Assembly (NCBI RefSeq): GCF_000511355.1
Contig: NC_023135.1
Location: forward strand, 2,196,371 to 2,260,370
Direction: 5' to 3'
DNA: 64,000 bases
Source of the DNA: Leisingera methylohalidivorans DSM 14336
GTDB lineage: Bacteria; Pseudomonadota; Alphaproteobacteria; Rhodobacterales; Rhodobacteraceae
Shown: piece by piece, positions 1-64,000 of the stretch
Position numbering within the stretch: the first letter of the stretch is position 1
How the letters are laid out: each line of letters begins with the position of its first letter
Program-made: the position numbers and the translations under genes
The notes under the pieces: generated by a model
Seen by the model: only the letters and a program-made list of their open reading frames with translations
Told to the model about the DNA's origin: nothing
The model's database searches: none

Positions 1-1032
1 CTTGGTGTCCGACGTTTCGTGGCTGGTGCGCAGGTCTTTGACCATCTGGTAGGGCTGCAGCACATAAGACCGGATCTGGTTGCCCCAGCCCGCATCGCCT
101 TTGGCCTCATGGGCGGCGTTGATCTCGGCGTTGCGGCGGTCCAGCTCCTGCTGATACAGGCGCGATTTCAGCGCCTTCATGGCAATGTCGCGGTTCTGGT
201 GCTGCGATTTCTCGGACGAGGTCACCACGATGCCGGTCGGAATGTGGGTGATCCGCACCGCCGAGTCGGTGGTGTTCACGTGCTGGCCGCCCGCCCCCGA
301 AGAACGATAAGTGTCAACGCGGATATCCGAGGGGTTCACGTCGATTTCGATATTGTCGTCCACCACCGGGTAGACCCAGACCGAGCTGAATGAGGTGTGC
401 CGCTTGGCCGCCGAGTCATAGGGAGAGATCCGCACCAGCCGGTGCACGCCGCTCTCGGATTTCAGCCAGCCATAGGCATTGTGGCCGGAGATTTTATAAG
501 CGGCGGATTTGATGCCTGCTTCGTCGCCCGCGCTTTCGGACTGCAGCTCGACCTTGTAGCCCTTTTTCTCGGCCCAGCGGACATACATCCGCGCCAGCAT
601 CGACGCCCAGTCGCAGCTCTCTGTGCCGCCGGCGCCTGCGTTGATTTCAAGGAAGGTGTCATTGGCATCGGCCTCGCCGTCCAGCAGCGCTTCCAGCTCT
701 TTCTCGGCGGCCTTGGCTTTGAGCGCCGCAAGGGCAGCCTCAGCATCCTTGATGACCTCGTCATCCTCTTCCATCTCCCCCAGCTCGATCAGCTCGATAT
801 TGTCGGAGAGGTCCTGTTTGATGCCCTTGTAGGTATCGATCGCATCCACCAGCGCCTGGCGTTCGCGCATCAGCTTCTGGGCCGCCTCGGGGTCGTCCCA
901 CAGGTTCGGATCCTCGACCCGCGCGTTGAACTCCTCCAGGCGGAATTCCGCGGCTTCCCAGTTCAGCCGCTGGGCCAGCAGCTCCAGCGATTTCTCGATG
1001 TCCGCCACGATGTTCTGGGTTTCCGCGCGCAT
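1..1032 (-). CDS. prfB: Peptide chain release factor 2 (partial, C-terminus outside window)
   Basis: Releases finished proteins at UGA and UAA stop codons in the ribosome. The reading frame runs from the ATG complement at 1030-1032 off the left edge, so about 30 C-terminal residues are missing. The GGQ peptidyl-hydrolysis motif is visible in SGAGGQHVN, and the stop-codon-recognition tripeptide region reads [13 protein letters not shown], with SPY instead of the SPF known from E. coli. AAGGA lies 8 bases before the ATG. The N-terminal frame is continuous, so the programmed UGA frameshift found near codon 26 of E. coli prfB is absent here. It lies 100 bp downstream of the PBP1A gene on the same strand. 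Confidence 0.96.
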
Positions 1033-1132
1033 GGGGTGTCCTTGCAATCTTGGGCATTTTCAGGTCAGGCCTGCGTGATAGACCACCCTTGCGCCGCGGG
1101 CAAGCCGACAGCGGCGCAAGCTGCGGTCCGGG

Positions 1133-3634
1133 TCAGTACAAGCCGCCGGAGCTGATGGTGCCGAAGGTCGCCTTGGGCCCCAGCACGGCGGTGCCGCCGC
1201 TGGACGTCGTGACCTTGCGGCCGGACTCCTGCACTTCCTCGATCAGAGGCAGGTTCGATCCCATCGCAAAGCCGCCATCATAGGTGAGGCCGAAGATCGG
1301 TTCGGCACCGTCGCGGAAATACTCCGCCACCACATAGGCGCCTGACGCATTGTCGGGCAGCCGTGCGCCGGTATAGCGGTCGATCTTGATGAAATGGCCG
1401 CCTTCCGGCACGTCAAAGGGGCCGCCGCCGAATTTCTCGGTCGCCTTTTTCATGAACTGCTGGAACACCGGGCCGCACATGGTGCCGCCATAAGCGCCGC
1501 GGCCCATCGGGCGGGGCTGGTCATAGCCCATGTAGCAGCCGGCCACGATGTTGGAGGTGAAGCCGACAAACCAGACATCACGGGAATCGTTGGTGGTGCC
1601 GGTCTTGCCCGCAGTGGGCACCGGCAGGTTGATCACGCTCGACGCGGTGCCGCGGTCGACCACGCCCCGCAGCATCGAGGTCAGCTGATAAGCGGTGATC
1701 GGATCCATCACCTGCTCCCGGTCGGTGACAATCCGCGGCGCATGGCCGGGGGCCAGATCGGGGTCGGCGCATTCGACACAGTCGCGGTCGTCATGCCGGT
1801 AGATTGTGCGCCCGAAACGGTCCTGCACCCGGTCGACCAGTGTCGGCTTCACCCGTTCGCCGCCATTGGCGAACATCGCATAGGCCGCCACCATCTTGTA
1901 AAGCGTGGTCTCCTCCGCCCCCAGCGAGTTGGCAAGGAAGGTGCCCATGTTGTCATAGACGCCAAAGCGTTCGGCATAGCCCGCAACCACCGGCATGCCG
2001 ACTTCCTGCGCAAGGCGGATCGTCATCAGGTTCCGGCTGCGCTCGATCCCGGTGCGCAGGGGCGTCGGGCCGTAGAATTTATTGGAGGAGTTCTTGGGCC
2101 GCCACAGGCCCTGCGGCGTATCAATCTCGATCGGGGCATCGACCACGATGGTGGCCGGGCTGTAACCGCTGTCCAGCGCCGCCGCATAGACAAAGGGTTT
2201 AAAGCTGGAGCCGGGCTGGCGCAGCGCCTGGGTCGCGCGGTTGAACACCGAATGCTGGTAGGAAAAGCCGCCCTGCATTGCCAGAACCCGGCCGGTGTTC
2301 ACGTCCATCGCCACAAAGCCGCCCTGCACTTCCGGCACCTGGCGCAGCGACCAGTGGCTGAAGGCATCGTCTTTCTTTTCGGCCCGCACCAGCACCACAT
2401 CGCCGCGGGTGAAATTATCGGTAAAGCTGCCCTTCATCCATTTGATGTCGGAGCGCGGCACAGTGCCCGTGCCCTCGTTGTCTTCGACACCGACGGTCAG
2501 CGATTTGTCACCAACTTCCAGCACCACAGCCGGATACCATTTGCCGCCCAGTTCGATATCACGGGACACATCGGCATTGGCCAGCGCCTCGCGCCAGCTG
2601 GCCTCATCCGCCAGCTGTGCCTCTTCCAGCGTCACGCCCGTGCCGCGCCATTTCCCGCGCGAGCGGTCGTATTTCTGCAGGCCGCCGCGCATCGCCAGCG
2701 CCGCTTCGGCCTGCATTTCATGGTCGATGGTGGCCCGTACGGTAAAGCCGCCGGTGAAGAATTCGCCCTCGCCGAAATCCTGGGTCAGCTGGCGGCGGAT
2801 TTCATCGGTGAAATAATCGCGCGGCGGCAGCGCGGTGCGGAAGCTCTCGAAATCGCCGTTCTGCACCGAGCGCAGCGGCTGCGCCACTTCGACGCCGTAG
2901 ACATCCCGCGAGATATAGCCGTTCTCCCGCATTTCCCGCAGCACGTAGTTGCGGCGGGCCAGCAACCGTTCCTTTTGGCGCACCGGGTGGTAATCCGACG
3001 GCGCCTTGGGCATCGCCGCAAGCGTCGCCGCCTCATGCGGGGCCAGCTCACTCAGGGTCTTGTTGAAATAGGTCTGTGCCGCCGCCGTCACGCCATAGGA
3101 ATTCTGGCCCAGGAAGATCTCGTTCAGATACAGTTCCAGAATCCGTTCCTTATCAAGCGTCTCCTCCAGCCTGGTGGCGAGGATGATTTCCTTGATCTTG
3201 CGCTCGGCGCGGCGGTCGCCGGACAGCAGGAAATTCTTCATCACCTGCTGGGTGATGGTGGAGGCGCCGCGCACGGTCTGCCCGCGCGAGCGCACCGCCT
3301 CGATCGCTGCCGCAGCAATGCCGCGGGCGTCATAACCGCTGTGGCTGTAGAAATTCTTGTCCTCGGCCGAAATGAAGGCCTGTTTCACCAGATCCGGGAT
3401 ATCCGCTGACGGCGTGAACAGGCGCCGCTCCTTGGCAAATTCGTCGATCATATGGCCTTCGCCCGAATAGATCCGGCTGATCGTCGGCGGCTGGTACTGG
3501 GCCAGCGAGTCGTGGCTTGGCAGGTCGCGCCCGTAGATCCAGAACACCGCTCCAATGGTCAGCGCCACCATCGCCACCCCAAGGGTGATGGTGCTGAAGA
3601 TGGAACCAAAGAAGGAGAGTATGAACCTGAGCAC
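1133..3634 (-). CDS. mrcA: Penicillin-binding protein 1A (bifunctional glycosyltransferase/transpeptidase)
   Basis: Polymerises and cross-links peptidoglycan in the periplasm while anchored in the inner membrane. It has 833 residues, the usual class A PBP size. Residues 5-33 form the membrane anchor. The GT51 domain has the catalytic glutamate in SAEDKNFY (E91) and the GASTITQQ motif near 123. After an OB-like insert, the transpeptidase shows SSFK (catalytic S476), SRN (533-535) and KTGT (near 680). The start is GTG at 3634 (complement) with AAAGG upstream. It may be co-transcribed with prfB. Confidence 0.96.
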   Translation of the reverse strand: MLRFILSFFGSIFSTITLGVAMVALTIGAVFWIYGRDLPSHDSLAQYQPPTISRIYSGEGHMIDEFAKERRLFTPSADIPDLVKQAFISAEDKNFYSHSGYDARGIAAAAIEAVRSRGQTVRGASTITQQVMKNFLLSGDRRAERKIKEIILATRLEETLDKERILELYLNEIFLGQNSYGVTAAAQTYFNKTLSELAPHEAATLAAMPKAPSDYHPVRQKERLLARRNYVLREMRENGYISRDVYGVEVAQPLRSVQNGDFESFRTALPPRDYFTDEIRRQLTQDFGEGEFFTGGFTVRATIDHEMQAEAALAMRGGLQKYDRSRGKWRGTGVTLEEAQLADEASWREALANADVSRDIELGGKWYPAVVLEVGDKSLTVGVEDNEGTGTVPRSDIKWMKGSFTDNFTRGDVVLVRAEKKDDAFSHWSLRQVPEVQGGFVAMDVNTGRVLAMQGGFSYQHSVFNRATQALRQPGSSFKPFVYAAALDSGYSPATIVVDAPIEIDTPQGLWRPKNSSNKFYGPTPLRTGIERSRNLMTIRLAQEVGMPVVAGYAERFGVYDNMGTFLANSLGAEETTLYKMVAAYAMFANGGERVKPTLVDRVQDRFGRTIYRHDDRDCVECADPDLAPGHAPRIVTDREQVMDPITAYQLTSMLRGVVDRGTASSVINLPVPTAGKTGTTNDSRDVWFVGFTSNIVAGCYMGYDQPRPMGRGAYGGTMCGPVFQQFMKKATEKFGGGPFDVPEGGHFIKIDRYTGARLPDNASGAYVVAEYFRDGAEPIFGLTYDGGFAMGSNLPLIEEVQESGRKVTTSSGGTAVLGPKATFGTISSGGLY

Positions 3635-3960
3635 GGGTTTGGCCTTTCTCGCGAGGTGCCGCCTATATAGGTGCGGCGGTGTCCGGGGTCAAAGCATGCG
3701 GCGGCGAAATAGTGCTGTCTGAAGCCCTGCCGCCCGATGAATTGGTTTTAAGCCGTCTGTGATGTATCCTGACCGGACAATACTAACAACGGCTGCCCAT
3801 TTTCCCAAAGCTTGCCGCGGTTCGGCGCAAGCGGCGGGCAGGCTGAACCCACGCGCACGCAATCGCCGCCCCGGCCTGCCTCCCCATCCACCGCCCGCCA
3901 GCCTCGGCGCGCACCCGATTCAGGATTCACCCGGCAGCCCGAAAGGTGGAGGAAACTGCA
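3635..3960. other. Intergenic region between mrcA and the 3961 gene
   Basis: This divergent 326-bp spacer must hold the promoters of both flanking genes. A short imperfect hairpin with arms GCCGCC and GGTGCGGC surrounds TATATA near 3659-3680. GGAGG at 3948-3952 is the ribosome binding site of the rightward gene. No small gene is convincing here. Confidence 0.5.
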
Positions 3961-5358
3961 ATGGCCAAACTCGGAGCGCCGGTCGGCGGCGGCAAGACTG
4001 CCGTGAACGACCCCAAGGACGTTGTGCTGGTTCAGAAGATGCTCAACGATCATGCCGCCTCGGTCGGCTACAAACGGGTGCCGGCCAACGGCAAGGTGGG
4101 CCAGCCGACGATCCTTGCCATCGGCCAGTTTCAGCAGCAGGTGGTGAAATCCAAGGTGACCAGCCTGGTCGAACCCGGCTCCAAGACCTTCAAGATGCTG
4201 AACATGCCGCCCGCCAAGGTCGCCGAACAGTTCGCCAAGTCGCAGGGCGGCAGGCCGCTGCCCGCCAAGGGCAAGGTCTATGAAGTGAAATGGCGGGGCA
4301 AGACCCACTGGTTCACCGAGGACGACATGGGCACAGCCATGGAGGCCATCCAGAGCCGCCTGCACACCGAGACCATGGCCTTCATGAGCACCCTGCGGAA
4401 TTACCAGGACCAGTACCGCGAGATGCAAAAGGGGTTCTGGTCTTTCTTCGTGAAAATGGTGACCCCCAATGCCGACATCGAACGCCCGGCTAAGTCGCTG
4501 AAGAAAGCCGAAGCTGCTGTCGGCAAGCTGGTCGACATGACCTATGGCAAGAACAAGAAAAGCCTGCTGGCGTCCTTCAAGCAGATGACACAGACCAAGA
4601 TCCTGCTCGATGCAGTGGCGATGGACCTGAACATGCTGTCCAAGGAACTGGGGCAAAGCGCCAAGATATGCGAGGAAATCGCGGTCGACCTGCGCGACGG
4701 CTCCGCCGACATTGTGCAGCTGATTCTGGTCACCAACGGGGTGAACCCCGCCACCGCCGGCGCCGTTGTCGCTGCCAGCAAGAACACGGTTCAGGAGATC
4801 GCCAACGGCGTCATCCTCAAGGGGCAATGGGTCAAGTCTGGCGGCGTGGCCGGCTCTTTCAAGCGTGTCACCTTTGCCGCGTTGGCGGGCGGCTTCTCAG
4901 CCTGGCTCGGCGCCAAGGCCGGACAGCTGATCATGAAAGGGGTCGGCGAACGCCTGGCCAGCCGGATGGTCAATTCCCGCTGGATCAACAAATACCTGTG
5001 GAGCACCGCTGCCCGCTGGGGCGGCAAGGAAATCGAGCTCATCCTTGGCCGTTTCACCGCCATTCCGCGCAAAATCGGCGCCGAGATCGTGCTGCAAACC
5101 GTCCTGCGGATGGCGCATAAATTCTTCACCGGCCGGGCCATTTCCAAGGCTTTGACCGATCGCATGAACGCGCTGGAGAAGACCGTCAGCTCCTGCATGG
5201 AGAAAAGCAAGGCCGAAGGGCAGCTCATGGACTGCATCGCCGCCAAAGTGGAAAAGCAGGGGCTGCTGGCAAAGATTGCCGATGACATCCTGGCCCCGCA
5301 CAAGCAGGAGCTCGAGCGCGAGATCGAAAAGGCGCTGGCCAAGGCCGAAACCGCTTAG
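3961..5358 (+). CDS. Uncharacterised protein with peptidoglycan-binding-like N-terminal domain and long helical region
   Basis: I do not recognise a full-length family. Residues 12-81 resemble the peptidoglycan-binding-like module found at the front of some secreted hydrolases and type VI secretion cargo: a GGGKTAVNDPKDVVLVQKML start, then NGKVGQPTILAIGQFQ, then EPGSKTFKMLN. The remaining 380 residues are helical and Lys/Ala rich, with a glycine-rich, mildly hydrophobic stretch at 300-335 and a charged coiled C-terminus (450-465). There is no signal peptide and no catalytic motif I can name. The ATG at 3961 was chosen over an in-frame GTG at 3946 because GGAGG sits 8 bases ahead of it. It stands alone, convergent with amiC, with no obvious immunity gene. 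Confidence 0.75.
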   Translation: MAKLGAPVGGGKTAVNDPKDVVLVQKMLNDHAASVGYKRVPANGKVGQPTILAIGQFQQQVVKSKVTSLVEPGSKTFKMLNMPPAKVAEQFAKSQGGRPLPAKGKVYEVKWRGKTHWFTEDDMGTAMEAIQSRLHTETMAFMSTLRNYQDQYREMQKGFWSFFVKMVTPNADIERPAKSLKKAEAAVGKLVDMTYGKNKKSLLASFKQMTQTKILLDAVAMDLNMLSKELGQSAKICEEIAVDLRDGSADIVQLILVTNGVNPATAGAVVAASKNTVQEIANGVILKGQWVKSGGVAGSFKRVTFAALAGGFSAWLGAKAGQLIMKGVGERLASRMVNSRWINKYLWSTAARWGGKEIELILGRFTAIPRKIGAEIVLQTVLRMAHKFFTGRAISKALTDRMNALEKTVSSCMEKSKAEGQLMDCIAAKVEKQGLLAKIADDILAPHKQELEREIEKALAKAETA

Positions 5359-5396
5359 AGCAAGGCCCGCAAAGTGACTGGAACCCGCCTCCGGTG

Positions 5397-6626
5397 CTAC
5401 TGCCGCACCAGCGCGCGGCGGGCGTCGTCCTGCGCCCGCCAGGTGATCAGCCCATTGAGAATGCCGCGTGCCGCCTGGGCCCGCCAATCCGGGTCCACCA
5501 GGTTTTGCAAGTCCCGCGTGCTGGACAGAAATCCGATCTCCACCAGCACCGAAGGAATATCAGCCGATTTCAGCACCGAAAACCCGGCCGAACGCAGCGG
5601 CCGGTTGTTGATCGGGCGCCCCTGCCCGCGCAGCCCGTCGATCAGCGCCGCTGCCAAGGCATCACTGCGCGGCTGGGTCTCCTGCCGGGCCAGATCCAGC
5701 ATCACCGCCGTCACCTTGTCGTCCGCTTGGCTCAGGTCGGTGCCGGACAGCAGATCACCGCGCAGCTGCCGCTCCGCCAGCTTGGCCGAGGCCACGTCGG
5801 AGGCTTCCCTGGACAGCGTATAAACGGTGGAGCCATGCGCCCGGCCCTCGGAAATCGTGTCGGCATGCAGCGAGATGAACACATCCGCCCCGGCCTGATG
5901 CGCCATCGCGATGCGCCGTTCCAGCGAGACGAAATAGTCGCCATCGCGGGTCATCATCACAGTGAACTGGCCTGAGCGCACCAGCGCTTCGCCCAGCTCC
6001 CGCGCAAATTGCAGCATCAGGTGTTTTTCGACGACCACTTCGGTCTCCGCCCCTGGATCAATGCCGCCATGCCCGGGGTCAAGCATCACCAGAAGCGGTG
6101 CATTTTCGTCGCGCACGCCCTTGCCCGGCATGGTTTGCGGCGCAGGCAGATCCCAGCGCGGATCCTGCGGGGCGCCGGCGGCGGCGGCAAAATCTTCCGC
6201 CGCGGCGGGCTCAAGCGTCACCGCCAGCCGGGCGGCGGCGGTCACTTGGTCCACTGTCATTGCCGCCGTGGACACCTTCATCGGCCCTGCCAGCTGCAGA
6301 ACCAGCCGCGACCAGCCCGGCACATAGGTGCCGAATTGCGCCGCGGTGATCTGCTCGCCCTGCAGCAGGTTTTGCACCGTCAGGCCGCTCCAGTCGACCT
6401 CCTGGAAATCCAGCACCAGCCGCGGCGGCCCGTCCAGGGTGAACAGCCGGTAGGGCACCCCCTGGCTCAGCCCCAGCGCCACCTCGGCGCCCCGCCCGGC
6501 ATCGCGGACCCGGCTGGTCTCCGCATCAATGCGTGCCAGCCCGGTGAAACTGCTGCCGCTGTTTTGCGCCCAGGCGCCCGCGGCCAGCAGCCAGATCAAT
6601 GCGGTGAAGGAAATCAGTCTGCCCAT
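5397..6626 (-). CDS. amiC: N-acetylmuramoyl-L-alanine amidase with AMIN domain
   Basis: Periplasmic zinc amidase that cleaves the peptide stem from peptidoglycan during daughter-cell separation. Residues 1-20 (MGRLISF...AWA) form a signal peptide, an AMIN targeting domain follows, and the C-terminal Amidase_3 domain carries the zinc ligands in LDPGHGGIDPG, the E of VVVEKHLM and the H of ISLHAD, plus the catalytic E of VLVEIGFLS. The start at 6626 was preferred over an ATG at 6695, which would put 23 unusual residues before the signal peptide. AAGAGA lies just upstream. Known activators such as EnvC are not in the window. Confidence 0.94.
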   Translation of the reverse strand: MGRLISFTALIWLLAAGAWAQNSGSSFTGLARIDAETSRVRDAGRGAEVALGLSQGVPYRLFTLDGPPRLVLDFQEVDWSGLTVQNLLQGEQITAAQFGTYVPGWSRLVLQLAGPMKVSTAAMTVDQVTAAARLAVTLEPAAAEDFAAAAGAPQDPRWDLPAPQTMPGKGVRDENAPLLVMLDPGHGGIDPGAETEVVVEKHLMLQFARELGEALVRSGQFTVMMTRDGDYFVSLERRIAMAHQAGADVFISLHADTISEGRAHGSTVYTLSREASDVASAKLAERQLRGDLLSGTDLSQADDKVTAVMLDLARQETQPRSDALAAALIDGLRGQGRPINNRPLRSAGFSVLKSADIPSVLVEIGFLSSTRDLQNLVDPDWRAQAARGILNGLITWRAQDDARRALVRQ

Positions 6627-6704
6627 GCTCGTCTCTTGGTGTTTTCCGGGCAGACTAGGCAATTCCGGCTGGATTGGAAATCCGCCTTCTGCCACTGCCG
6701 CAGC

Positions 6705-7850
6705 TCAGTCCCTGGACGCCATGAATGTCTCCAGCCGCGCCAGCCCCTCTTCGATATCGGCAGTGGAGCGGGCATAGGAGAACCGCAGCGTCGTGGCCCC
6801 GCGCACCGGATCGAAATCCAGCCCCGGCGTCACCGCAACGCCCGCCTTATCAAGGATTTCCGCGGCAAAGCTGCGGCTGTCCGCGGTCAGATCCGACACA
6901 TCGGCATAGACATAAAACGCCCCGTCCGGCGGGGCAATTCTGGTGAATCCAGCCTTGGGCAGCCCGTCCAGCATCAGCTGGCGGTTCTTGGCATAAACGG
7001 CCAGGTTCCCGCGCAGCTCATCCTCGCAGTCCATCGCCGCCAGCGCCGCCACCTGGCTGGCATGCGGGGCGCAGATGAACATGTTCTGGGCGATGCGTTC
7101 CACCACCCGCACGTGGTCCTCGGGCACCACCATCCAGCCTACCCGCCAGCCGGTCATCGAAAAGAACTTGGAGAAGGAGTTGATGACGTAAGCCTCATCG
7201 GTCAGCTGCAGCGCGGTGACCGCCTTCGCCTCATACTCCAGCCCGTGATAGATCTCGTCCGAAATGAAACTGGCGCCCTCGCCCCGCGCCGCCTCGATCA
7301 GCGCGCCCATTGCGGCGTGGTCCAGCATGGTGCCGGTCGGATTGGCAGGCGAGGCCACCATGAGGCCCGCCAGATCCAGCCCCTTCAGATCCGCAGCGAC
7401 TGGCTGCAACCGGTTTTCCGGTGCGGTCTGGATGTCCACCGGCGTCAGCCCCAGCGCTTTCAGGATCTGCCGGTAGGACGGGTAGCCCGGCGCGCCGATC
7501 CCGACCCGGTCGCCGCTGTCGAACAGCGCGGTGAAGCTGAGCAGAAAGGCGCCGGATGAGCCCGGCGTCACGATCACCCGCTCCGGGTTCAGATCGACGT
7601 TGTACCAGTCGCCGTAAAGCCGCGCGATACGCTGACGCAGTTCCGGCAGACCCAATGCAACTGTATAGCCCAACGCATTGTTTTCCAGCGCATTCCCCAG
7701 CGCCTTCAAGGCACCGGAGGGCGCCCCCGTCGACGGCTGCCCGACCTCCATATGGATGATGTGGCGGCCAGCGTCCTCGGCTTTGCGGGCGGCCTCCATC
7801 ACGTCCATCACAATAAACGGATCAACGCTGGATCGGCTTGAGTTTCGCAT
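6705..7850 (-). CDS. Class I/II pyridoxal-phosphate aminotransferase
   Basis: Transfers amino groups between an amino acid and a 2-oxo acid in the cytoplasm. Fold type I features are clear: ASPANPTGT, SDEIYHGL, and the PLP-binding lysine in NSFSKFFSMTGWRVGW. The protein has 381 residues. Substrate cannot be told from sequence alone; the family includes aspartate and aromatic aminotransferases. GGGAG lies 6-7 bases ahead of the chosen ATG at 7850; a second in-frame ATG at 7874 would overlap the start of the divergent protease gene. Only 22 bp separate the two divergent start codons. Confidence 0.9.
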   Translation of the reverse strand: MRNSSRSSVDPFIVMDVMEAARKAEDAGRHIIHMEVGQPSTGAPSGALKALGNALENNALGYTVALGLPELRQRIARLYGDWYNVDLNPERVIVTPGSSGAFLLSFTALFDSGDRVGIGAPGYPSYRQILKALGLTPVDIQTAPENRLQPVAADLKGLDLAGLMVASPANPTGTMLDHAAMGALIEAARGEGASFISDEIYHGLEYEAKAVTALQLTDEAYVINSFSKFFSMTGWRVGWMVVPEDHVRVVERIAQNMFICAPHASQVAALAAMDCEDELRGNLAVYAKNRQLMLDGLPKAGFTRIAPPDGAFYVYADVSDLTADSRSFAAEILDKAGVAVTPGLDFDPVRGATTLRFSYARSTADIEEGLARLETFMASRD

Positions 7851-7872
7851 TCTGATCTCCCATGGTGCGCGC

Positions 7873-9228
7873 ATGAGTTTTGACCGTTTCTTCCGGCTGG
7901 CGTCAATCCCGGCTCTTTTGTTTTGCGCGCTGTTTCAATTTGCAGCGGCGGCACAGGCGGCATCGATCTCGCTGCTGCGCGACCCGGATATCGAACACGG
8001 TCTGAACCGGCTGGCGGCGCCGGTGCTGCGGGCCGCGGGATTGAATGCAAACCGGGTCCGGATCCTGCTGGTCAATGATTCGGCCTTCAATGCCTTTGTC
8101 TTGGATTCGCGAACGATTTTCGTGAATTACGGGCTGATCCTGAAGGTGACCTCCCCCGGGATGCTGCAAGCGGTGATCGCCCACGAGGCAGCCCATATCA
8201 CCAATGGCCATTTGGCGCGGCGGATGCAGAACCTGCGTTCCGCCAACAGCGCTGCCGGTTTGGGCGTGGCCCTGGCGGTACTGGCAGCTGCGGCCGGCGC
8301 GGGCGAGGCCGCAGGCGGCCTTGCCATCGGCACGCAGAATTCCGCGCTGCGCGGCTTTCTGGCCCACACCCGCGCCGAAGAAAGCTCAGCCGACCGTTCC
8401 GCCGCAGATTACCTTAACCGTGCAGGCATCAGTCCGCAGGGGCTGGTCGATCTGCACCGCGCCTTTGCCGGCCAGGAGGTGCTGAGTGCCGGCAGCCAGG
8501 ATCCCTACACCCGTTCGCATCCGTTGAGCCGCGACCGTATCCGTGCCGCCCAGGCCTATCTCGCGGCGCATGGCGACAAGGGCGAGACCAGTGCCGAGGC
8601 CCAATACTGGTTTGCCCGGGTGCGCGGCAAGCTGTCGGGATTTACCCGCGCCCCGAAATGGACCCTGCGCCGGGTGCGCGAGGAACAGTATAAAGACGTG
8701 CGCCTGATGCGCGAGGCCGCCGCCTATCACCGGCAGAGAAACCTGAAGAAAGCCCTGAAGTCGGTGAACGGGGCACTGGCAATCCGGCCCTCCGACCCTT
8801 TCTATCATGAGCTGAAAGGCCAGATCCTGATAGAAAACCGGCAATGGGGCGCCGCTTTGGCCGCCTATGGCAATGCGGTGAAACTGGCCCCCAAGGATCC
8901 GCTGATCCTGACCGGCTACGGCCGCGCCCAGCTGGCCGCCGGCCAACCGAAAGCCGCGCTGAAGACCATGGAACGCGCCCGCGCCATTGATTTCCGCAAC
9001 CCGGTGCTGCTGCGCGACATGTCGCTGGCCTATGCCAAGACCGGCCAACCCGGTCTGGCGGCACTGGTCACCGCCGAACGTTATGCCTTGCAAGGGCGTC
9101 TGGATGACGCCGGAATTCATGCCAAACGGGCCGTCGCCCAGCTGCCTGCAGGATCCGCCGCCGCGCGGCGCGCACAGGATGTGCTGACGGCCTATGAACA
9201 AGCTCAGAAAAGGAAAAGACAAAAATGA
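7873..9228 (+). CDS. M48 family metalloprotease with C-terminal TPR repeats (BepA/YfgC-like)
   Basis: Predicted periplasmic zinc protease/chaperone of the outer-membrane quality-control type. Residues 1-30 form a signal peptide ending AAAAQAA. The catalytic HExxH is in VIAHEAAHITNGHL (H104, E105, H108), and the third ligand region is EESSADRSAADYL. From about residue 270 the sequence turns into TPR-like helical pairs (AYHRQRNLKKALKSVNGALA, then GAALAAYGNAVKLAPKDP). No good Shine-Dalgarno precedes the ATG at 7873. The stop overlaps the next ATG (ATGA), so translation of the DsbA-like gene is probably coupled. Confidence 0.92.
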   Translation: MSFDRFFRLASIPALLFCALFQFAAAAQAASISLLRDPDIEHGLNRLAAPVLRAAGLNANRVRILLVNDSAFNAFVLDSRTIFVNYGLILKVTSPGMLQAVIAHEAAHITNGHLARRMQNLRSANSAAGLGVALAVLAAAAGAGEAAGGLAIGTQNSALRGFLAHTRAEESSADRSAADYLNRAGISPQGLVDLHRAFAGQEVLSAGSQDPYTRSHPLSRDRIRAAQAYLAAHGDKGETSAEAQYWFARVRGKLSGFTRAPKWTLRRVREEQYKDVRLMREAAAYHRQRNLKKALKSVNGALAIRPSDPFYHELKGQILIENRQWGAALAAYGNAVKLAPKDPLILTGYGRAQLAAGQPKAALKTMERARAIDFRNPVLLRDMSLAYAKTGQPGLAALVTAERYALQGRLDDAGIHAKRAVAQLPAGSAAARRAQDVLTAYEQAQKRKRQK

Positions 9229-9989
9229 ACCCCTTCACCCGCGCCGCCACGGCGGCAGCCACCGCCCTCGCCCTGCTGAGCACCCCGGCGCAGGCGCTGG
9301 ACCTCAGCAATATGTCCGAAGCCGAACGCGACGCTTTCGGCGAACAGGTCCGCGCCTACCTGCTGGAAAACCCCGAGCTGATCCTGGAAGCGGTTGATCT
9401 GCTGGAGCAGCGCCAGCAACAGGCCGAAGCCGCCCGCGACGGCACGCTGGTCGCCGATAACCTGGAAGAGCTGCAGAACGATGGCTACTCCTGGGTCGGT
9501 GGCAATCCCGACGGCGACATCACCCTGGTTGAATTCATGGATTACCGCTGCGGCTACTGCCGCCGGGCCGCTCCCGAAGTGGCCAAGCTGCTGGAAAGCG
9601 ACGGCAATATCCGCCTGGTAATCAAGGAATTCCCGATCCTGGGCGAAGCCTCGGTGCTGTCGTCGCGCTTTGCCGTGGCAACGAAGCTGGTAGCGGGGAA
9701 CGAGGCCTACAAGCAGGTGCATGATGCGCTGATTGCGTTTGGCAGCGAGCCGAACGAGGTGGCCTTGCGCCGGATCGCGGACGGGCTGTCGTTGGATGGC
9801 GATGCGATCTTTGCCAGGATGGACAGCGAAGAGGTCACGGCCGAGCTGCGCCAGACCCGCGCACTTGCGCAGCGCATGGCGATTTCCGGCACCCCGACCT
9901 TTGTGCTCGGCAATGAGCTGCTGCGCGGCTTCTTGCCCGCCGATCAGATGGAGATCATGGTGGCTGAAATCCGCGACCAGCAAAGCTGA
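9225..9989 (+). CDS. DsbA-family thiol-disulfide oxidoreductase (ScsC/Com1-like)
   Basis: Periplasmic disulfide oxidase or isomerase. Residues 1-24 form a signal peptide. Residues 28-66 (SEAERDAFGEQVRAYLLENP and on) resemble the N-terminal helical segment that oligomerises ScsC-type proteins. The thioredoxin domain has the active site CGYC (C109, C112) and the cis-proline loop ISGTPTF near residue 228. It overlaps the upstream protease gene by 4 bases, which links it to envelope protein quality control. Whether it oxidises or isomerises depends on oligomerisation, which I cannot judge. Confidence 0.93.
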   Translation: MNPFTRAATAAATALALLSTPAQALDLSNMSEAERDAFGEQVRAYLLENPELILEAVDLLEQRQQQAEAARDGTLVADNLEELQNDGYSWVGGNPDGDITLVEFMDYRCGYCRRAAPEVAKLLESDGNIRLVIKEFPILGEASVLSSRFAVATKLVAGNEAYKQVHDALIAFGSEPNEVALRRIADGLSLDGDAIFARMDSEEVTAELRQTRALAQRMAISGTPTFVLGNELLRGFLPADQMEIMVAEIRDQQS

Positions 9990-10012
9990 CGCCTGACGTG
10001 GAACCGGCGGAA

Positions 10013-10056
10013 CCGGGGCTATGCCCCGGACTCCGGAGTATTCTCTCAAAGATGAA
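10013..10056 (+). repeat. Interspersed hairpin element, copy 1
   Basis: A hairpin with arms CCGGGGC and GCCCCGG (10013-10029) is followed by CCGGAGTATT and then AAAGATGAA (10033-10056). The same arrangement recurs near 32.7, 40.9, 50.4 and 57.0 kb. It lies between the convergent DsbA-like and ispG genes, where the hairpin may also act in transcript ending. Confidence 0.7.
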
Positions 10057-10087
10057 AGAGCGGGCAGTCTGAAGCAGGCCTGCGGGG

Positions 10088-11215
10088 TTATTCCGCTGCC
10101 TGCGCGGCCATTTCCGCTTCAATTTCCGAGGCCTTTTTCTCGACCTCTTCAACGATGTGGTCGACCATCTGTTCGTTGGACATTTTGTGGCTGGCCTTGC
10201 CCGCCAGATAGACCATGCCGGACCCCGCGCCGCCGCCGGTGAAGCCGACATCGGTCATCAGCGCCTCGCCCGGGCCGTTCACCACGCAGCCGATGATTGA
10301 AAGGCTCATCGGCGTGTGGATGTGGGCGAGGCGTTCCTCCAGCGTTTCCACCGTCTTGATCACATTGAACCCCTGGCGGGCGCAGCTGGGGCAGGAGATG
10401 ATATTGACGCCGCGGTGGCGCAGGCCGAGGGATTTGAGGATCTCAAAGCCCACTTTCACTTCCTCGACAGGATCGGCAGAGAGGCTGACGCGCAGGGTGT
10501 CGCCGATGCCCATCCACAGCAACTGGCCCAGGCCGATAGCGGATTTGATGGTGCCGGAGACAAAGCCGCCCGCCTCGGTGATGCCGAGGTGGATCGGCGC
10601 GTCGGTGGCTTCGGCCAGCTGCTGATAGGCGGCGGCGGACATGAACACATCCGAGGCTTTCACCGAGATCTTGAATTCGTGGAAATCGTGGTCCTGCAGG
10701 ATACGGATATGGTCGAGGCCGGATTCGACCATCGCTTCCGGGCAAGGCTCGCCGTATTTGTCCAGCAGGTGCTTTTCCAAGCTCCCGGCATTCACCCCGA
10801 TGCGGATCGAGCAGTTGTGGTCGCGTGCAGCCCTGATCACTTCGGAGACGCGTTTTTCGTCGCCGATGTTGCCCGGATTGATGCGCAGGCAGGCCGCACC
10901 CGCCTCGGCAGCCTCAATCCCGCGTTTGTAGTGGAAATGAATGTCGGCAACGATCGGCACCGGGCTTTCGCGCACAATCTCCTTCAGCGCCTTGGAGGAG
11001 GCCTCGTCCGGGACCGAGACCCGCACCAGATCCGCGCCTGCCTCTGCCGCGGCCTGGATCTGGGCGACGGTTCCGGCCACATCGGTGGTCAGCGTGTTGG
11101 TCATTGTCTGCACCGCAATCGGAGCATCGCCGCCGACGGGGACATTGCCGACATGGATCTGGCGGCTTTTGCGGCGCTCGATATGGCGCCAGGGGCGGAT
11201 GTGGTTCATCGACAT
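10088..11215 (-). CDS. ispG: 4-hydroxy-3-methylbut-2-en-1-yl diphosphate synthase (flavodoxin)
   Basis: Iron-sulfur enzyme of the MEP isoprenoid pathway; converts the cyclic diphosphate MEcPP to HMBPP. The TIM-barrel N-terminus starts [20 protein letters not shown], and the C-terminal [4Fe-4S] domain has [12 protein letters not shown] and [10 protein letters not shown] with the three cluster cysteines and the neighbouring glutamate. It is 375 residues long, the normal short bacterial form. Two ATG codons lie two codons apart (11215 and 11209) with no strong Shine-Dalgarno; the first is used here. It follows the RodZ-like gene by 114 bp on the same strand. Confidence 0.97.
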
Positions 11216-11329
11216 GAGGAATGCGTCCCGGCTGGATCCTGTTAGCAGCTAGATACGTGCTGAGAGGCGGCGCTGCAATGGCAGCCCGCCCATTCCGGCA
11301 GGATTCGCCGGGCACATTTACGGGAACAG

Positions 11330-12535
11330 TTATTCGGCGGGCTGGTCCGCCTGCAGTTCGGCCACCAGGGTTGCAAGCGCTTCGTTGCGGCCATCGGCCA
11401 GATCAGCCAGCGCAAACCGGCCGGTGATCGCCTCCATCGACAGGTCGATGTTCTTGGACACCTGGCCGCGTTTTCCCACCGGTCCGAAATGTTCGCCGTT
11501 CACCGCAAAATAAATTGCGCTGCTTTCACCGGTGCGCAGGCGCGGAGCATCTTCGGTCAATGGCACCTCGAACCGCTGGCCCGCGTCCATGATGGTTTCC
11601 AGGATCACACTGCCGTCAGCCGCGGTGACCTGCACCCAGGACGGGCGCACTGCCACCATTTCGACGCCGGGTTCAACCTCGGCCACAACCTGCGGCACCT
11701 GCTGCAGCGGGCCTCCGCCCTCATACGGAAGGCTGGCTTCGGCAAAGGCCAGCGAGGGCGCTTCGGGTGAAGCAAAGTTGCCCAGGGTGGACGGGTCCAG
11801 GGTCGAAATCGGCGCATCGCGGGCTACCAGCACCGGCACATCCAGCGCCTGCGGACGGTAGAGCCGGTCCAGCGCCTCGGCTGCCGGATCGCGGGCGCCG
11901 TCGGCACCCGCCAGCACCGCGCTGTTGAGCGGGTCAAGATCAGCCAGCACCGCCGGGGTCTGATCCACTGGAGCGAACTGCACCTGCTGCACCTCTTTCA
12001 GGACCGCCCAGCCGCCATAGCCGATACCGCCGATCAGCGCTGCCAGCACCATCAGCGAGCCGACAGCCCGCGGTTCGATCTGGCTGAGAAAGCTGCAGGG
12101 GGCCGGAACAAACGGGGTGCGGGACGCGCCAAAGGCGTCGCCGCCCAGCCCGGTGGACGCTGCCGCCGGGCCGGCACCGGCCGGGCTGCGGCTGGAGGCC
12201 TTGGCAGACATGCCGTGGGCCACGGTAAAGCCGCTTTCGCGGCAGAAGTCCTGAAAGGCTTCTTCTGCGTCCATGTTCAGATAGCGCGCATAAGAACGCA
12301 CATACCCGGCGATGAAGCCGGGCGTGTCAAAGGCAGAAGGATCTGAATTCTCAATCGCGGCGATGTAGGACGCCTTGATCCGCAGCTCGCGCTGGACATC
12401 CAGCAACGATTTCCCCATCGTTGCCCGTTCACCGCGCATCACGTCGCCGAGCTTCAGTTCGAAATCGTCAAAACCCTTCGGCTCTGCCGTTCCGCCATGC
12501 TCTTCTTGCTTGCGCTGGGTGAAGCGCCCGATCAT
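11330..12535 (-). CDS. rodZ: RodZ-like cytoskeletal helix-turn-helix membrane protein
   Basis: Likely links the MreB cytoskeleton to the cell-wall elongation machinery. Residues 25-105 form an HTH_25 domain (KLGDVMRGERATMGKSLLDV, then YIAAIENSD). Residues 110-150 are a low-complexity linker, one membrane span lies at about 157-178, and the periplasmic C-terminal DUF4115-like domain (WVQVTAADGSVILE) occupies about 285-370. The 401-residue length fits alphaproteobacterial RodZ. Position upstream of ispG matches the rodZ-ispG order seen in many bacteria, which supports the name. Confidence 0.85.
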   Translation of the reverse strand: MIGRFTQRKQEEHGGTAEPKGFDDFELKLGDVMRGERATMGKSLLDVQRELRIKASYIAAIENSDPSAFDTPGFIAGYVRSYARYLNMDAEEAFQDFCRESGFTVAHGMSAKASSRSPAGAGPAAASTGLGGDAFGASRTPFVPAPCSFLSQIEPRAVGSLMVLAALIGGIGYGGWAVLKEVQQVQFAPVDQTPAVLADLDPLNSAVLAGADGARDPAAEALDRLYRPQALDVPVLVARDAPISTLDPSTLGNFASPEAPSLAFAEASLPYEGGGPLQQVPQVVAEVEPGVEMVAVRPSWVQVTAADGSVILETIMDAGQRFEVPLTEDAPRLRTGESSAIYFAVNGEHFGPVGKRGQVSKNIDLSMEAITGRFALADLADGRNEALATLVAELQADQPAE

Positions 12536-12664
12536 GCCTGATGTCCCATTTCTGCCTGCCGCAATCTGTTCAGGGCGGTGAAGGAATCACAGTTGCGACT
12601 CAGATCCGCTCATTGATTGGCAGCAGCGTAACACAGCAAAGGTATATTTACACTGATCAGTATG

Positions 12665-13894
12665 TTACCCGGCAAGTTCGGCACGATTCAGCGCACAATG
12701 CGACCACAATGAGTCCATTGCCTGGACCAGCGCGTCGATTTCCTTGGGGCCGTGCACCGGCGACGGGGTAAACCGCAGACGCTCGGTGCCGCGCGGCACG
12801 GTGGGGAAGTTGATCGGCTGCACGTAGAGGCCGTAATCCTCCAGCAGGTGGTCGGACAGCACCTTGGTGTGGACCGGGTTGCCGACAATCACCGGCACGA
12901 TGTGGCTGCCATGGTCGATGATCGGCAGGCCGAGGCCCTTGAGCCGCAGTTTCAATACCTTGGCCTGGTCCTGATGCTTGACGCGCAGGTTCTGCGCGCC
13001 TTTCAGATACGCAACCGAGGCCGCCGCCCCTGCCGCCACCGCAGGCGCCAGCGAGGTGGTGAAGATGAACCCCGGCGCATAAGAGCGGATCGCGTCGCAC
13101 ATTCTGGCCGAGGCCGCGATATAGCCGCCCATCACCCCGTAGGCCTTGGCAAGCGTGCCATTGATGATGTCGATGCGGTGCGCCAGGCGGTCGCGCTCGG
13201 TGACGCCGCCGCCGCGGGGTCCGTACATGCCAACAGCATGCACTTCGTCGATATAGGTCAGCGCGCCGAATTCATCCGCCAGATCGCAAAGCGCTTCGAT
13301 CGGCCCGAAATCGCCGTCCATCGAGTAGACCGATTCAAAGGCAATCAGCTTCGGCGCCTTGGGGTCGTCCGCTTCCAGCAGCTCGCGCAGATGGGCAAGG
13401 TCGTTGTGCCGGAAGATCCGCTTGGCGCCGCCGTTGCGGCGCACGCCCTCGATCATCGAGGCATGGTTCAACGCGTCGGAATAGATAATCAGCCCCGGGA
13501 ACAGCTTGGGCAGCGTGCTCAGCGTGGCATCATTGGCGATATAGGCCGAGGTGAACAGCAGCGATGCTTCCTTGCCGTGCAGATCGGCAAGCTCGGCCTC
13601 CAGCTGCTTGTGATACACTGTGGTGCCCGAGATATTGCGGGTGCCGCCCGAGCCTGCGCCGGTGGAATCGATCGCATCGTGCATCGCCTCCAGCACAACC
13701 GGATGCTGGCCCATGCCCAGATAGTCATTGCCGCACCAAACGGTGATGTCCTGTTCGCTGCCGTCCGGGCGGGTCCAGACCGCATGCGGGAAATGCCCCT
13801 TCTTGCGCTCGATATCGATGAAGGTCCGGTAACGGCCCTCGTCGTGAAGGCTGGCAATCGCTGCATCCAGTTTCGCGGTATAATCCACCGGCAT
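12665..13894 (-). CDS. hemA: 5-aminolevulinate synthase
   Basis: Condenses glycine with succinyl-CoA to make 5-aminolevulinate, the first step of tetrapyrrole synthesis in alphaproteobacteria. The alpha-oxoamine synthase fold is clear: [52 protein letters not shown], and the PLP lysine in [12 protein letters not shown]. It follows my recollection of Rhodobacter sphaeroides HemA closely over its whole length. The start at 13894 gives a 409-residue protein; an ATG at 13900 is a two-codon alternative, while the longer frame to 13996 has no supporting similarity. An FNR-like box lies about 150 bp upstream. Confidence 0.96.
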
Positions 13895-14272
13895 CTCCAT
13901 GGCTTCATGCGGCCCCGGGGGCACGCGGCTGTGTAAAGGGCACGGCCTTCTGGCGATGCGGCCACATTCACGGTCCGGAATGAATACCGCAGGCACCCGC
14001 TTCGATCAACTGCATACGCGCAGCCCTTGGTGCGCAACATTGATGCAGGTCAAATAAAACTTAAACAGGGCGGCGGCAACAACACCTGCGCCAAACCGCC
14101 CCCCGTTTGCGGCGCATTTACAGCCCTTCCGGCCGCAAATGTGCAGGATCGGAAACCTGCCGCCCCGGAAAAAACAAGAGAAATCCCGCCCTTCCCCCAC
14201 TGGCCCCTGTTCCGGGCCGCTGCTAGGGTCTGCGGCAAATTGCCCGCAACCGGACACGCAGGAGAATGAAAC
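13895..14272. other. Divergent regulatory region of hemA and the M20 peptidase
   Basis: This 378-bp spacer separates two divergent genes. It contains the FNR-like box at 14040-14053. The segment from 14054 to 14260 is otherwise featureless. GGAGA at 14261-14265 is the ribosome binding site of the rightward gene. I see no small gene. Confidence 0.6.
14040..14053. promoter_or_regulatory. Candidate FnrL/FNR box upstream of hemA
   Basis: TTGAT-GCAG-GTCAA matches the FNR consensus TTGAT-N4-ATCAA at 9 of 10 defined positions. It lies 146 bp upstream of the hemA start. Oxygen control of hemA through FnrL is established in Rhodobacter sphaeroides, so the location makes sense. Binding here is an inference. 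Confidence 0.6.
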
Positions 14273-15664
14273 ATGGCACTGAATGATGTTCTGGACCGGA
14301 TCGACACAGAGCTGGACGCCGCCACCGAACGGCTGATGGACCTGCTTCGGATCCAGTCGATTTCCACCGATCCCGCCTTCAAGGCGGACTGTGACAAAGC
14401 CGCCGACTGGCTGGTCGCGGACCTCAATGCCATCGGCATCACCGCGGAAAAACGCGAAACCCCCGGCCATCCGATGGTGGTTGGCCATGTGGGCGAGGAA
14501 AACGCCGACGCGCCGCATGTGCTGTTCTACGGCCATTATGATGTGCAGCCGGTCGATCCGCTGGAGCTGTGGAACAGGCCGCCGTTCGAGCCGCAGCTGG
14601 AGGAAACCCCGAACGGCACCGTGATCCGCGGCCGCGGCGCGTCGGACGATAAGGGCCAGCTGATGACCTTTGTCGAGGCCTGCCGCGCCTGGAAAGCGGT
14701 CAACGGCTCCCTGCCCTGCCGCATCACCTTCTTCTTTGAAGGCGAAGAGGAATCCGGCTCGCCCTCGCTGATCCCCTTCATGGAGGCCAACGCAGAAGAG
14801 CTGAAGGCCGACCTCGCGCTGATCTGCGACACTTCTATGGTGTCGCGCGGGGTGCCGTCGATTTCCTCCCAGCTGCGCGGCATGCTGAAGGATGAGTTTA
14901 CGATTGTCGGCCCGCGCATCGATCTGCACTCCGGCCACTACGGCGGCCCCGGCCTGAACCCGCTGCGCACACTGTCGGAAATCGTCGCCTCCTTTTATGA
15001 CAATGAGACCGGCCGGGTGGCTGTCGACGGTTTCTACGAAGGCGTGCATGAAGTCCCCGAGGATCAGCTTCGCCAGTGGCAGAACTGCGGCTTTGACGAG
15101 GCCGGGTATCTGAATTCAGTCGGCTACTCACAGCCGCATGGCGAAAAGGCCTATTCCACCCTGGAACAGCAATGGGCCCGCCCGACGCTGGAGGTGAACG
15201 GCCTCTGGGGCGGCTACAACGGCGCCGGCTCCAAAACCGTGATCCCGTCCGAAGCGCATTGCAAGATCACCTGCCGCCTGGTCGGCGACATGGATCCCGA
15301 CGCCCTGCGCAGCAAGATCCGCAAACACGTCGAAGACCGTCTGCCCGCGGATGCTTCGGTGCGCTGGAACAATGATCTGGAAGGCTCCCCGGCCGCGGTG
15401 ATGAACATCGCCCGCCCCGAGTTCGAGGCCGCCCGCACAGCCCTGTCGGACGAGTGGCAGCGCGAAGCGGTATTCTGCGGCATGGGCGGCTCGATCCCGA
15501 TTGCCGGCTTCTTCTCGTCGATCCTGGGCATGGACGCGATGCTGATCGGCTTTGCCAATGACGACGACGCGATCCATTCGCCGAACGAGAAATACGACCT
15601 GAAGAGCTTCCACAAGGGCATCCGCTCCTGGGCCCGTGTCCTGGACGCCCTGTCGCGCAAGTAA
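14273..15664 (+). CDS. M20 family metallopeptidase (dipeptidase)
   Basis: Cytoplasmic zinc hydrolase that cleaves dipeptides or N-acyl amino acids. The metal sites are visible in FYGHYDVQPVDP, RGASDDKGQ, EGEEESGSPSL and, near the C-terminus, AIHSPNEKYDL; a dimerisation domain lies between (HSGHYGGPGLNP). The length of 463 residues is typical of the dipeptidase branch. GGAGA is 8-9 bases before the ATG. The substrate cannot be assigned. A hairpin follows at 15670. Confidence 0.92.
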   Translation: MALNDVLDRIDTELDAATERLMDLLRIQSISTDPAFKADCDKAADWLVADLNAIGITAEKRETPGHPMVVGHVGEENADAPHVLFYGHYDVQPVDPLELWNRPPFEPQLEETPNGTVIRGRGASDDKGQLMTFVEACRAWKAVNGSLPCRITFFFEGEEESGSPSLIPFMEANAEELKADLALICDTSMVSRGVPSISSQLRGMLKDEFTIVGPRIDLHSGHYGGPGLNPLRTLSEIVASFYDNETGRVAVDGFYEGVHEVPEDQLRQWQNCGFDEAGYLNSVGYSQPHGEKAYSTLEQQWARPTLEVNGLWGGYNGAGSKTVIPSEAHCKITCRLVGDMDPDALRSKIRKHVEDRLPADASVRWNNDLEGSPAAVMNIARPEFEAARTALSDEWQREAVFCGMGGSIPIAGFFSSILGMDAMLIGFANDDDAIHSPNEKYDLKSFHKGIRSWARVLDALSRK

Positions 15665-15669
15665 CTGCA

Positions 15670-15702
15670 AACGGGCGGACGCTCTTCGGGGCTCCGCCCG
15701 TT
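15670..15702 (+). terminator. Probable terminator after the M20 peptidase gene
   Basis: Arms AACGGGCGGA and TCCGCCCGTT form a perfect 10-bp stem 5 bases after the stop codon. The T-tract after it is short (TT), so the efficiency is uncertain. The rest of the spacer up to 15967 shows nothing I can name. Confidence 0.6.
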
Positions 15703-15967
15703 CAGCCCTGAAAGGCGCCAAGGAACGCTATCGCGTTTCTTGCGGCAGCCTGATCGCCCCAGTCCGGGAGCAGCAGCAAGATCAGTCAATTCCGGTGGGG
15801 TTTGCTGGCGATGCCGGCCCCCCGGCGCAAAAAACACGGCAATCGGATGCCGCAGGCGCTGCGGTTATTGTTCAAACGCCAGGCCGAACAAGGGCCGGAG
15901 GGTTCGCCCCCTTGCCCCCATGCCCCGGCCGCTTGCACCTGGCCCTGCTGTGCGCCAAACTGGCGTC

Positions 15968-16357
15968 ATGACGGAAAAGAAAATAGCCGAAGGCCCGCAT
16001 CTGGCCGAAATTCTTGCCTTGGAAACCAAGGTCTGGGAGGCGCTTGTCGCTGGCGATCCCGAGGCGGATGGACGGCTGCTGTCGGAGGACTTCCTCGGCG
16101 TCTATCCCAGCGGCTTTTCAGACAAGGCAGGCCATTGCGGGCAACTGAAAGACGGGCCGGTGATGGCGCAATACCGGCTGAGTGATGCGCAACTGCGCAT
16201 CATTACAGAGCGTGCAGCACTGCTGTCCTACCGCGCGCGGTACTGCCCTGCGGGCAGCGGCCATTGGCAGGTCATGCTGATCTCCTCGCTATGGGAGGAG
16301 AGCACAGCAGGCTGGATCAACACATTCAGCCAGGACACTCCGGAAACCGGAGCGTAA
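15968..16357 (+). CDS. DUF4440/SnoaL-like small protein
   Basis: A 129-residue protein of the NTF2-like cone fold by pattern: an amphipathic helix (AEILALETKVWEALVAGDPEA), then LLSEDFLGVYPSGF, then beta strands ending GHWQVMLISSLW. Family members include ketosteroid-isomerase-like and unknown proteins; no catalytic residue set can be named. The ATG at 15968 was chosen because the longer frame from 15740 begins with Arg/Pro-rich sequence unlike protein. No strong Shine-Dalgarno is visible. It precedes the tRNA cluster. Confidence 0.75.
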   Translation: MTEKKIAEGPHLAEILALETKVWEALVAGDPEADGRLLSEDFLGVYPSGFSDKAGHCGQLKDGPVMAQYRLSDAQLRIITERAALLSYRARYCPAGSGHWQVMLISSLWEESTAGWINTFSQDTPETGA

Positions 16358-16400
16358 CCTGCAGGCCAGTTGCGGTTTTGCATAACAAATCGGGAGAAAG

Positions 16401-16477
16401 TGGCGCGGTTGACGGGGCTCGAACCCGCGACCCCCGGCGTGACAGGCCGGTACTCTAACCAGCTGAGCTACAACCGC
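16401..16477 (-). tRNA. tRNA-Asp (GTC), copy 1
   Basis: 77 bases including the encoded CCA. The anticodon stem-loop reads CGGCCTGTCACGCCGG on the minus strand, so the anticodon is GTC. The T-loop has GGTTCGAGCC. It differs from the other two copies at one base in the D-arm (CAGCTGG instead of CAGTTGG). Confidence 0.98.
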
Positions 16478-16557
16478 GCGTTTGCCTTTCGGCGGCCGTT
16501 GCCGGCCAATGTTCCCCTCCGGGGCGGTCCCTGTGATGCCAGGGCGGCAGGCGAAAG

Positions 16558-16634
16558 TGGCGCGGTTGACGGGGCTCGAACCCGCGACCCCCGGCGTGAC
16601 AGGCCGGTACTCTAACCAACTGAGCTACAACCGC
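16558..16634 (-). tRNA. tRNA-Asp (GTC), copy 2
   Basis: 77 bases with encoded CCA and the same GTC anticodon loop as its neighbours; the body is identical to copy 3. The spacers on both sides share a GTTCCCCTCCGGGGCGG segment, which suggests tandem duplication of tRNA plus flank. Confidence 0.98.
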
Positions 16635-16716
16635 ATTTTCGCCTTGCGGCGGACTGTTTCCAGTCCAGTTCCCCTCCGGGGCGGATCCTGTATTACCCCA
16701 GGACAGGGTGCAGCGG

Positions 16717-16793
16717 TGGCGCGGTTGACGGGGCTCGAACCCGCGACCCCCGGCGTGACAGGCCGGTACTCTAACCAACTGAGCTACAACCGC
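16717..16793 (-). tRNA. tRNA-Asp (GTC), copy 3
   Basis: 77 bases with encoded CCA and anticodon GTC. It is the first of the three in the direction of transcription. The 200 bp upstream, to the tRNA-Val at 16994, are AT-richer and probably contain the cluster promoter. Confidence 0.98.
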
Positions 16794-16993
16794 CCGCTGC
16801 ACGTTCAGCATCGCTGCTGAATGTTGGGCTGTAATATTCCCACCCCCTTGAACCGTCAAGCAGTGTTTTGCCTTTTTCGGGACTTTCCCCCAAAAAAATA
16901 ACCACGGCCCGGTAACTCTTTGAAACATATAGAAAAAACGCGATGCGGACACGCCAATCCGTGTCTTGGAACGGTCAAACTGCAAGGCGGGGA

Positions 16994-17069
<76 letters not shown>

Positions 17070-17144
17070 GGTAGGCGGGGATTTAGACAATGCCGCCGGT
17101 CAGCGCAAGAGGAAAACGAAGATTTTTTCACCCGGCGCGCCGGA

Positions 17145-17714
17145 TCATTCCAAAACGGTTTCCGCCCCGTTTTCCAGCACATAAACGCACCCCTGCCCGT
17201 TCGGCAGCGCCGCCATCCTGTCACGGGGCAGGCCGCAGATGATACCGCGCATCACCTGCCCCAAAAGACCGTGCGCCACCACCACGGTCGGCCCGGTCAG
17301 CGCCTGCATGAAGTCCAGAATGCGGCCATGAAAACTTGCATAGCCCTCGCCGCCCGGCGCCTCGCAGAACAGGTCCAGATTGCGCGGGTTGGCGCCATGG
17401 ATCTGCGGGAACCGCTGCGCGACATCCTGCAGCGTCAAGCCCTGAAACACACCGGCATAGGCCTCCGCCAGGCGCGGGTCGGTCACGAACGGCGCCCCCC
17501 TCAAAGCGATATCCGCGGTCTGCTGGGCCCGGCCCAGCGGGGACGCAAAGCAGGCCGGTTTCCGCGCCAGCACCGGCGCTATCAGTCCGGCCTGCCGGCG
17601 GGCGTGTTCAATGCCCAGCGGTGTCAGCGGTGATTCCAGCTGCCCCTGAATGCGGTGCTCTGCATTCCACTCGGTCTGCCCGTGCCGCAGCAGCCAGATT
17701 TTCGGAAACTGCAT
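17145..17714 (-). CDS. Histidine phosphatase family protein
   Basis: Phosphoglycerate-mutase-like phosphatase using a phosphohistidine intermediate. The catalytic motif LLRHGQTEWN is at residues 8-17, followed by QGQLESPLTPLG, the second arginine in ASPLGRAQQTA, and the second catalytic histidine in VVAHGLLGQ. The protein has 189 residues. The start at 17714 (MQFPKIW) places the motif at the usual distance from the N-terminus; the longer frame to 17768 adds 18 unlikely residues. The substrate is unknown; broad-specificity phosphatases and alpha-ribazole phosphatases share this pattern. Confidence 0.9.
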   Translation of the reverse strand: MQFPKIWLLRHGQTEWNAEHRIQGQLESPLTPLGIEHARRQAGLIAPVLARKPACFASPLGRAQQTADIALRGAPFVTDPRLAEAYAGVFQGLTLQDVAQRFPQIHGANPRNLDLFCEAPGGEGYASFHGRILDFMQALTGPTVVVAHGLLGQVMRGIICGLPRDRMAALPNGQGCVYVLENGAETVLE

Positions 17715-17787
17715 CGCATGCCCCCTGCCCGGTTCCACGCCAAAGTGGTAGCGGCAAGGCGGGAGCAACGGAACCCCGGAAACAAGA

Positions 17788-17819
17788 AAAGGCGCTCAAC
17801 CGGGTCCGGGAGCGCCTTT
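17788..17819 (-). terminator. Terminator after tRNA-Val(CAC)
   Basis: Read on the minus strand, arms AAAGGCGCTC and GAGCGCCTTT form a stem followed by TTCTTGTTT. It lies 10 bases downstream of the tRNA 3' end. Confidence 0.75.
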
Positions 17820-17828
17820 CAGGAATAA

Positions 17829-17903
17829 TGGTGGGTGATAAGAGATTTGAACTCCTGACATCTTCGATGTGAACGAAGCGCTCTACCACTGAGCTAATCA
17901 CCC
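17829..17903 (-). tRNA. tRNA-Val (CAC)
   Basis: 75 bases with encoded CCA. The anticodon arm is CTTCG-TTCACAT-CGAAG, giving anticodon CAC. The D-arm is one base shorter than in the TAC tRNA. A terminator hairpin follows directly. Confidence 0.97.
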
Positions 17904-17916
17904 GTGAGGCAGGCTT

Positions 17917-18441
17917 TTACCCGTCCGATGCGGCCTCTGCAAGAGGGTCTTTGGAAGAATTTCCGGCTTCTCCGGAATTTTCTACCGCCGCATTTTTTGT
18001 GACCGCAGGCTGGCGCAGCTTGCACACGAATACTTTGCCGTTGCTGCGTTCCTGACTGCGGTTGATGCGCAGTTTCCCGAACGGTTTGAGGTTCAGCTCA
18101 CGGCCTCCGGCCACGGCCTCGCCCAGCAGCGCCAGAACCGCTTCGACCACCGGCTTTGCGTCCTTCTTCTTAACGCCCGAGCGTTCAACCGCCAGTCCCA
18201 CCAGTTCCTTCTTGTTCAGCGCCGGTGCGGCTACAACCGGCGAAGCCGCTGCAACAACCACCGGTTCCGGCGCGGCAGGCGCTCCGGCGGGCGATTTCAC
18301 CGCCGGCGGCGTGCCCGTCCCGGGTTTCGCAGCCGGCGCCCCGGCGGTGGACCCCGTCAGCGTGCCGGCCTTGCGGCCAGGTGCCTTGCCCGCGCCGGAC
18401 CTGCGCGCGGATGTGCTGCTTTTGCTGGTTTCTCGTGCCAT
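17917..18441 (-). CDS. HU-family DNA-binding protein with long Ala/Pro/Lys-rich N-terminal tail
   Basis: Nucleoid-associated DNA-binding protein. Residues 77-146 match the HU/IHF fold: NKKELVGLAVERSGVKKKDA, then VVEAVLALLGEAVAGGRELN, then KPFGKLRINRSQ. Residues 1-75 are a low-complexity tail with ARRSGAGKAPGRKAGT and repeated PAAxP pieces, like a histone H1 tail, and the last 25 residues are acidic or polar. The start at 18441 (MARETSK) follows GGGGCATAAA; the longer frame has no protein-like sequence. Ordinary HU has about 90 residues, so this 174-residue form is a tailed variant. Confidence 0.85.
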   Translation of the reverse strand: MARETSKSSTSARRSGAGKAPGRKAGTLTGSTAGAPAAKPGTGTPPAVKSPAGAPAAPEPVVVAAASPVVAAPALNKKELVGLAVERSGVKKKDAKPVVEAVLALLGEAVAGGRELNLKPFGKLRINRSQERSNGKVFVCKLRQPAVTKNAAVENSGEAGNSSKDPLAEAASDG

Positions 18442-18575
18442 TTTATGCCCCGCAATCCTGTTATCCGCCCTGCATCGGCTTCTGAGCTGCCACGCGCTGT
18501 TGCGGGCGGCAGCCAGGCGTGCGGGCCTGCTCTGTACCTGCAGCCTAACACATGCAGCCCCCCGGCGTGAACCGG

Positions 18576-19031
18576 CTAGCAGGCCGGCAGAGCATCGCGC
18601 TGAATCATGGTGCGCAGGGTGAAACTGGAGCGGGTGTTGCGAATACCCGGTACCCGCATCAGCCGGTCCTCCAGAAACCGGTCGAAATCCGGCAGATCCT
18701 CGGCCACCACCCGCAGCAGGATATCGCGGGTGCCGGTCATCAAATAGCACTCCATCACCTGATCGAACTGGCGCACCGCGTTCTCAAAGGCCTGCAGCGC
18801 CCCGGTGGATTGCCGTTCCAGCTCCACCGCCACAAAGATCGTGACCGGCAGCCCCAGCTTGGCCTGATCGACCCGCGCGGAGTAACCGCTGATCACCCCG
18901 CTGTCCTCCAGATTGGCCACCCGGCGCGCGCAGGGTGTTGCCGACAGCCCGACTTTCTCCGACAGTTCGGAGATCTTCAGCCGCCCGTTGCGCTGAAGCG
19001 CAGCCACAATCTTGCGATCAATTGAATCCAT
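18576..19031 (-). CDS. Lrp/AsnC family transcriptional regulator
   Basis: Feast/famine-type regulator with an N-terminal winged helix (MDSIDRKIVAALQRNGRLKI, then LSATPCARRVANLE) and a C-terminal amino-acid-sensing domain (GTRDILLRVVAEDLPDFDRF). It has 151 residues. It is divergently transcribed from the amino-acid dehydrogenase at 19164 across 132 bp, so it most likely controls that gene and senses a branched-chain or related amino acid. This control is an inference from position. Confidence 0.92.
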   Translation of the reverse strand: MDSIDRKIVAALQRNGRLKISELSEKVGLSATPCARRVANLEDSGVISGYSARVDQAKLGLPVTIFVAVELERQSTGALQAFENAVRQFDQVMECYLMTGTRDILLRVVAEDLPDFDRFLEDRLMRVPGIRNTRSSFTLRTMIQRDALPAC

Positions 19032-19163
19032 GGAGGTTTCCTCTAAGGAAGCTACGTTCCACAGAGCATACCACCAAACATCACCGCTCCGGCAGGCCTT
19101 TTTGGTGAAAACCGGCGCCCGCGCCCTAGTATTATCCGGAAAAGTTTTGGAGGAGCAATCCAG

Positions 19164-20219
19164 ATGACAGTGACCGCCGTTGCATCGACCACCCATGAAG
19201 AGATCTACCGCGTCGAGGAGGCCTCCGCGGGGCTGCTTGGCTTCATCGCCATCCACTCTACCCGGCTGGGACCGGCCGCCGGCGGCTTGCGGATGCGCCC
19301 CTATGCCAGCGAGGACGAGGCGCTGACCGACGTACAGCGGCTCAGCGAAGGCATGACCTACAAGAACGCCGCGGCGGGGCTGGCACTGGGCGGCGGCAAG
19401 GCGGTGATCATCGGCGATCCGGCCCGGGACAAGTCGCCGGATCTGCTGCGCGCCTTTGCCCGCGCCATCGAGGGGCTGGACGGGCGCTATATCACTGCCG
19501 AAGACATGGGGATGAGCCCGGCGGACATGGCCATCCTGGCGGAAGAAACCCGGTTTGCGGCAGGCCTTGCCGACGGCGCATTCGCCAGCGGCGATCCGTC
19601 TCCGGTCACGGCGCGCGGCATTTTCAACGCGATTTGCACCACCCGCGCCCACAAGCACGGCAGCCGCGATCTGGCGGGCGTGACCGTTGCCGTTCAGGGT
19701 CTGGGCCATGTCGGCTGGTATCTCTGCCAGCTCCTGCACGCGGCCGGCGCCAAGCTGGTTGTCACCGACATCGACGCGGCCCGTGTGGAGCAGGCCATTG
19801 AAGCGTTCGGCGCCCTGGCCATGCCGCTGGGGGAAATCTACAGCGCCAAGGCAGAGGTCTTTGCCCCCTGCGCCATCGGCGGCATCCTGAACAGCCAGAC
19901 CATTCCGCAGCTGAAGGCGGAGATTGTTGCAGGCGGCGCCAACAACCAGCTGGCCACCGAGGCAGACGCCGCAGCACTGCACGCGCGCGGCATCCTTTAT
20001 GCGCCCGATTTCGTGGCCAATGGCGGCGGCATCATCAACGTTGCGACCGAAATCCTGCGGATCGAGGACCGCAAGGGATTCGTCGCAGAAAAGCTTCAGG
20101 CGCTGGACGAGACGATGGCCTCGATCCTGATCCAGGCGGAAGCAGCTGATGTCAGCCCGGCTGAGATGGCCATTGCCACGGTGCAGGCCAGGATGGCCGG
20201 TTCCAGCAAAGCGGCCTGA
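19164..20219 (+). CDS. Leu/Glu/Phe/Val dehydrogenase (leucine dehydrogenase type)
   Basis: NAD-dependent oxidative deamination of branched-chain amino acids. The 351-residue length fits the short leucine/valine/phenylalanine branch rather than glutamate dehydrogenase. The catalytic region has GPAAGGLRMRPY, TYKNAAAGLALGGGKAVI (catalytic lysine) and TAEDMGMSPADM; the Rossmann fold has VAVQGLGHVGWYL and the acidic VVTDID, favouring NAD. GGAGGAG precedes the ATG by 8 bases. The divergent Lrp-type gene is its probable regulator. Confidence 0.92.
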   Translation: MTVTAVASTTHEEIYRVEEASAGLLGFIAIHSTRLGPAAGGLRMRPYASEDEALTDVQRLSEGMTYKNAAAGLALGGGKAVIIGDPARDKSPDLLRAFARAIEGLDGRYITAEDMGMSPADMAILAEETRFAAGLADGAFASGDPSPVTARGIFNAICTTRAHKHGSRDLAGVTVAVQGLGHVGWYLCQLLHAAGAKLVVTDIDAARVEQAIEAFGALAMPLGEIYSAKAEVFAPCAIGGILNSQTIPQLKAEIVAGGANNQLATEADAAALHARGILYAPDFVANGGGIINVATEILRIEDRKGFVAEKLQALDETMASILIQAEAADVSPAEMAIATVQARMAGSSKAA

Positions 20220-20496
20220 CCGATTTGCCAACCGGCGCCGCGGGGCGCTCCCGCGGCCCCCGGCCTGCGGCCAGCCTCCTGACGGATTTTGGGCCCGGCG
20301 GCCTGCCCCATCGGGGCAGGCCGCACGCCGCACCCCGGGTGCGGCGCCCCGTCCAACCGCAGCTGAGCGCATCAGCGCATCCCGCAGCGGGCGGGAGCAC
20401 GCCGCCCGGGATCTGTCAGGACGGGGGCGGAGCAAGACAGGCTGAGGCCAGGAATTCATGCCCCGCAAAGAAGGGCCGGAACGGAAGAGAACACTG
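20220..20496. other. Intergenic region with two strong hairpins
   Basis: No gene is visible between the dehydrogenase and the terminator at 20497. Two perfect hairpins occur close together: 10-bp arms GGCCTGCCCC at 20300-20322 and 8-bp arms GCCGCACC at 20327-20345. Neither has a T-tract, so they may block exonucleases or end transcription with a factor. Confidence 0.55.
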
Positions 20497-20530
20497 AAAA
20501 GGGCGGCCCCGCGGGACCGCCCTTTCTTTT
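20497..20530. terminator. Bidirectional intrinsic terminator between dehydrogenase and lon
   Basis: Arms AAAGGGCGG and CCGCCCTTT enclose a GC-rich loop. The plus strand continues with CTTTTTT, and the minus strand with TCAGTG. It lies 23 bp beyond the stop of lon and serves both convergent genes, more strongly on the plus strand. Confidence 0.75.
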
Positions 20531-20552
20531 TTCCATCAGCCGAAGGCCGGGA

Positions 20553-22964
20553 TCAGTGGGCGGTGGCGCCCGCCCCGTCCTCGGAGCTTTTCAAGGCCGC
20601 CTTGGCAGCCGCGGCTTCCTCGGCTTCCTGGTCCCACTCAATCGGCTCCGGCTGCGAAACCAGCGCGTGCTTCAGAACCTCGGACACATGCGACACAGGG
20701 ATGATCTTCAGCCCCTCTTTCACGTTGTCCGGGATCTCCGGCAGATCCTTTTCGTTTTCCTGCGGGATCAGCACGGTCTTGATACCGCCGCGCAGGGCCG
20801 CCAGAAGTTTTTCCTTCAGCCCGCCAATGGCGCTTGCATTGCCGCGCAGGGTGACCTCGCCCGTCATCGCGATATCCTTGCGCACCGGGATGCCGGTCAG
20901 CACCGACACAATCGCGGTGACCATCGCCAGGCCTGCGCTTGGGCCGTCCTTCGGCGTCGCGCCGTCGGGCACGTGCACATGGATGTCCAGCCTGTCGAAC
21001 TGCGGCGGCTTGACGCCGATCTGCGGGCTGATCGAGCGGACATAAGACGACGCCGCCTCGATCGATTCCTTCATCACATCGCCCAGCTTGCCGGTGGTCT
21101 TCATCCGGCCCTTCCCCGGCAGCCGCAGCGCCTCGATGGACAGCAGCTCGCCGCCGACCGACGTATAGGCAAGACCGGTGACCACACCGACCTGATCTTC
21201 CATCTCGGCCAGGCCGTAGCGGAATTTCTTGACGCCCAGGAAATCATCCAGATTGTCCGCCGTGACAATCACGCTGGCGGCCTCTTTCTTGATGATCTTG
21301 GTCAGCGATTTCCGCGCCACTTTGGCGATCTCGCGCTCCAGGTTCCGCACGCCGGCCTCGCGGGTGTAGGTGCGGATCATCTCCGTCACCGCATCCTCGG
21401 TCAGCTCGAACTCCTTGGCTTTCAGGCCGTGGTTCTTCACCTGCTTGGAAATCAGGTGCTGCTTGGCGATCTCGCGCTTTTCATCCTCGGTGTAGCCCGA
21501 CAGCGGAATGATCTCCATCCGGTCCAGCAGCGGCCCGGGCATGTTGTAGCTGTTCGACGTGGTCAGGAACATCACGTTCGAGAGGTCGTATTCCACCTCC
21601 AGATAGTGATCCATAAAGGTGTTGTTCTGTTCCGGATCCAGCACCTCCAGCATGGCGCTCGCAGGGTCGCCGCGGAAATCCTGGCCCATCTTGTCGATCT
21701 CATCGAGCAGGATCAGCGGGTTGGTGGTTTTCGCCTTCTTCAGCGCCTGGATGATCTTGCCGGGCATCGAACCGATATAGGTCCGGCGGTGGCCGCGGAT
21801 CTCGGACTCGTCGCGCACGCCGCCCAGGGAGATGCGGATGAACTCGCGCCCCGTCGCCTTGGCAACCGATTTGCCCAGCGAGGTTTTACCCACGCCCGGA
21901 GGGCCGACCAGGCACAGGATCGGCCCCTTCAGCTTGACCGAGCGCTGCTGCACGGCCAGATATTCGACAATCCGCTCCTTGACCTTTTCCAGGCCATAGT
22001 GATCCGCGTCCAGGATCTCCTGCGCCTTGATCAGGTCTTTCTTGACGCGGGACTTGTTGCCCCACGGGATCGACAGCATCCAGTCGAGGTAGTTGCGCAC
22101 CACCGTGGCTTCGGCGGACATCGGCGACATGTTCTTGAGCTTTTTCAGCTCGGCGTCGGCCTTTTCGCGCGCCTCTTTCGACAGTTTGGTGGCGGCGATC
22201 TTCTCTTCCAGCTCGGCGATTTCGCCTGCGCCTTCCTCGCCGTCGCCCAGCTCCCGCTGAATGGCCTTCATCTGCTCATTCAGATAATATTCGCGCTGGG
22301 TCTTCTCCATCTGCGATTTGACGCGGGTCTTGATCTTCTTCTCGACCTGCAGGACCGACATCTCGCCCTGCATCAGGCCATAGACCTTCTCCAGCCGTTC
22401 GCTGACCGAGAGCGTCTCCAAGAGTTCCTGCTTACGGTCCACTTCAATGCCCAGGTGGCCCGCTACCAGATCCGCCAGCTTGGCAGGTTCCGCGGTCTCG
22501 CCGACGGCGGAAAGCGCCTCTTCGGGGATGTTCTTGCGGACCTTGGCATAGCGTTCGAATTCGTCGCCCACGGTGCGCACCAGCGCCTCGGTGGTGGTGA
22601 CATCGCCGGGCATTTCCGGCAGTTCTTCAGCCTTGGCCTCGAAGAAATTGTCGTTTTCCAGGAATTCGGTGATCTTCACCCGCACCTGCCCCTCGACCAG
22701 CACCTTGACGGTGCCGTCGGGCAGTTTCAGCAGCTGCAGCACATTGGCCAGCACGCCCACGGTGTAGATGCTATCGGTTTCGGGATCGTCCTCGGAAGGG
22801 TCGATCTGGCTGGACAGCAGGATCTGCTTGTCATCCGCCATCACCTCTTCCAGGGCGCGCACCGATTTTTCCCGGCCCATGAACAGCGGCACGATCATGT
22901 GGGGGAAAACCACGATGTCGCGCAGCGGCAGGACTGGGTAGGAGGAATTGAGTGGCTCTTGCAT
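20553..22964 (-). CDS. lon: ATP-dependent endopeptidase La (Lon)
   Basis: Cytoplasmic AAA+ protease that degrades misfolded and regulatory proteins. Domains in order: the N-terminal LON substrate domain ([20 protein letters not shown]), a coiled-coil linker ([20 protein letters not shown]), AAA+ with Walker [10 protein letters not shown] and Walker [12 protein letters not shown], and the Ser-Lys protease domain with [11 protein letters not shown]. The 803-residue length is normal. AAGGA lies 9 bases before the ATG. A sigma-32-like promoter lies about 80-108 bp upstream. Confidence 0.98.
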
Positions 22965-23043
22965 ACTCGGTCCTTTGGTTTGGCAAGACGGCCCGGCCCC
23001 GGTATCCGGCAGCGCTTGGCCCGTCTCCTCATTCGATGTCTTT

Positions 23044-23072
23044 ATCTGGGGGGATGGTTAACACTTTTCAAC
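23044..23072 (-). promoter_or_regulatory. Candidate RpoH (sigma-32) promoter of lon
   Basis: On the minus strand GTTGAAA (23066-23072) and CCCCAGAT (23044-23051) are separated by 14 bases, close to the heat-shock consensus CTTGAAA-N13-17-CCCCATNT. Transcription would start about 73 bases before the lon ATG. Lon is a known sigma-32 target in E. coli; here the call rests on pattern alone. Confidence 0.55.
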
Positions 23073-23242
23073 CAGCCCGCCGCAAGGTCGCGCCCACATT
23101 GCCCGCAGCGCGCCGGGACCACAAGGGCGCAAATGGGGAAAGGGTGAGCAAAGACCTAACAGGCCCGCGCACCCACCCCGCCCCGGTGCCTGCCAGGGGG
23201 CCTTCCCAAGCAGGCAGCTTATTTCAGAATGCCGCGCACCGG

Positions 23243-24328
23243 TCAGGCTGCGCGCTCTTCTTTCAGCGCCGGGTAGTCGGTGAAGCCTTCTTCGCCGCCG
23301 CCATAGTAGGTCTCCGGGTTGCCTGTGTTCAGCGGCGCCTGCGCCTGCAGGCGTTCCGCCAGATCAGGGTTGGCAATATAGGGGCGGCCGAAGGCGACCA
23401 TATCCGCCGCACCCGAGGCTACACGCTCCATCGCACTGTCGCGGTCATACCCATTGTTGGCCATGTAAGGCCCGCTCCAAAGCTTGCGCAGCGTCTCGTA
23501 ATCACCCGCACGCGGGCTGCCCGCCTCGCCTTCGACCATGTGCAGATAGGCCAGGCCATAACCGTTCAGCCGCTCGATGATGGGAGCGAAATGGCCGGTC
23601 GGATCGCTGTCGGAAACCCCATTGAAATCCGAGAACGGCGACAGCCGCAGGCCAATCCTGTCTGCATCCCAAACGCTCAGCAGCCCGTCGAGAACCTCGA
23701 ACAGAAGGCGGGCGCGGTTTTCGGCCGAACCGCCATAGGCGTCGGTGCGGGTGTTGACGCCATCCTTCAGGAACTGCTCCAGCAAATAGCCATTGGCGCC
23801 ATGCAGCTCGACCCCGTCGAAACCTGCCTCCTTGGCGCATTTGGCGGCATGCACATAGTCTGCCACCAGCCGCTGGATATCCTCTGCCGTCATCGCTTTC
23901 GGCGTCGAAGTCGGCTCGAATCCGTTGCGGGTGAAGGTCTGCGCCTCGGCGGCCTCCGCAACCGAGGACACAGGCAGCACGCCTTCGGGCAGCAGCGAGT
24001 CATGGGTGATGCGGCCGACGTGCCACAGCTGGACGACGATCCTGCCACCCTTGGCATGCACCGCATCGGTGACCTTGCGCCAGGCGGCGGCCTGTCCGGG
24101 GGTGTGGATGCCGGGGGTCTGGATATAGCCCTTGCCCTCGGCGCTGATCTGGGTGCCTTCGGTGATGATCAGCCCGGCACCGGCCCGCTGGGCGTAATAC
24201 TCGATGTGGAGGTCCAGCACCTCGCCGGTGTCATCATCGGCCCGGTTGCGGGTCAAGGGCGCCATCACGACGCGGTTTTTCAGGTCGATGGCGCCAGCCG
24301 AATGGGGGGAAAACAGATCGTGGCTCAC
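23243..24328 (-). CDS. Old yellow enzyme family alkene reductase
   Basis: FMN- and NAD(P)H-dependent reductase of activated C=C bonds and nitro compounds. The TIM barrel begins NRVVMAPLTRNRA. VVQLWHVGR and the substrate-binding pair in ELHGANGYLLEQFLKD are present, and MVAFGRPYIANPDLAERL is the usual phosphate-binding end. It has 361 residues, the NemA/xenobiotic reductase size. The start is GTG (complement of 24326-24328) with GGAGGA 8 bases before it. It follows tgt on the same strand by 124 bp but need not share its function. Confidence 0.93.
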   Translation of the reverse strand: MSHDLFSPHSAGAIDLKNRVVMAPLTRNRADDDTGEVLDLHIEYYAQRAGAGLIITEGTQISAEGKGYIQTPGIHTPGQAAAWRKVTDAVHAKGGRIVVQLWHVGRITHDSLLPEGVLPVSSVAEAAEAQTFTRNGFEPTSTPKAMTAEDIQRLVADYVHAAKCAKEAGFDGVELHGANGYLLEQFLKDGVNTRTDAYGGSAENRARLLFEVLDGLLSVWDADRIGLRLSPFSDFNGVSDSDPTGHFAPIIERLNGYGLAYLHMVEGEAGSPRAGDYETLRKLWSGPYMANNGYDRDSAMERVASGAADMVAFGRPYIANPDLAERLQAQAPLNTGNPETYYGGGEEGFTDYPALKEERAA

Positions 24329-24452
24329 GGGGGGTATCCTCCGTTCAAAGTGTCCAGCAACAGGAATGTTGCCGCCATGACCTGAGGTCCGCCCGCCCCG
24401 GTTTCAAGCGGGCGGGCAGATTTGACTCTGCCCGGCGCCGCACAGGCTCTGT

Positions 24453-25583
24453 TCACAGACGCTCAATATCGCCCTGCGCGCGGGTCTCGTGAAAATCCGC
24501 CTGCCAGGCCTCGAAGATGCCGGCCGCAATCGCATCCCGCATGCCCTGCATGATGTCCTGGAAATAATGCAGGTTGTGCCAGGTCAGCAGCATCCCCGAA
24601 ATCATCTCGTTCGAACGGAACACATGGTGCAGATAGGCGCGCGAATAACTGGAACAGGCCGGGCAGCTGCACTGCTCATCCAGGGGCCGCGGATCGTCCT
24701 GATGGCGGGCGTTCTTGATGTTCACCACGCCATGGCGGGTAAAGGCCTGCCCGGTGCGGCCCGAGCGCGACGGCAGCACGCAGTCCATCATGTCGATGCC
24801 GCGCGCCACCGCGCCGACGATGTCATCTGGCTTGCCCACGCCCATCAGATACCGCGGCTTGTCCTCGGGCAGGAAACCGGGCGCATAATCCAGGCAATCG
24901 AACATCGCCTCCTGCCCCTCGCCCACCGCAAGGCCGCCAACGGCATAGCCCTCGAACCCGGTCTTCTTCAGCGCCTCGGCGCTTTCTTCGCGCAGATCCT
25001 GCTCCAACCCGCCCTGCATGATCCCGAACAGCGCATGGCCGGGCCGGTCGCCGAACGCGTCACGCGACCGCTCCGCCCAGCGCATCGACAGCTGCATCGA
25101 CTCGGCAATGCGCTTGCGGTCCGCAGGCAGCGCCGGGCATTCGTCGAAACACATCACGATGTCGGACCCCAGCAGCCGCTGGATTTCCATCGACCGTTCC
25201 GGCGTCAGCTCATGCTTGGAACCGTCGATGTGGGATTTGAAGGTCACGCCCTTTTCGGTCAGCTTGCGCAAACCGGCCAGCGACATCACCTGAAAGCCGC
25301 CGGAATCGGTCAGGATCGGCCGCTCCCAGTTCATGAACTTATGCAATCCGCCCAGCCGGTCGATGCGTTCCGCCGTCGGGCGCAGCATCAGGTGATAGGT
25401 ATTGCCCAGCAGGATATCGGCGCCGGTGGCGCGCACGCTTTCCGGCAGCATTGCCTTCACCGTCGCAGCAGTGCCGACCGGCATGAAAGCAGGGGTTCGG
25501 ATTTCACCGCGCGGCGTATTGATCACACCCGTGCGTGCCTTACCGTCGGTTGCCTTCAGTTCAAAGTTGAAAAGCTCTGCCAT
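24453..25583 (-). CDS. tgt: Queuine tRNA-ribosyltransferase
   Basis: Exchanges guanine-34 for the queuosine precursor preQ1 in tRNAs with GUN anticodons, which include the tRNA-Asp copies in this window. Motifs include [27 protein letters not shown] (catalytic aspartate), [12 protein letters not shown] and the zinc site [16 protein letters not shown]. The length of 376 residues is typical. It is divergent from the rimK-like gene with 70 bp between start codons. Confidence 0.97.
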
Positions 25584-25653
25584 CTTATGTTCCTGCAGTT
25601 ACACTCGAACCGGCGCACCGGTGATTCACCCCTAATGCCAAGGAGCCCCTCCC

Positions 25654-27063
25654 ATGTCCACAGCAGACCCCGCGCCGCAATTGAGACTCGGATGGGAGGA
25701 ATGGGTCAGCCTGCCGGACATCGGCCTGCCTGCCTTGCGGGTCAAGGTCGACACCGGCGCCCGCACATCCTCGCTGCACGCCACCGGAATCGAGCCCTTC
25801 GGACCGCAAAACGCCCCCAAGGTGCGATTCATGGTGCATCCGATTCCCGGCCAGTACGATCTGGAGATCCCCTGTTCCGCCCTGATCAAGGACCGCCGCG
25901 AGGTGACCTCCTCCAATGGCGAAAGCGAAATGCGCTTTGTGATCGAAACCGCGATGCAGATCGGGGGCCAGTCCTGGCCGGTTGAACTGACGCTGACCGA
26001 CCGGCGCGGGATGGCCAAACACATGCTGCTGGGCCGCCAGGCGCTGACGGAAAACGTGACGGTTGTCCCCGGCGAACGCCTGTGCCAGCCGGAGCTGGAC
26101 TATTCGGTCTACTCCTCCGCCAGCATCCGCAAATCCGCCCCCAAACGCGCCCTGCGCATTGCCGTGCTCAGCCGCGAGGACAATTACTCCACCCGCCGCC
26201 TGGTCGAGGAAGGCGAAAGCCGCGGCCACACGGTGGAGGTGGTCAATACCACCCGCTGCTACATGGCGCTCAACGCGCTGGCCCCCGAGGTCCACTATGA
26301 CGGCAAGCGCCTGCCCCGCTATGACGCGGTGATCCCGCGCATCGGCGCCTCGGTCACCCAATACGGCACCGCCCTGCTGCGCCAGTTCGAAACGCTGGGC
26401 ACCTTCTGCATCAACGGTTCCGAAGGCATCACCGCCAGCCGCGACAAGCTGCACGCGCATCAGATTCTGGCCCGCCACAAGATCGGCATGCCCGCCACCG
26501 CCTTTGCCGCCTCGCCCAAGGACACCCGCCACCTGATCGATATCGTCGACGGCGCCCCGATGATCGTCAAACTGCTGGAAAGCACCCAGGGCAAGGGCGT
26601 GGTGCTGGCGGAAACCCAGAAAGCCGCCGAAAGCGTGATCACCGCCTTCCGCGGGCTCAAGGCCAACTTCCTGGTGCAGCAATTCGTCAAGGAGGCCGCA
26701 GGCGAGGACATCCGCTGCCTGGTGGTCGGCAACAAGGTCGTCGCAGCCATGAAACGGTCCGGGGCCGACGGCGATTTCCGCTCCAACCTGCACCTGGGCG
26801 GCAGCGCCGTCGCGGTGCGCATCAGCAAGGAAGAGCGCACCACAGCGGTGCAAGCGGCCAGGGCCTTTGGCCTCAGCGTGGCCGGAGTGGATTTGTTGCG
26901 CTCGGAAACCGGCCCCAAGGTGCTGGAGGTGAACTCCTCCCCCGGCCTGGAAGGGATCGAACGGACGTCGTCCAAGAACATCGCGGCGCTGATCTACGCC
27001 GAGATCGAGGACCGGGTCCGCCCTGCCCCGATGCGGCGCCGCAAACCCGGCCCCGCCGCCTGA
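25654..27063 (+). CDS. Fusion of RimB-like retropepsin domain with RimK-type glutamate ligase
   Basis: Residues 1-150 match the ATP-dependent zinc protease / RimB family (DUF785) with the aspartic-protease-like [12 protein letters not shown] (D33-T-G35). Residues 166-455 form an ATP-grasp ligase like Rim[10 protein letters not shown], the N-terminal sugar-like fold, [20 protein letters not shown] for ATP binding, and [15 protein letters not shown] for metal binding. RimK adds glutamates to ribosomal protein S6 and RimB removes or trims them in Pseudomonas, where they are separate genes. AAGGAG precedes the ATG. The target here is unproven. Confidence 0.85.
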
Positions 27064-27341
27064 ACCGGCATGGCAGACTTGCTTTCAGGGCTTGCCAGCA
27101 GCCGCTCCCCGCCGCCATACAGGTCTTGAAAAGCGCCGCCGCAAACCGAATTTGCATACCATTGCACACAATAGAGCGTTCCATTGAACAAAGCCAAGAC
27201 CCCAGGCGGATTACCTGGTGAATTGCCCAGTAACGCGACCGGTGAATTACCCGGTGAATTGCTCTCCCCCAGCAGGCCGCCGCCGCGCCCGCCCGGCCCG
27301 GCGAACCAGCCGCCGCCGCCGACTAACCAAAGGAATTTTTC
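27064..27341. repeat. Intergenic region with short direct repeats (GGTGAATT units)
   Basis: GGTGAATT occurs three times in related contexts between 27212 and 27264 (CCTGGTGAATTGCC, ACCGGTGAATTACC, CCCGGTGAATTGC). The rest of the 278-bp spacer between the RimB-RimK and SPFH genes shows no gene. AAAGGAA at 27329-27335 is the ribosome binding site of the next gene. Confidence 0.6.
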
Positions 27342-28232
27342 ATGAACGAAGACCTGATTCTGGACCTTCTTTCCAGCAACCTTCTGTACCTGCTGGGCGC
27401 GGCCCTGCTGATCATCGTGGTGCTGAAGGGCGTGCGCATCGTGCCGCAGTCCGAGAAATACGTGGTCGAACGTTTCGGCCGCCTGCATTCGGTGCTGGGG
27501 CCGGGCATCAATTTCATCGTTCCTTTCCTGGACGTCGCCCGCCACAAGATCTCGATCCTGGAACGCCAGCTGCCGAACGCCACCCAGGACGCGATCACCA
27601 AGGACAACGTGCTGGTGCAGATCGACACCTCGGTGTTCTACCGCATTCTGGAGCCGGAAAAGACCGTCTACCGGATCCGCGATGTGGATGGCGCCATTGC
27701 CACCACCGTGGCCGGCATCGTGCGCGCCGAAATCGGCAAGATGGACCTGGACGAGGTGCAATCCAACCGCGCCCAGCTGATCGGCCAGATTCAAACCAGT
27801 GTCGAAAGCGCCGTTGACGACTGGGGCATCGAAGTCACCCGCGCCGAGATCCTCGATGTGAACCTCGATCAGGCCACCCGCGACGCGATGCTGCAGCAGC
27901 TGAATGCCGAACGCGCCCGCCGCGCCCAGGTGACCGAGGCCGAGGGCCAGAAGCGCGCGGTGGAGCTGTCCGCCGACGCCGAGCTGTACGCCGCCGAACA
28001 GATCGCCAAGGCCCGCCGCATCCAGGCCGAGGCCGAAGCCTATGCCACCGAAGTGGTCGCCAAGGCGATTGCCGAAAACGGTATCGAAGCCGCGCAGTAC
28101 CAGGTTGCCCTGAAGCAGGTCGAGGCGCTGAATGCCCTGGGCAACGGCGACGGCAAACAGACCATCGTGCTGCCCGCCCACGCGCTTGAGGCCTTTGGCG
28201 ATGCCTTCAAAATGCTGAAAGGGGGCAAGTGA
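27342..28232 (+). CDS. SPFH/band-7 domain protein (QmcA/stomatin-like)
   Basis: Membrane scaffold of the stomatin-prohibitin group. One N-terminal membrane span at about residues 9-30, the SPFH domain (VPQSEKYVVERFGRLHSVLG, then LLERQ-type strands), and a long Ala/Glu-rich coiled coil at about 180-250 (NAERARRAQVTEAEGQKRAV). It has 296 residues. The stop TGA overlaps the NfeD-like ATG, a pairing typical of QmcA-YbbJ in E. coli. The exact client is unknown. Confidence 0.9.
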   Translation: MNEDLILDLLSSNLLYLLGAALLIIVVLKGVRIVPQSEKYVVERFGRLHSVLGPGINFIVPFLDVARHKISILERQLPNATQDAITKDNVLVQIDTSVFYRILEPEKTVYRIRDVDGAIATTVAGIVRAEIGKMDLDEVQSNRAQLIGQIQTSVESAVDDWGIEVTRAEILDVNLDQATRDAMLQQLNAERARRAQVTEAEGQKRAVELSADAELYAAEQIAKARRIQAEAEAYATEVVAKAIAENGIEAAQYQVALKQVEALNALGNGDGKQTIVLPAHALEAFGDAFKMLKGGK

Positions 28233-28507
28233 TGGACATGCCGTTCTGGGCCTTGTGGTGGGTGTGGGGCGCCACGGCGCTGGCACTGGCCATACTGGAG
28301 GTTCTGGTGCCCGGCTTTGTTTTCCTCGGCTTTGCCATCGGCGCCGCTGCCGTTGGCTTGCTGCTGCTGGCGGGCGCCGGCCTTGGCCTGCCGCCGCTGC
28401 TGCTGATCTTTGCCGTGCTGTCGCTTGCCGCCTGGCTGGTGATGCGCCGGTACTTTGCCCTGCCCAAGGGCCAGGTGAAAACCTTCGACCACGACATCAA
28501 CGACTGA
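28232..28507 (+). CDS. NfeD-like short membrane protein (YbbJ type)
   Basis: A 91-residue protein with two or three membrane spans (WALWWVWGATALALAILEVL; FVFLGFAIGAAAVGLLLLAG; LLLIFAVLSLAAWLVMRRYF). It matches the membrane part of NfeD1b proteins but is short and lacks most of the OB-fold domain. The ATG at 28232 overlaps the SPFH stop codon (TGATG), so the two are translationally coupled and probably form one membrane complex. A GTG one codon earlier is an alternative start. Confidence 0.85.
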   Translation: MDMPFWALWWVWGATALALAILEVLVPGFVFLGFAIGAAAVGLLLLAGAGLGLPPLLLIFAVLSLAAWLVMRRYFALPKGQVKTFDHDIND

Positions 28508-28573
28508 TTTCAATGACTGAGCGCAAGCCGGGCAGCGCATCGCTGCAGCCTGGCCTGCAGGGCGCGGCCGGCG

Positions 28574-29344
28574 TCAGAACCTGAACCCCACCCCGGCCAG
28601 CAGGCCATGCGTCTCCGCATCATGGCGGAAGAAACCGTCTGTGCCGCGGGTGCCGTCCTGATAATCCACCCCCAGCCCGCGGTACATCACATAGATCGAG
28701 GCCCGCTCCCAGCGGTGATAGATCAGCCCGCCCATGGCGGACCAGCTCCGGTCGGACCCGGCGCCAAAGCCGCCGATGTCGCCCTCCAGGGAAAGACTGA
28801 AGCGCGGCGACAGCCGACGCTCCCAGCGCAGCCCGGCAATCGGGTCGGTCCATGTGCCGCCGCGCCGCACCGCACCGCCCGGCAGAAAGGCCGTCACATC
28901 CACATCCCAGTGGCGCAGCCCGCCGAAAACCTCGACCCGGTCGCGCCCCTGGCCGAATCTGTAGGTCACCACCGCTTCCGCTATATTCTGGTCATAGGCT
29001 GCAGCCACCGCGCCGGCAGAGCTTCCCGCCGTTTGGTCCGAATCCATCACCGCATAGCGCAGCCGGAAACCGAAACGGCTGATGTGGCGCCCCTCGAACG
29101 CCAGCATCCCGCCGGCCTGCAGCTGATCAAAAACATCGCCCGCATCAATCGATACGCCGCCCCCGGCCAGCCCCAGCTCGGTTGTGCCTTCCACCGACGG
29201 CGCCAGCACAAAAGGCGTCAGCTGCCAGCGCCACGCCCCCTGCGCCCAGGCATCGCCGGCCGTCCCGCCGGCAGCCAGGCAACCGCCCGCCAGCACCAGG
29301 ACAGCGGTGTTCGCGCATCTGCGGGTCGCGGTTTTCCCTGGCAT
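28574..29344 (-). CDS. Predicted outer-membrane beta-barrel protein
   Basis: A 256-residue protein with a signal peptide (residues 1-34, ending GDAWAQ) followed by alternating polar/hydrophobic strands such as RFGFRLRYAVMDSD, DRVEVFGGLRHWDVDV and FSLSLEGDIGGFG. It ends in phenylalanine (GVGFRF), the usual outer-membrane assembly signal. No named family is recognised; it is similar in style to small porin-like barrels. The ATG at 29344 follows GGAGAGAGG; the frame opens 16 codons earlier without a better start. Confidence 0.75.
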   Translation of the reverse strand: MPGKTATRRCANTAVLVLAGGCLAAGGTAGDAWAQGAWRWQLTPFVLAPSVEGTTELGLAGGGVSIDAGDVFDQLQAGGMLAFEGRHISRFGFRLRYAVMDSDQTAGSSAGAVAAAYDQNIAEAVVTYRFGQGRDRVEVFGGLRHWDVDVTAFLPGGAVRRGGTWTDPIAGLRWERRLSPRFSLSLEGDIGGFGAGSDRSWSAMGGLIYHRWERASIYVMYRGLGVDYQDGTRGTDGFFRHDAETHGLLAGVGFRF

Positions 29345-29590
29345 GGCCTCTCTCCGCTCCTGCCCGCACGCAGCAGTACCGTGGCCGGACACCGGCGCAC
29401 GGCCCGCATCCCTCGGGCAGCGTTTGCAAATTCATCTTGGGGGAACCACAATTTAGCGCGCTTGCCCGCGCAAATCAAATTTTCACGAAAGGGTGATTAA
29501 CAGAACATTCCCGCTGCGGCGTGCGCCGCCTCTGGACGCCGGGCCGCACATTCCCTATATAAATCGTCGGAATATCAGACCGGGATCCCC

Positions 29591-29953
29591 ATGACCAATC
29601 CTTCCGAACCGCTTGAAGGCGCACCGCTGATCGCGCCCTCCTCCGTCAGCCACCCGCTGTACGAGGCCGTGACCGACGCCTGCCGCTCTGTCTATGACCC
29701 GGAGATCCCGGTGAATATCTATGAGCTGGGCCTGATCTACACGATCGACATCAACGACGAGAACGACGTCAGGATCATCATGACCCTGACCGCGCCGGGC
29801 TGCCCGGTCGCGGGCGAGATGCCGGGCTGGGTCGTCGATGCCATCTCACCGGTGCCCGGTGTGAAAACGGTTGACGTCGAACTGACCTGGGAGCCGCCCT
29901 GGGGGATGGAGATGATGTCCGACGAGGCCCGCCTGGAACTCGGCTTCATGTAA
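29591..29953 (+). CDS. sufT: SUF-system Fe-S assembly protein SufT (DUF59/MIP18)
   Basis: Small maturation factor for iron-sulfur proteins. The 120-residue sequence has the DUF59 core: SVYDPEIPVNIYELGLIYTI, the reactive cysteine in LTAPGCPVAGEMPG, and VDVELTWEPPW. It is followed by a strong terminator, so it forms its own transcript here, separated from sufA by a GDPD gene. The other suf genes are not in this window. Confidence 0.94.
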   Translation: MTNPSEPLEGAPLIAPSSVSHPLYEAVTDACRSVYDPEIPVNIYELGLIYTIDINDENDVRIIMTLTAPGCPVAGEMPGWVVDAISPVPGVKTVDVELTWEPPWGMEMMSDEARLELGFM

Positions 29954-29978
29954 GCCCGCACAGCCTGTGTACTGATCC

Positions 29979-30010
29979 GGCCCCTGCACCAGCGGGGGCC
30001 TTTTCATTTT
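29979..30010 (+). terminator. Intrinsic terminator after sufT
   Basis: Arms GGCCCCTGC and GCGGGGGCC are followed by TTTTCATTTT. It lies 25 bases after the sufT stop. Confidence 0.85.
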
Positions 30011-30058
30011 CCGCCCCGCAAGCCTAAGCTGCGGCAGCCCCAGACCCGGAGCCGCCCC

Positions 30059-31261
30059 ATGCGCCTTGCCCTTTTGCCCGCCGCCCTGCTGCTCGTTCCC
30101 GCCGCCGCCGCCGCGGAGCCCCTGGCGCTCAGCTACGGCCCCCGCCCGGCCTATCTGATCAGCCGGCTGCCCGGCGGTGCGCTCAAGGACAGGCTGCAAT
30201 CCTGCGCCGGCCAGACCCCGGCGCGCACGGAGTTCTCGATCGGCCACCGCGGCGCGCCGCTGATGTTTCCCGAACACACCGCCGAGGGCCACCGCGCCGC
30301 TGCCGCCATGGGGGCGGGCATCCTGGAATGCGACGTCACCTTTACCGGCGATCTGGAACTGGTCTGCCGCCATGCCCAGAACGACCTGCACCGGACCACG
30401 GATATCCTGACCTCGCCGCTGGCGGACCGCTGTATCCGGCCCTTCACCCCGGCGGCCGGCGAGTCCCCCGCCAGCGCCGAATGCCGCAGCTCCGAGCTGA
30501 CCCTGCAAGAGTTCCGCAGCCTGCGCCCGAAAATGGACAGCGCCAACCCGCTGGCCGCCACCGCGCAGGACTATCAGGGCGGCCTCCCCTCCTGGCGCAG
30601 CACGCTGTATTCCGGCCGCGCCCAAACCCTGACCCATGCGGAGTCGATTGCCCTGTTCCAAAGCCTCGGCGCCAAATTCATGCCCGAGCTGAAGGCCGCC
30701 GCGGTGCCGATGCCTTTCAACGGTTTCACGCAACAGGATTTCGCGCAGAAACTGATCGATGACTACAAGACCGCCGGTATCGCCCCCGCGGACGTCTGGG
30801 TGCAAAGCTTCAGCCTGGACGACATCCTCTACTGGATCGAACACGAACCGGAGTTCGGCCGCCAGGCGGTGCTGCTTGACGGCAGCTACCGCCAGGAAGG
30901 CTTCGATCACACCGATCCGGCCACCTTCCCTTACGACTTCGCCGCGCTGAAGGCGCAGGGCGTCAACTACCTGGCACCGCCCCTCTGGATGCTGGTGACC
31001 GTCCGGGACGGCCGCATTGTCCCCTCCGCCTATGCCATTGCGGCCAAAGCCGCCGGGCTTAGGCTGATCACCTGGACGCTGGAACGCTCCGGCCCGCTGC
31101 AGGGCGGCGAATGGTACTTTCAATCGCTCGACGGTCTGCCCCGCGATGATGGCCTCTCCTACCAGCTGCTGCACGTGCTGGCGCAGGACGTGGGGGTCGC
31201 GGGCGTCTTCTCCGACTGGCCCGCCACCGTCACCTATTACGCCAACTGCATGGGGCTGTGA
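30059..31261 (+). CDS. Glycerophosphodiester phosphodiesterase, periplasmic
   Basis: Hydrolyses glycerophosphodiesters to glycerol 3-phosphate and an alcohol. Residues 1-19 form a signal peptide (ending PAAAAA). The TIM-barrel catalytic motif IGHRGAPLMFPEHT carries the catalytic His and metal glutamate region, followed by GAGILECDVTFTGD (acidic metal ligands) and VCRHAQND. The closing strand is RLITWTLERSG. It has 400 residues. It sits between sufT and sufA without functional logic I can see. Confidence 0.9.
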   Translation: MRLALLPAALLLVPAAAAAEPLALSYGPRPAYLISRLPGGALKDRLQSCAGQTPARTEFSIGHRGAPLMFPEHTAEGHRAAAAMGAGILECDVTFTGDLELVCRHAQNDLHRTTDILTSPLADRCIRPFTPAAGESPASAECRSSELTLQEFRSLRPKMDSANPLAATAQDYQGGLPSWRSTLYSGRAQTLTHAESIALFQSLGAKFMPELKAAAVPMPFNGFTQQDFAQKLIDDYKTAGIAPADVWVQSFSLDDILYWIEHEPEFGRQAVLLDGSYRQEGFDHTDPATFPYDFAALKAQGVNYLAPPLWMLVTVRDGRIVPSAYAIAAKAAGLRLITWTLERSGPLQGGEWYFQSLDGLPRDDGLSYQLLHVLAQDVGVAGVFSDWPATVTYYANCMGL

Positions 31262-31402
31262 CGCCCGCGGACTGCGAAAACTGCCGCCGCGGCCCTTTAA
31301 TTTCCGCATCCCGGATATATGTAACGCCCCTGCCAGGACGTTTGCGGGGTTGAGCCGCCGCAGCACCGGCCCTAGATAGGGACTAAGTGTAAGGAGAAAC
31401 CC

Positions 31403-31762
31403 ATGTTCGGCATTCCCGGCAAACAGGCTGTGACCATAACGCCCAAGGCGGCAGCGCAGATCGCCAAACTGATGGCCAAGGACGGCCATGCCGGCCTGCG
31501 CATCGGCGTCAAGAAAGGCGGCTGCGCGGGCATGGAATACACCATGGAATACGTCAGCGAACCCTCCGCCAACGACGAGGTGGTGGAGCAGGACGGCGCC
31601 CGCATCCTGATCGCGCCGATGGCGCAGATGTTCCTGTTCGGCACCGAGATCGACTATGAGGTGACGCTGCTGGAAAGCGGCTTCAAGTTCAACAACCCCA
31701 ATGTCGCGGATGCCTGCGGCTGCGGCGAATCGATCAGCTTCAAGGAACTGCCCGGCGCCTGA
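31403..31762 (+). CDS. sufA: A-type iron-sulfur carrier protein
   Basis: Carries and delivers [Fe-S] clusters to apoproteins. The 119-residue sequence has the three conserved cysteines: one in KKGGCAGMEY and two in ADACGCGES. AAGGAG lies 5-6 bases before the ATG. SufA, IscA and ErpA cannot be told apart with certainty from sequence alone; SufA is chosen because sufT is nearby. Confidence 0.9.
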   Translation: MFGIPGKQAVTITPKAAAQIAKLMAKDGHAGLRIGVKKGGCAGMEYTMEYVSEPSANDEVVEQDGARILIAPMAQMFLFGTEIDYEVTLLESGFKFNNPNVADACGCGESISFKELPGA

Positions 31763-31788
31763 CCCGGGCCAGGCGGGATGCAATCACC

Positions 31789-31816
31789 GGGCGGGGTCTT
31801 CCCCGCCCTTTTTGTT
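31789..31816 (+). terminator. Intrinsic terminator after sufA
   Basis: Perfect arms GGGCGGGG and CCCCGCCC with a TCTT loop, followed by TTTTTGTT. Confidence 0.92.
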
Positions 31817-31903
31817 GCCGCCCCCGCGGTCAAGCGAATTGCGCCAACCCGCCGCCGGTGCTACCTGTCACGCCCAAATAACGAGGATCGGAGGCATACC
31901 CCC

Positions 31904-32653
31904 ATGCGGCGGAAACTGGCAGCAGGCAACTGGAAAATGAACGGCACCGGCGGCAGCCTGGCAGAACTGTCGGCACTGGCCGAAAGCCATGCCGGCCCGG
32001 CTGCGGAGATCCTGATCTGCCCTCCGGCAACCCTGCTGTCGCGCGCCGCAGATACCGTCCGGGGCAGCGCTGTTGCCATCGGCGGCCAGGATTGCCACGC
32101 CAATGCCGCGGGCGCCCACACCGGCGATCTGTCCGCAGCCATGCTCAAGGACGCAGGCGCCGCCGCCGTGATCCTCGGCCACTCCGAGCGCCGCGCCGAC
32201 CACGGTGAAACCGACGCCCAGATCTGCGCCAAGGCCGGGGCCGCCATCGCAGAAGGCCTGACCGCTGTGGTCTGCATCGGTGAAACCCTGGCCGAGCGCG
32301 AGGCCGGCGACACGCTCAAAATCGCGGGCAGCCAGCTTGCGGGCTCCGTCCCGGCGTCTGCCACCGGCGCAAACACCGTGATCGCCTATGAGCCGGTCTG
32401 GGCCATCGGCACCGGCAAAGTTCCGACGCTGGCGCAGATCGCGGAGGTGCATGATTTCCTGCGCGCCGAACTCAGCGCCCGTTTCGGCGCCGCTGCCGCT
32501 GATGGCTTCCGCCTGCTCTACGGCGGCTCGGTCAAGCCCTCCAATGCCAGCGAAATCTTTGCCGTCTCCAACGTCGACGGCGCCCTTGTCGGCGGCGCCA
32601 GCCTCCGGGCCGCGGATTTCTCCCCGATCATCACTGCGCTTGAGGCAAGCTGA
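31904..32653 (+). CDS. tpiA: Triose-phosphate isomerase
   Basis: Interconverts dihydroxyacetone phosphate and glyceraldehyde 3-phosphate in glycolysis and gluconeogenesis. All catalytic motifs are present: AAGNWKMNG (lysine), ILGHSERR (histidine), [15 protein letters not shown] (glutamate) and YGGSVKPSN (phosphate binding). It has 249 residues. GGAGG precedes the ATG at 31904 by 8 bases; the frame continues upstream without a supported start. Confidence 0.97.
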
Positions 32654-32683
32654 CCGGCGGCTTGCGGCGCGGGCCTCGGATTT

Positions 32684-32779
32684 GAGTGTTTTCAGGAAAG
32701 ACGAAGCCAGTTGGGTTTTCATTTTTCCCTGAACACTCCGGGGTGAATTGGCCAAAGGCCAAGAGGGGCAGCGCCCCTC
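32684..32779. repeat. Interspersed hairpin element, copy 2 (inverted pair)
   Basis: GAGTGTTTTCAGGAAAGACG begins at 32684, and its inverted partner TTTCCCTGAACACTC ends at 32738. A second hairpin with arms GAGGGGC and GCCCCTC follows at 32763-32779. This is a diverged copy of the element seen near 10.0, 40.9, 50.4 and 57.0 kb. Confidence 0.6.
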
Positions 32780-32788
32780 CCCTGCAGC

Positions 32789-32821
32789 AAAAAACGCCCC
32801 GGTCTCCCGGGGCGTTTTCTG
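32789..32821. terminator. Bidirectional terminator between tpiA and dctM
   Basis: AAAAACGCCCCGG and CCGGGGCGTTTT form a symmetric stem with A- and T-tracts on both sides. It lies 13 bases beyond the dctM stop and serves the convergent dctPQM operon and possibly tpiA. Confidence 0.9.
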
Positions 32822-32833
32822 TTTGGCACCTGC

Positions 32834-34213
32834 CTAATTGGTTATGATCTCCGGCCCCATCACCGCGTTCGGCAGCACGGTGGACAGCCAGGGGATATAG
32901 GTGATCATGATCAGGAAGACAAAGAGCACCGCCAGGAACGGCAGCGCCGCCCGCACCACCCCCATCATCGGCATCCCCGCCACCCCCGAGGTCACGAACA
33001 GGTTCAGGCCGACCGGCGGGGTGATCATGCCGATCTCCATGTTCACCACCATGATGATGCCCAGATGGATCGGGTCGATGCCCAGCTCGATGGCAATCGG
33101 GAATACCAGCGGCGCGACAATCACCAGCAGCCCCGAGGGTTCCATGAACTGGCCGCCGATCAGCAGGATCACGTTCACGATCACCAGGAACATCACCGGG
33201 CCGAAACCCGCGGACAGCATCGCATTGGCAATCTGCTGCGGCACCTGCTCGTCGGTCAGAACGTGCTTCAGGATCAGCGCGTTGGCGATCACGAACAGCA
33301 GTGTCACGGTCAGCTTGCCCGCCTCGAACAGCGTGTGTTTGGTGTCGCTGTGCAGGAAGGCCGTCAGCAGCGCATAAGGCTTCTTGATCAGCGGCGTCTT
33401 GGCCGCGCCCTCGCCGTTCGACAGCGGCCCCATGTCCTTGTAGACAAAGCTCGCGATGAAGAAAGCATAGACCGCCGCCACCGCCGCCGCCTCGGTCGGC
33501 GTGAAGATGCCGCCATAGATGCCGCCCAGGATGATCACGATCAGGAACAGCCCCCAGCCCGCATCGCGGGCCGAGGTCAAGACCTCGCCCCAGCCCTTCC
33601 ACTCGCCCTTGGGCAGATTCTTGACCTTGGCCATCACATAGATGGTCACCATCAGCATCAGACCCGCCATCAGCCCCGGAATCACCCCCGCCAGGAACAT
33701 CCGGCCGACGGAAACCTCGACGGCGGCCGCATAGACCACCATCACAATCGACGGCGGGATCAGGATGCCCAGGGTGCCTGCGTTACAGATCACACCGGCC
33801 GCGAATTCCTTGGAATAGCCCACTTGCCGCATGCCCGCGATCACGATGGAGCCGATCGCCACCACGGTGGCAGGCGAGGAACCGGACAGGGCCGCAAACA
33901 GCATGCAGGCAAAGACGCCCGCAATCGCCAGACCGCCCGGCAGATGCCCCACACAGGCAATCGAAAACCGGATGATCCGCCGCGCCACGCCGCCGGTGGT
34001 CATAAAACTTGAGGCCAGAATGAAGAACGGGATCGCCAGCAGCGTGAAATGCCCCTCAAAGGCTTCAAACAGCGTGCCCGCGACGCTCGCCAGCGAACTG
34101 TCGGAGTAGATCAGCAGAAAGATCGTGGAACTCAGGCCCAGCGACACCGCAATCGGCACCCCGATCAGCAGCAGGCCGATCACCATCGCAAAGAGGATTA
34201 CCACTTCCATCAA
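32834..34213 (-). CDS. dctM: TRAP transporter large permease, DctM
   Basis: Large membrane subunit of a sodium-coupled TRAP transporter. It has 459 residues and about a dozen hydrophobic segments, with FAALSGSSPATVVAIGSI and TPPVGLNLFVTSGVAG, both typical of DctM. The ATG overlaps the dctQ stop (4 bases), so the subunits are made together. A bidirectional terminator ends the operon. Confidence 0.95.
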   Translation of the reverse strand: MMEVVILFAMVIGLLLIGVPIAVSLGLSSTIFLLIYSDSSLASVAGTLFEAFEGHFTLLAIPFFILASSFMTTGGVARRIIRFSIACVGHLPGGLAIAGVFACMLFAALSGSSPATVVAIGSIVIAGMRQVGYSKEFAAGVICNAGTLGILIPPSIVMVVYAAAVEVSVGRMFLAGVIPGLMAGLMLMVTIYVMAKVKNLPKGEWKGWGEVLTSARDAGWGLFLIVIILGGIYGGIFTPTEAAAVAAVYAFFIASFVYKDMGPLSNGEGAAKTPLIKKPYALLTAFLHSDTKHTLFEAGKLTVTLLFVIANALILKHVLTDEQVPQQIANAMLSAGFGPVMFLVIVNVILLIGGQFMEPSGLLVIVAPLVFPIAIELGIDPIHLGIIMVVNMEIGMITPPVGLNLFVTSGVAGMPMMGVVRAALPFLAVLFVFLIMITYIPWLSTVLPNAVMGPEIITN

Positions 34214-34887
34214 TCATTCTCCCCGCGCTGCGCCCGCACGGCGTCCAGCTCATCTTCCACTTCATGGCTGGCCACCAGCCGGTCCACCTCACCGCGCGCG
34301 ATCTGGAAAGCCGCCTGGATGAAACGGAACACCAGCAGCAGCATCGACACCGGCAGCACCGCATAAGGCACCACTTTCGGCAGTTTCTCGTAGGACTCGC
34401 CGTAGTTGATCAGATCTTCCAGAAACTTGAAGACCGCCACCATCGGCACATCCTGCACCTCGTAAAAGCTCTGGCTGCGCGCCGTCATGTCGAACCCGGT
34501 CGGGAACCACCGCCCCGACGTGGGCGGCAGATCCGCAAACACCGCCCAATAGTCATAGGCGCCTTTCAAGAGCAGCAAGGAGAACACGATGCAGCAGGCG
34601 GCGGCAAACAGGCCAACCGCCCGCCGCGCACCCGGCGCCAGCATGTTGACGATGGCATCGACACCCAGGTGCGCATGCGCCTTTACCGCGTAGGACGCCC
34701 CCAGCAGCACCAGCCAGGCAAACAGGAACACGGTCAGTTCCAGCGCCCACAGGATGTTGGAATTGAACACGAAACGCGCGATCACATTGGCAAAGGTGAT
34801 GATTGTCATCAGCCCCAGCAGCAGTGCGATCAGGGTTTCTTCGAGTGAATTGAGTAGCCCGGTTGGGCCGGTTCTTGCCCCCGACAT
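34210..34887 (-). CDS. dctQ: TRAP transporter small permease, DctQ
   Basis: Small membrane subunit. The 225-residue sequence has four spans (ETLIALLLGLMTIITFANVI; LELTVFLFAWLVLLGASYAV; AVGLFAAACCIVFSLLLL; VLPVSMLLLVFRFIQ) with the family core around KAHAHLGVDAIV. A hydrophilic insert of about 60 residues lies between spans three and four. It is separated from dctP by 113 bp containing a strong hairpin. Confidence 0.92.
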   Translation of the reverse strand: MSGARTGPTGLLNSLEETLIALLLGLMTIITFANVIARFVFNSNILWALELTVFLFAWLVLLGASYAVKAHAHLGVDAIVNMLAPGARRAVGLFAAACCIVFSLLLLKGAYDYWAVFADLPPTSGRWFPTGFDMTARSQSFYEVQDVPMVAVFKFLEDLINYGESYEKLPKVVPYAVLPVSMLLLVFRFIQAAFQIARGEVDRLVASHEVEDELDAVRAQRGEND

Positions 34888-34950
34888 TATAGTCCCCCAA
34901 AATTTTGGATTGCTTTGATGGGCCGCCGGTCAGTGCCGCGGCGCCGGGTG

Positions 34951-34977
34951 CAGGGCGCCCGCTGCGGGGGCGCCCTG
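34951..34977 (-). promoter_or_regulatory. Stem-loop between dctP and dctQ
   Basis: Perfect 10-bp arms CAGGGCGCCC and GGGCGCCCTG with a 7-base loop, no T-tract. Such hairpins after a binding-protein gene usually protect its mRNA or cause partial termination, giving more binding protein than permease. Confidence 0.65.
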
Positions 34978-35000
34978 TCTGCTGCAGGTCTGCGGGCCGG

Positions 35001-36002
35001 TTACAGGCCTGCGTTGATGGCCTGCGCCGCGTCGATTTTCTCCTGGCCGACGTCGCCTGCGAATTTCTCCCAGACCGGCTTCATCGCCTCGACCCAGGCT
35101 GCCCGCTGCTCAGGCGTCAGCTCGCGCACCACGCCGCCGGCATCGATGATCGCCTGCTTGGCCTCGCTGTTCACCTTGGTGGATTCGGCATTCCGGGTCG
35201 CAGTCACCTCGTTCAGGATGGTCAGGAACTGGTCGCGCACCGCCGGATCCAGGCTGTCCAGCCAGTCGACCGAGGTCACCACCAGATAGTCCAGCGCGCC
35301 GTGGTTGGTCTCGGTCACACCGTCCTGCACTTCAAAGAATTTCTTGCCATAGATGTTGGACCAGGTGTTTTCCTGCCCGTCCACAACCCCCTGCTGCAGC
35401 GCGCCGTAAACTTCTGAAAACGCCATTTTCTGGGGCGAGCCGCCAATCGCTTCCATCTGCGCCACCAGCACGTCCGAGGACTGCACCCGGAACTTCAGCC
35501 CTTTGGCGTCCGTGGGCTCCACCAGCGGCTTGTTGGCCGACATCTGCTTCATGCCATTGTGCCAGTAGGCCAGCCCCTGCAGGCCCCGGCGCTGCATCGA
35601 ATCCAGCATCTCCTGGCCGGTCTCCGATCCCTGGAACGCATCCACCGCGTCGATGTTCTTGAACATGAACGGCAGGTCGAACAGGCGGAACTGCTTGGTG
35701 AACTTCTCAAACTTCGACAGGCTCGGCGCGGCCAGCTGCACGTCGCCCTGCAGCATCGCCTCCAGCACCTTGTTGTCATTGTACAGCGTCGAGTTCGGAT
35801 AGACCTCGATGCACATGGTGCCGTTCATCTCTTCGTTCACCCGCTTTTCCAGCAGCGAGGCAGCGATGCCCTTGGGATGCTTGTCGGTATTGGTGACGTG
35901 GCTGAACTTCACCACGATTTCGCCGTCGTCGCAGGCTGCCGAAGCTGCGCCTGCGGTAACGGCCAGTGCCAGTGCGGTGGCGGCAGTGGTCAGGAATTTC
36001 AT
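35001..36002 (-). CDS. dctP: TRAP transporter substrate-binding protein, DctP
   Basis: Periplasmic receptor for an organic acid, probably a C4-dicarboxylate. Residues 1-23 form a signal peptide (ending GAASAA). The DctP fold shows FSHVTNTDKHPKG, the conserved carboxylate-binding arginine in LKFRVQSSDVLV, and VDGQENTWSNIY. It has 333 residues. GGAGGAAA lies 7 bases before the ATG at 36002. The adjacent DctB/DctD genes support a dicarboxylate substrate, but this is inference. Confidence 0.93.
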   Translation of the reverse strand: MKFLTTAATALALAVTAGAASAACDDGEIVVKFSHVTNTDKHPKGIAASLLEKRVNEEMNGTMCIEVYPNSTLYNDNKVLEAMLQGDVQLAAPSLSKFEKFTKQFRLFDLPFMFKNIDAVDAFQGSETGQEMLDSMQRRGLQGLAYWHNGMKQMSANKPLVEPTDAKGLKFRVQSSDVLVAQMEAIGGSPQKMAFSEVYGALQQGVVDGQENTWSNIYGKKFFEVQDGVTETNHGALDYLVVTSVDWLDSLDPAVRDQFLTILNEVTATRNAESTKVNSEAKQAIIDAGGVVRELTPEQRAAWVEAMKPVWEKFAGDVGQEKIDAAQAINAGL

Positions 36003-36199
36003 GGTCTTTTCCTCCCAGAAAAATCTCTCGTAAATCCGATGTTGCATTCAGCGCATGGCTGAAGCCCGCTCAGAGCATCCCAAGTTGCGCAAAACCGCTC
36101 AACAATTGATTCGAGACTCACCGGACGCCTGAATTTTCCTCATTTTTGCATAGGCTTACCGCCGCCATTGAACCCTCCGCAGACGAGGGAAGTCAAAGC

Positions 36200-36217
36200 T
36201 GTGCGAAATCCCGCACA
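36200..36217. promoter_or_regulatory. Dyad operator 1, candidate DctD site
   Basis: TGTGCG-N6-CGCACA, perfect 6-bp arms. Its centre is 33 bp (about three helical turns) from the second dyad, so a protein pair would bind on the same DNA face. It lies about 200 bp upstream of dctP. Confidence 0.7.
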
Positions 36218-36232
36218 GGGCGCTCCCGGCTT

Positions 36233-36250
36233 TGTGCGGAAATCCGCACA
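36233..36250. promoter_or_regulatory. Dyad operator 2, candidate DctD site
   Basis: TGTGCG-N6-CGCACA within a longer 10-bp-arm dyad (36231-36252, arms TTTGTGCGGA). From memory, rhizobial DctD upstream sites have the same TGTGC/GCACA arms. This is the stronger of the two sites. Confidence 0.75.
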
Positions 36251-36638
36251 AATGTTAGCGCCGGACAGAAAACCCGGGAATCATGCAGTTGCCCGCCCTC
36301 ACGACAGGTCCGCAGGCGCCCCGGTCAGGGGTGTTGCGCCCCCGGCGCACGCCCCGCTTGCCGGTCCTTAACGCGGCCCTGCGATACTCTCCTCCGTCGC
36401 GACACGCGGTGCGGACTGACACCCCGCACCAACAGGAGATCACAGGGCCCCCAAGACCACCTCCTCATCGGGTGCAGGGGCGCCCCGAAACGAAGGCTTC
36501 ACGCGGGCATGGGATTAAAACCCCATCCTCCCTCCGCCCCCTGCCCCATTCCGGGGTTTCCGGCGGCGCCGCCTCCTTCATACCCCGGCAGCAGTGCCGG
36601 ACCAGACCAGCCGCAAGGCACCGCGGCCGCCAGCGTTC

Positions 36639-37868
36639 TCAGCGCCGGTAATCCTCGGGCCGGATGCCATAGCGGGCCAGCTTGTCATAAAACGTCTTGC
36701 GCGGCAGCCTCAGGGCTTCGGCGGCCGCAGCCGCGCGCCCGTTGGCCCGGCCCAGCGCCGCAATCAGCAGCGAACGCTCCACCTGCGCCATCTGCTCGGC
36801 CAGCCCCAGCCCCGTGGCTGCCGCAGCTTCCTCGGGCATCCCCAGCACAAACCGCATCGCCGCCGACATAAGGGAGCGCGCATTGCCCGGCCAGTCCTGT
36901 GCCATCAGCGCCGCCAGATGATCCTGGGAAATCTCCGGCGCCGCGATCCCGGCCTGCTCCGCCGCCTGCGCCACGTAATGGCGGAACAGCACCGGAATGT
37001 CGCCGGGACGCTCGGCCAGCGACGGGATCCGCACCCGCATCACATCCAGCCGGTAAAACAGGTCCGGGCTGAACCCGCCTGCCTGTACCTTATCCGCCAG
37101 ACCGGCGCTGGAACCGGCAAGGATGCGCACCCCGCCGCCCTGCTCCAATTGCGCCAGCAGCGCATATTGCGCCGCCTCCGGCAGGCTCTGCACCTCGTCG
37201 AGAAACAGCGAGCCGCCGGCGGCCTCGGTGCACAGCTCCGCCACCGTCTCCGCCGCCAGACCGGCGGCCGGGCGTTTCACAAACGGCCCCTGCCCCGCGG
37301 GCGACATCAGATGGATAACCTCGGCCACCTTGGAAATGCCGCTGCCCGGCGCCCCGGTGACCAGCACCTCGGCCCCGGTCGGCGCCACCGCCCGCACCCG
37401 CCGCCGCATTTCTTCAGCCTGGGGCGAGCTGCCGAACAGCAGCCGCGCGGCCGGATCGCCGGTTTCCAGCTGCCGTTTCAGCCGCCGGTTCTCCAGCACC
37501 AGGGCGCGGGTTTTCAAAGCGCGCTCCAGCACCGGCAGGAAATCGGCGGCGGCGCAGGGTTTTTCAAGAAAATCAAAGGCGCCCCGCGACATTGCCTTCA
37601 CCGCCATCGGAATGTCGCCCTCGCCGGTCAGCAGCACCACCGGCAGCTCGTCATCGGCCCCCCGCGCATAATCCAGCAGATGAAACCCGTCCCGCCCCGG
37701 CATCCGGATGTCCGACACGATGATGCCGTCAAACCCCGGTGCGATGTGATCCTTGGCCGCCACAAAGGACCCGCAGGCGATCACTTCCAGATCGTTCAGC
37801 TCCAGCGTCTGCGCCAGCGCCTCGCGCACCGCCGCATCGTCGTCGACCAGCAGCACCTTGCGGGTCAT
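36639..37868 (-). CDS. dctD: DctD-type response regulator lacking the GAFTGA loop and P-loop lysine
   Basis: Receiver domain with D10/D11, phosphorylation site D53 (GIIVSDIRMPG) and K103. The central domain is that of a sigma-54 activator but is altered. Where the P-loop should read GxxGxGKE it reads GAPGSGIS (172-179), and the segment from PFVKRPAAG to AAGGSLFLDEV is about 25 residues shorter than usual, with no GAFTGA. Walker B (221-226) and the FYRLDV...P.LAERPGDI region remain. The C-terminus has WPGNARSL and a Fis-type helix-turn-helix (AAAAAEALRLPRKTFYDKLA). It overlaps dctB by 4 bases. The 409-residue length agrees with the loss. Confidence 0.9.
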   Translation of the reverse strand: MTRKVLLVDDDAAVREALAQTLELNDLEVIACGSFVAAKDHIAPGFDGIIVSDIRMPGRDGFHLLDYARGADDELPVVLLTGEGDIPMAVKAMSRGAFDFLEKPCAAADFLPVLERALKTRALVLENRRLKRQLETGDPAARLLFGSSPQAEEMRRRVRAVAPTGAEVLVTGAPGSGISKVAEVIHLMSPAGQGPFVKRPAAGLAAETVAELCTEAAGGSLFLDEVQSLPEAAQYALLAQLEQGGGVRILAGSSAGLADKVQAGGFSPDLFYRLDVMRVRIPSLAERPGDIPVLFRHYVAQAAEQAGIAAPEISQDHLAALMAQDWPGNARSLMSAAMRFVLGMPEEAAAATGLGLAEQMAQVERSLLIAALGRANGRAAAAAEALRLPRKTFYDKLARYGIRPEDYRR

Positions 37869-39619
37869 GCGGCATCTTCTTTCTGCTCAGCGCCCCGCCA
37901 AGGCTCCAGCTCGACGGTGAACATTGCGCCGCCGCCGGTGTTGGTGCCGCGGATATTGCCGCCGAAACTCTGCACCAGCCCATAGGAGATCGACAGCCCC
38001 AGCCCCATCCCTTCGGAGCTGCCAACCGCCTTGGTGGAATAAAAGGGATCGAACATCTTCTCCGGCTCCCGGATGCCGGGACCGCTGTCCTGCACCCGCA
38101 CCTGCAGCCGCGGCCCGGTCTCAACCGAGACCGCGATCATCTTCTCCGTCTGCCCCTGCATCGCATCCGCCGCGTTGTTGATCAGATTGACAAACACCTG
38201 CGTCAGCCGCACCTCGCCGCCCCAGGCCAGAACCGGATCCGCATGGCGGCCCCGGTCCCAGCGCAGCGCCACCTGATCCGCCTTCAGCCGCGGCGTGGTC
38301 AGCTCCACCGCGGTATCGATCACCTGCAGCAGATCCACCCGGCCCATCGGCTCGCTCTCGTTGCGGGCAAAGGCGCGCAGGTTCTTGATGATCCGCGCCA
38401 TCCGCGCCGCCATATCGGCGATCCGTCCCAGGTTCTCGCCGGTGCGCTCCGCCTTGCCGCGCTGCAGAAAGGCGGTGCCGTTTTCGGCATACTGCTGGAT
38501 CGCCATCAAGGGCTGGTTCAGCTCATGGCTGATCCCCGCCGACATCTGCCCCAGCGCCGACAGTTTGCCCGCCTGCACCAGATCCTCCTGCGCGCGTTTC
38601 AGCGCCGCCTCGGCCTCCTCGCGCTCCCGCACCTCCCGGCGCAGCCGGTCATTGGCCAGCGACAAGGCCTTGGTGCGCTGTTCCACCCGGCTTTCCAGCA
38701 CCGCATTGGCCTCGGCCAGGGTGCGGCGGCGCTCCATCACGATGAACAGCATGGCGCCGAACGCCAGGCACACCGCCGCCAGCGCCGCCGCCTGCAGCGC
38801 CGCAATGGCCCTGGCCGGCGCCACATCCACCAGGATCTCGCCGGTCATGCCGATCACCGGCAGCTGCACCGACAGGTGCAGCGCCTGCTGCGGCAGATAG
38901 GCACTGCCCCGCAGCGACCAGATCTCATGCCCGGCGTGCAGGCGCTTGCCGGTCACCTGCGGCTTGCCGGCGGCCGGTTCCGCGCCGACCCGCTGCCAGA
39001 ACAGCAGTTCCGAGCGGTTGGCAATGAACACCTCGCCGGTTGCATTGGTAAAAAACACCGCCGGCAGCGAGCCGCGCCAAGTCTGCTCCACATCCGCCAC
39101 ATCGGCCACCACCACCAGAGCGCCGCGCACCCGCCCGTCAGCCCCAAAGGCCGGAGCGGCATAGAAATAAGCCCGCTTGCCGCCCGGCTGCAGCACGCCG
39201 TGGCCGGTGCCCAGGGCCCCCTGCATGGCACGGGTAAAGTAGCCCTGCCGGGCCACGCCGGCCGCCGCCACCCCTTCGGCAGCCGCCAGCACCGTCCCGT
39301 CTGCAGCGGCAAAGAACACATCCAGCGCCGCGGTTTTATCCGCAACCGACCGCAGCAGCTCTGCCGCCTGCGCACGCAGGTCCGGCGCAGACAGATCCCG
39401 CAGGGCCGGGTGTTCCACTGTCAGCACCGCCAATTCCTGATAAACCTGCAACTGGGTGCTGACCCGGTCCGACGCCAGCGCCAGATCCGCCGCACTGCGC
39501 TCGGCCAGGCTGTCCAGCGCCTGGCGGTAGCCGTAAGACCAGACCGCCAGCGCCAGCGCCGCCACCGCCAGCAAAAACCCGGCAGGCAGGCTCCAGCGAA
39601 GATAGTTTTGTGTTTTCAT
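37865..39619 (-). CDS. dctB: C4-dicarboxylate sensor histidine kinase, DctB type
   Basis: Membrane kinase partner of DctD. Two spans at about 9-30 and 271-295 bracket a periplasmic tandem-PAS sensor with the AYFYAAPAFGADGRVRG ligand region. A coiled coil (300-350) leads to the H-box SAGISHELNQPL (H365), then the N-box NLINNAADAM, G1 DSGPGI and G2 GMGLGLSI. The length of 584 residues is typical. It is first in the dctB-dctD operon and divergent from the P450 gene with 59 bp between starts. Confidence 0.94.
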   Translation of the reverse strand: MKTQNYLRWSLPAGFLLAVAALALAVWSYGYRQALDSLAERSAADLALASDRVSTQLQVYQELAVLTVEHPALRDLSAPDLRAQAAELLRSVADKTAALDVFFAAADGTVLAAAEGVAAAGVARQGYFTRAMQGALGTGHGVLQPGGKRAYFYAAPAFGADGRVRGALVVVADVADVEQTWRGSLPAVFFTNATGEVFIANRSELLFWQRVGAEPAAGKPQVTGKRLHAGHEIWSLRGSAYLPQQALHLSVQLPVIGMTGEILVDVAPARAIAALQAAALAAVCLAFGAMLFIVMERRRTLAEANAVLESRVEQRTKALSLANDRLRREVREREEAEAALKRAQEDLVQAGKLSALGQMSAGISHELNQPLMAIQQYAENGTAFLQRGKAERTGENLGRIADMAARMARIIKNLRAFARNESEPMGRVDLLQVIDTAVELTTPRLKADQVALRWDRGRHADPVLAWGGEVRLTQVFVNLINNAADAMQGQTEKMIAVSVETGPRLQVRVQDSGPGIREPEKMFDPFYSTKAVGSSEGMGLGLSISYGLVQSFGGNIRGTNTGGGAMFTVELEPWRGAEQKEDAA

Positions 39620-39678
39620 GGCCGCACGTTATCAGCCGCCCCCTTGCATTGGCCAGCCATGCCGGCAAAATCCGGTAT

Positions 39679-40860
39679 ATGAAAACCTTGACCCAATCCC
39701 CCACCGGCCCCGCCTTTGTGCAGGACCCCTACCTGTTTTATGCCGCCGCCCGGGAGCAGGGCCAGCTGCACCATTGGCAGGATTACGGCATGGCGGCCGC
39801 CTTCGGCCATTCCGCCGTGCATATGCTGCTGCGCGACCGCCGCTTCGGCCGCGAGGTGCCGGAAGAGATGCGCCAGGACGGCCCCGCCCATCTCGCCCCG
39901 TTCCTGACGGCCGAGGCGCATTCGATGCTGGACGCCGAACCGCCCCGCCACACCCGCCTGCGCCGCCTGGTGCTGCGCGCCTTCACCTCGCGCGAGATCG
40001 CGGCGCTGCAGCCGGGCCTTGAGGTTCTGTGCCACCGGTTGATCGATGCCTTCCCCGCGGACCCTTTCGATCTGCTGGACGCCTATTGCACCCAGGTGCC
40101 GGTGATCGCCATCTGCCGCCTGCTGGGGGTGCCCGAAGAGATGGCGCCGCAGCTGCTGGACTGGTCGCACAGGATGGTGGCGATGTATCAGGCATCGCGC
40201 ACCGAACAGACAGAGCACGCCGCGGCAGAGGCCTCGCAACAGTTCACGGAATTCCTGCGCGGCTATATCGGCAAGCGCCGCAACGACCCCCGCGACGACC
40301 TGATCACCCGGCTGATCGCAGCCGAGGAAGAAGGCGACAAACTGTCAACGGATGAGCTGATCGGCACCTGCATCCTGCTGCTGAACGCGGGCCATGAAGC
40401 CACCGTGCATTCGCTGGGCAACGGGGTGAAAACGATGCTGCAGCAGGGCTGGCAGCCGGACTGGCTGGCGCCGGACGGCATTGAAGGGCTGGTCGAGGAA
40501 ATCCTGCGCTTTGATCCGCCGCTGCATATGTTCACCCGCTACGCCTATGAGGAGGCCGAGGTGTTCGGCCATACCTTCCAGCGCGGCGATCAGGTGGCCT
40601 TGCTGCTGGCCGCCGCCAACCGCGACCCATCGGCGCTGGACCGGCCAGAGGTGTTCGACCCGTCACGGCCGCCGAAAGTGAACAAGAGCTTTGGCGGCGG
40701 GCTGCATTTCTGCGTCGGCGCGCCGCTGGCGCGGCTGGAGATGCAGATTGCCCTGCCGATCCTGTTCGGGCGCTGCCCGGATCTGAAACTGGCAGCCGAA
40801 CCGGAATACTCCAATACCTACCATTTCCATGGCCTGACCCGGCTGCTGGTCAGTTCTTAG
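39679..40860 (+). CDS. Cytochrome P450
   Basis: Soluble bacterial heme monooxygenase, 393 residues. The heme cysteine C345 is in FGGGLHFCVGAPLARLE, the ExxR motif in EEILR (E274, R277), and the I-helix reads LLLNAGHEATVHS. There the usual threonine of the (A/G)Gx(D/E)T motif is alanine (A241), followed by T242. No ferredoxin or reductase gene lies next to it, so its electron donor must be elsewhere. ATG at 39679 is chosen because the longer frame has no P450 similarity. The substrate is unknown. Confidence 0.92.
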   Translation: MKTLTQSPTGPAFVQDPYLFYAAAREQGQLHHWQDYGMAAAFGHSAVHMLLRDRRFGREVPEEMRQDGPAHLAPFLTAEAHSMLDAEPPRHTRLRRLVLRAFTSREIAALQPGLEVLCHRLIDAFPADPFDLLDAYCTQVPVIAICRLLGVPEEMAPQLLDWSHRMVAMYQASRTEQTEHAAAEASQQFTEFLRGYIGKRRNDPRDDLITRLIAAEEEGDKLSTDELIGTCILLLNAGHEATVHSLGNGVKTMLQQGWQPDWLAPDGIEGLVEEILRFDPPLHMFTRYAYEEAEVFGHTFQRGDQVALLLAAANRDPSALDRPEVFDPSRPPKVNKSFGGGLHFCVGAPLARLEMQIALPILFGRCPDLKLAAEPEYSNTYHFHGLTRLLVSS

Positions 40861-40878
40861 TCCGGGGGCCTGCCCCGA

Positions 40879-41007
40879 ACGCATGCCTGACACGGGGCTC
40901 TGCCCCAAACGCATGCCTGACATGGGGCTCTGCCCCAAACCCCGGAGTATTTCCCGGCCAGAAAGAAGCGGACCCTCCCGGCTGCGCCTTTCTGGTCTTA
41001 AATACTC
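40879..41007. repeat. Interspersed hairpin element, copy 3 (tandem repeat plus inverted pair)
   Basis: A 30-bp unit is repeated in tandem with one mismatch (40879-40908, 40909-40938); each carries the hairpin GGGGC-TCT-GCCCC. It is followed by CCGGAGTATTT and CCAGAAAG (40942-40965), and by their inverted partners CTTTCTGG and AAATACTC (40988-41007). It lies between the convergent P450 and Lrp-type genes and may end transcription from both sides. Confidence 0.75.
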
Positions 41008-41014
41008 AAACCCC

Positions 41015-41482
41015 TCAGGCCTGCAGCGGCAGCATGGTTGTCGATTTGATCTCCTCCATCGACAACAGCGCGGTCACATTATGCACCCGCACCTCGGCGA
41101 TCAGCGCCTGATAGAAGACATCATAGGCGCGGGCATTCTGCACCCGGACCTTGAGGATATAGTCGATGTCGCCGGCCAGCCGGTGGGCTTCCTGCACCTC
41201 GGGGCGGTCGCGCAGCGCCTGCAAGAATTTCGCCTGCCAGTCCGCCTCATGCTCCGAGGTCCGGATCAGGACAAAGAAACAGGCCTCGAACCCCAGCGCC
41301 TCGGCGTCCAGCAGCACCGTCTGCTGGCCGATCACACCGGCCTCCTTCAGCTTGCGGATCCGATTCCATACCGGGGTCTTCGAGGACCCCACCTGGCGGG
41401 CGATTTCATCCAGCGACTGGCTCGCGTCGCGCTGCAGTTCAGCCAGAATTTTCCGGTCAGTGGCGTCGATCCGCACCGTCAT
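41015..41482 (-). CDS. Lrp/AsnC family transcriptional regulator, divergent from the sulfur operon
   Basis: 155 residues with the N-terminal winged helix (RIDATDRKILAELQRDASQS, then SKTPVWNRIRKL) and C-terminal effector domain (RLAGDIDYILKVRVQNARAY). It is divergent from the siroheme/sulfite reductase operon across 147 bp. Control of that operon, perhaps with cysteine or another sulfur amino acid as ligand, is inferred from position. A GGAA-TAT-TTCC dyad at 41577-41587 in the shared region could be an operator. Confidence 0.9.
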   Translation of the reverse strand: MTVRIDATDRKILAELQRDASQSLDEIARQVGSSKTPVWNRIRKLKEAGVIGQQTVLLDAEALGFEACFFVLIRTSEHEADWQAKFLQALRDRPEVQEAHRLAGDIDYILKVRVQNARAYDVFYQALIAEVRVHNVTALLSMEEIKSTTMLPLQA

Positions 41483-41629
41483 TCCTGTTTTCTCCTATTG
41501 TGAGGACCAATCGGCCCGCTGCCTCATCACGGCAAAACCAGTGTTCTTATTTCCGCAGACATATAGCGCAATACCGGGAATATTTCCTATATCTACCTTC
41601 AAGTCAAACACACTGGAGAGGCCGCCAAG

Positions 41630-42448
41630 ATGCCTGCACACACTACACATGCTGCCAATGCCACCGCTCACACCCGCGGCAGCATGTGCTGCATGGCTGC
41701 GGGCCGGGTTGTCTTTGCAGGCTCCGGCCCCGGCGATGCGGATCTTCTGACCGTCAAAACCCTGCGCGCGCTGCAGAACGCCGATGTCATTCTCCATGAC
41801 CGTCTGGTCAGCGATGAAATCTTGGCGCTGGCCGGCCCGCACGCGGTGCTGGAAAACGTCGGCAAGGAGGGCTTTGGCCCGCAGGTCAGCCAGGACGAGA
41901 TCAACGCGCGGCTGGTGGCCCATGCCAAGGCAGGCCGCAAGGTGCTGCGGCTGAAGGCCGGCGATCCCACCATCTTTGCCCGCCTGGATGAAGAGCTGAC
42001 CGCCTGCGAAGCGGCCGGCATCGCCTATACCATCCTCCCCGGCATCACCGCGGCCTCCGCCGCCGTTGCCGCCATCGGCCAAAGCCTGACCCAGCGCGGC
42101 CGCAACACCTCGGTGCGGTTCCTCACCGGCCACGCGATGACCGGCTTTGCCGATCACGACTGGGCCGCCCTGGCGCGCCCGGGCGAGGTTGCCGCGGTGT
42201 ACATGGGCAAGAAATCCGCCCGCTTCGTGCAGGGCCGGCTGATCATGCACGGGGCGGACCGCGCCACGCCGGTAACGATTATTGAAAACGCCTCCCGCCC
42301 CGGACAGCGGGTGCTGGAAACCAACCTGGACCGCCTGCCCGCCGATCTTGATGCGGCCGGGTTCGACGGCCCTGCCCTCACATTCCTGGGCCTTGCGCCG
42401 CGCCAGGCGGCCGCCGCCCTGAACGACCTCAAAACGGAGCTTGCATAA
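41630..42448 (+). CDS. Uroporphyrinogen-III C-methyltransferase (SUMT)
   Basis: Uses S-adenosylmethionine to make precorrin-2, the precursor of siroheme needed by the sulfite/nitrite reductase two genes downstream. Motifs include VVFAGSGPGDADLLTVKTLR, the LRLKAGDPTIFAR loop, and YTILPGITAASAAVA. It is the methyltransferase alone (272 residues), without the dehydrogenase/ferrochelatase half of E. coli CysG. The first 23 residues, with several His and a Cys pair, are an extension not usual in the family. The stop overlaps the next start (TAATG). Confidence 0.94.
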   Translation: MPAHTTHAANATAHTRGSMCCMAAGRVVFAGSGPGDADLLTVKTLRALQNADVILHDRLVSDEILALAGPHAVLENVGKEGFGPQVSQDEINARLVAHAKAGRKVLRLKAGDPTIFARLDEELTACEAAGIAYTILPGITAASAAVAAIGQSLTQRGRNTSVRFLTGHAMTGFADHDWAALARPGEVAAVYMGKKSARFVQGRLIMHGADRATPVTIIENASRPGQRVLETNLDRLPADLDAAGFDGPALTFLGLAPRQAAAALNDLKTELA

Positions 42449-42756
42449 TGGCCCGCCCTTTTACGCCCAAAGTCATCACCGCCAACGACCTGCTGGAAGG
42501 CGACGTGATCTATTTCACCGCCGGCAACACCTGGACCCGCAACCTGTCCGAGGCTGAGCTGATCACCGATGAGGCAGACGCCCAGCTGCGCCTGCTGGAG
42601 GCGGAGAAGCAGAACATCAGGATTGTCGGCGCCTATCTGGCCGACGCCAAGGCAGGCCCCAACGGCCCCGAGCCGACCCATTTCCGCGAGGACTTCCGCC
42701 GCACCGGCCCCTCGAACTACTTCCACGGCAAGCAGGAGGCCGAAGCCAATGTATAA
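42448..42756 (+). CDS. DUF2849 domain protein
   Basis: A 102-residue conserved protein of unknown function, found next to sulfite/nitrite reductase in alphaproteobacteria. Core: VITANDLLEGDVIYFTAGNT, then WTRNLSEAELITDEADAQ. It overlaps both neighbours (the methyltransferase stop and the reductase start), so it is made in step with them and probably aids the reductase. No catalytic motif is visible. Confidence 0.9.
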   Translation: MARPFTPKVITANDLLEGDVIYFTAGNTWTRNLSEAELITDEADAQLRLLEAEKQNIRIVGAYLADAKAGPNGPEPTHFREDFRRTGPSNYFHGKQEAEANV

Positions 42757-44413
42757 GTACAACGAGTTCGACGAAGCCTTCCTGGCGGAACGCAACGCCC
42801 AGTTCCGCGCCCAGGTCGAGCGCCGCATCGACGGCTCTCTCACCGAGGACGAGTTCAAGCCGCTGCGCCTGATGAACGGCGTCTACCTGCAGCTGCACGC
42901 CTATATGCTGCGGGTCGCGGTGCCCTATGGCACCCTGAATTCCGCCCAGATGCGCACCCTGGCGCTGCTGGCCGAAAAGTGGGACAAGGGCTACGGCCAT
43001 TTCACCACCCGCCAGAACATCCAGTACAACTGGCCGAAACTGCGCGACATTCCGGATATGCTGGACGCGCTGGGTGAGGTTGGCCTGCACGCCATCCAGA
43101 CCTCGGGCAACACCATCCGCAACACCACCGCCGACCATTTCGCCGGCGCCGCCAAGGATGAGCTGACCGATCCCCGCCCCTATGCCGAGCTGATCCGCCA
43201 GTGGTCCACCGACCACCCGGAATTCCAGTTCCTGGGCCGCAAGTTCAAGATCGCCATCACCGGCAGCCCCAACGACCGCGCCGTGACCAAGGCGCATGAC
43301 GTCGGCCTGCGCATGGTCGAGCGCAACGGCGAGACCGGCTTCGAGGTTGTCGTCGGCGGCGGGCTGGGCCGCACCCCGCTGGTCGGCAAGGTGCTGCGCG
43401 AGTTCCTGCCGCAGGCGGATCTGCTGCCCTACCTGGAGGCGATCCTCAGCGTCTACAACGTGCTGGGCCGGCGCGACAACAAATACAAGGCACGCATCAA
43501 GATCACCGTGCAGGAGAACGGCATCGACACCATCCGCGCGATGGTCGAGGAAGCCTTTATGGGCCTGCGCGGCCAGTTCGACGGCACCGACCAGCAGCTG
43601 CTGGCCGAGATCAAGGAGCATTTCGCGGCGCCGGACTTCCGCTCCGGCTCCACCGAAGTGTTCGATGCCGCCTATGCAAACGACCCGGTGTTCCGCGCCT
43701 GGGCCGACACCAACCTGGCCGAGCACCGCGCCGAGGGCCACGCCATCGTTACCATCTCGATCAAGGCGCACGGGGCAACCCCGGGCGACGCCAGCGCCGA
43801 GCAGATGCGGCTGATGGCGGATCTGGGCGAGCAATACGCCTATAACGAGCTGCGCATCAGCCACCAGCAGAACGTGATCCTGCCGCATGTCCACAAGAAC
43901 GACCTGCCCGCGATCCACGCCAAGCTGAAAGAGCACGGCCTGGCCACCGCCAACGTCGGCCTGATCTCGGACATCATCGCCTGCCCCGGCATGGATTACT
44001 GCGCGCTGGCAACCGCCCGCTCGATCCCGGTGGCACAGGAGATCGCAACCCGTTTCGACGAGCTGAAGATGGAGCACGACATCGGCCATCTGCAGATCAA
44101 GATCTCGGGCTGCATCAACGCCTGCGGCCACCACCATGTTGCCCATATCGGCATTCTTGGCCTGGACCGCGCAGGGGTGGAGAACTACCAGATCACCCTG
44201 GGCGGCGACGCCACCGAGACGGCGGCCATCGGCACCCGCACCGGTCCCGGCTTTGCCTATGACGAAATCGTGCCTGCGGTGGAGCGCATCGTCGAGGTCT
44301 ATATGGCCCGGCGCGAGGCGGCTGAGGAAACCTTCCTCGAAACCTACCGCCGGATCGGCATGGAGCCGTTCAAGGCAGCGCTTTATCCCGAGGCTCAGAA
44401 AAAGGTCGCCTGA
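42749..44413 (+). CDS. cysI: Nitrite/sulfite reductase hemoprotein (siroheme, [4Fe-4S])
   Basis: Reduces sulfite to sulfide (or nitrite to ammonia) with six electrons. The 554-residue protein has the duplicated ferredoxin-like half (GHFTTRQNIQYNWPKL) and the two cysteine motifs that bridge siroheme and cluster (ACPGMDYCALA and SGCINACGHHHV). Sulfite as substrate is favoured by the adjacent APS reductase. The ATG at 42749 lies inside the end of the DUF2849 gene (8-base overlap). Confidence 0.94.
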   Translation: MYKYNEFDEAFLAERNAQFRAQVERRIDGSLTEDEFKPLRLMNGVYLQLHAYMLRVAVPYGTLNSAQMRTLALLAEKWDKGYGHFTTRQNIQYNWPKLRDIPDMLDALGEVGLHAIQTSGNTIRNTTADHFAGAAKDELTDPRPYAELIRQWSTDHPEFQFLGRKFKIAITGSPNDRAVTKAHDVGLRMVERNGETGFEVVVGGGLGRTPLVGKVLREFLPQADLLPYLEAILSVYNVLGRRDNKYKARIKITVQENGIDTIRAMVEEAFMGLRGQFDGTDQQLLAEIKEHFAAPDFRSGSTEVFDAAYANDPVFRAWADTNLAEHRAEGHAIVTISIKAHGATPGDASAEQMRLMADLGEQYAYNELRISHQQNVILPHVHKNDLPAIHAKLKEHGLATANVGLISDIIACPGMDYCALATARSIPVAQEIATRFDELKMEHDIGHLQIKISGCINACGHHHVAHIGILGLDRAGVENYQITLGGDATETAAIGTRTGPGFAYDEIVPAVERIVEVYMARREAAEETFLETYRRIGMEPFKAALYPEAQKKVA

Positions 44414-44417
44414 TCTG

Positions 44418-45179
44418 ATGTTCCACACAGCCGGAAACACGCCCGCCGGGGAGCCCGTCAGCCCCCGGGACCGGGAGCTGGCCGCCAAGGCGGAGGCGCT
44501 GAATGCGCGCTTCCGCCACCATTCGGCCACCTCGGTTATGGAGGGCGCATTAAAGGACGCGGGGCATATCGCCCTGGTCTCCTCTTTCGGCGCGGAATCC
44601 GTGGTGCTGCTGCACATGGCTGCGGTCATCGACCCGATGACGCCGGTTGTCTTTGTCGACACCGAACTGCTGTTCACCGAGACGCTGATCTATCAGCAGG
44701 AAGTGAGCGAGCGGCTGGGCCTGCGCAACGTGCGCATCATCCGCGCCGACGACATCGCCGAAAAGGATCCCTACGGGGCCTTGAAATTCAGCGACAAGGA
44801 CGCCTGCTGCACCCTGCGCAAGACGGTGCCGCTGCAAAAGGCGCTGGCGGGCTATGACGGCTGGATCACCGGCCGCAAGCGGTTCCAGTCCGGCACCCGC
44901 GCCGCGCTTGATTTCTTTGAGGTCGAGGACGGCACCGGGCGGCTCAAGATCAACCCGCTGGCCCATTGGGCGCCGGAGGACGTGCGCGCCTATATGGACG
45001 AGAACCGCCTGCCCCGGCATCCGCTGGTGGCCAAGGGCTACCCGTCGATCGGCTGCGCGCCCTGCACCAGCCCGGTGAAGGAAGGCGAAGACCCCCGGGC
45101 CGGCCGCTGGCGCGGCGAAAACAAAGAAGAATGCGGCATCCACGTGGTGGATGGCCAAATGGTACGAACAGGAGCTTAA
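44418..45179 (+). CDS. cysH: Adenylylsulfate (APS) reductase, assimilatory
   Basis: Reduces APS to sulfite before the sulfite reductase step. The 253-residue sequence has the PP-loop-type SSFGAESVVLLH and WITGRKRFQSGTRA. The cysteine pairs C130-C131 (DACCTLRK) and C213-xx-C216 (GCAPC) that hold a [4Fe-4S] cluster mark the APS-using type rather than the E. coli PAPS type. The catalytic cysteine is C239 in the C-terminal EECGIH. It starts 4 bases after the cysI stop. Confidence 0.93.
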   Translation: MFHTAGNTPAGEPVSPRDRELAAKAEALNARFRHHSATSVMEGALKDAGHIALVSSFGAESVVLLHMAAVIDPMTPVVFVDTELLFTETLIYQQEVSERLGLRNVRIIRADDIAEKDPYGALKFSDKDACCTLRKTVPLQKALAGYDGWITGRKRFQSGTRAALDFFEVEDGTGRLKINPLAHWAPEDVRAYMDENRLPRHPLVAKGYPSIGCAPCTSPVKEGEDPRAGRWRGENKEECGIHVVDGQMVRTGA

Positions 45180-45181
45180 CG

Positions 45182-45577
45182 ATGACTGTTATCGTGACGG
45201 ACACGGGCTTTGCCCAGGACGATTGGACCGGCGGTTTTGACGGCAGCAGCGTGCTTGAGCTGCAGTCGGATGCCAGCCTCAATGATGTGGCGCTGGACGG
45301 CGTCGAACTGGTGCGGATCAGCTTTCCCAGCTTTGCCGACGGGCGCGGCTTCACCCTGGCCCGCCAGCTGCGGCTGAAAGGCTATGAGGGCCGCCTGCGC
45401 GCCTTTGGCCATGTGCTGGCCGACCAGTATGCGATGGCCCGCCGCTCGGGTTTTGACGAGGTGGAGATCAGCGACGATCTGGCCGCCCGCCAGCCCGAGA
45501 ACCAGTGGCTGGCCCGCGCCAACTGGCAGGACCACAGCTATCAGGCCCGCCTGCGCGGCAGCACCGCTGCCCGCTAA
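45182..45577 (+). CDS. DUF934 domain protein
   Basis: A 131-residue conserved protein of unknown function that accompanies sulfite reductase in proteobacteria. Core: LDGVELVRISFPSFADGRGF, then LARQLRLKGYEGRLRAFGHV. It starts 2 bases after the cysH stop and probably ends the sulfur-reduction operon proper. A role in delivering electrons or assembling the reductase is only inferred from conserved neighbourhood. Confidence 0.9.
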   Translation: MTVIVTDTGFAQDDWTGGFDGSSVLELQSDASLNDVALDGVELVRISFPSFADGRGFTLARQLRLKGYEGRLRAFGHVLADQYAMARRSGFDEVEISDDLAARQPENQWLARANWQDHSYQARLRGSTAAR

Positions 45578-45722
45578 GCCAGCCCTCCCGCGGCCGGGAA
45601 ACCCTGTACCCGACCGGTTCCGTTGCGTCCTGCGCGGGGCCGGTTTCGCAAAACAGGGGGTTTTCCTGACCTGTATCAAAGACTAATCAGAGGTGCCGGC
45701 TACTCCTCCGGCAGTGCAAGTG

Positions 45723-46589
45723 ATGAATGAGATGACACCCGTGACCGACATTGCGACCAATGCTGCGCCCGAAAAGGCCAAGCCGGCCCTGCCCGACGCC
45801 CAGACCGTGACCGAAGTGAAGCACTGGACCGATAAGCTGTTCTCCTTCAAGGTGACCCGCCCGGCCTCCCTGCGGTTCCGCTCGGGCGAGTTCGTGATGA
45901 TCGGCCTGATGAACGATCCCGACCCCAAGACCGGCAAGGTGAAACCCTTGCTGCGCGCCTATTCCATCGCCTCGCCCAGCTGGGACGAGGAAATGGAGTT
46001 CTACTCGATCAAGGTGGAAGACGGCCCGCTGACCTCGCGCCTGCAGCACATCCAGCCGGGCGACGAGATCATCCTGCGCCCCAAGCCGGTCGGCACCCTG
46101 GTGCATGACGCGCTGCTGCCCGGCAAACGGCTGTGGTTCTTTGCCACCGGCACCGGATTTGCGCCCTTCGCCTCCCTCCTGCGCGAGCCGCAGACCTACG
46201 AGGATTACGACGAGGTGGTAATCACCCACACCTGCCGCACCGCCGGCGAGCTGACCTATGGCCGCGAACTGATCGAAAGCCTCAAGGACGACGAGCTGCT
46301 GAACGAGGTGATCGGCGAAGGCTTCTGGAAAAAGATCAAATACTACCCGACCACCACCCGCGAAGAGAGCCCAAAGATGGGCCGCATCACCGACCTGATG
46401 CGCTCGGGCGAGGCCTTTGCCGAGCTTGGCGTGGCGCCGCTGAACCCCGAAAGCGACCGCGCGATGATCTGCGGCAACCTGGCCTTCAACCTCGAGCTCA
46501 AGGACCTGTTCGAGAACACCTATGGCCTCGAAGAGGGCGCCAACTCGAAGCCGGCGCATTTCGTGGTTGAAAAGGCGTTCCTGGACTGA
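45723..46589 (+). CDS. fpr: Ferredoxin--NADP+ reductase
   Basis: Flavoenzyme that passes electrons between NADPH and ferredoxin or flavodoxin. The FAD domain has LLRAYSIASPSWDEEMEFYS (RxYS motif), the NADP domain has FFATGTGFAPFASLLREP, and the aromatic end is FVVEKAFLD. It has 288 residues. It follows the sulfur genes on the same strand after 145 bp, and could supply electrons to the siroheme reductase. Start choice among ATG 45723, ATG 45732 and GTG 45693 is uncertain. Confidence 0.93.
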   Translation: MNEMTPVTDIATNAAPEKAKPALPDAQTVTEVKHWTDKLFSFKVTRPASLRFRSGEFVMIGLMNDPDPKTGKVKPLLRAYSIASPSWDEEMEFYSIKVEDGPLTSRLQHIQPGDEIILRPKPVGTLVHDALLPGKRLWFFATGTGFAPFASLLREPQTYEDYDEVVITHTCRTAGELTYGRELIESLKDDELLNEVIGEGFWKKIKYYPTTTREESPKMGRITDLMRSGEAFAELGVAPLNPESDRAMICGNLAFNLELKDLFENTYGLEEGANSKPAHFVVEKAFLD

Positions 46590-46639
46590 TCCTGCGCCGG
46601 GCGGCCGCTGCGGGCCGCCCCATTTCTGACACGGATTTG

Positions 46640-46670
46640 ACGGGAGGCTGCCGCCTCCCGTTTATCTTTT
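46640..46670 (+). terminator. Intrinsic terminator after fpr
   Basis: Perfect arms ACGGGAGGC and GCCTCCCGT with loop TGCC, followed by TTATCTTTT. A GC-rich hairpin (GGGCGGCC...GGCCGCCC) lies 20 bp earlier. Confidence 0.9.
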
Positions 46671-46724
46671 GTTGGGGATGTTTCTGTATTCCGGTTGCTG
46701 AGATCCAGAACGGAGCAGCAAGAA

Positions 46725-47228
46725 ATGCAGAACGAATTGACCTCGGGGCAGCCGCCCGTTTTCCAGTCCGTCAGAACGGAGGCGGGCAAAGCCCGCGTCA
46801 AGGCAGCGGTTGCAGGGTTTCAGGCCCGTCCCGACCAGGTGCAGCCGTCGGTTGATGAGAGGATTGCCAGCGTCAAGGCCCGCTATAATGCGCGCGCCAT
46901 TACCCCCGGCGACATTGACGAGATGTTTGATGCGCTGGTGCAGGCCGGCCATCCGGTGACCTCGCCGATGCTGCTGCTGAATTCGATGGGCAAGCGGTTC
47001 CGCAGCCATCTGGCCGGAATCACCGGCAGCGCCTATGACGGCACCAAACCTCTGGATCTGGCCGGCGTGGCCCAGCTGCAAATCCAGCGCGCCCGCAAAC
47101 AGGGCGGCAACAGTGCCGGCTGGGAGACCTTCCTGGCCTTTCTGGCGGCGCAGCCGCAGCCCGGCGGCCAGGCCCAGCTGGACCAAATGGCCCGCGCTGC
47201 GCAGCAGGCGCAGGCCCGTCCCCATTGA
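46725..47228 (+). CDS. Uncharacterised 167-residue protein
   Basis: I do not recognise a family. No signal peptide and no membrane span; the sequence is helical and Gln/Ala rich, with the central segment ARAITPGDIDEMFDALVQAG followed by LLLNSMGKRFRSHLAGIT, and a C-terminal QAQLDQMARAAQQAQA coil. GGAG lies about 10 bases before the ATG at 46725. It is flanked by the fpr terminator and a convergent gene, so it is probably transcribed alone. Confidence 0.7.
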   Translation: MQNELTSGQPPVFQSVRTEAGKARVKAAVAGFQARPDQVQPSVDERIASVKARYNARAITPGDIDEMFDALVQAGHPVTSPMLLLNSMGKRFRSHLAGITGSAYDGTKPLDLAGVAQLQIQRARKQGGNSAGWETFLAFLAAQPQPGGQAQLDQMARAAQQAQARPH

Positions 47229-47314
47229 TCCGCACCACAGACGTCCGCTCGAAGCCTTCCGGCGGCAGCGCATGATGCCTACCGCCGGGAAAATCAGCTG
47301 ACTTTAAGCCAGTA

Positions 47315-47860
47315 TCAGTTGCTGCCCGCAGTGCTTTCGGTTTCCGCCGCGCCGGACTGATCCGGCAGCTCCTGCGCGGTGCCGGTTGCATTGTCCAGCG
47401 CCTCGGATCCAGCCTCCTGCGCACCCTCAGCCGCGCCGGCCGCGGCATCGCCGGCAGCCTCTGTGGCCTCCTGCACCGCATCCGATGCAGCACCCGCCGT
47501 GGACTGGGCCGCATCAACCGCATCCCCAACCGATTCAGCAGCCGCTTCCGCCGCCTCGCTTACGGTGTCCTGCACCGCCTCGACGGCGGCGCCGGCAGCT
47601 TCAGCACCGGATTCGATGACGCCCTCAACAGCGTCTGCCGCATCTTCCACCGCCAGCCCGGCTGCCGCGCCGCTGTCCTCTTCTGCCGCTGCGGGCGCCG
47701 CGCTGTCCCCGTCTGCCGATTCCGGCCCTGTGCTGCTCTGTTCCTCTTGCACCGCCGGCACCTCTGCGGGCGCGGGCTCCTGCGCGTCCCGGCCGTTCAG
47801 CAGCACAAACCCGGCCACTGCAGCGGCCCCCAGCGCAATCACTATAAATACCTGTTTCAT
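47315..47860 (-). CDS. Membrane-anchored Ala/Glu-rich repetitive protein
   Basis: One N-terminal membrane span (KQVFIVIALGAAAVAGFVLL) is followed by a 150-residue low-complexity acidic region rich in Ala, Glu and Asp. From residue 80 onward, units such as AAEAAAESVGDAVDAAQ and EATEAAGDAAAGAAEGA recur about every 11 residues, like amphipathic LEA- or apolipoprotein-type helices. AAGGAGAGC precedes the ATG at 47860. Function unknown; a periplasmic spacer or stress protein is possible. Confidence 0.75.
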   Translation of the reverse strand: MKQVFIVIALGAAAVAGFVLLNGRDAQEPAPAEVPAVQEEQSSTGPESADGDSAAPAAAEEDSGAAAGLAVEDAADAVEGVIESGAEAAGAAVEAVQDTVSEAAEAAAESVGDAVDAAQSTAGAASDAVQEATEAAGDAAAGAAEGAQEAGSEALDNATGTAQELPDQSGAAETESTAGSN

Positions 47861-48224
47861 AATGCTCTCCTTCCGTTTCCCGGCTTGGCCGGCCTGGCCG
47901 CGCAATCCGCAGCATCCGCCTGCCAAATGACGCCCTGCGCCGCAGCACTCAAGGGGGAAGTTTCCCTGGCCTGCATCACGGGCGGCCAGCTGCCGCCGGC
48001 CGGTCCCGCGACTGGCGGAACCCCGCCGCATTCCCGTCTTCGCGAAATCCGGCGCGGCCTGCGGCAGCGGTCGGGCCTTGTTTTACACCCGTTTTCAAGT
48101 TCAATTGCAATATGCGGCCTTGAAATGCGGCTTTCCTGCCGCCATACCGCCCATAAGCCTTGAATCACACGCGGGGGAGCAGTAGCGTTCCCGCACTTTT
48201 TGCAATGACAGAAGGATCGCAGTC
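47861..48224. other. Leader region of infC
   Basis: A 364-bp spacer between two divergent genes. TTGAAA near 48120 followed 17 bases later by CATACC could be a vegetative promoter for infC; the same TTGAAA also begins a weak sigma-32-like match. AGAAGG at 48210-48215 is the Shine-Dalgarno of infC. No small gene is convincing. Confidence 0.5.
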
Positions 48225-48773
48225 ATAGCCCGCAGACCTCATAACGCGCCGCCGCAACGCGACACCGGCCCGCGCGTCAACGAAAAAATCCGTGCCTCCG
48301 AAATCCGCCTGATTGGCGCCGATGGCGATAACGCAGGGGTTGTGACCCCCGCCAGAGCCATGGAAATGGCCGCCGAGGCCGGATTGGATCTGGTGGAAAT
48401 CTCGCCCAATGCCAACCCGCCCGTGTGTAAGATCATGGACTTTGGCAAGTTCAAGTATGAACAGCAGAAACGCGAGAGCGAAGCCCGCAAGAAGCAGAAG
48501 ATCATCGAGGTCAAAGAGGTCAAGTTCCGTCCCAACACGGACACTCATGACTACGATGTGAAAATGCGCAACGTCTACAAGTTCCTGGAAAACGGCGACA
48601 AGGTGAAAATCACCCTGCGCTTCCGGGGCCGCGAGATGGCGCACCAGAACCTCGGAAGAGAGCTTCTGGAGCGGGTCGCCGAAGACATCAAGGAACTGGG
48701 CAAGGTCGAAAACATGCCCAAGATGGAAGGCCGTCAGATGATCATGATGATCGGCCCGCTGCCGAACAAGTAA
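48225..48773 (+). CDS. infC: Translation initiation factor IF-3 with non-canonical start codon
   Basis: Binds the 30S subunit and checks start-codon pairing. From [10 protein letters not shown] through [39 protein letters not shown] and the C-terminal [15 protein letters not shown], the whole 182-residue protein matches IF-3. There is no ATG, GTG or TTG in frame between the stop at 48183 and a GTG at 48342, which would cut away the conserved N-terminus. The most likely start is ATA at 48225, placed 9 bases after AAGG; ATC at 48216 is too close to it. Rare starts are typical of infC because IF-3 then limits its own synthesis. Confidence 0.88.
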
Positions 48774-48801
48774 CCCGGCCGCCTTCGACACAGGTATTTC
48801 A

Positions 48802-48829
48802 GCCCCGCAGCGCCGCTGCGGGGCTTTTC
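48802..48829 (+). terminator. Intrinsic terminator after infC
   Basis: Arms GCCCCGCAGC and GCTGCGGGGC followed by TTTTCC. It lies 28 bases after the infC stop, so infC is not in one transcript with the next gene. Confidence 0.88.
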
Positions 48830-48908
48830 CTTTGCCGCGGCCATCGCAATTAGCGCTGCTTTAACGCCTGCCCGATAGAAGGATCGTCATGGTCATTAAG
48901 GTGCAGGC

Positions 48909-49547
48909 ATGAAAAGTTTATCCGACGTACAGAACACCGCATTCATGGCCATCGGCCCCAGCCGCATCGCCGCGCTGTCGCTGCTGGCCCTGGCGCGGGA
49001 CCAGGATGATGCGGAAGGCGGCAGCGCCAGCGATGTTCTGAGCTTGTCGGTGCAGCGCATCGCGGCGGCCCATGCGATGCTCGGCAGCGGTCTGGACAGC
49101 CTGTTGCAGCAGTGCAGCTACAGCCTGCCCAAGGATCTGGAGGCCAGGCGCCAGGCCTGCCTGGAGGTGCTGAGCCCTCTGCACGATGCCACCTCCCGGA
49201 CCGAGGGCAGCCCGCTGGCGCAGGTGCGCCTGATCCCGGACCTTGCCGGTCTCTGCCTTTACCGGCTGGAACCGGCCGTCACCGGCTTTCTCCAGCAGTT
49301 GGCCCAGACATTATGCGACGCCCAGCAGCTGCGCGAGGAGGAGCGCGAACAGAACATGCGGACAACCATCGCCAATGCCGAAGGGGTCGGCCGCAATATC
49401 AAGTTCATCTCCTTCAACGCCTCGATCGAGGCGGCGCGGATCGGCGATATGGGCAAGGGGTTTGCGGTGATCGCTACCGAAATCCGCGAGCTGTCGGGCA
49501 AGACCCAGACCCTGCTGGAGGAAATCTCGGGCTACCTGCGGCACTAG
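48909..49547 (+). CDS. Short soluble chemotaxis-receptor-like protein
   Basis: A 212-residue protein whose residues 150-205 match the tip of the chemoreceptor signalling hairpin (NIKFISFNASIEAARIGDMG, then KGFAVIATEIRELSGKT), the part that binds CheA and CheW. It has no membrane span, no HAMP and no full coiled-coil return arm: the protein stops about 10 residues after the tip's second helix begins. The N-terminal 140 residues are helical, with Leu/Ala rich stretches, and could be a sensor. No che genes are nearby. Confidence 0.8.
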   Translation: MKSLSDVQNTAFMAIGPSRIAALSLLALARDQDDAEGGSASDVLSLSVQRIAAAHAMLGSGLDSLLQQCSYSLPKDLEARRQACLEVLSPLHDATSRTEGSPLAQVRLIPDLAGLCLYRLEPAVTGFLQQLAQTLCDAQQLREEEREQNMRTTIANAEGVGRNIKFISFNASIEAARIGDMGKGFAVIATEIRELSGKTQTLLEEISGYLRH

Positions 49548-49579
49548 CCTCCGCCATCTGCCAGCCTCCGCCATCTGCC
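49546..49579. repeat. Perfect 17-bp tandem duplication after the receptor-like gene
   Basis: AGCCTCCGCCATCTGCC occurs twice in a row without mismatch, beginning inside the stop codon of the preceding gene. Confidence 0.9.
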
Positions 49580-49616
49580 AGGCACCGGCATCCCGGTGCC
49601 CGGCCTGATCAGATCG

Positions 49617-50405
49617 TCAGGCTGCAGCCGCCACGGCGCGCCGGGCCATCACCCCGACCAGATGGGCGCGGTAGGCTTTGGACCCGTGCAGGTCGGCCAT
49701 CATGCCGCCGGCATCCACGCTCAGACCGTCCAGCGCCTCCGGTGTGAAACCGGCATCCAGCGCAGCCTCGGCCTCGTTCCAGCGGAACACGCCCTGTTCG
49801 GACGCGCCGGTGACCGCCAGCCGCACGCCGGCCGTATATTTCGCCACGAACACCCCGACCAGGGCAAAGCGCGAGGCCGGCTGCACGAACTTCTGATAGC
49901 TGGCCTTCTGCGGCACCGGGAAGCGCACCGCGGTGATGATCTCGCCTTCTTCCAGCGCGGTCTCGAACAGCCCCCGGAAAAAGTCATCCGCGGTGATCTC
50001 GCGCCGGTTGGTCATGATCGTCGCACCGCTGGCCAGCGCCGCCGCCGGATAACAGGCCGCCGGGTCATTGTTGGCCAGTGAGCCGCCGATGGTGCCGCGG
50101 TTGCGGACCGCCGGGTCGCCGATATGGCTGGCCAGATCCGCCAGCGCCGGATAGGCCTCCGGCAGGGTTTCCGCCACATCCGCATGGGTGGTGGCGCCGC
50201 CGATGCTCAGCATTCCGTCGCCGCCCCTGACGCCTATCATCCCTTCGATGCCTGCGAGGCTCACCAGTTTCGACGGCATCGCCAGCCGCTGTTTCAGCGT
50301 CGGGATCAGCGTCTGCCCGCCGCCCAGCGCCTGCGCGTCCTCATCGGCCAGCGCCGCCACGGCCTCTGCCACGGTTGCAGGCTTTTCAAACTCGAATTCA
50401 TACAT
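49617..50405 (-). CDS. coxM: CO dehydrogenase-like medium subunit (FAD-binding)
   Basis: FAD subunit of a molybdenum hydroxylase of the xanthine oxidase family. The 262-residue sequence has the two FAD-binding motifs (AQALGGGQTLIP and GGATTHADVA) and RNRGTIGGSLANNDPA. It is last in the coxS-coxL-coxM order typical of form II clusters. AAGGAAACGAAG precedes the ATG at 50405. An interspersed hairpin element separates it from coxL. Confidence 0.92.
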   Translation of the reverse strand: MYEFEFEKPATVAEAVAALADEDAQALGGGQTLIPTLKQRLAMPSKLVSLAGIEGMIGVRGGDGMLSIGGATTHADVAETLPEAYPALADLASHIGDPAVRNRGTIGGSLANNDPAACYPAAALASGATIMTNRREITADDFFRGLFETALEEGEIITAVRFPVPQKASYQKFVQPASRFALVGVFVAKYTAGVRLAVTGASEQGVFRWNEAEAALDAGFTPEALDGLSVDAGGMMADLHGSKAYRAHLVGVMARRAVAAAA

Positions 50406-50436
50406 CTTCGTTTCCTTCCCAAAGAGCGCCCAGGCT

Positions 50437-50484
50437 CTTCTTCTGGCCAAAAATATCCCGGGGGTGCGGGGGCAGCGCCCCCGC
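50437..50484 (-). repeat. Interspersed hairpin element, copy 4
   Basis: Read on the minus strand: hairpin with arms GCGGGGGC and GCCCCCGC (50466-50484), then CCCCGGGATATTT and GGCCAGAAGAAG (50437-50464). It sits between coxL and coxM and could lower coxM expression relative to coxL. Confidence 0.75.
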
Positions 50485-50491
50485 AATTTCC

Positions 50492-52861
<2,370 letters not shown>

Positions 52862-52960
52862 ATCTGGTCTTCCTCCCTGGAGAGTGCTGCGTTGCGCGCA
52901 CCTCTTGGTCACTCACTCCTTGTTCGGTTCAGGCCGCCAACCGGCCTGGGGCCGTCGCAC

Positions 52961-53446
<486 letters not shown>

Positions 53447-53610
53447 AGTACCCTCCCTTTAGCTCGTTTTTATCTGGCTGGGGGGAGTTAAGCACGGGCA
53501 CAGCGATCCGCGAAGTGTTTTCCGGGCGGCGGCGGCGGTAAAATCCGCGTCAGAAGGGATTACCCATGGTTGTGACCTTGCGTCACAAATCCCTCGCCGC
53601 GGTGCCGCAT

Positions 53611-54612
53611 TCAGCCTTCCGCATCGCGGCGCGGCATCGGGCGGGTGGGAATCTCCTTAAGCAAGCCGCCGACGCCCATGGCAGCAATATCCTGCGCGGT
53701 GACGGGAATGCCGCAGATCACCCGCTCCAGCACCCAATCGGCGCCGTTCAGCGCCGGGGAGCGGGCACAGCCCGGCAGGCCGATCACCGGCCTGTCCTGA
53801 AACGCGCCCAGAAACAACAGGTTGCCGGGGTCGACGGGCATTCCGAAACGGGTCACGCTGCCGCCGGCACTGCGCAGCGCCGCAGGCGCGACGTCATGGG
53901 TGTCGGAGGTGGCGGAGCCGGTGAGCACCAGCAGCAGCTCGCCCGGTGCCCGGGTGATCGCCGCTGCCAGCGCATCCTCGCGGTGCGGGACCACCACGCG
54001 CTCTGACAGGCTGATGCCCATCCGGTGCAGGCGCCCGGCCATGGCGGCGCGGCCTTTGTCCCGGGGCATGTCCCCGGTCACTTGTGTTTCGATCAGCGTG
54101 GCCGAGGAGAAAACCGGGGCCAGCACGCGCATCGCATCGGCGGCGCCGGTGCAGGCCTGACGGACGGCGTCTTCGGGCACTGCATAGGAAATCACCTTGA
54201 TCGTGGCGATCATGCCGTCTGCATCAGCGCGGTGGTAATCCGGCACCGTTGCGATGGTGATCATCGGGTCAACGGTGTTGAAGGCCTCCAGCTTGGCCAG
54301 ATCCAGCCGCACCAGCCCGGCGTGCGCGGCATAAAGGTTCACCCGCCCGGTGCCCGCGCCGGAGATGCGGATGCCCTGCGCCGCCGGATCCGGTATCAGC
54401 GCAGCCGCCAGCGCCTCTGCCGCGGCATCTTCATGCATGTCGCCCTCTTCCAGCCGGGCGACGGTGAGCTTTGTGTGGCCGGCGGCGGCAAGGTCTGCGA
54501 GGTCTGCGCCAGTCAGCTCCGTGCCCTTGGCAACCCTGCGCGAGGCACCTTGCAGCGAATGCGCAAGGATCGCGCCTTCGGCGTCTTTCAAGGCAAGCGC
54601 GCCGAACCTCAT
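53611..54612 (-). CDS. Molybdopterin-binding (MoCF-domain) protein
   Basis: A 333-residue protein containing a MoeA/MogA-like molybdopterin-binding domain (LLLVLTGSATSDTHDVAPAA, then GMPVDPGNLLFLGAF and GLPGCARSPALNGADWVLER). It begins like part of the MobA-linked family in form II cox clusters (ALALKDAEGAILAHSLQ, then HTKLTVARLEEGD). It probably helps build or insert the molybdenum cofactor of CoxL. Its ATG overlaps the xdhC stop (4 bases). Confidence 0.85.
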   Translation of the reverse strand: MRFGALALKDAEGAILAHSLQGASRRVAKGTELTGADLADLAAAGHTKLTVARLEEGDMHEDAAAEALAAALIPDPAAQGIRISGAGTGRVNLYAAHAGLVRLDLAKLEAFNTVDPMITIATVPDYHRADADGMIATIKVISYAVPEDAVRQACTGAADAMRVLAPVFSSATLIETQVTGDMPRDKGRAAMAGRLHRMGISLSERVVVPHREDALAAAITRAPGELLLVLTGSATSDTHDVAPAALRSAGGSVTRFGMPVDPGNLLFLGAFQDRPVIGLPGCARSPALNGADWVLERVICGIPVTAQDIAAMGVGGLLKEIPTRPMPRRDAEG

Positions 54613-55589
54613 GGCTGTTTCCCGCGCAGCACGGCGGTCATTTCGGCAAGAATCGAGACCGCGATTTCCGCCGGTCCCGCGGCGCCGATATCAAGGCCGA
54701 TGGGGCCGTGGATGCGGGCGATCTGCTGTTCTGTGAAGCCGGCCTGCTGCATCCGGGCGGTGCGGGCGGCGTGGGTTTTCCTGCTGCCCAGCGCGCCGAT
54801 ATAAAACACCTCGGCCGCCAGCGCCGCCTGCAATGCCGGGTCGTCCAGTTTCGGGTCATGGGTCAGCAGCACCAGCGCGGTGCGGCTGTCGAGGCCAAGC
54901 TTTTCGACCGCCTCATCCGGCCAGTCGTCCATCAGGGTCTCGCCCGGGAAGCGTTCGGCAGAGGCAAAGGCGGCGCGCGGGTCGATGATCACCGGATCAT
55001 AGCCGGCAATCCGCGCCATCGGCACCAAGGCTTGGGTGATATGGACAGCGCCCACACAGACCAGCCGCAGCGGCGGGTTGTGAACAGCCACAAAGATTTC
55101 GCCGCCGTCCTCCAGCCCGGAGCGGTCCAGGCGCATCCGGTCCGGGTGGCCGCCCCGCACCAGCCGCCGGGCGCCGGTGGTCAGGTTCACCTCATAGGCA
55201 ACGGGCGTGTGGTTTGCGCGGGCCTGCACCAGGTCCTCCAGCAGATCCGCGGGCAGCGCAGAACCGACCGGCTCCACCAGCACCTTGATGGTGCCGCCGC
55301 AGGCCAGGCCGGCGGCAAAGGCATCCGCGTCGCTGACGCCGAACTCCAGCAAGCGGTGGCGGCCGTCCTGCAGCGCCTCCATGGCTTCAACCACCACGGC
55401 GCCTTCGACGCAGCCGCCGGAGACCGAGCCTTCGATCTGTCCGTCACCGGAGACAACCAGCTGCGCGCCGGTGCGGCGCGGGGCGGATCCCCAGGTCTGC
55501 ACGACAGTTGCCAGTGCCGCGCCTGTACCGGCCCGATGCCAGTCCAGCGCGGTTTCCGGGGCGTGCTCAAAAAGGGTCAGGGTCTGCAT
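54609..55589 (-). CDS. XdhC/CoxF family cofactor-maturation protein
   Basis: Binds molybdenum cofactor and supports its sulfuration or insertion into molybdenum hydroxylases. The N-terminal XdhC domain has VVQTWGSAPRRTGAQL and GSVSGGCVEGAVV. The C-terminal Rossmann-type domain has LVCVGAVHITQALVPMARIA and YIGALGSRKTHAARTARM. It has 326 residues with start ATG 55589. Location between the AAA/VWA genes and coxSLM supports service to that enzyme. Confidence 0.92.
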   Translation of the reverse strand: MQTLTLFEHAPETALDWHRAGTGAALATVVQTWGSAPRRTGAQLVVSGDGQIEGSVSGGCVEGAVVVEAMEALQDGRHRLLEFGVSDADAFAAGLACGGTIKVLVEPVGSALPADLLEDLVQARANHTPVAYEVNLTTGARRLVRGGHPDRMRLDRSGLEDGGEIFVAVHNPPLRLVCVGAVHITQALVPMARIAGYDPVIIDPRAAFASAERFPGETLMDDWPDEAVEKLGLDSRTALVLLTHDPKLDDPALQAALAAEVFYIGALGSRKTHAARTARMQQAGFTEQQIARIHGPIGLDIGAAGPAEIAVSILAEMTAVLRGKQP

Positions 55590-55665
55590 GCGGCGTCCTC
55601 GCAGCACCGGGATGTCTGCCGTCATACATCGGCGCTTGGGCCGCGGGTTGCAAGCGTCTTACGCC

Positions 55666-56928
55666 TCAGAGCAGCGCCATCAGGCGCGCCTTTTCCCCGG
55701 CATCCGACGGGTTGGATATCACCTGCGCCAGGTCCTGCAGCGAGGCGATCGAATGGCCCGCGCGGAAGCTGTCGGTATAGGGCAGCATGGCGCGGATGCC
55801 CTGCGCCTTGGGGGCAAAGCCGTCCCAGCGCAGCAAGGGATTCAGCCAGATCAGGCGGCGCGACGAGAGCTGCAGCCGCTGCATTTCGCGGGCCAGTCCT
55901 TCGGGGCCGCCGCGATCAAGCCCGTCGGTGATCAGCAGCACCACCGCCCCCTGCCCCATGACACGGCGCGACCAGTCGCGGTTGAAGGCATGCAGGCAGT
56001 CGCCGATCCGGGTGCCGCCCTCCCAGTCCTGCGCCTCGGCGCCGGCCGCGGCCAGGGCGGCGTCCACGTCGCGCTGGTGCAGATGGCGGGTGATATTGGT
56101 GAGCCGGGTGCCGAAGGTGAAACCATGCACCCTGGCCCAGCCCCGGCCACCGGCACCTTCCCGGGCATTGGCGGCGGCGTGCAGAAAATGCAGGATGATG
56201 CGGCTGTACTGGCTCATCGAGCCGGAGATATCGCAGAGCACCACCAGATTGGGCCAGCGGATGCGGCGCCTGACGCGGGCGATCTGCTGCAGGTCGCCGC
56301 CCTGGCGGGCTGCGTTGCGCAAGGTGCGGCGCCAGTCGGGACGTGTCCCCCGCGGCGCGGCCATCAGGCGGCGCGACTGGATCGGCTGCACCGGCAGGGC
56401 GAGCTGGGCGAGGATGCGTTTGGCGGCGGCCACCTCAGCCGTGCTCATCTGTTCGAAATCGAGGGTTCTGAGCCGTTCCTCGGCCGACATGGTGAGGGTG
56501 GTGTCGATCTCAGCCTCGGTGCCGTCCTCATCACTGTCCGGTGTCTCCGGCTGGTCCTGCATGCCGTCCAGCAGCGCCTCGGCCGCGCGTTTTTCGGCGG
56601 GTTTGGCGCTGCGCTCCTCCTGCACGCCGCGGATCGCGGGCAGCATCGCCGCCATCATCTGCTCCAGGTATCTGGGATCGCGCCAGAACAGGCGGAAGAC
56701 CTGGGCAAAGACCACCCGCTGTTCGGGTTTGGCGACAAAGCAGGCGTGCAGGGCCCAGTAGAAATCCGCGCGGCGGGTGAAGCCTGCGGCCGCCACCGCC
56801 GCCACCGCGTCCAGCACCCGGCCGGGGCCGATGGGAAGACCCGCCTTGCGCAGGGCGCGGGCGAAATGGGTGATGTTGCGGACCAGCTTGGGGTCCTCCG
56901 GCAGGGTGAGCGGCGCGGTGTCAGGCAT
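55666..56928 (-). CDS. coxE: VWA-domain protein CoxE
   Basis: Works with the CoxD AAA+ ATPase in building the [CuSMoO2] site of genuine CO dehydrogenase; its role with form II enzymes is less clear. The von Willebrand A domain has the metal-binding DISGSMSQYSR motif at about residue 242 and a second element LITDGLDRGG. The N-terminal 200 residues are helical with an acidic stretch (TPDSDEDGTEAEID). It has 420 residues with ATG at 56928. Confidence 0.9.
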   Translation of the reverse strand: MPDTAPLTLPEDPKLVRNITHFARALRKAGLPIGPGRVLDAVAAVAAAGFTRRADFYWALHACFVAKPEQRVVFAQVFRLFWRDPRYLEQMMAAMLPAIRGVQEERSAKPAEKRAAEALLDGMQDQPETPDSDEDGTEAEIDTTLTMSAEERLRTLDFEQMSTAEVAAAKRILAQLALPVQPIQSRRLMAAPRGTRPDWRRTLRNAARQGGDLQQIARVRRRIRWPNLVVLCDISGSMSQYSRIILHFLHAAANAREGAGGRGWARVHGFTFGTRLTNITRHLHQRDVDAALAAAGAEAQDWEGGTRIGDCLHAFNRDWSRRVMGQGAVVLLITDGLDRGGPEGLAREMQRLQLSSRRLIWLNPLLRWDGFAPKAQGIRAMLPYTDSFRAGHSIASLQDLAQVISNPSDAGEKARLMALL

Positions 56929-57003
56929 CCGCGTTCCTGGGCGCGCTGTCCCGTTCGGCCCTGAAACCGTCCGCTGGACGGCTTCCGGGACGGGCCTCAC
57001 CCC

Positions 57004-57028
57004 CCGGAGTATTTCTGCAAAGATGAAG
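57004..57028 (+). repeat. Interspersed hairpin element, copy 5 (partial)
   Basis: CCGGAGTATTT and CAAAGATGAAG match the core of the other copies, without the leading hairpin. It lies between coxD and coxE in the opposite orientation to the genes. Confidence 0.6.
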
Positions 57029-57030
57029 CA

Positions 57031-57939
57031 TCAGCCGGCATCCAGGCCGGCCTTGGCCTGATCCAGAATGCGCTTGGCTTCGGAACCCTGCAGCCGGGCG
57101 ATGTCGTCCTGGTATTTCAGGATCGCGCCGAGGGTGTCGGCAATCACCGCGGGGCTGAGGGCGATCACGTCGAGCGCCAGAAGGCAATTGGCCCAGTCGA
57201 TGGTCTCGGCCACGCCCGGTTTCTTGAACAGATCCTCGGTGCGCAGGGATTGCACGAAGGCGACAATCTCGCGGCTAAGCTGCGCGCTGGCCCGGGGCGC
57301 GCGGGCGTTGAGGATTTCGACCTCGCGGTCGAAGTCCGGGTAGTCGACCCAGTGGTAGAGGCAGCGGCGTTTCAGGGCGTCATGCACTTCCCGCGTGCGG
57401 TTGGAGGTGAGGATGACAATCGGCGGCTCCAGCGCCTGAATGGTGCCAAGCTCGGGGATGGTGACCTGGAAATCGCTGAGCGCCTCCAGCAGGAAGGCTT
57501 CAAACGGTTCATCGGTGCGGTCCAGCTCGTCGATCAGCAGCACCGGCGCGCCGTGCTCATCCGGGCGCATCGCCTGCAGCAGCGGGCGTTCGATCAGGTA
57601 ATCGGCAGAGAAAAGTTCCGCTTGCAGGGCGGCGCGTTCGGCGCTGCCTGCGGCCTCGGCGGTGCGGATGGCGACCATCTGGGCGGCGAAGTTCCATTCA
57701 TAGACCGCGCTGGCAGCGTCCAGCCCCTCGTAGCATTGCAGCCGGATCAGGCGGCGGCCGAGGCTGGCCGCCAGCGCCTTGGCGATCTCGGTCTTGCCGG
57801 TGCCGGCCTCGCCCTCAAGGAACAGCGGGCGGCCCAGTTTCAGCGACAGGAACACCACGGTGGCCAGAGACCTGCCGCAAACATAGCCCTGCTCCGACAG
57901 CATGTGCTGGACCTGATCGATGGATTGCGCCTTCTGCAT
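57031..57939 (-). CDS. coxD: MoxR-family AAA+ ATPase, CoxD
   Basis: ATPase partner of CoxE. The 302-residue protein has Walker A GEAGTGKTEIAKALA, Walker B APVLLIDELDRTDEPFEAFL, sensor ILTSNRTREVHDAL and the arginine KRRCLYHWVDYPD. GGAGG lies 8 bases before the ATG at 57939. It heads the probable operon coxD-coxE-xdhC-MoCF-coxSLM. Confidence 0.93.
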   Translation of the reverse strand: MQKAQSIDQVQHMLSEQGYVCGRSLATVVFLSLKLGRPLFLEGEAGTGKTEIAKALAASLGRRLIRLQCYEGLDAASAVYEWNFAAQMVAIRTAEAAGSAERAALQAELFSADYLIERPLLQAMRPDEHGAPVLLIDELDRTDEPFEAFLLEALSDFQVTIPELGTIQALEPPIVILTSNRTREVHDALKRRCLYHWVDYPDFDREVEILNARAPRASAQLSREIVAFVQSLRTEDLFKKPGVAETIDWANCLLALDVIALSPAVIADTLGAILKYQDDIARLQGSEAKRILDQAKAGLDAG

Positions 57940-58183
57940 GTTGTGCCTCCCCTTGCCCGGCCAACAGGCCATGCGGGGCGGCATCGGTCAAGCCGCAGGC
58001 TGCGGCGACGCTGCGGCGGCGGGGCTGACGGAGGCGGTTGTATAACCGGGCCTGCCGGGTAAAACTGCCGCGGGACAGCCCCGCAGACGACCGGGGCAAG
58101 GGACAGAGACAGGGACGCCAGCCATGCATCGCGTTTTTCGCAAACACGCCGGCCCTGGCGGCCGGGACCAGAGGCGCTAGGGG

Positions 58184-59248
58184 ATGCGGGTTCTGGCCGT
58201 CCTATGCGTCCGCAATGAGGCCGCGTTCCTGCTGGAATGGCTGGCCCATCACCGGGCTGCGGGTTTCACCGATTTCCTGGTGTTTTCAAACGATTGCCAG
58301 GACGGCACCGATCGGATGCTGGACCATTTGCAGGACATGGGGCAGCTGGTCCATGTCCGCAATGAAGGCCCCTATGACAAGGGCGGCATCCAGTTCACCG
58401 CATTGAAGCAGGCGGACCGGCATCCGCTGATGACACAGGCCGATTGGGTGCTGGTGCTGGATATCGACGAATTTGTCTGCATCAAGACCGGCGGCGGCAA
58501 AGTGGCGGATCTGCTGGCGGCGCTGCCCGAGGCGGATGCGGTGACGCTGACCTGGCGGCTGTTCGGCAACGCCGGTGCGGTGCGCTATCAGGATGCGCCG
58601 GTGACCGAACAATTCACCCGCTGCGCGCCGGAGGTCATTCACTGGCCGTGGCGGGCGGTGATGTTCAAGACGCTGTACCGCAATGACGGCACCTACCGGA
58701 AATGCGGTGTGCACCGGCCCCGGGATCTCGGCAGCCCGGCGCAGCTGGACAGCTTCCGCTGGTATGATTGCGAAGGCCGTGAACTGGGCAGGGCGTTCAA
58801 GACCAAGCGGCTGTTTTCCAATTACGGCCAGCCCAACGGGCGGCTGGCGCAGCTGAACCATTACCCGCTGGGGGCGATGGAAAGCTATGTGCTGAAGGCC
58901 GACCGCGGCCGGGTCAACCGGCAGGCCGAGCTGGGCATGGATTACTGGGTCGAGCGGAATTATTGCAGCGCCGAGGATACCTCCATCGCCCGTTACGGCC
59001 CGGCAAGTGCGGATCTGCGGGCCGTGCTGATGGACGATCCGGAGCTGGCCCGGCTGCACAGCCGCGCTGTGGCCTGGCGCCGTGCCCGGTTTGCCGGGCT
59101 GATGACGCAGGAACCCTACCGGGCGCTGTTCGCGCGGCTGCTGATGACGCCCCCGGCCCGCCCGGTAAGCCCGGCCGCCGCCGATCTGCTGCGCAGTTTT
59201 GCCATTCCGGATCAACCCGCTGCGCCGCCGGAGGAGGACGCCGGCTGA
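58184..59248 (+). CDS. Glycosyltransferase family 2-like protein
   Basis: Predicted GT-A fold transferase of the Glyco_tranf_2_4 type: it begins VLAVLCVRNEAAFLLEWLAH, and the metal-binding acidic motif is VLVLDIDEFV at about residue 90. It has 354 residues, no membrane span, and a conserved C-terminal YVLKADRGRVNRQAELGMDY. AGGGG lies close before the ATG. It probably works on a surface polysaccharide or glycolipid with the next gene. Acceptor and donor are unknown. Confidence 0.85.
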   Translation: MRVLAVLCVRNEAAFLLEWLAHHRAAGFTDFLVFSNDCQDGTDRMLDHLQDMGQLVHVRNEGPYDKGGIQFTALKQADRHPLMTQADWVLVLDIDEFVCIKTGGGKVADLLAALPEADAVTLTWRLFGNAGAVRYQDAPVTEQFTRCAPEVIHWPWRAVMFKTLYRNDGTYRKCGVHRPRDLGSPAQLDSFRWYDCEGRELGRAFKTKRLFSNYGQPNGRLAQLNHYPLGAMESYVLKADRGRVNRQAELGMDYWVERNYCSAEDTSIARYGPASADLRAVLMDDPELARLHSRAVAWRRARFAGLMTQEPYRALFARLLMTPPARPVSPAAADLLRSFAIPDQPAAPPEEDAG

Positions 59249-59392
59249 CACCCTGATGCCCCCCGGAAAACGGCCGCCGAAAGAACCCCGGGCCGCCTTA
59301 TTCAGGCATGGGTTTTTCCAATTTTGGCCTTAATTGTCACTTAAATGTAAATCCAAACAGCAGGCCCGGACCTATAAGGGAGGGCACAGAGG

Positions 59393-60358
59393 ATGGCAGG
59401 CATGCAGGACGGACTTGAAAATCTGGATGAAGACCTTTCCGGGCTGAAGCCGGCCCAGTGGAAAGCCCGGATGGCGGCCCTGGCCGAAGAGCATGGCATG
59501 TACCAGCCGCTGGGCGACAAGCATTTCGCCACCTTCATCGATCAGGGCAATACGCTTCTGGTGACGTTTGAGACCATGCAGGGCATTCACAACCTGTCGG
59601 ACCAGGCCCAGCCTTTGGGGTTTGATCTGGTGAAGAACCTGGGCTGGTCGCATATGTGCGTGGTGTCGGACGGCGACACCTGGTTCCGCGACAGCCGCAT
59701 CTACGGATTTTTCGACCAGCTGATCGACGACGGGTTCTTTGACGAGTTCGACAATGTGATCTTTTACGGCGCTGGCCCCTGCGGCTATGCGGCGGCGGCC
59801 TTTTCGGTGGCCGCGCCGGGGGCCGTGGTGGTTGCGGTGCAGCCGCAGGCGACGCTGGACCTGCGGATGACCGAATGGGATGACCGCTTTGCCGAAATGC
59901 GGCGTCCGTCCTTCACCGACCGCTATGGCTATGCGCCCGATATGCTGGACGCCGCCGATCAGGCCTATGTGATTTATGACCCGCGGGAACGCCTGGATGC
60001 CATGCACGCCGCGCTGTTTGCGCGCAAGAACGTGACCCGTCTGCGGGTGCCGTACCTGGGCGATGCGGTGCAATCCCGGCTGATCGAGATGGAGATGCTG
60101 TATCACATCCTGTCGCTGGCCGGCAGCCGCAAGCTGAGCGCCGGCGCCTTCCACAAGCTGTTCCGCAGCCGCCGCAACAACTCCTATTTCCTGCGCAACC
60201 TGCTGGGGCGGCTGGAGCGGGACGACCGGGCCTACCTGATGGCGCTGCTGTGCCGCAACGTGACCGAACGGATGCGGGCGCCGCGGTTCCGCCGCCGCCT
60301 GCAGGAGATGGAAAAGCGCGCCGAAGACGGCGAGTTCACCTTTCCGTCCAAGCGCTGA
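59393..60358 (+). CDS. Uncharacterised protein with alpha/beta-hydrolase-like elbow
   Basis: A 321-residue protein of unknown function. The middle has FDNVIFYGAGPCGYAAAAFS followed by GAVVVAVQPQATLD, which looks like the strand-elbow-helix of an alpha/beta hydrolase with cysteine in the nucleophile place. The C-terminal third is helical and Arg-rich (KLFRSRRNNSYFLRNLLGRL). GGGAGGG lies 12 bases before ATG 59393; ATG 59402 is an alternative. It follows the glycosyltransferase by 144 bp. Confidence 0.7.
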   Translation: MAGMQDGLENLDEDLSGLKPAQWKARMAALAEEHGMYQPLGDKHFATFIDQGNTLLVTFETMQGIHNLSDQAQPLGFDLVKNLGWSHMCVVSDGDTWFRDSRIYGFFDQLIDDGFFDEFDNVIFYGAGPCGYAAAAFSVAAPGAVVVAVQPQATLDLRMTEWDDRFAEMRRPSFTDRYGYAPDMLDAADQAYVIYDPRERLDAMHAALFARKNVTRLRVPYLGDAVQSRLIEMEMLYHILSLAGSRKLSAGAFHKLFRSRRNNSYFLRNLLGRLERDDRAYLMALLCRNVTERMRAPRFRRRLQEMEKRAEDGEFTFPSKR

Positions 60359-60437
60359 GCAGCCGCTGGCTTGGCGCGGGGGCCGCCGCCGCATACAGCC
60401 GCTTCTTTTCCAGCCGCTGCTGTGCTAACGCGGGTGC

Positions 60438-61478
60438 ATGACCGAGACGCTGACCATCCCCCGCCCCGACGACTGGCACCTGCATCTGCGCGATGGCGCA
60501 ATGCTGGAGGCCGTGCTGCCCGAAACCGCCCGCCATTTCGGCCGCGCCATCATCATGCCGAACCTGGTGCCGCCGGTGGTGACCGGCGCCCAGGCCGCCG
60601 CCTACCGCGAGCGGATCCTGGCCGCGCTGCCCGACGGCATGGCGTTTGAGCCCCTGATGACGCTGTACCTGACCGAGGACACCGATCCGGCGGATGTCGC
60701 CGCGGCGCACGCCAGCGGGCTGGTCAAGGCGGTGAAACTGTACCCGGCGGGCGCCACCACCAATTCGGCCTCGGGCGTCAGCGACTTCAACAAGGTGCGC
60801 GGCGTGCTGGAAAAGATGGCCGAAATCGGCCTGCCGCTGTGCGTGCACGGCGAAGTGACGGATGCGGACATCGACATTTTCGACCGCGAGGCGGTGTTCA
60901 TCGACCGGGTGCTGGACCCGGTCCGCAAATCCACCCCCGGCCTGCGTGTGGTGATGGAGCATATCACCACCAAGAACGGGGTCGATTATGTGAAATCCAG
61001 CGCCGCCGGCCTGGGCGCCACGATCACCACGCACCATCTGATCATCAACCGCAACCACATCCTGGTGGGCGGGATCAAGCCGCATTACTATTGCCTGCCC
61101 GTCGCCAAGCGCGAAGAGCACCGGCTGGCCCTGCGCGCGGCGGCGGCCTCGGGCGATGCGCGGTTCTTTCTGGGCACCGATTCTGCGCCGCATACCGACC
61201 CGAACAAGGAAAGCGCCTGCGGCTGTGCCGGCTGTTTCACCGCCACCAACACCATGTCCCTGCTGGCGCATGTGTTCGAGGAAGAGGGCGCGCTGGACAA
61301 GCTGGCGGGCTTTGCCTCGGAAAACGGCCCGGCGTTCTATGGCCTGCCGGTCAGCAGCGAGACCCTGAGCCTGCGCAAATCCGGCACCGCTGTGGATTTC
61401 CCGGAGAAGATTGAAACCGGAGATGGCCCGGTGACGGTGTTTGATCCGGGGTTTGCGGTTCATTGGCGTGCGGAATAG
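60438..61478 (+). CDS. pyrC: Dihydroorotase (class II)
   Basis: Closes the dihydroorotate ring in pyrimidine synthesis. Zinc and substrate motifs: [10 protein letters not shown], the carboxylated lysine in [34 protein letters not shown] and FLGTDSAPH. It has 346 residues, the E. coli PyrC type. The pathway partner pyrE lies 1.6 kb downstream, beyond the RTX gene. Confidence 0.97.
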
Positions 61479-61610
61479 CAACACCTGTTAACAATTCTTT
61501 AACGATCCCTTCCCCTAGCCCTTGCCGGGAATCAGCCGCCCCCTTCAATTATCGGGTGATTATTTCCCCCCAGCAGTTGCGCTGGCAAATTTCCGGTAAA
61601 GGGCAAGGGT

Positions 61611-62972
61611 ATGACGACGTTTTCATTTAAAGGTGTGCGGGCTGATTATGACGATGGTGATGGTTCAGACGTCGTAAGATCGATCAACGCCTTGATCACG
61701 GTTCCTTCCGCCTCTTCCACATTCAGCTATACGGTTGTCGGCGATGACGACGGTGTCGATATCATCGAGATGGACGACAACGTCATTCAGCCGATCCTCG
61801 ACGGCATAAACATGGATAATCTGAGCTCCGACATTCGGGCCGATGACACCCTGATTACCCAGATCAACTGGAAGAGCGGTGGTTCCAGTGTGATTTTCAT
61901 CGTGTCGCTGGAAACCGGCGATTATACGGACACCGAGTTCTATTTCGTTCTGGATGGCAAGGCTCTGCCCAACGTTAGCTCGGCGGCCGACTGGGCCGCG
62001 GTAGAAGCGGATATTGGCAGCATGGGCACCCCCACCGGCGCCTTTGCGCCCGGTGCCGACATTGCCTGGGCTGACATCCCCGGCGTGTCCTCCACCGAAG
62101 AGGATGAATTCTGGGGCACGCCCAGACGCGACACCTATAACGGCGGTGCGGGCGATGACTTTTTCGTCAGCTCCGACGGCCGCGACACCTATAACGGCGG
62201 CAGCGGCGGCTTTGACCAGGTTGCCTTTACCTGGGACCCCAGCGGTGTGACCGCACATCTGGGCAAAGGAACCGCGACCGATGGCTGGGGCAAGACCGAC
62301 ACGCTGAAAAGCATCGAAACGCTGCGCGGCTCGGCCTACGACGACAAGCTCACCGGCAATGGTAAAGCCAATTACTTCCGCGGCATCGAAGGCGACGACA
62401 CCATCAACGGCGGCAAGGGCACGGACGAGGTCCGCTATGACCGCGATGAACGCTATGGCGGTACGGACGGCGTGACCGTGAATCTGGCGAAAGGGTTTGC
62501 CATTGACGGCTTCGGCGACCGCGACACGCTGACCAGCATCGAACGCGCGCGCGGCTCCGAGAGCGCCGACAATCTGCTTGGCAACGGAGGCGCCAACCGC
62601 CTGATGGGACTTGGCGGCAACGACACGCTGTCCGGCAAAGGCGGAAACGACACGATCTACGGCGGCAGCGGCCGGGACAGGATCAATGGCGACGGCGGCA
62701 ACGACCTGTTGTTCGGCGAAGGCGGAGCAGACCGGTTCATTTTCAAGGGCAGCTTTGGAGACGATACGGTATCTGATTTCTCGACAGGCGGCCGCCAGGA
62801 AAAGATCGACCTCTCAGACGTCGGCACAATCAAGCATTTCCGCGACCTGAAGAACAATCACCTGTCCGAAAACGCTGACGGCGATGCGGTGATCAGCGAC
62901 AACAGGGGCAATACCATTACCTTGGAAGATGTCGCGATTGCCGATCTGTCGGGCAATGATTTCATCTTCTGA
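61611..62972 (+). CDS. RTX-type calcium-binding protein, probably secreted by type I secretion
   Basis: A 453-residue acidic protein without signal peptide. Residues 1-170 are unassigned and Asp-rich. From about 175 on, glycine-rich nonapeptides of the GGxGxDxhx type appear in three blocks (NGGAGDDFFVSSD; GIEGDDTINGGKGTDEV; GLGGNDTLSGKGGNDTIYGG and on), which bind calcium outside the cell. The C-terminal 80 residues (DTVSDFSTGG, then NTITLEDVAIADL and NDFIF) fit a type I secretion signal. Base composition at the 5' end is visibly more AT-rich than the neighbours. No secretion genes are near. Confidence 0.9.
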   Translation: MTTFSFKGVRADYDDGDGSDVVRSINALITVPSASSTFSYTVVGDDDGVDIIEMDDNVIQPILDGINMDNLSSDIRADDTLITQINWKSGGSSVIFIVSLETGDYTDTEFYFVLDGKALPNVSSAADWAAVEADIGSMGTPTGAFAPGADIAWADIPGVSSTEEDEFWGTPRRDTYNGGAGDDFFVSSDGRDTYNGGSGGFDQVAFTWDPSGVTAHLGKGTATDGWGKTDTLKSIETLRGSAYDDKLTGNGKANYFRGIEGDDTINGGKGTDEVRYDRDERYGGTDGVTVNLAKGFAIDGFGDRDTLTSIERARGSESADNLLGNGGANRLMGLGGNDTLSGKGGNDTIYGGSGRDRINGDGGNDLLFGEGGADRFIFKGSFGDDTVSDFSTGGRQEKIDLSDVGTIKHFRDLKNNHLSENADGDAVISDNRGNTITLEDVAIADLSGNDFIF

Positions 62973-62983
62973 TTGACCCAATC

Positions 62984-63014
62984 ACTGCGCGGGCCGGATT
63001 GCGGCCCGCGCAGT
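62984..63014 (+). terminator. Strong hairpin after the RTX gene
   Basis: Perfect 12-bp arms ACTGCGCGGGCC and GGCCCGCGCAGT with an 8-base gap, 11 bases after the stop codon. No T-tract follows, so it may stabilise the mRNA or end it only partly. Confidence 0.6.
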
Positions 63015-63099
63015 GCCGCAGGCAACCGCCGGGGCTTCAAACCGGCGGCGTTCCGGTTTAAGCACAGCAAAACCGCTGCCGCAAAGGATGCTTGCCGCC

Positions 63100-63780
63100 A
63101 TGATCCCCTCGTCCTACCCGTCCCAACAAGAAATCGCCCGCCTGTCGGCCCGGATGCTGCTGGAAATCGGCGCGGTGAACTTTAATACCGAAACGCCCTA
63201 TACGCTGGCCTCGGGCCTGCCCTCGCCGAGCTATATCGACTGCCGCAAGCTGATCTCCTTTCCGCGGATCCGCTCGACGCTGATGGATTTCATGACCGTC
63301 ACCGTGATGCGCAATGCCGGGTTCGAGGCGTTCGACAATATCGCCGGCGGCGAGACCGCGGGCATTCCCTTTGCCGCGCTGGTGGCCGAACGTCTGGCGC
63401 TGCCGATGACCTATGTGCGCAAGAAGCCCAAGGGCTATGGCAGGAACGCCCGCATCGAAGGCGCGATGAGCGAAGGCGAGCGGGTGCTGCTGGTCGAGGA
63501 CCTGACCACCGATGGCGGATCCAAGCTGTCGTTTGTCGATGCGATCCGCGAGACCGGTGCCAGCTGCGGCCACACGGCGGTGATCTTCTATTACGACATC
63601 TTCCCGGAAACCACCAAGACGCTGGGCGACCACGGGGTCGAGCTGCATTATCTCTGCACCTGGTGGGATGTGCTGGCCGAAGCCCGCGCGCAGGGTGCCT
63701 TCAGCACCGAGACGCTGGATGAGGTGGAGACCTTCCTGAAGGATCCCCGCGCCTGGCAGGACGCGCATAAATCCGCCTGA
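63100..63780 (+). CDS. pyrE: Orotate phosphoribosyltransferase
   Basis: Adds ribose phosphate from PRPP to orotate in pyrimidine synthesis. The 226-residue sequence has [18 protein letters not shown] and the PRPP loop [20 protein letters not shown] 63100 gives the usual MIPSSYPS N-terminus with AAGG 12 bases earlier; ATG 63088 is directly after AAGG and less likely. Confidence 0.96.
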
Positions 63781-64000
63781 CCCTGCGGCAAGCGTTACGG
63801 GGCAGCCTGTGGACAAGGCTGCTCCGAATCGCATTTCCGCCTTGGCTGGCGTGCAGATATAGGGGTCTATCCAAGGCACCCCGCATCATGTAGCCTGCAT
63901 AGGACAGGCTTGCTGGCCCTTTCCGATAAAAAGCCCACAGGCCCCGTGCGGATATCCACAAGGGATCCACAGAGATTCCCAGATAGGAGAACCGCCCCCG
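63781..64000. other. Right-edge intergenic region with DnaA-box-like sequences
   Basis: No gene is visible. Three sequences resemble the DnaA box TTATCCACA: the complement of TGTGGACAA (63808-63816, 8 of 9), ATATCCACA (63952-63960, 8 of 9) and GGATCCACA (63963-63971, 7 of 9). AGGAGA at 63985-63990 looks like the ribosome binding site of a gene starting just beyond the window. Confidence 0.5.

Follow-up and report, generated by a model that had tools for sequence, protein, structure and literature searches.

Enhancer-binding proteins are defined by the ATP-driven opening of sigma-54 promoters. Loop-less activators that work on sigma-70 are already known, including NtrC of Rhodobacter capsulatus, which uses tandem distant sites, and VpsR of Vibrio cholerae. 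According to an excerpt of PMC10274813, R. capsulatus NtrC, a response regulator without GAFTGA, activates through sigma-70 with the housekeeping polymerase, and needs ATP binding but not hydrolysis. The same excerpt describes VpsR, an AAA+ regulator without GAFTGA, as activating a sigma-70 target with no need for ATP. It describes Caulobacter NtrC, a loop-less alphaproteobacterial enhancer-binding protein with an 8-residue deletion, as acting at sigma-70 promoters with its Walker A and B residues required. HupR, TyrR and DhaR appear in an excerpt of PMC3162934 as paralogues that no longer interact with sigma-54.

The DctD of Sinorhizobium meliloti acts on dctA with sigma-54, keeps GETGSGKE and GAFTGA, and has a perfect -24/-12 element before dctA. 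We analysed a DctD that resembles it in domain order, adjacent kinase and sequence (38.5% identity), and that precedes dctPQM instead. A first-pass annotation of this DNA had proposed comparing roseobacter and Sinorhizobium DctD proteins; the roseobacter short form has neither motif.

The gene lies in a window (the whole stretch of DNA that was analysed) of 64,000 nt from Leisingera methylohalidivorans DSM 14336 (NC_023135.1, 2,196,371-2,260,370); all positions given are window positions. The five dct genes are all on the minus strand, and protein identity between this locus and Leisingera loci is mostly 90-94%. The genes are:

37865 to 39619, minus strand: dctB, encoding a sensor histidine kinase; the stop codon overlaps the start of dctD (ORF list, Pfam)
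36639 to 37868, minus strand: dctD, 409 aa, with receiver, pseudo-AAA+ domain and Fis-type HTH (ORF list, Pfam)
35001 to 36002, minus strand: dctP, TRAP solute-binding protein; start taken as the ATG after GGGAGG, the longest ORF beginning at 36047
34210 to 34887, minus strand: dctQ, small permease subunit of the TRAP transporter (assigned from position and length)
32834 to 34213, minus strand: dctM, large permease subunit of the TRAP transporter (assigned from position and length)

The dctB product has HisKA and HATPase domains above their Pfam cut-offs and a Cache domain below its cut-off. In DctD, the receiver, the sigma-54-activator AAA+ domain, the AAA lid and the Fis-type HTH each score above the cut-off. 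Its features are:

37536 to 37856, minus strand: receiver domain, approximately residues 5-111; D10, D53, T81 and K103 kept (Pfam, alignment)
37329 to 37355, minus strand: degenerate P-loop GAPGSGISK, residues 172-180; Ile178 replaces Lys (alignment)
37218 to 37286, minus strand: residues 195-217; the L1/GAFTGA stretch is 19 residues shorter here (alignment)
37191 to 37208, minus strand: Walker B, LFLDEV (residues 221-226); present in this protein, degenerate in some relatives (alignment)
37050 to 37070, minus strand: arginine-finger region SPDLFYR, residues 267-273; Ser267 marks the first Arg lost, Arg273 is kept (alignment)
36669 to 36791, minus strand: Fis-type HTH, residues 360-400 (Pfam)

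We found that the window DctD has lost the loop with which proteins of its class open sigma-54 promoters: there is no GAFTGA in the stretch from PF (195) to GG (218), which has 23 residues compared to 42 in 26 long relatives. The shortfall is thus 19 residues, and not the approximately 25 first reported. The earlier statement that Walker B and the arginine region are kept holds for LFLDEV and Arg273; it fails for the Arg of FRxDL, which is Ser in this protein and which corresponds to R162 of PspF. The sensor-II Arg is retained.

The predicted structure of DctD (mean pLDDT 90.9, pTM 0.58) keeps the AAA+ core, at 1.5-2.0 A over approximately 208 residues to FleQ, FlrC and NtrC1, and its receiver superposes on the S. 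meliloti DctD crystal structure at 1.6 A. The placement of the domains is poorly fixed in the model (13-23 A over whole chains). VpsR is among the fold matches of the model.

By profile match and AAA+ fold, the protein belongs by descent to the PF00158 superfamily. Among the attributes of functional sigma-54 enhancer-binding proteins, it has the Walker B Asp-Glu. It lacks GAFTGA, the P-loop Lys and the full pair of arginine-finger residues, and neither sigma-54 in the genome nor a -24/-12 element at the target was found. An adjacent DctB-type kinase, an intact phosphorylation pocket, DctD-type palindromes at a C4-dicarboxylate transporter and its grouping with GAFTGA-bearing DctD proteins in the tree mark it as a DctD by descent.

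The parallel with R. capsulatus NtrC drawn by the first-pass annotation is supported by the sequence comparisons. Both proteins are response regulators without the loop, and work with the housekeeping polymerase is a prediction for DctD. However, DctD goes further: NtrC needs ATP binding (excerpt of PMC10274813), whereas the window DctD has no P-loop Lys and so lacks an ATP-binding P-loop of the NtrC type. Caulobacter NtrC differs similarly, since the deletion in DctD spans 19 residues and its Walker A is dead. VpsR is likened to DctD by description and fold; it is not a DctD, and it binds c-di-GMP according to the title of its structure entry. HupR, TyrR and DhaR are likened to DctD by description only, through their lost sigma-54 interaction (excerpt of PMC3162934).

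We found that these losses are shared by a large set of orthologues. The survey covered 296 genomes of the family, taken to be Rhodobacteraceae, drawn with a 90% completeness floor and gave 138 full-length short forms (rows counted by hand, excluding edge fragment G072). Every one of these loci was retrieved, 119 first and the other 19 later. Intact short forms numbered 137, one each from 137 of the 296 genomes; the counts that follow are over related, non-independent sequences. Loci L013-L142 (n=130) comprised 118 short forms, 11 long or odd forms that were kept apart, and L043, which has a premature stop and is counted among the 106 promoter-count loci below and not among the proteins. The long-form set was 26 after a 174-aa fragment (L188) was dropped. 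One further record, L204 (JAHVJD010000001.1), is labelled Nocardioides marinus and encodes a roseobacter-type DctD at 85% identity; it is probably mislabelled.

The P-loop Lys was absent from all 137 intact short forms, as first reported for the window protein (GAPGSGISK, Ile178), and the position was occupied by I (69), T (44), V (16), L (3), N (3), M (1) or S (1). A motif search over 80 named loci plus the window gave I 75, V 5 and F 1. The missing GAFTGA was likewise confirmed across the set: the PF-GG stretch was exactly 23 residues in 137/137, against 42 in the 26 long forms. The FRxDL Arg was found in 0/137, the second finger residue was R in 112, K in 22 and another residue in 3, and the Glu after the sensor-II Arg was lost in 137/137, with the Arg itself kept in 136. 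Walker B retained D in 131/137 and E in 118/137. In contrast, Lys, FRxDL Arg, second finger Arg and the Glu following sensor-II Arg were each present in all 26 long forms. The receiver of the short forms was nearly invariant (D53 and K103 in 137, D10 and T81 in 136 of 137, the exceptions being one gap and one Ser). Since both losses are uniform in 137 intact orthologues that agree with one another, chance, sequencing error and single-strain decay are ruled out as their source.

A basic residue is fixed two places after the lost Lys in all 137 short forms. This P-loop position 9 (window residue 180) is K in 135 and R in 2; in the 26 long forms it is V, L, I, M or E.

Based on these comparisons of sequence and on the operator, promoter and rpoN results below, we think it probable that this DctD is an ATP-independent, enhancer-type activator of dctPQM that would act through housekeeping (sigma-70-type) RNA polymerase. 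The protein might instead behave like R. capsulatus NtrC, activating at a sigma-70-type promoter with a need for ATP binding and with K180 replacing the lost Lys. The invariant basic residue fits this idea, as do the Walker B residues (D 131, E 118) and sensor-II Arg (136) kept in most of the 137 proteins and the Lys retained in the four other such regulators of the window's genome. However, no short form has the canonical Lys, the FRxDL Arg or the Glu that follows the sensor-II Arg, and the Walker B Glu varies in 19/137. Because these losses are the pattern of a dead ATPase, we regard ATP-dependent activation of the NtrC kind as unlikely. With Walker B mostly kept and a new basic residue at position 9, some nucleotide binding could be left.

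We found two palindromes upstream of dctP, both within the dctD-dctP gap, that are predicted DctD sites (palindrome search, cross-locus comparison):

36231 to 36252, no strand: distal palindrome TTTGTGCGGAAATCCGCACAAA
36200 to 36217, no strand: proximal palindrome TGTGCGAAATCCCGCACA, with a spacing of 33 bp to its distal partner

In the direction of dctP, the distal palindrome reads TGTGCGGATTTCCGCACA; the same 18 letters make up a palindrome of S. meliloti pSymB that lies in the dctA-dctB interval and likewise stands beside dct genes. Exact matches to TGTGCGN6CGCACA occur in three places in the genome, and two of these are the dctP pair. Downstream dctP was recognised in 112/130 loci, 106 of them short-form. 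Two sites above 8 bits at 32-34 bp spacing were present in 89 of these 106 and one site in 17, scored with a matrix built from the very loci that were then scanned. The dctD-dctP gap ranges from 204 to 1185 bp, yet the distance from the sites to the start of dctP varies only from 178 to 269 bp. A separate pair of tandem palindromes, at G000:C1:2957274-2957317 (L276, L282), has a GTGCGCTATAACGCAC core, a spacing of 26 bp and a centre unlike that of the predicted DctD sites.

We found that a promoter-like pair, TTG-N20-NNNNNT, lies at a fixed distance from the palindromes in most relatives. The corresponding predicted elements in the window are:

36097 to 36102, minus strand: predicted -35, TTGAGC (cross-locus comparison)
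36074 to 36079, minus strand: predicted -10, GATGCT, 17 bp after TTGAGC (cross-locus comparison)
36146 to 36158, minus strand: IHF-like site TAAGCCTATGCAA, weak (6 of 9; consensus score)

Measured from the proximal palindrome, TTGA occurred at offset 116 +/-2 in 54/106 short-form loci, compared to a maximum of 12 and a mean of 6 in 200 shuffles. (Shuffles here and below kept single-base composition only.) TTG at offsets 109-123 was found in 88/106 loci, and 67 of the 88 had a T ending the hexamer 17 bp after TTGNNN. Nine other 15-bp spans had TTG in 21-47 loci and then the T in 2-19, the 19 coming from an overlapping span. No TTG was present in the expected span of 18/106 loci. The -10 T was found in 56/68 loci from genomes without rpoN and 11/20 from genomes with it. 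Among the 19 later-fetched loci, 15 had dctP, with TTG in 13/15 and the T in 11 of those 13. The window's hexamers are poor, and a consensus scan called no sigma-70 promoter at its dctP; this would be expected of an activator-dependent promoter, but also if there were no promoter.

IHF-like sequences (YAANNNNTTGATW, 8-9 of 9) lie between the palindromes and the promoter in 38/106 loci; the controls gave 4.7 by shuffling and 12 in the opposite orientation. Matches scoring 7 or more peak at offset 60.

These data bear on a second alternative, in which the chief role of DctD is to hold dctP in the off state, as a repressor or as a DNA-binding protein controlled by phosphorylation. The sequence supports DNA binding and not activation as such, and loop-less Caulobacter NtrC represses some sigma-70 promoters (excerpt of PMC10274813). 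However, the sites are at least 97 bp upstream of the predicted -35 with no promoter overlap, they hold their distance to dctP while the gap to dctD varies, and the -10 is weak, as in activated promoters. We consider repression distinctly unlikely.

We found no -24/-12 element above chance in the short-form loci (119 scanned; one scored 9 of 12 and the rest 8 or less). The pattern was TGGCACGN4TTGCW, in which GG and GC were mandatory; it scored 12 of 12 at dctA of S. meliloti and 10 at one dctA from Azospirillum. Across the 130 loci there was one score of 10 (L068) and one of 9, and shuffles gave approximately 0.9 at 10 or above and 7 at 9. The L068 match is 98 bp before dctP, and L068 is the sole GAFTGA form among the 130. 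Shuffles of the 130 yield about one such score, and what makes this site suggestive as a sigma-54 promoter is solely its position at the single GAFTGA locus. L182, also with GAFTGA, scored 10 within 500 bp; this is uninformative because L189, with GAFPGA, scored the same. A Paracoccus plasmid DctD (L145), in which no GAFTGA was seen, had no -24/-12 match before its dctA. Few loci underlie the -24/-12 contrast to sigma-54 promoters.

A third possibility, that dctD is a decaying gene without function, appears very improbable. One relative, L043, has a premature stop, but 137/138 listed full-length copies are intact, the sites and their spacing are conserved, and dN/dS is approximately 0.1-0.2 in every domain. 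The values were 0.17 for the receiver, 0.19 for AAA+ and 0.09 for the HTH (250 of 470 close pairs, which are non-independent), indicating that dctD is, by sequence, under purifying selection. In L043 (G008), where dctD is cut by the early stop, both palindromes and dctP are still present.

We found no rpoN in the window's genome (4.65 Mb, 3 contigs, listed as 100% complete). Profile searches gave no PF04552 match, and the only TIGR02395 hit was a stray of 19.7 bits; the frame in question, of 417 aa, looks by eye like a LacI-type regulator. In the family, 102/296 genomes had PF04552 at E <= 0.001, and 93/296 had a solid match after nine with only a short partial match were set aside; among the 93 is G027, in which rpoN is a broken fragment. 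Approximately two thirds of the sampled genomes are therefore without a solid match. A solid match was found in the genomes of 31/137 short forms. We rejected the idea that the short DctD is a simple consequence of rpoN loss on the basis of these 31; DctD appears to have been converted, and rpoN lost, in separate events. That DctD still works on sigma-54 polymerase, in a mixed ring with another enhancer-binding protein, is hardly credible: those 31 rpoN-bearing genomes would permit it, but rpoN was not found in the window's own genome by profile searches and 119 short-form loci are no better than shuffles for -24/-12.

The proposal of the first-pass annotation that a sigma-54 activator has been converted to another mode is strengthened by the missing rpoN match, the clade-wide losses, the lack of -24/-12 matches and the TTG pair at a fixed distance, which together point to such a conversion.

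DctD is the only one of five sigma-54-type response regulators in the window's genome that lacks the P-loop Lys. Three of the other four have no such loop motif and one has GAFPGA; the NtrC-type regulator retains GESGTGKS. One response regulator in this genome, in which rpoN was not found, L001 (G000:C1:3446792-3447295), has GASGTGKE and GAFPGA. L003 (G000:C1:2022828-2023286) belongs to a second DctB/DctD-like kinase/regulator pair, with the Lys kept and GAFTGA absent.

We found that the short forms are a single clade (SH-aLRT 99 with 118 rows; 100/100 with 27 representatives). Below it branch L064 and L063, and then L065 (supports 95/40, 100/95 and 100/99), which keep the Lys and both finger Args and have a shortened loop without GAFTGA. 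L068 and L182, from rpoN-bearing genomes, branch next below and have both GAFTGA and the Lys. The short clade groups with L068 and L182 at 99/97, and then with S. meliloti and Azospirillum at 92/61. Because L063-L065 retain the Lys with a shortened loop, and L068 and L182 below them have both, we infer that the loop was lost first and the ATPase afterwards. The middle steps of this order come from three rows, the placement of L064 is weak, and the tree alignment included the loop and P-loop columns.

The promoter change may be tied to loss of the loop rather than loss of the Lys, from very few rows, because L063 and L065, which keep the Lys, show TTG near 116. L063 has TTGATC-N17-TTCTGT at offset 116, with a proximal palindrome that is hardly recognisable; L065 has TTG at 113 and poor palindromes. 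L064 does not match the layout, and L068 has no TTG at 116.

Two other groups were seen in the trees. L066, L067, L069 and L070 fall on a long branch next to the short clade; the 27-representative tree did not include them. They are diverged DctD-like proteins with the P-loop Lys and no recognisable Walker B, and no dctP was recognised downstream of them. A second full-length DctD group keeps the Lys and has an altered loop (GAFPGA, GAFAGA, GAYPGA, GAFPNA and similar). It includes L071, L072, L073, L150, L153, L160, L164, L176-L181, L183-L187 and L189-L193, is found in genomes with and without rpoN, and its 8 treed members are one clade. An excerpt of PMC3162934 describes a Thr/Ser-to-Pro change at this place of the loop in deviant relatives and mentions Jannaschia. 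The altered-loop group may be another route away from sigma-54.

Returning to ATP-independent activation by DctD, the reading that we prefer, we suggest the following. DctB would phosphorylate D53 of DctD, and phospho-DctD would bind the two palindromes, which lie approximately 140 and 175 bp upstream of a start predicted near window position 36067, some 7 bp past GATGCT. With the DNA from palindromes to promoter bent by IHF, the bound DctD oligomer would contact polymerase at the weak promoter, TTGAGC-N17-GATGCT, and either recruit or stabilise it there, with the AAA+ domain serving as an oligomerisation and contact scaffold and not as a motor. Phosphorylation, binding, looping, polymerase contact and transcription are each steps that we infer from sequence features. 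Points that weigh against this reading are the window's poor -10 and weak IHF-like site, the 18 loci lacking TTG, the less frequent -10 T in rpoN-bearing genomes and the largely retained Walker B. We also lean, somewhat less firmly, toward the wider view that these proteins are a pseudo-AAA+ enhancer lineage without a motor, which would act ATP-free from approximately 140-175 bp upstream in a rigid, IHF-bent layout, having lost the loop before the ATPase and kept the operator.

An excerpt of PMC10041152 gives mutant fitness values for R. pomeroyi of -0.25 for SPO2630, a 'C4-dicarboxylate TRAP regulatory protein', and of -0.17 and -0.65 for dctQ (SPO2627). From the order of the tags, our guess is that SPO2630 is the counterpart of this DctD. 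Titles and the starts of abstracts, in a search with most subscription journals outside its scope, yielded no roseobacter DctD without GAFTGA. Relative to the known loop-less activators, what appears to be new is a DctD lineage that is also without an ATPase, together with a probable order of losses and a rigid promoter layout.

The Pfam label 'Sigma-54 interaction domain' is misleading for this DctD, because approximately two thirds of the 296 sampled genomes are without a solid rpoN match. One family lines up stages from a sigma-54-type activator to a motor-less, likely sigma-70-type one, and across these stages the operator is kept and the promoter apparently exchanged. The series makes testable the order of losses, activation from a distance by a dead AAA+ ring, and the way in which a regulon can outlast its sigma factor.
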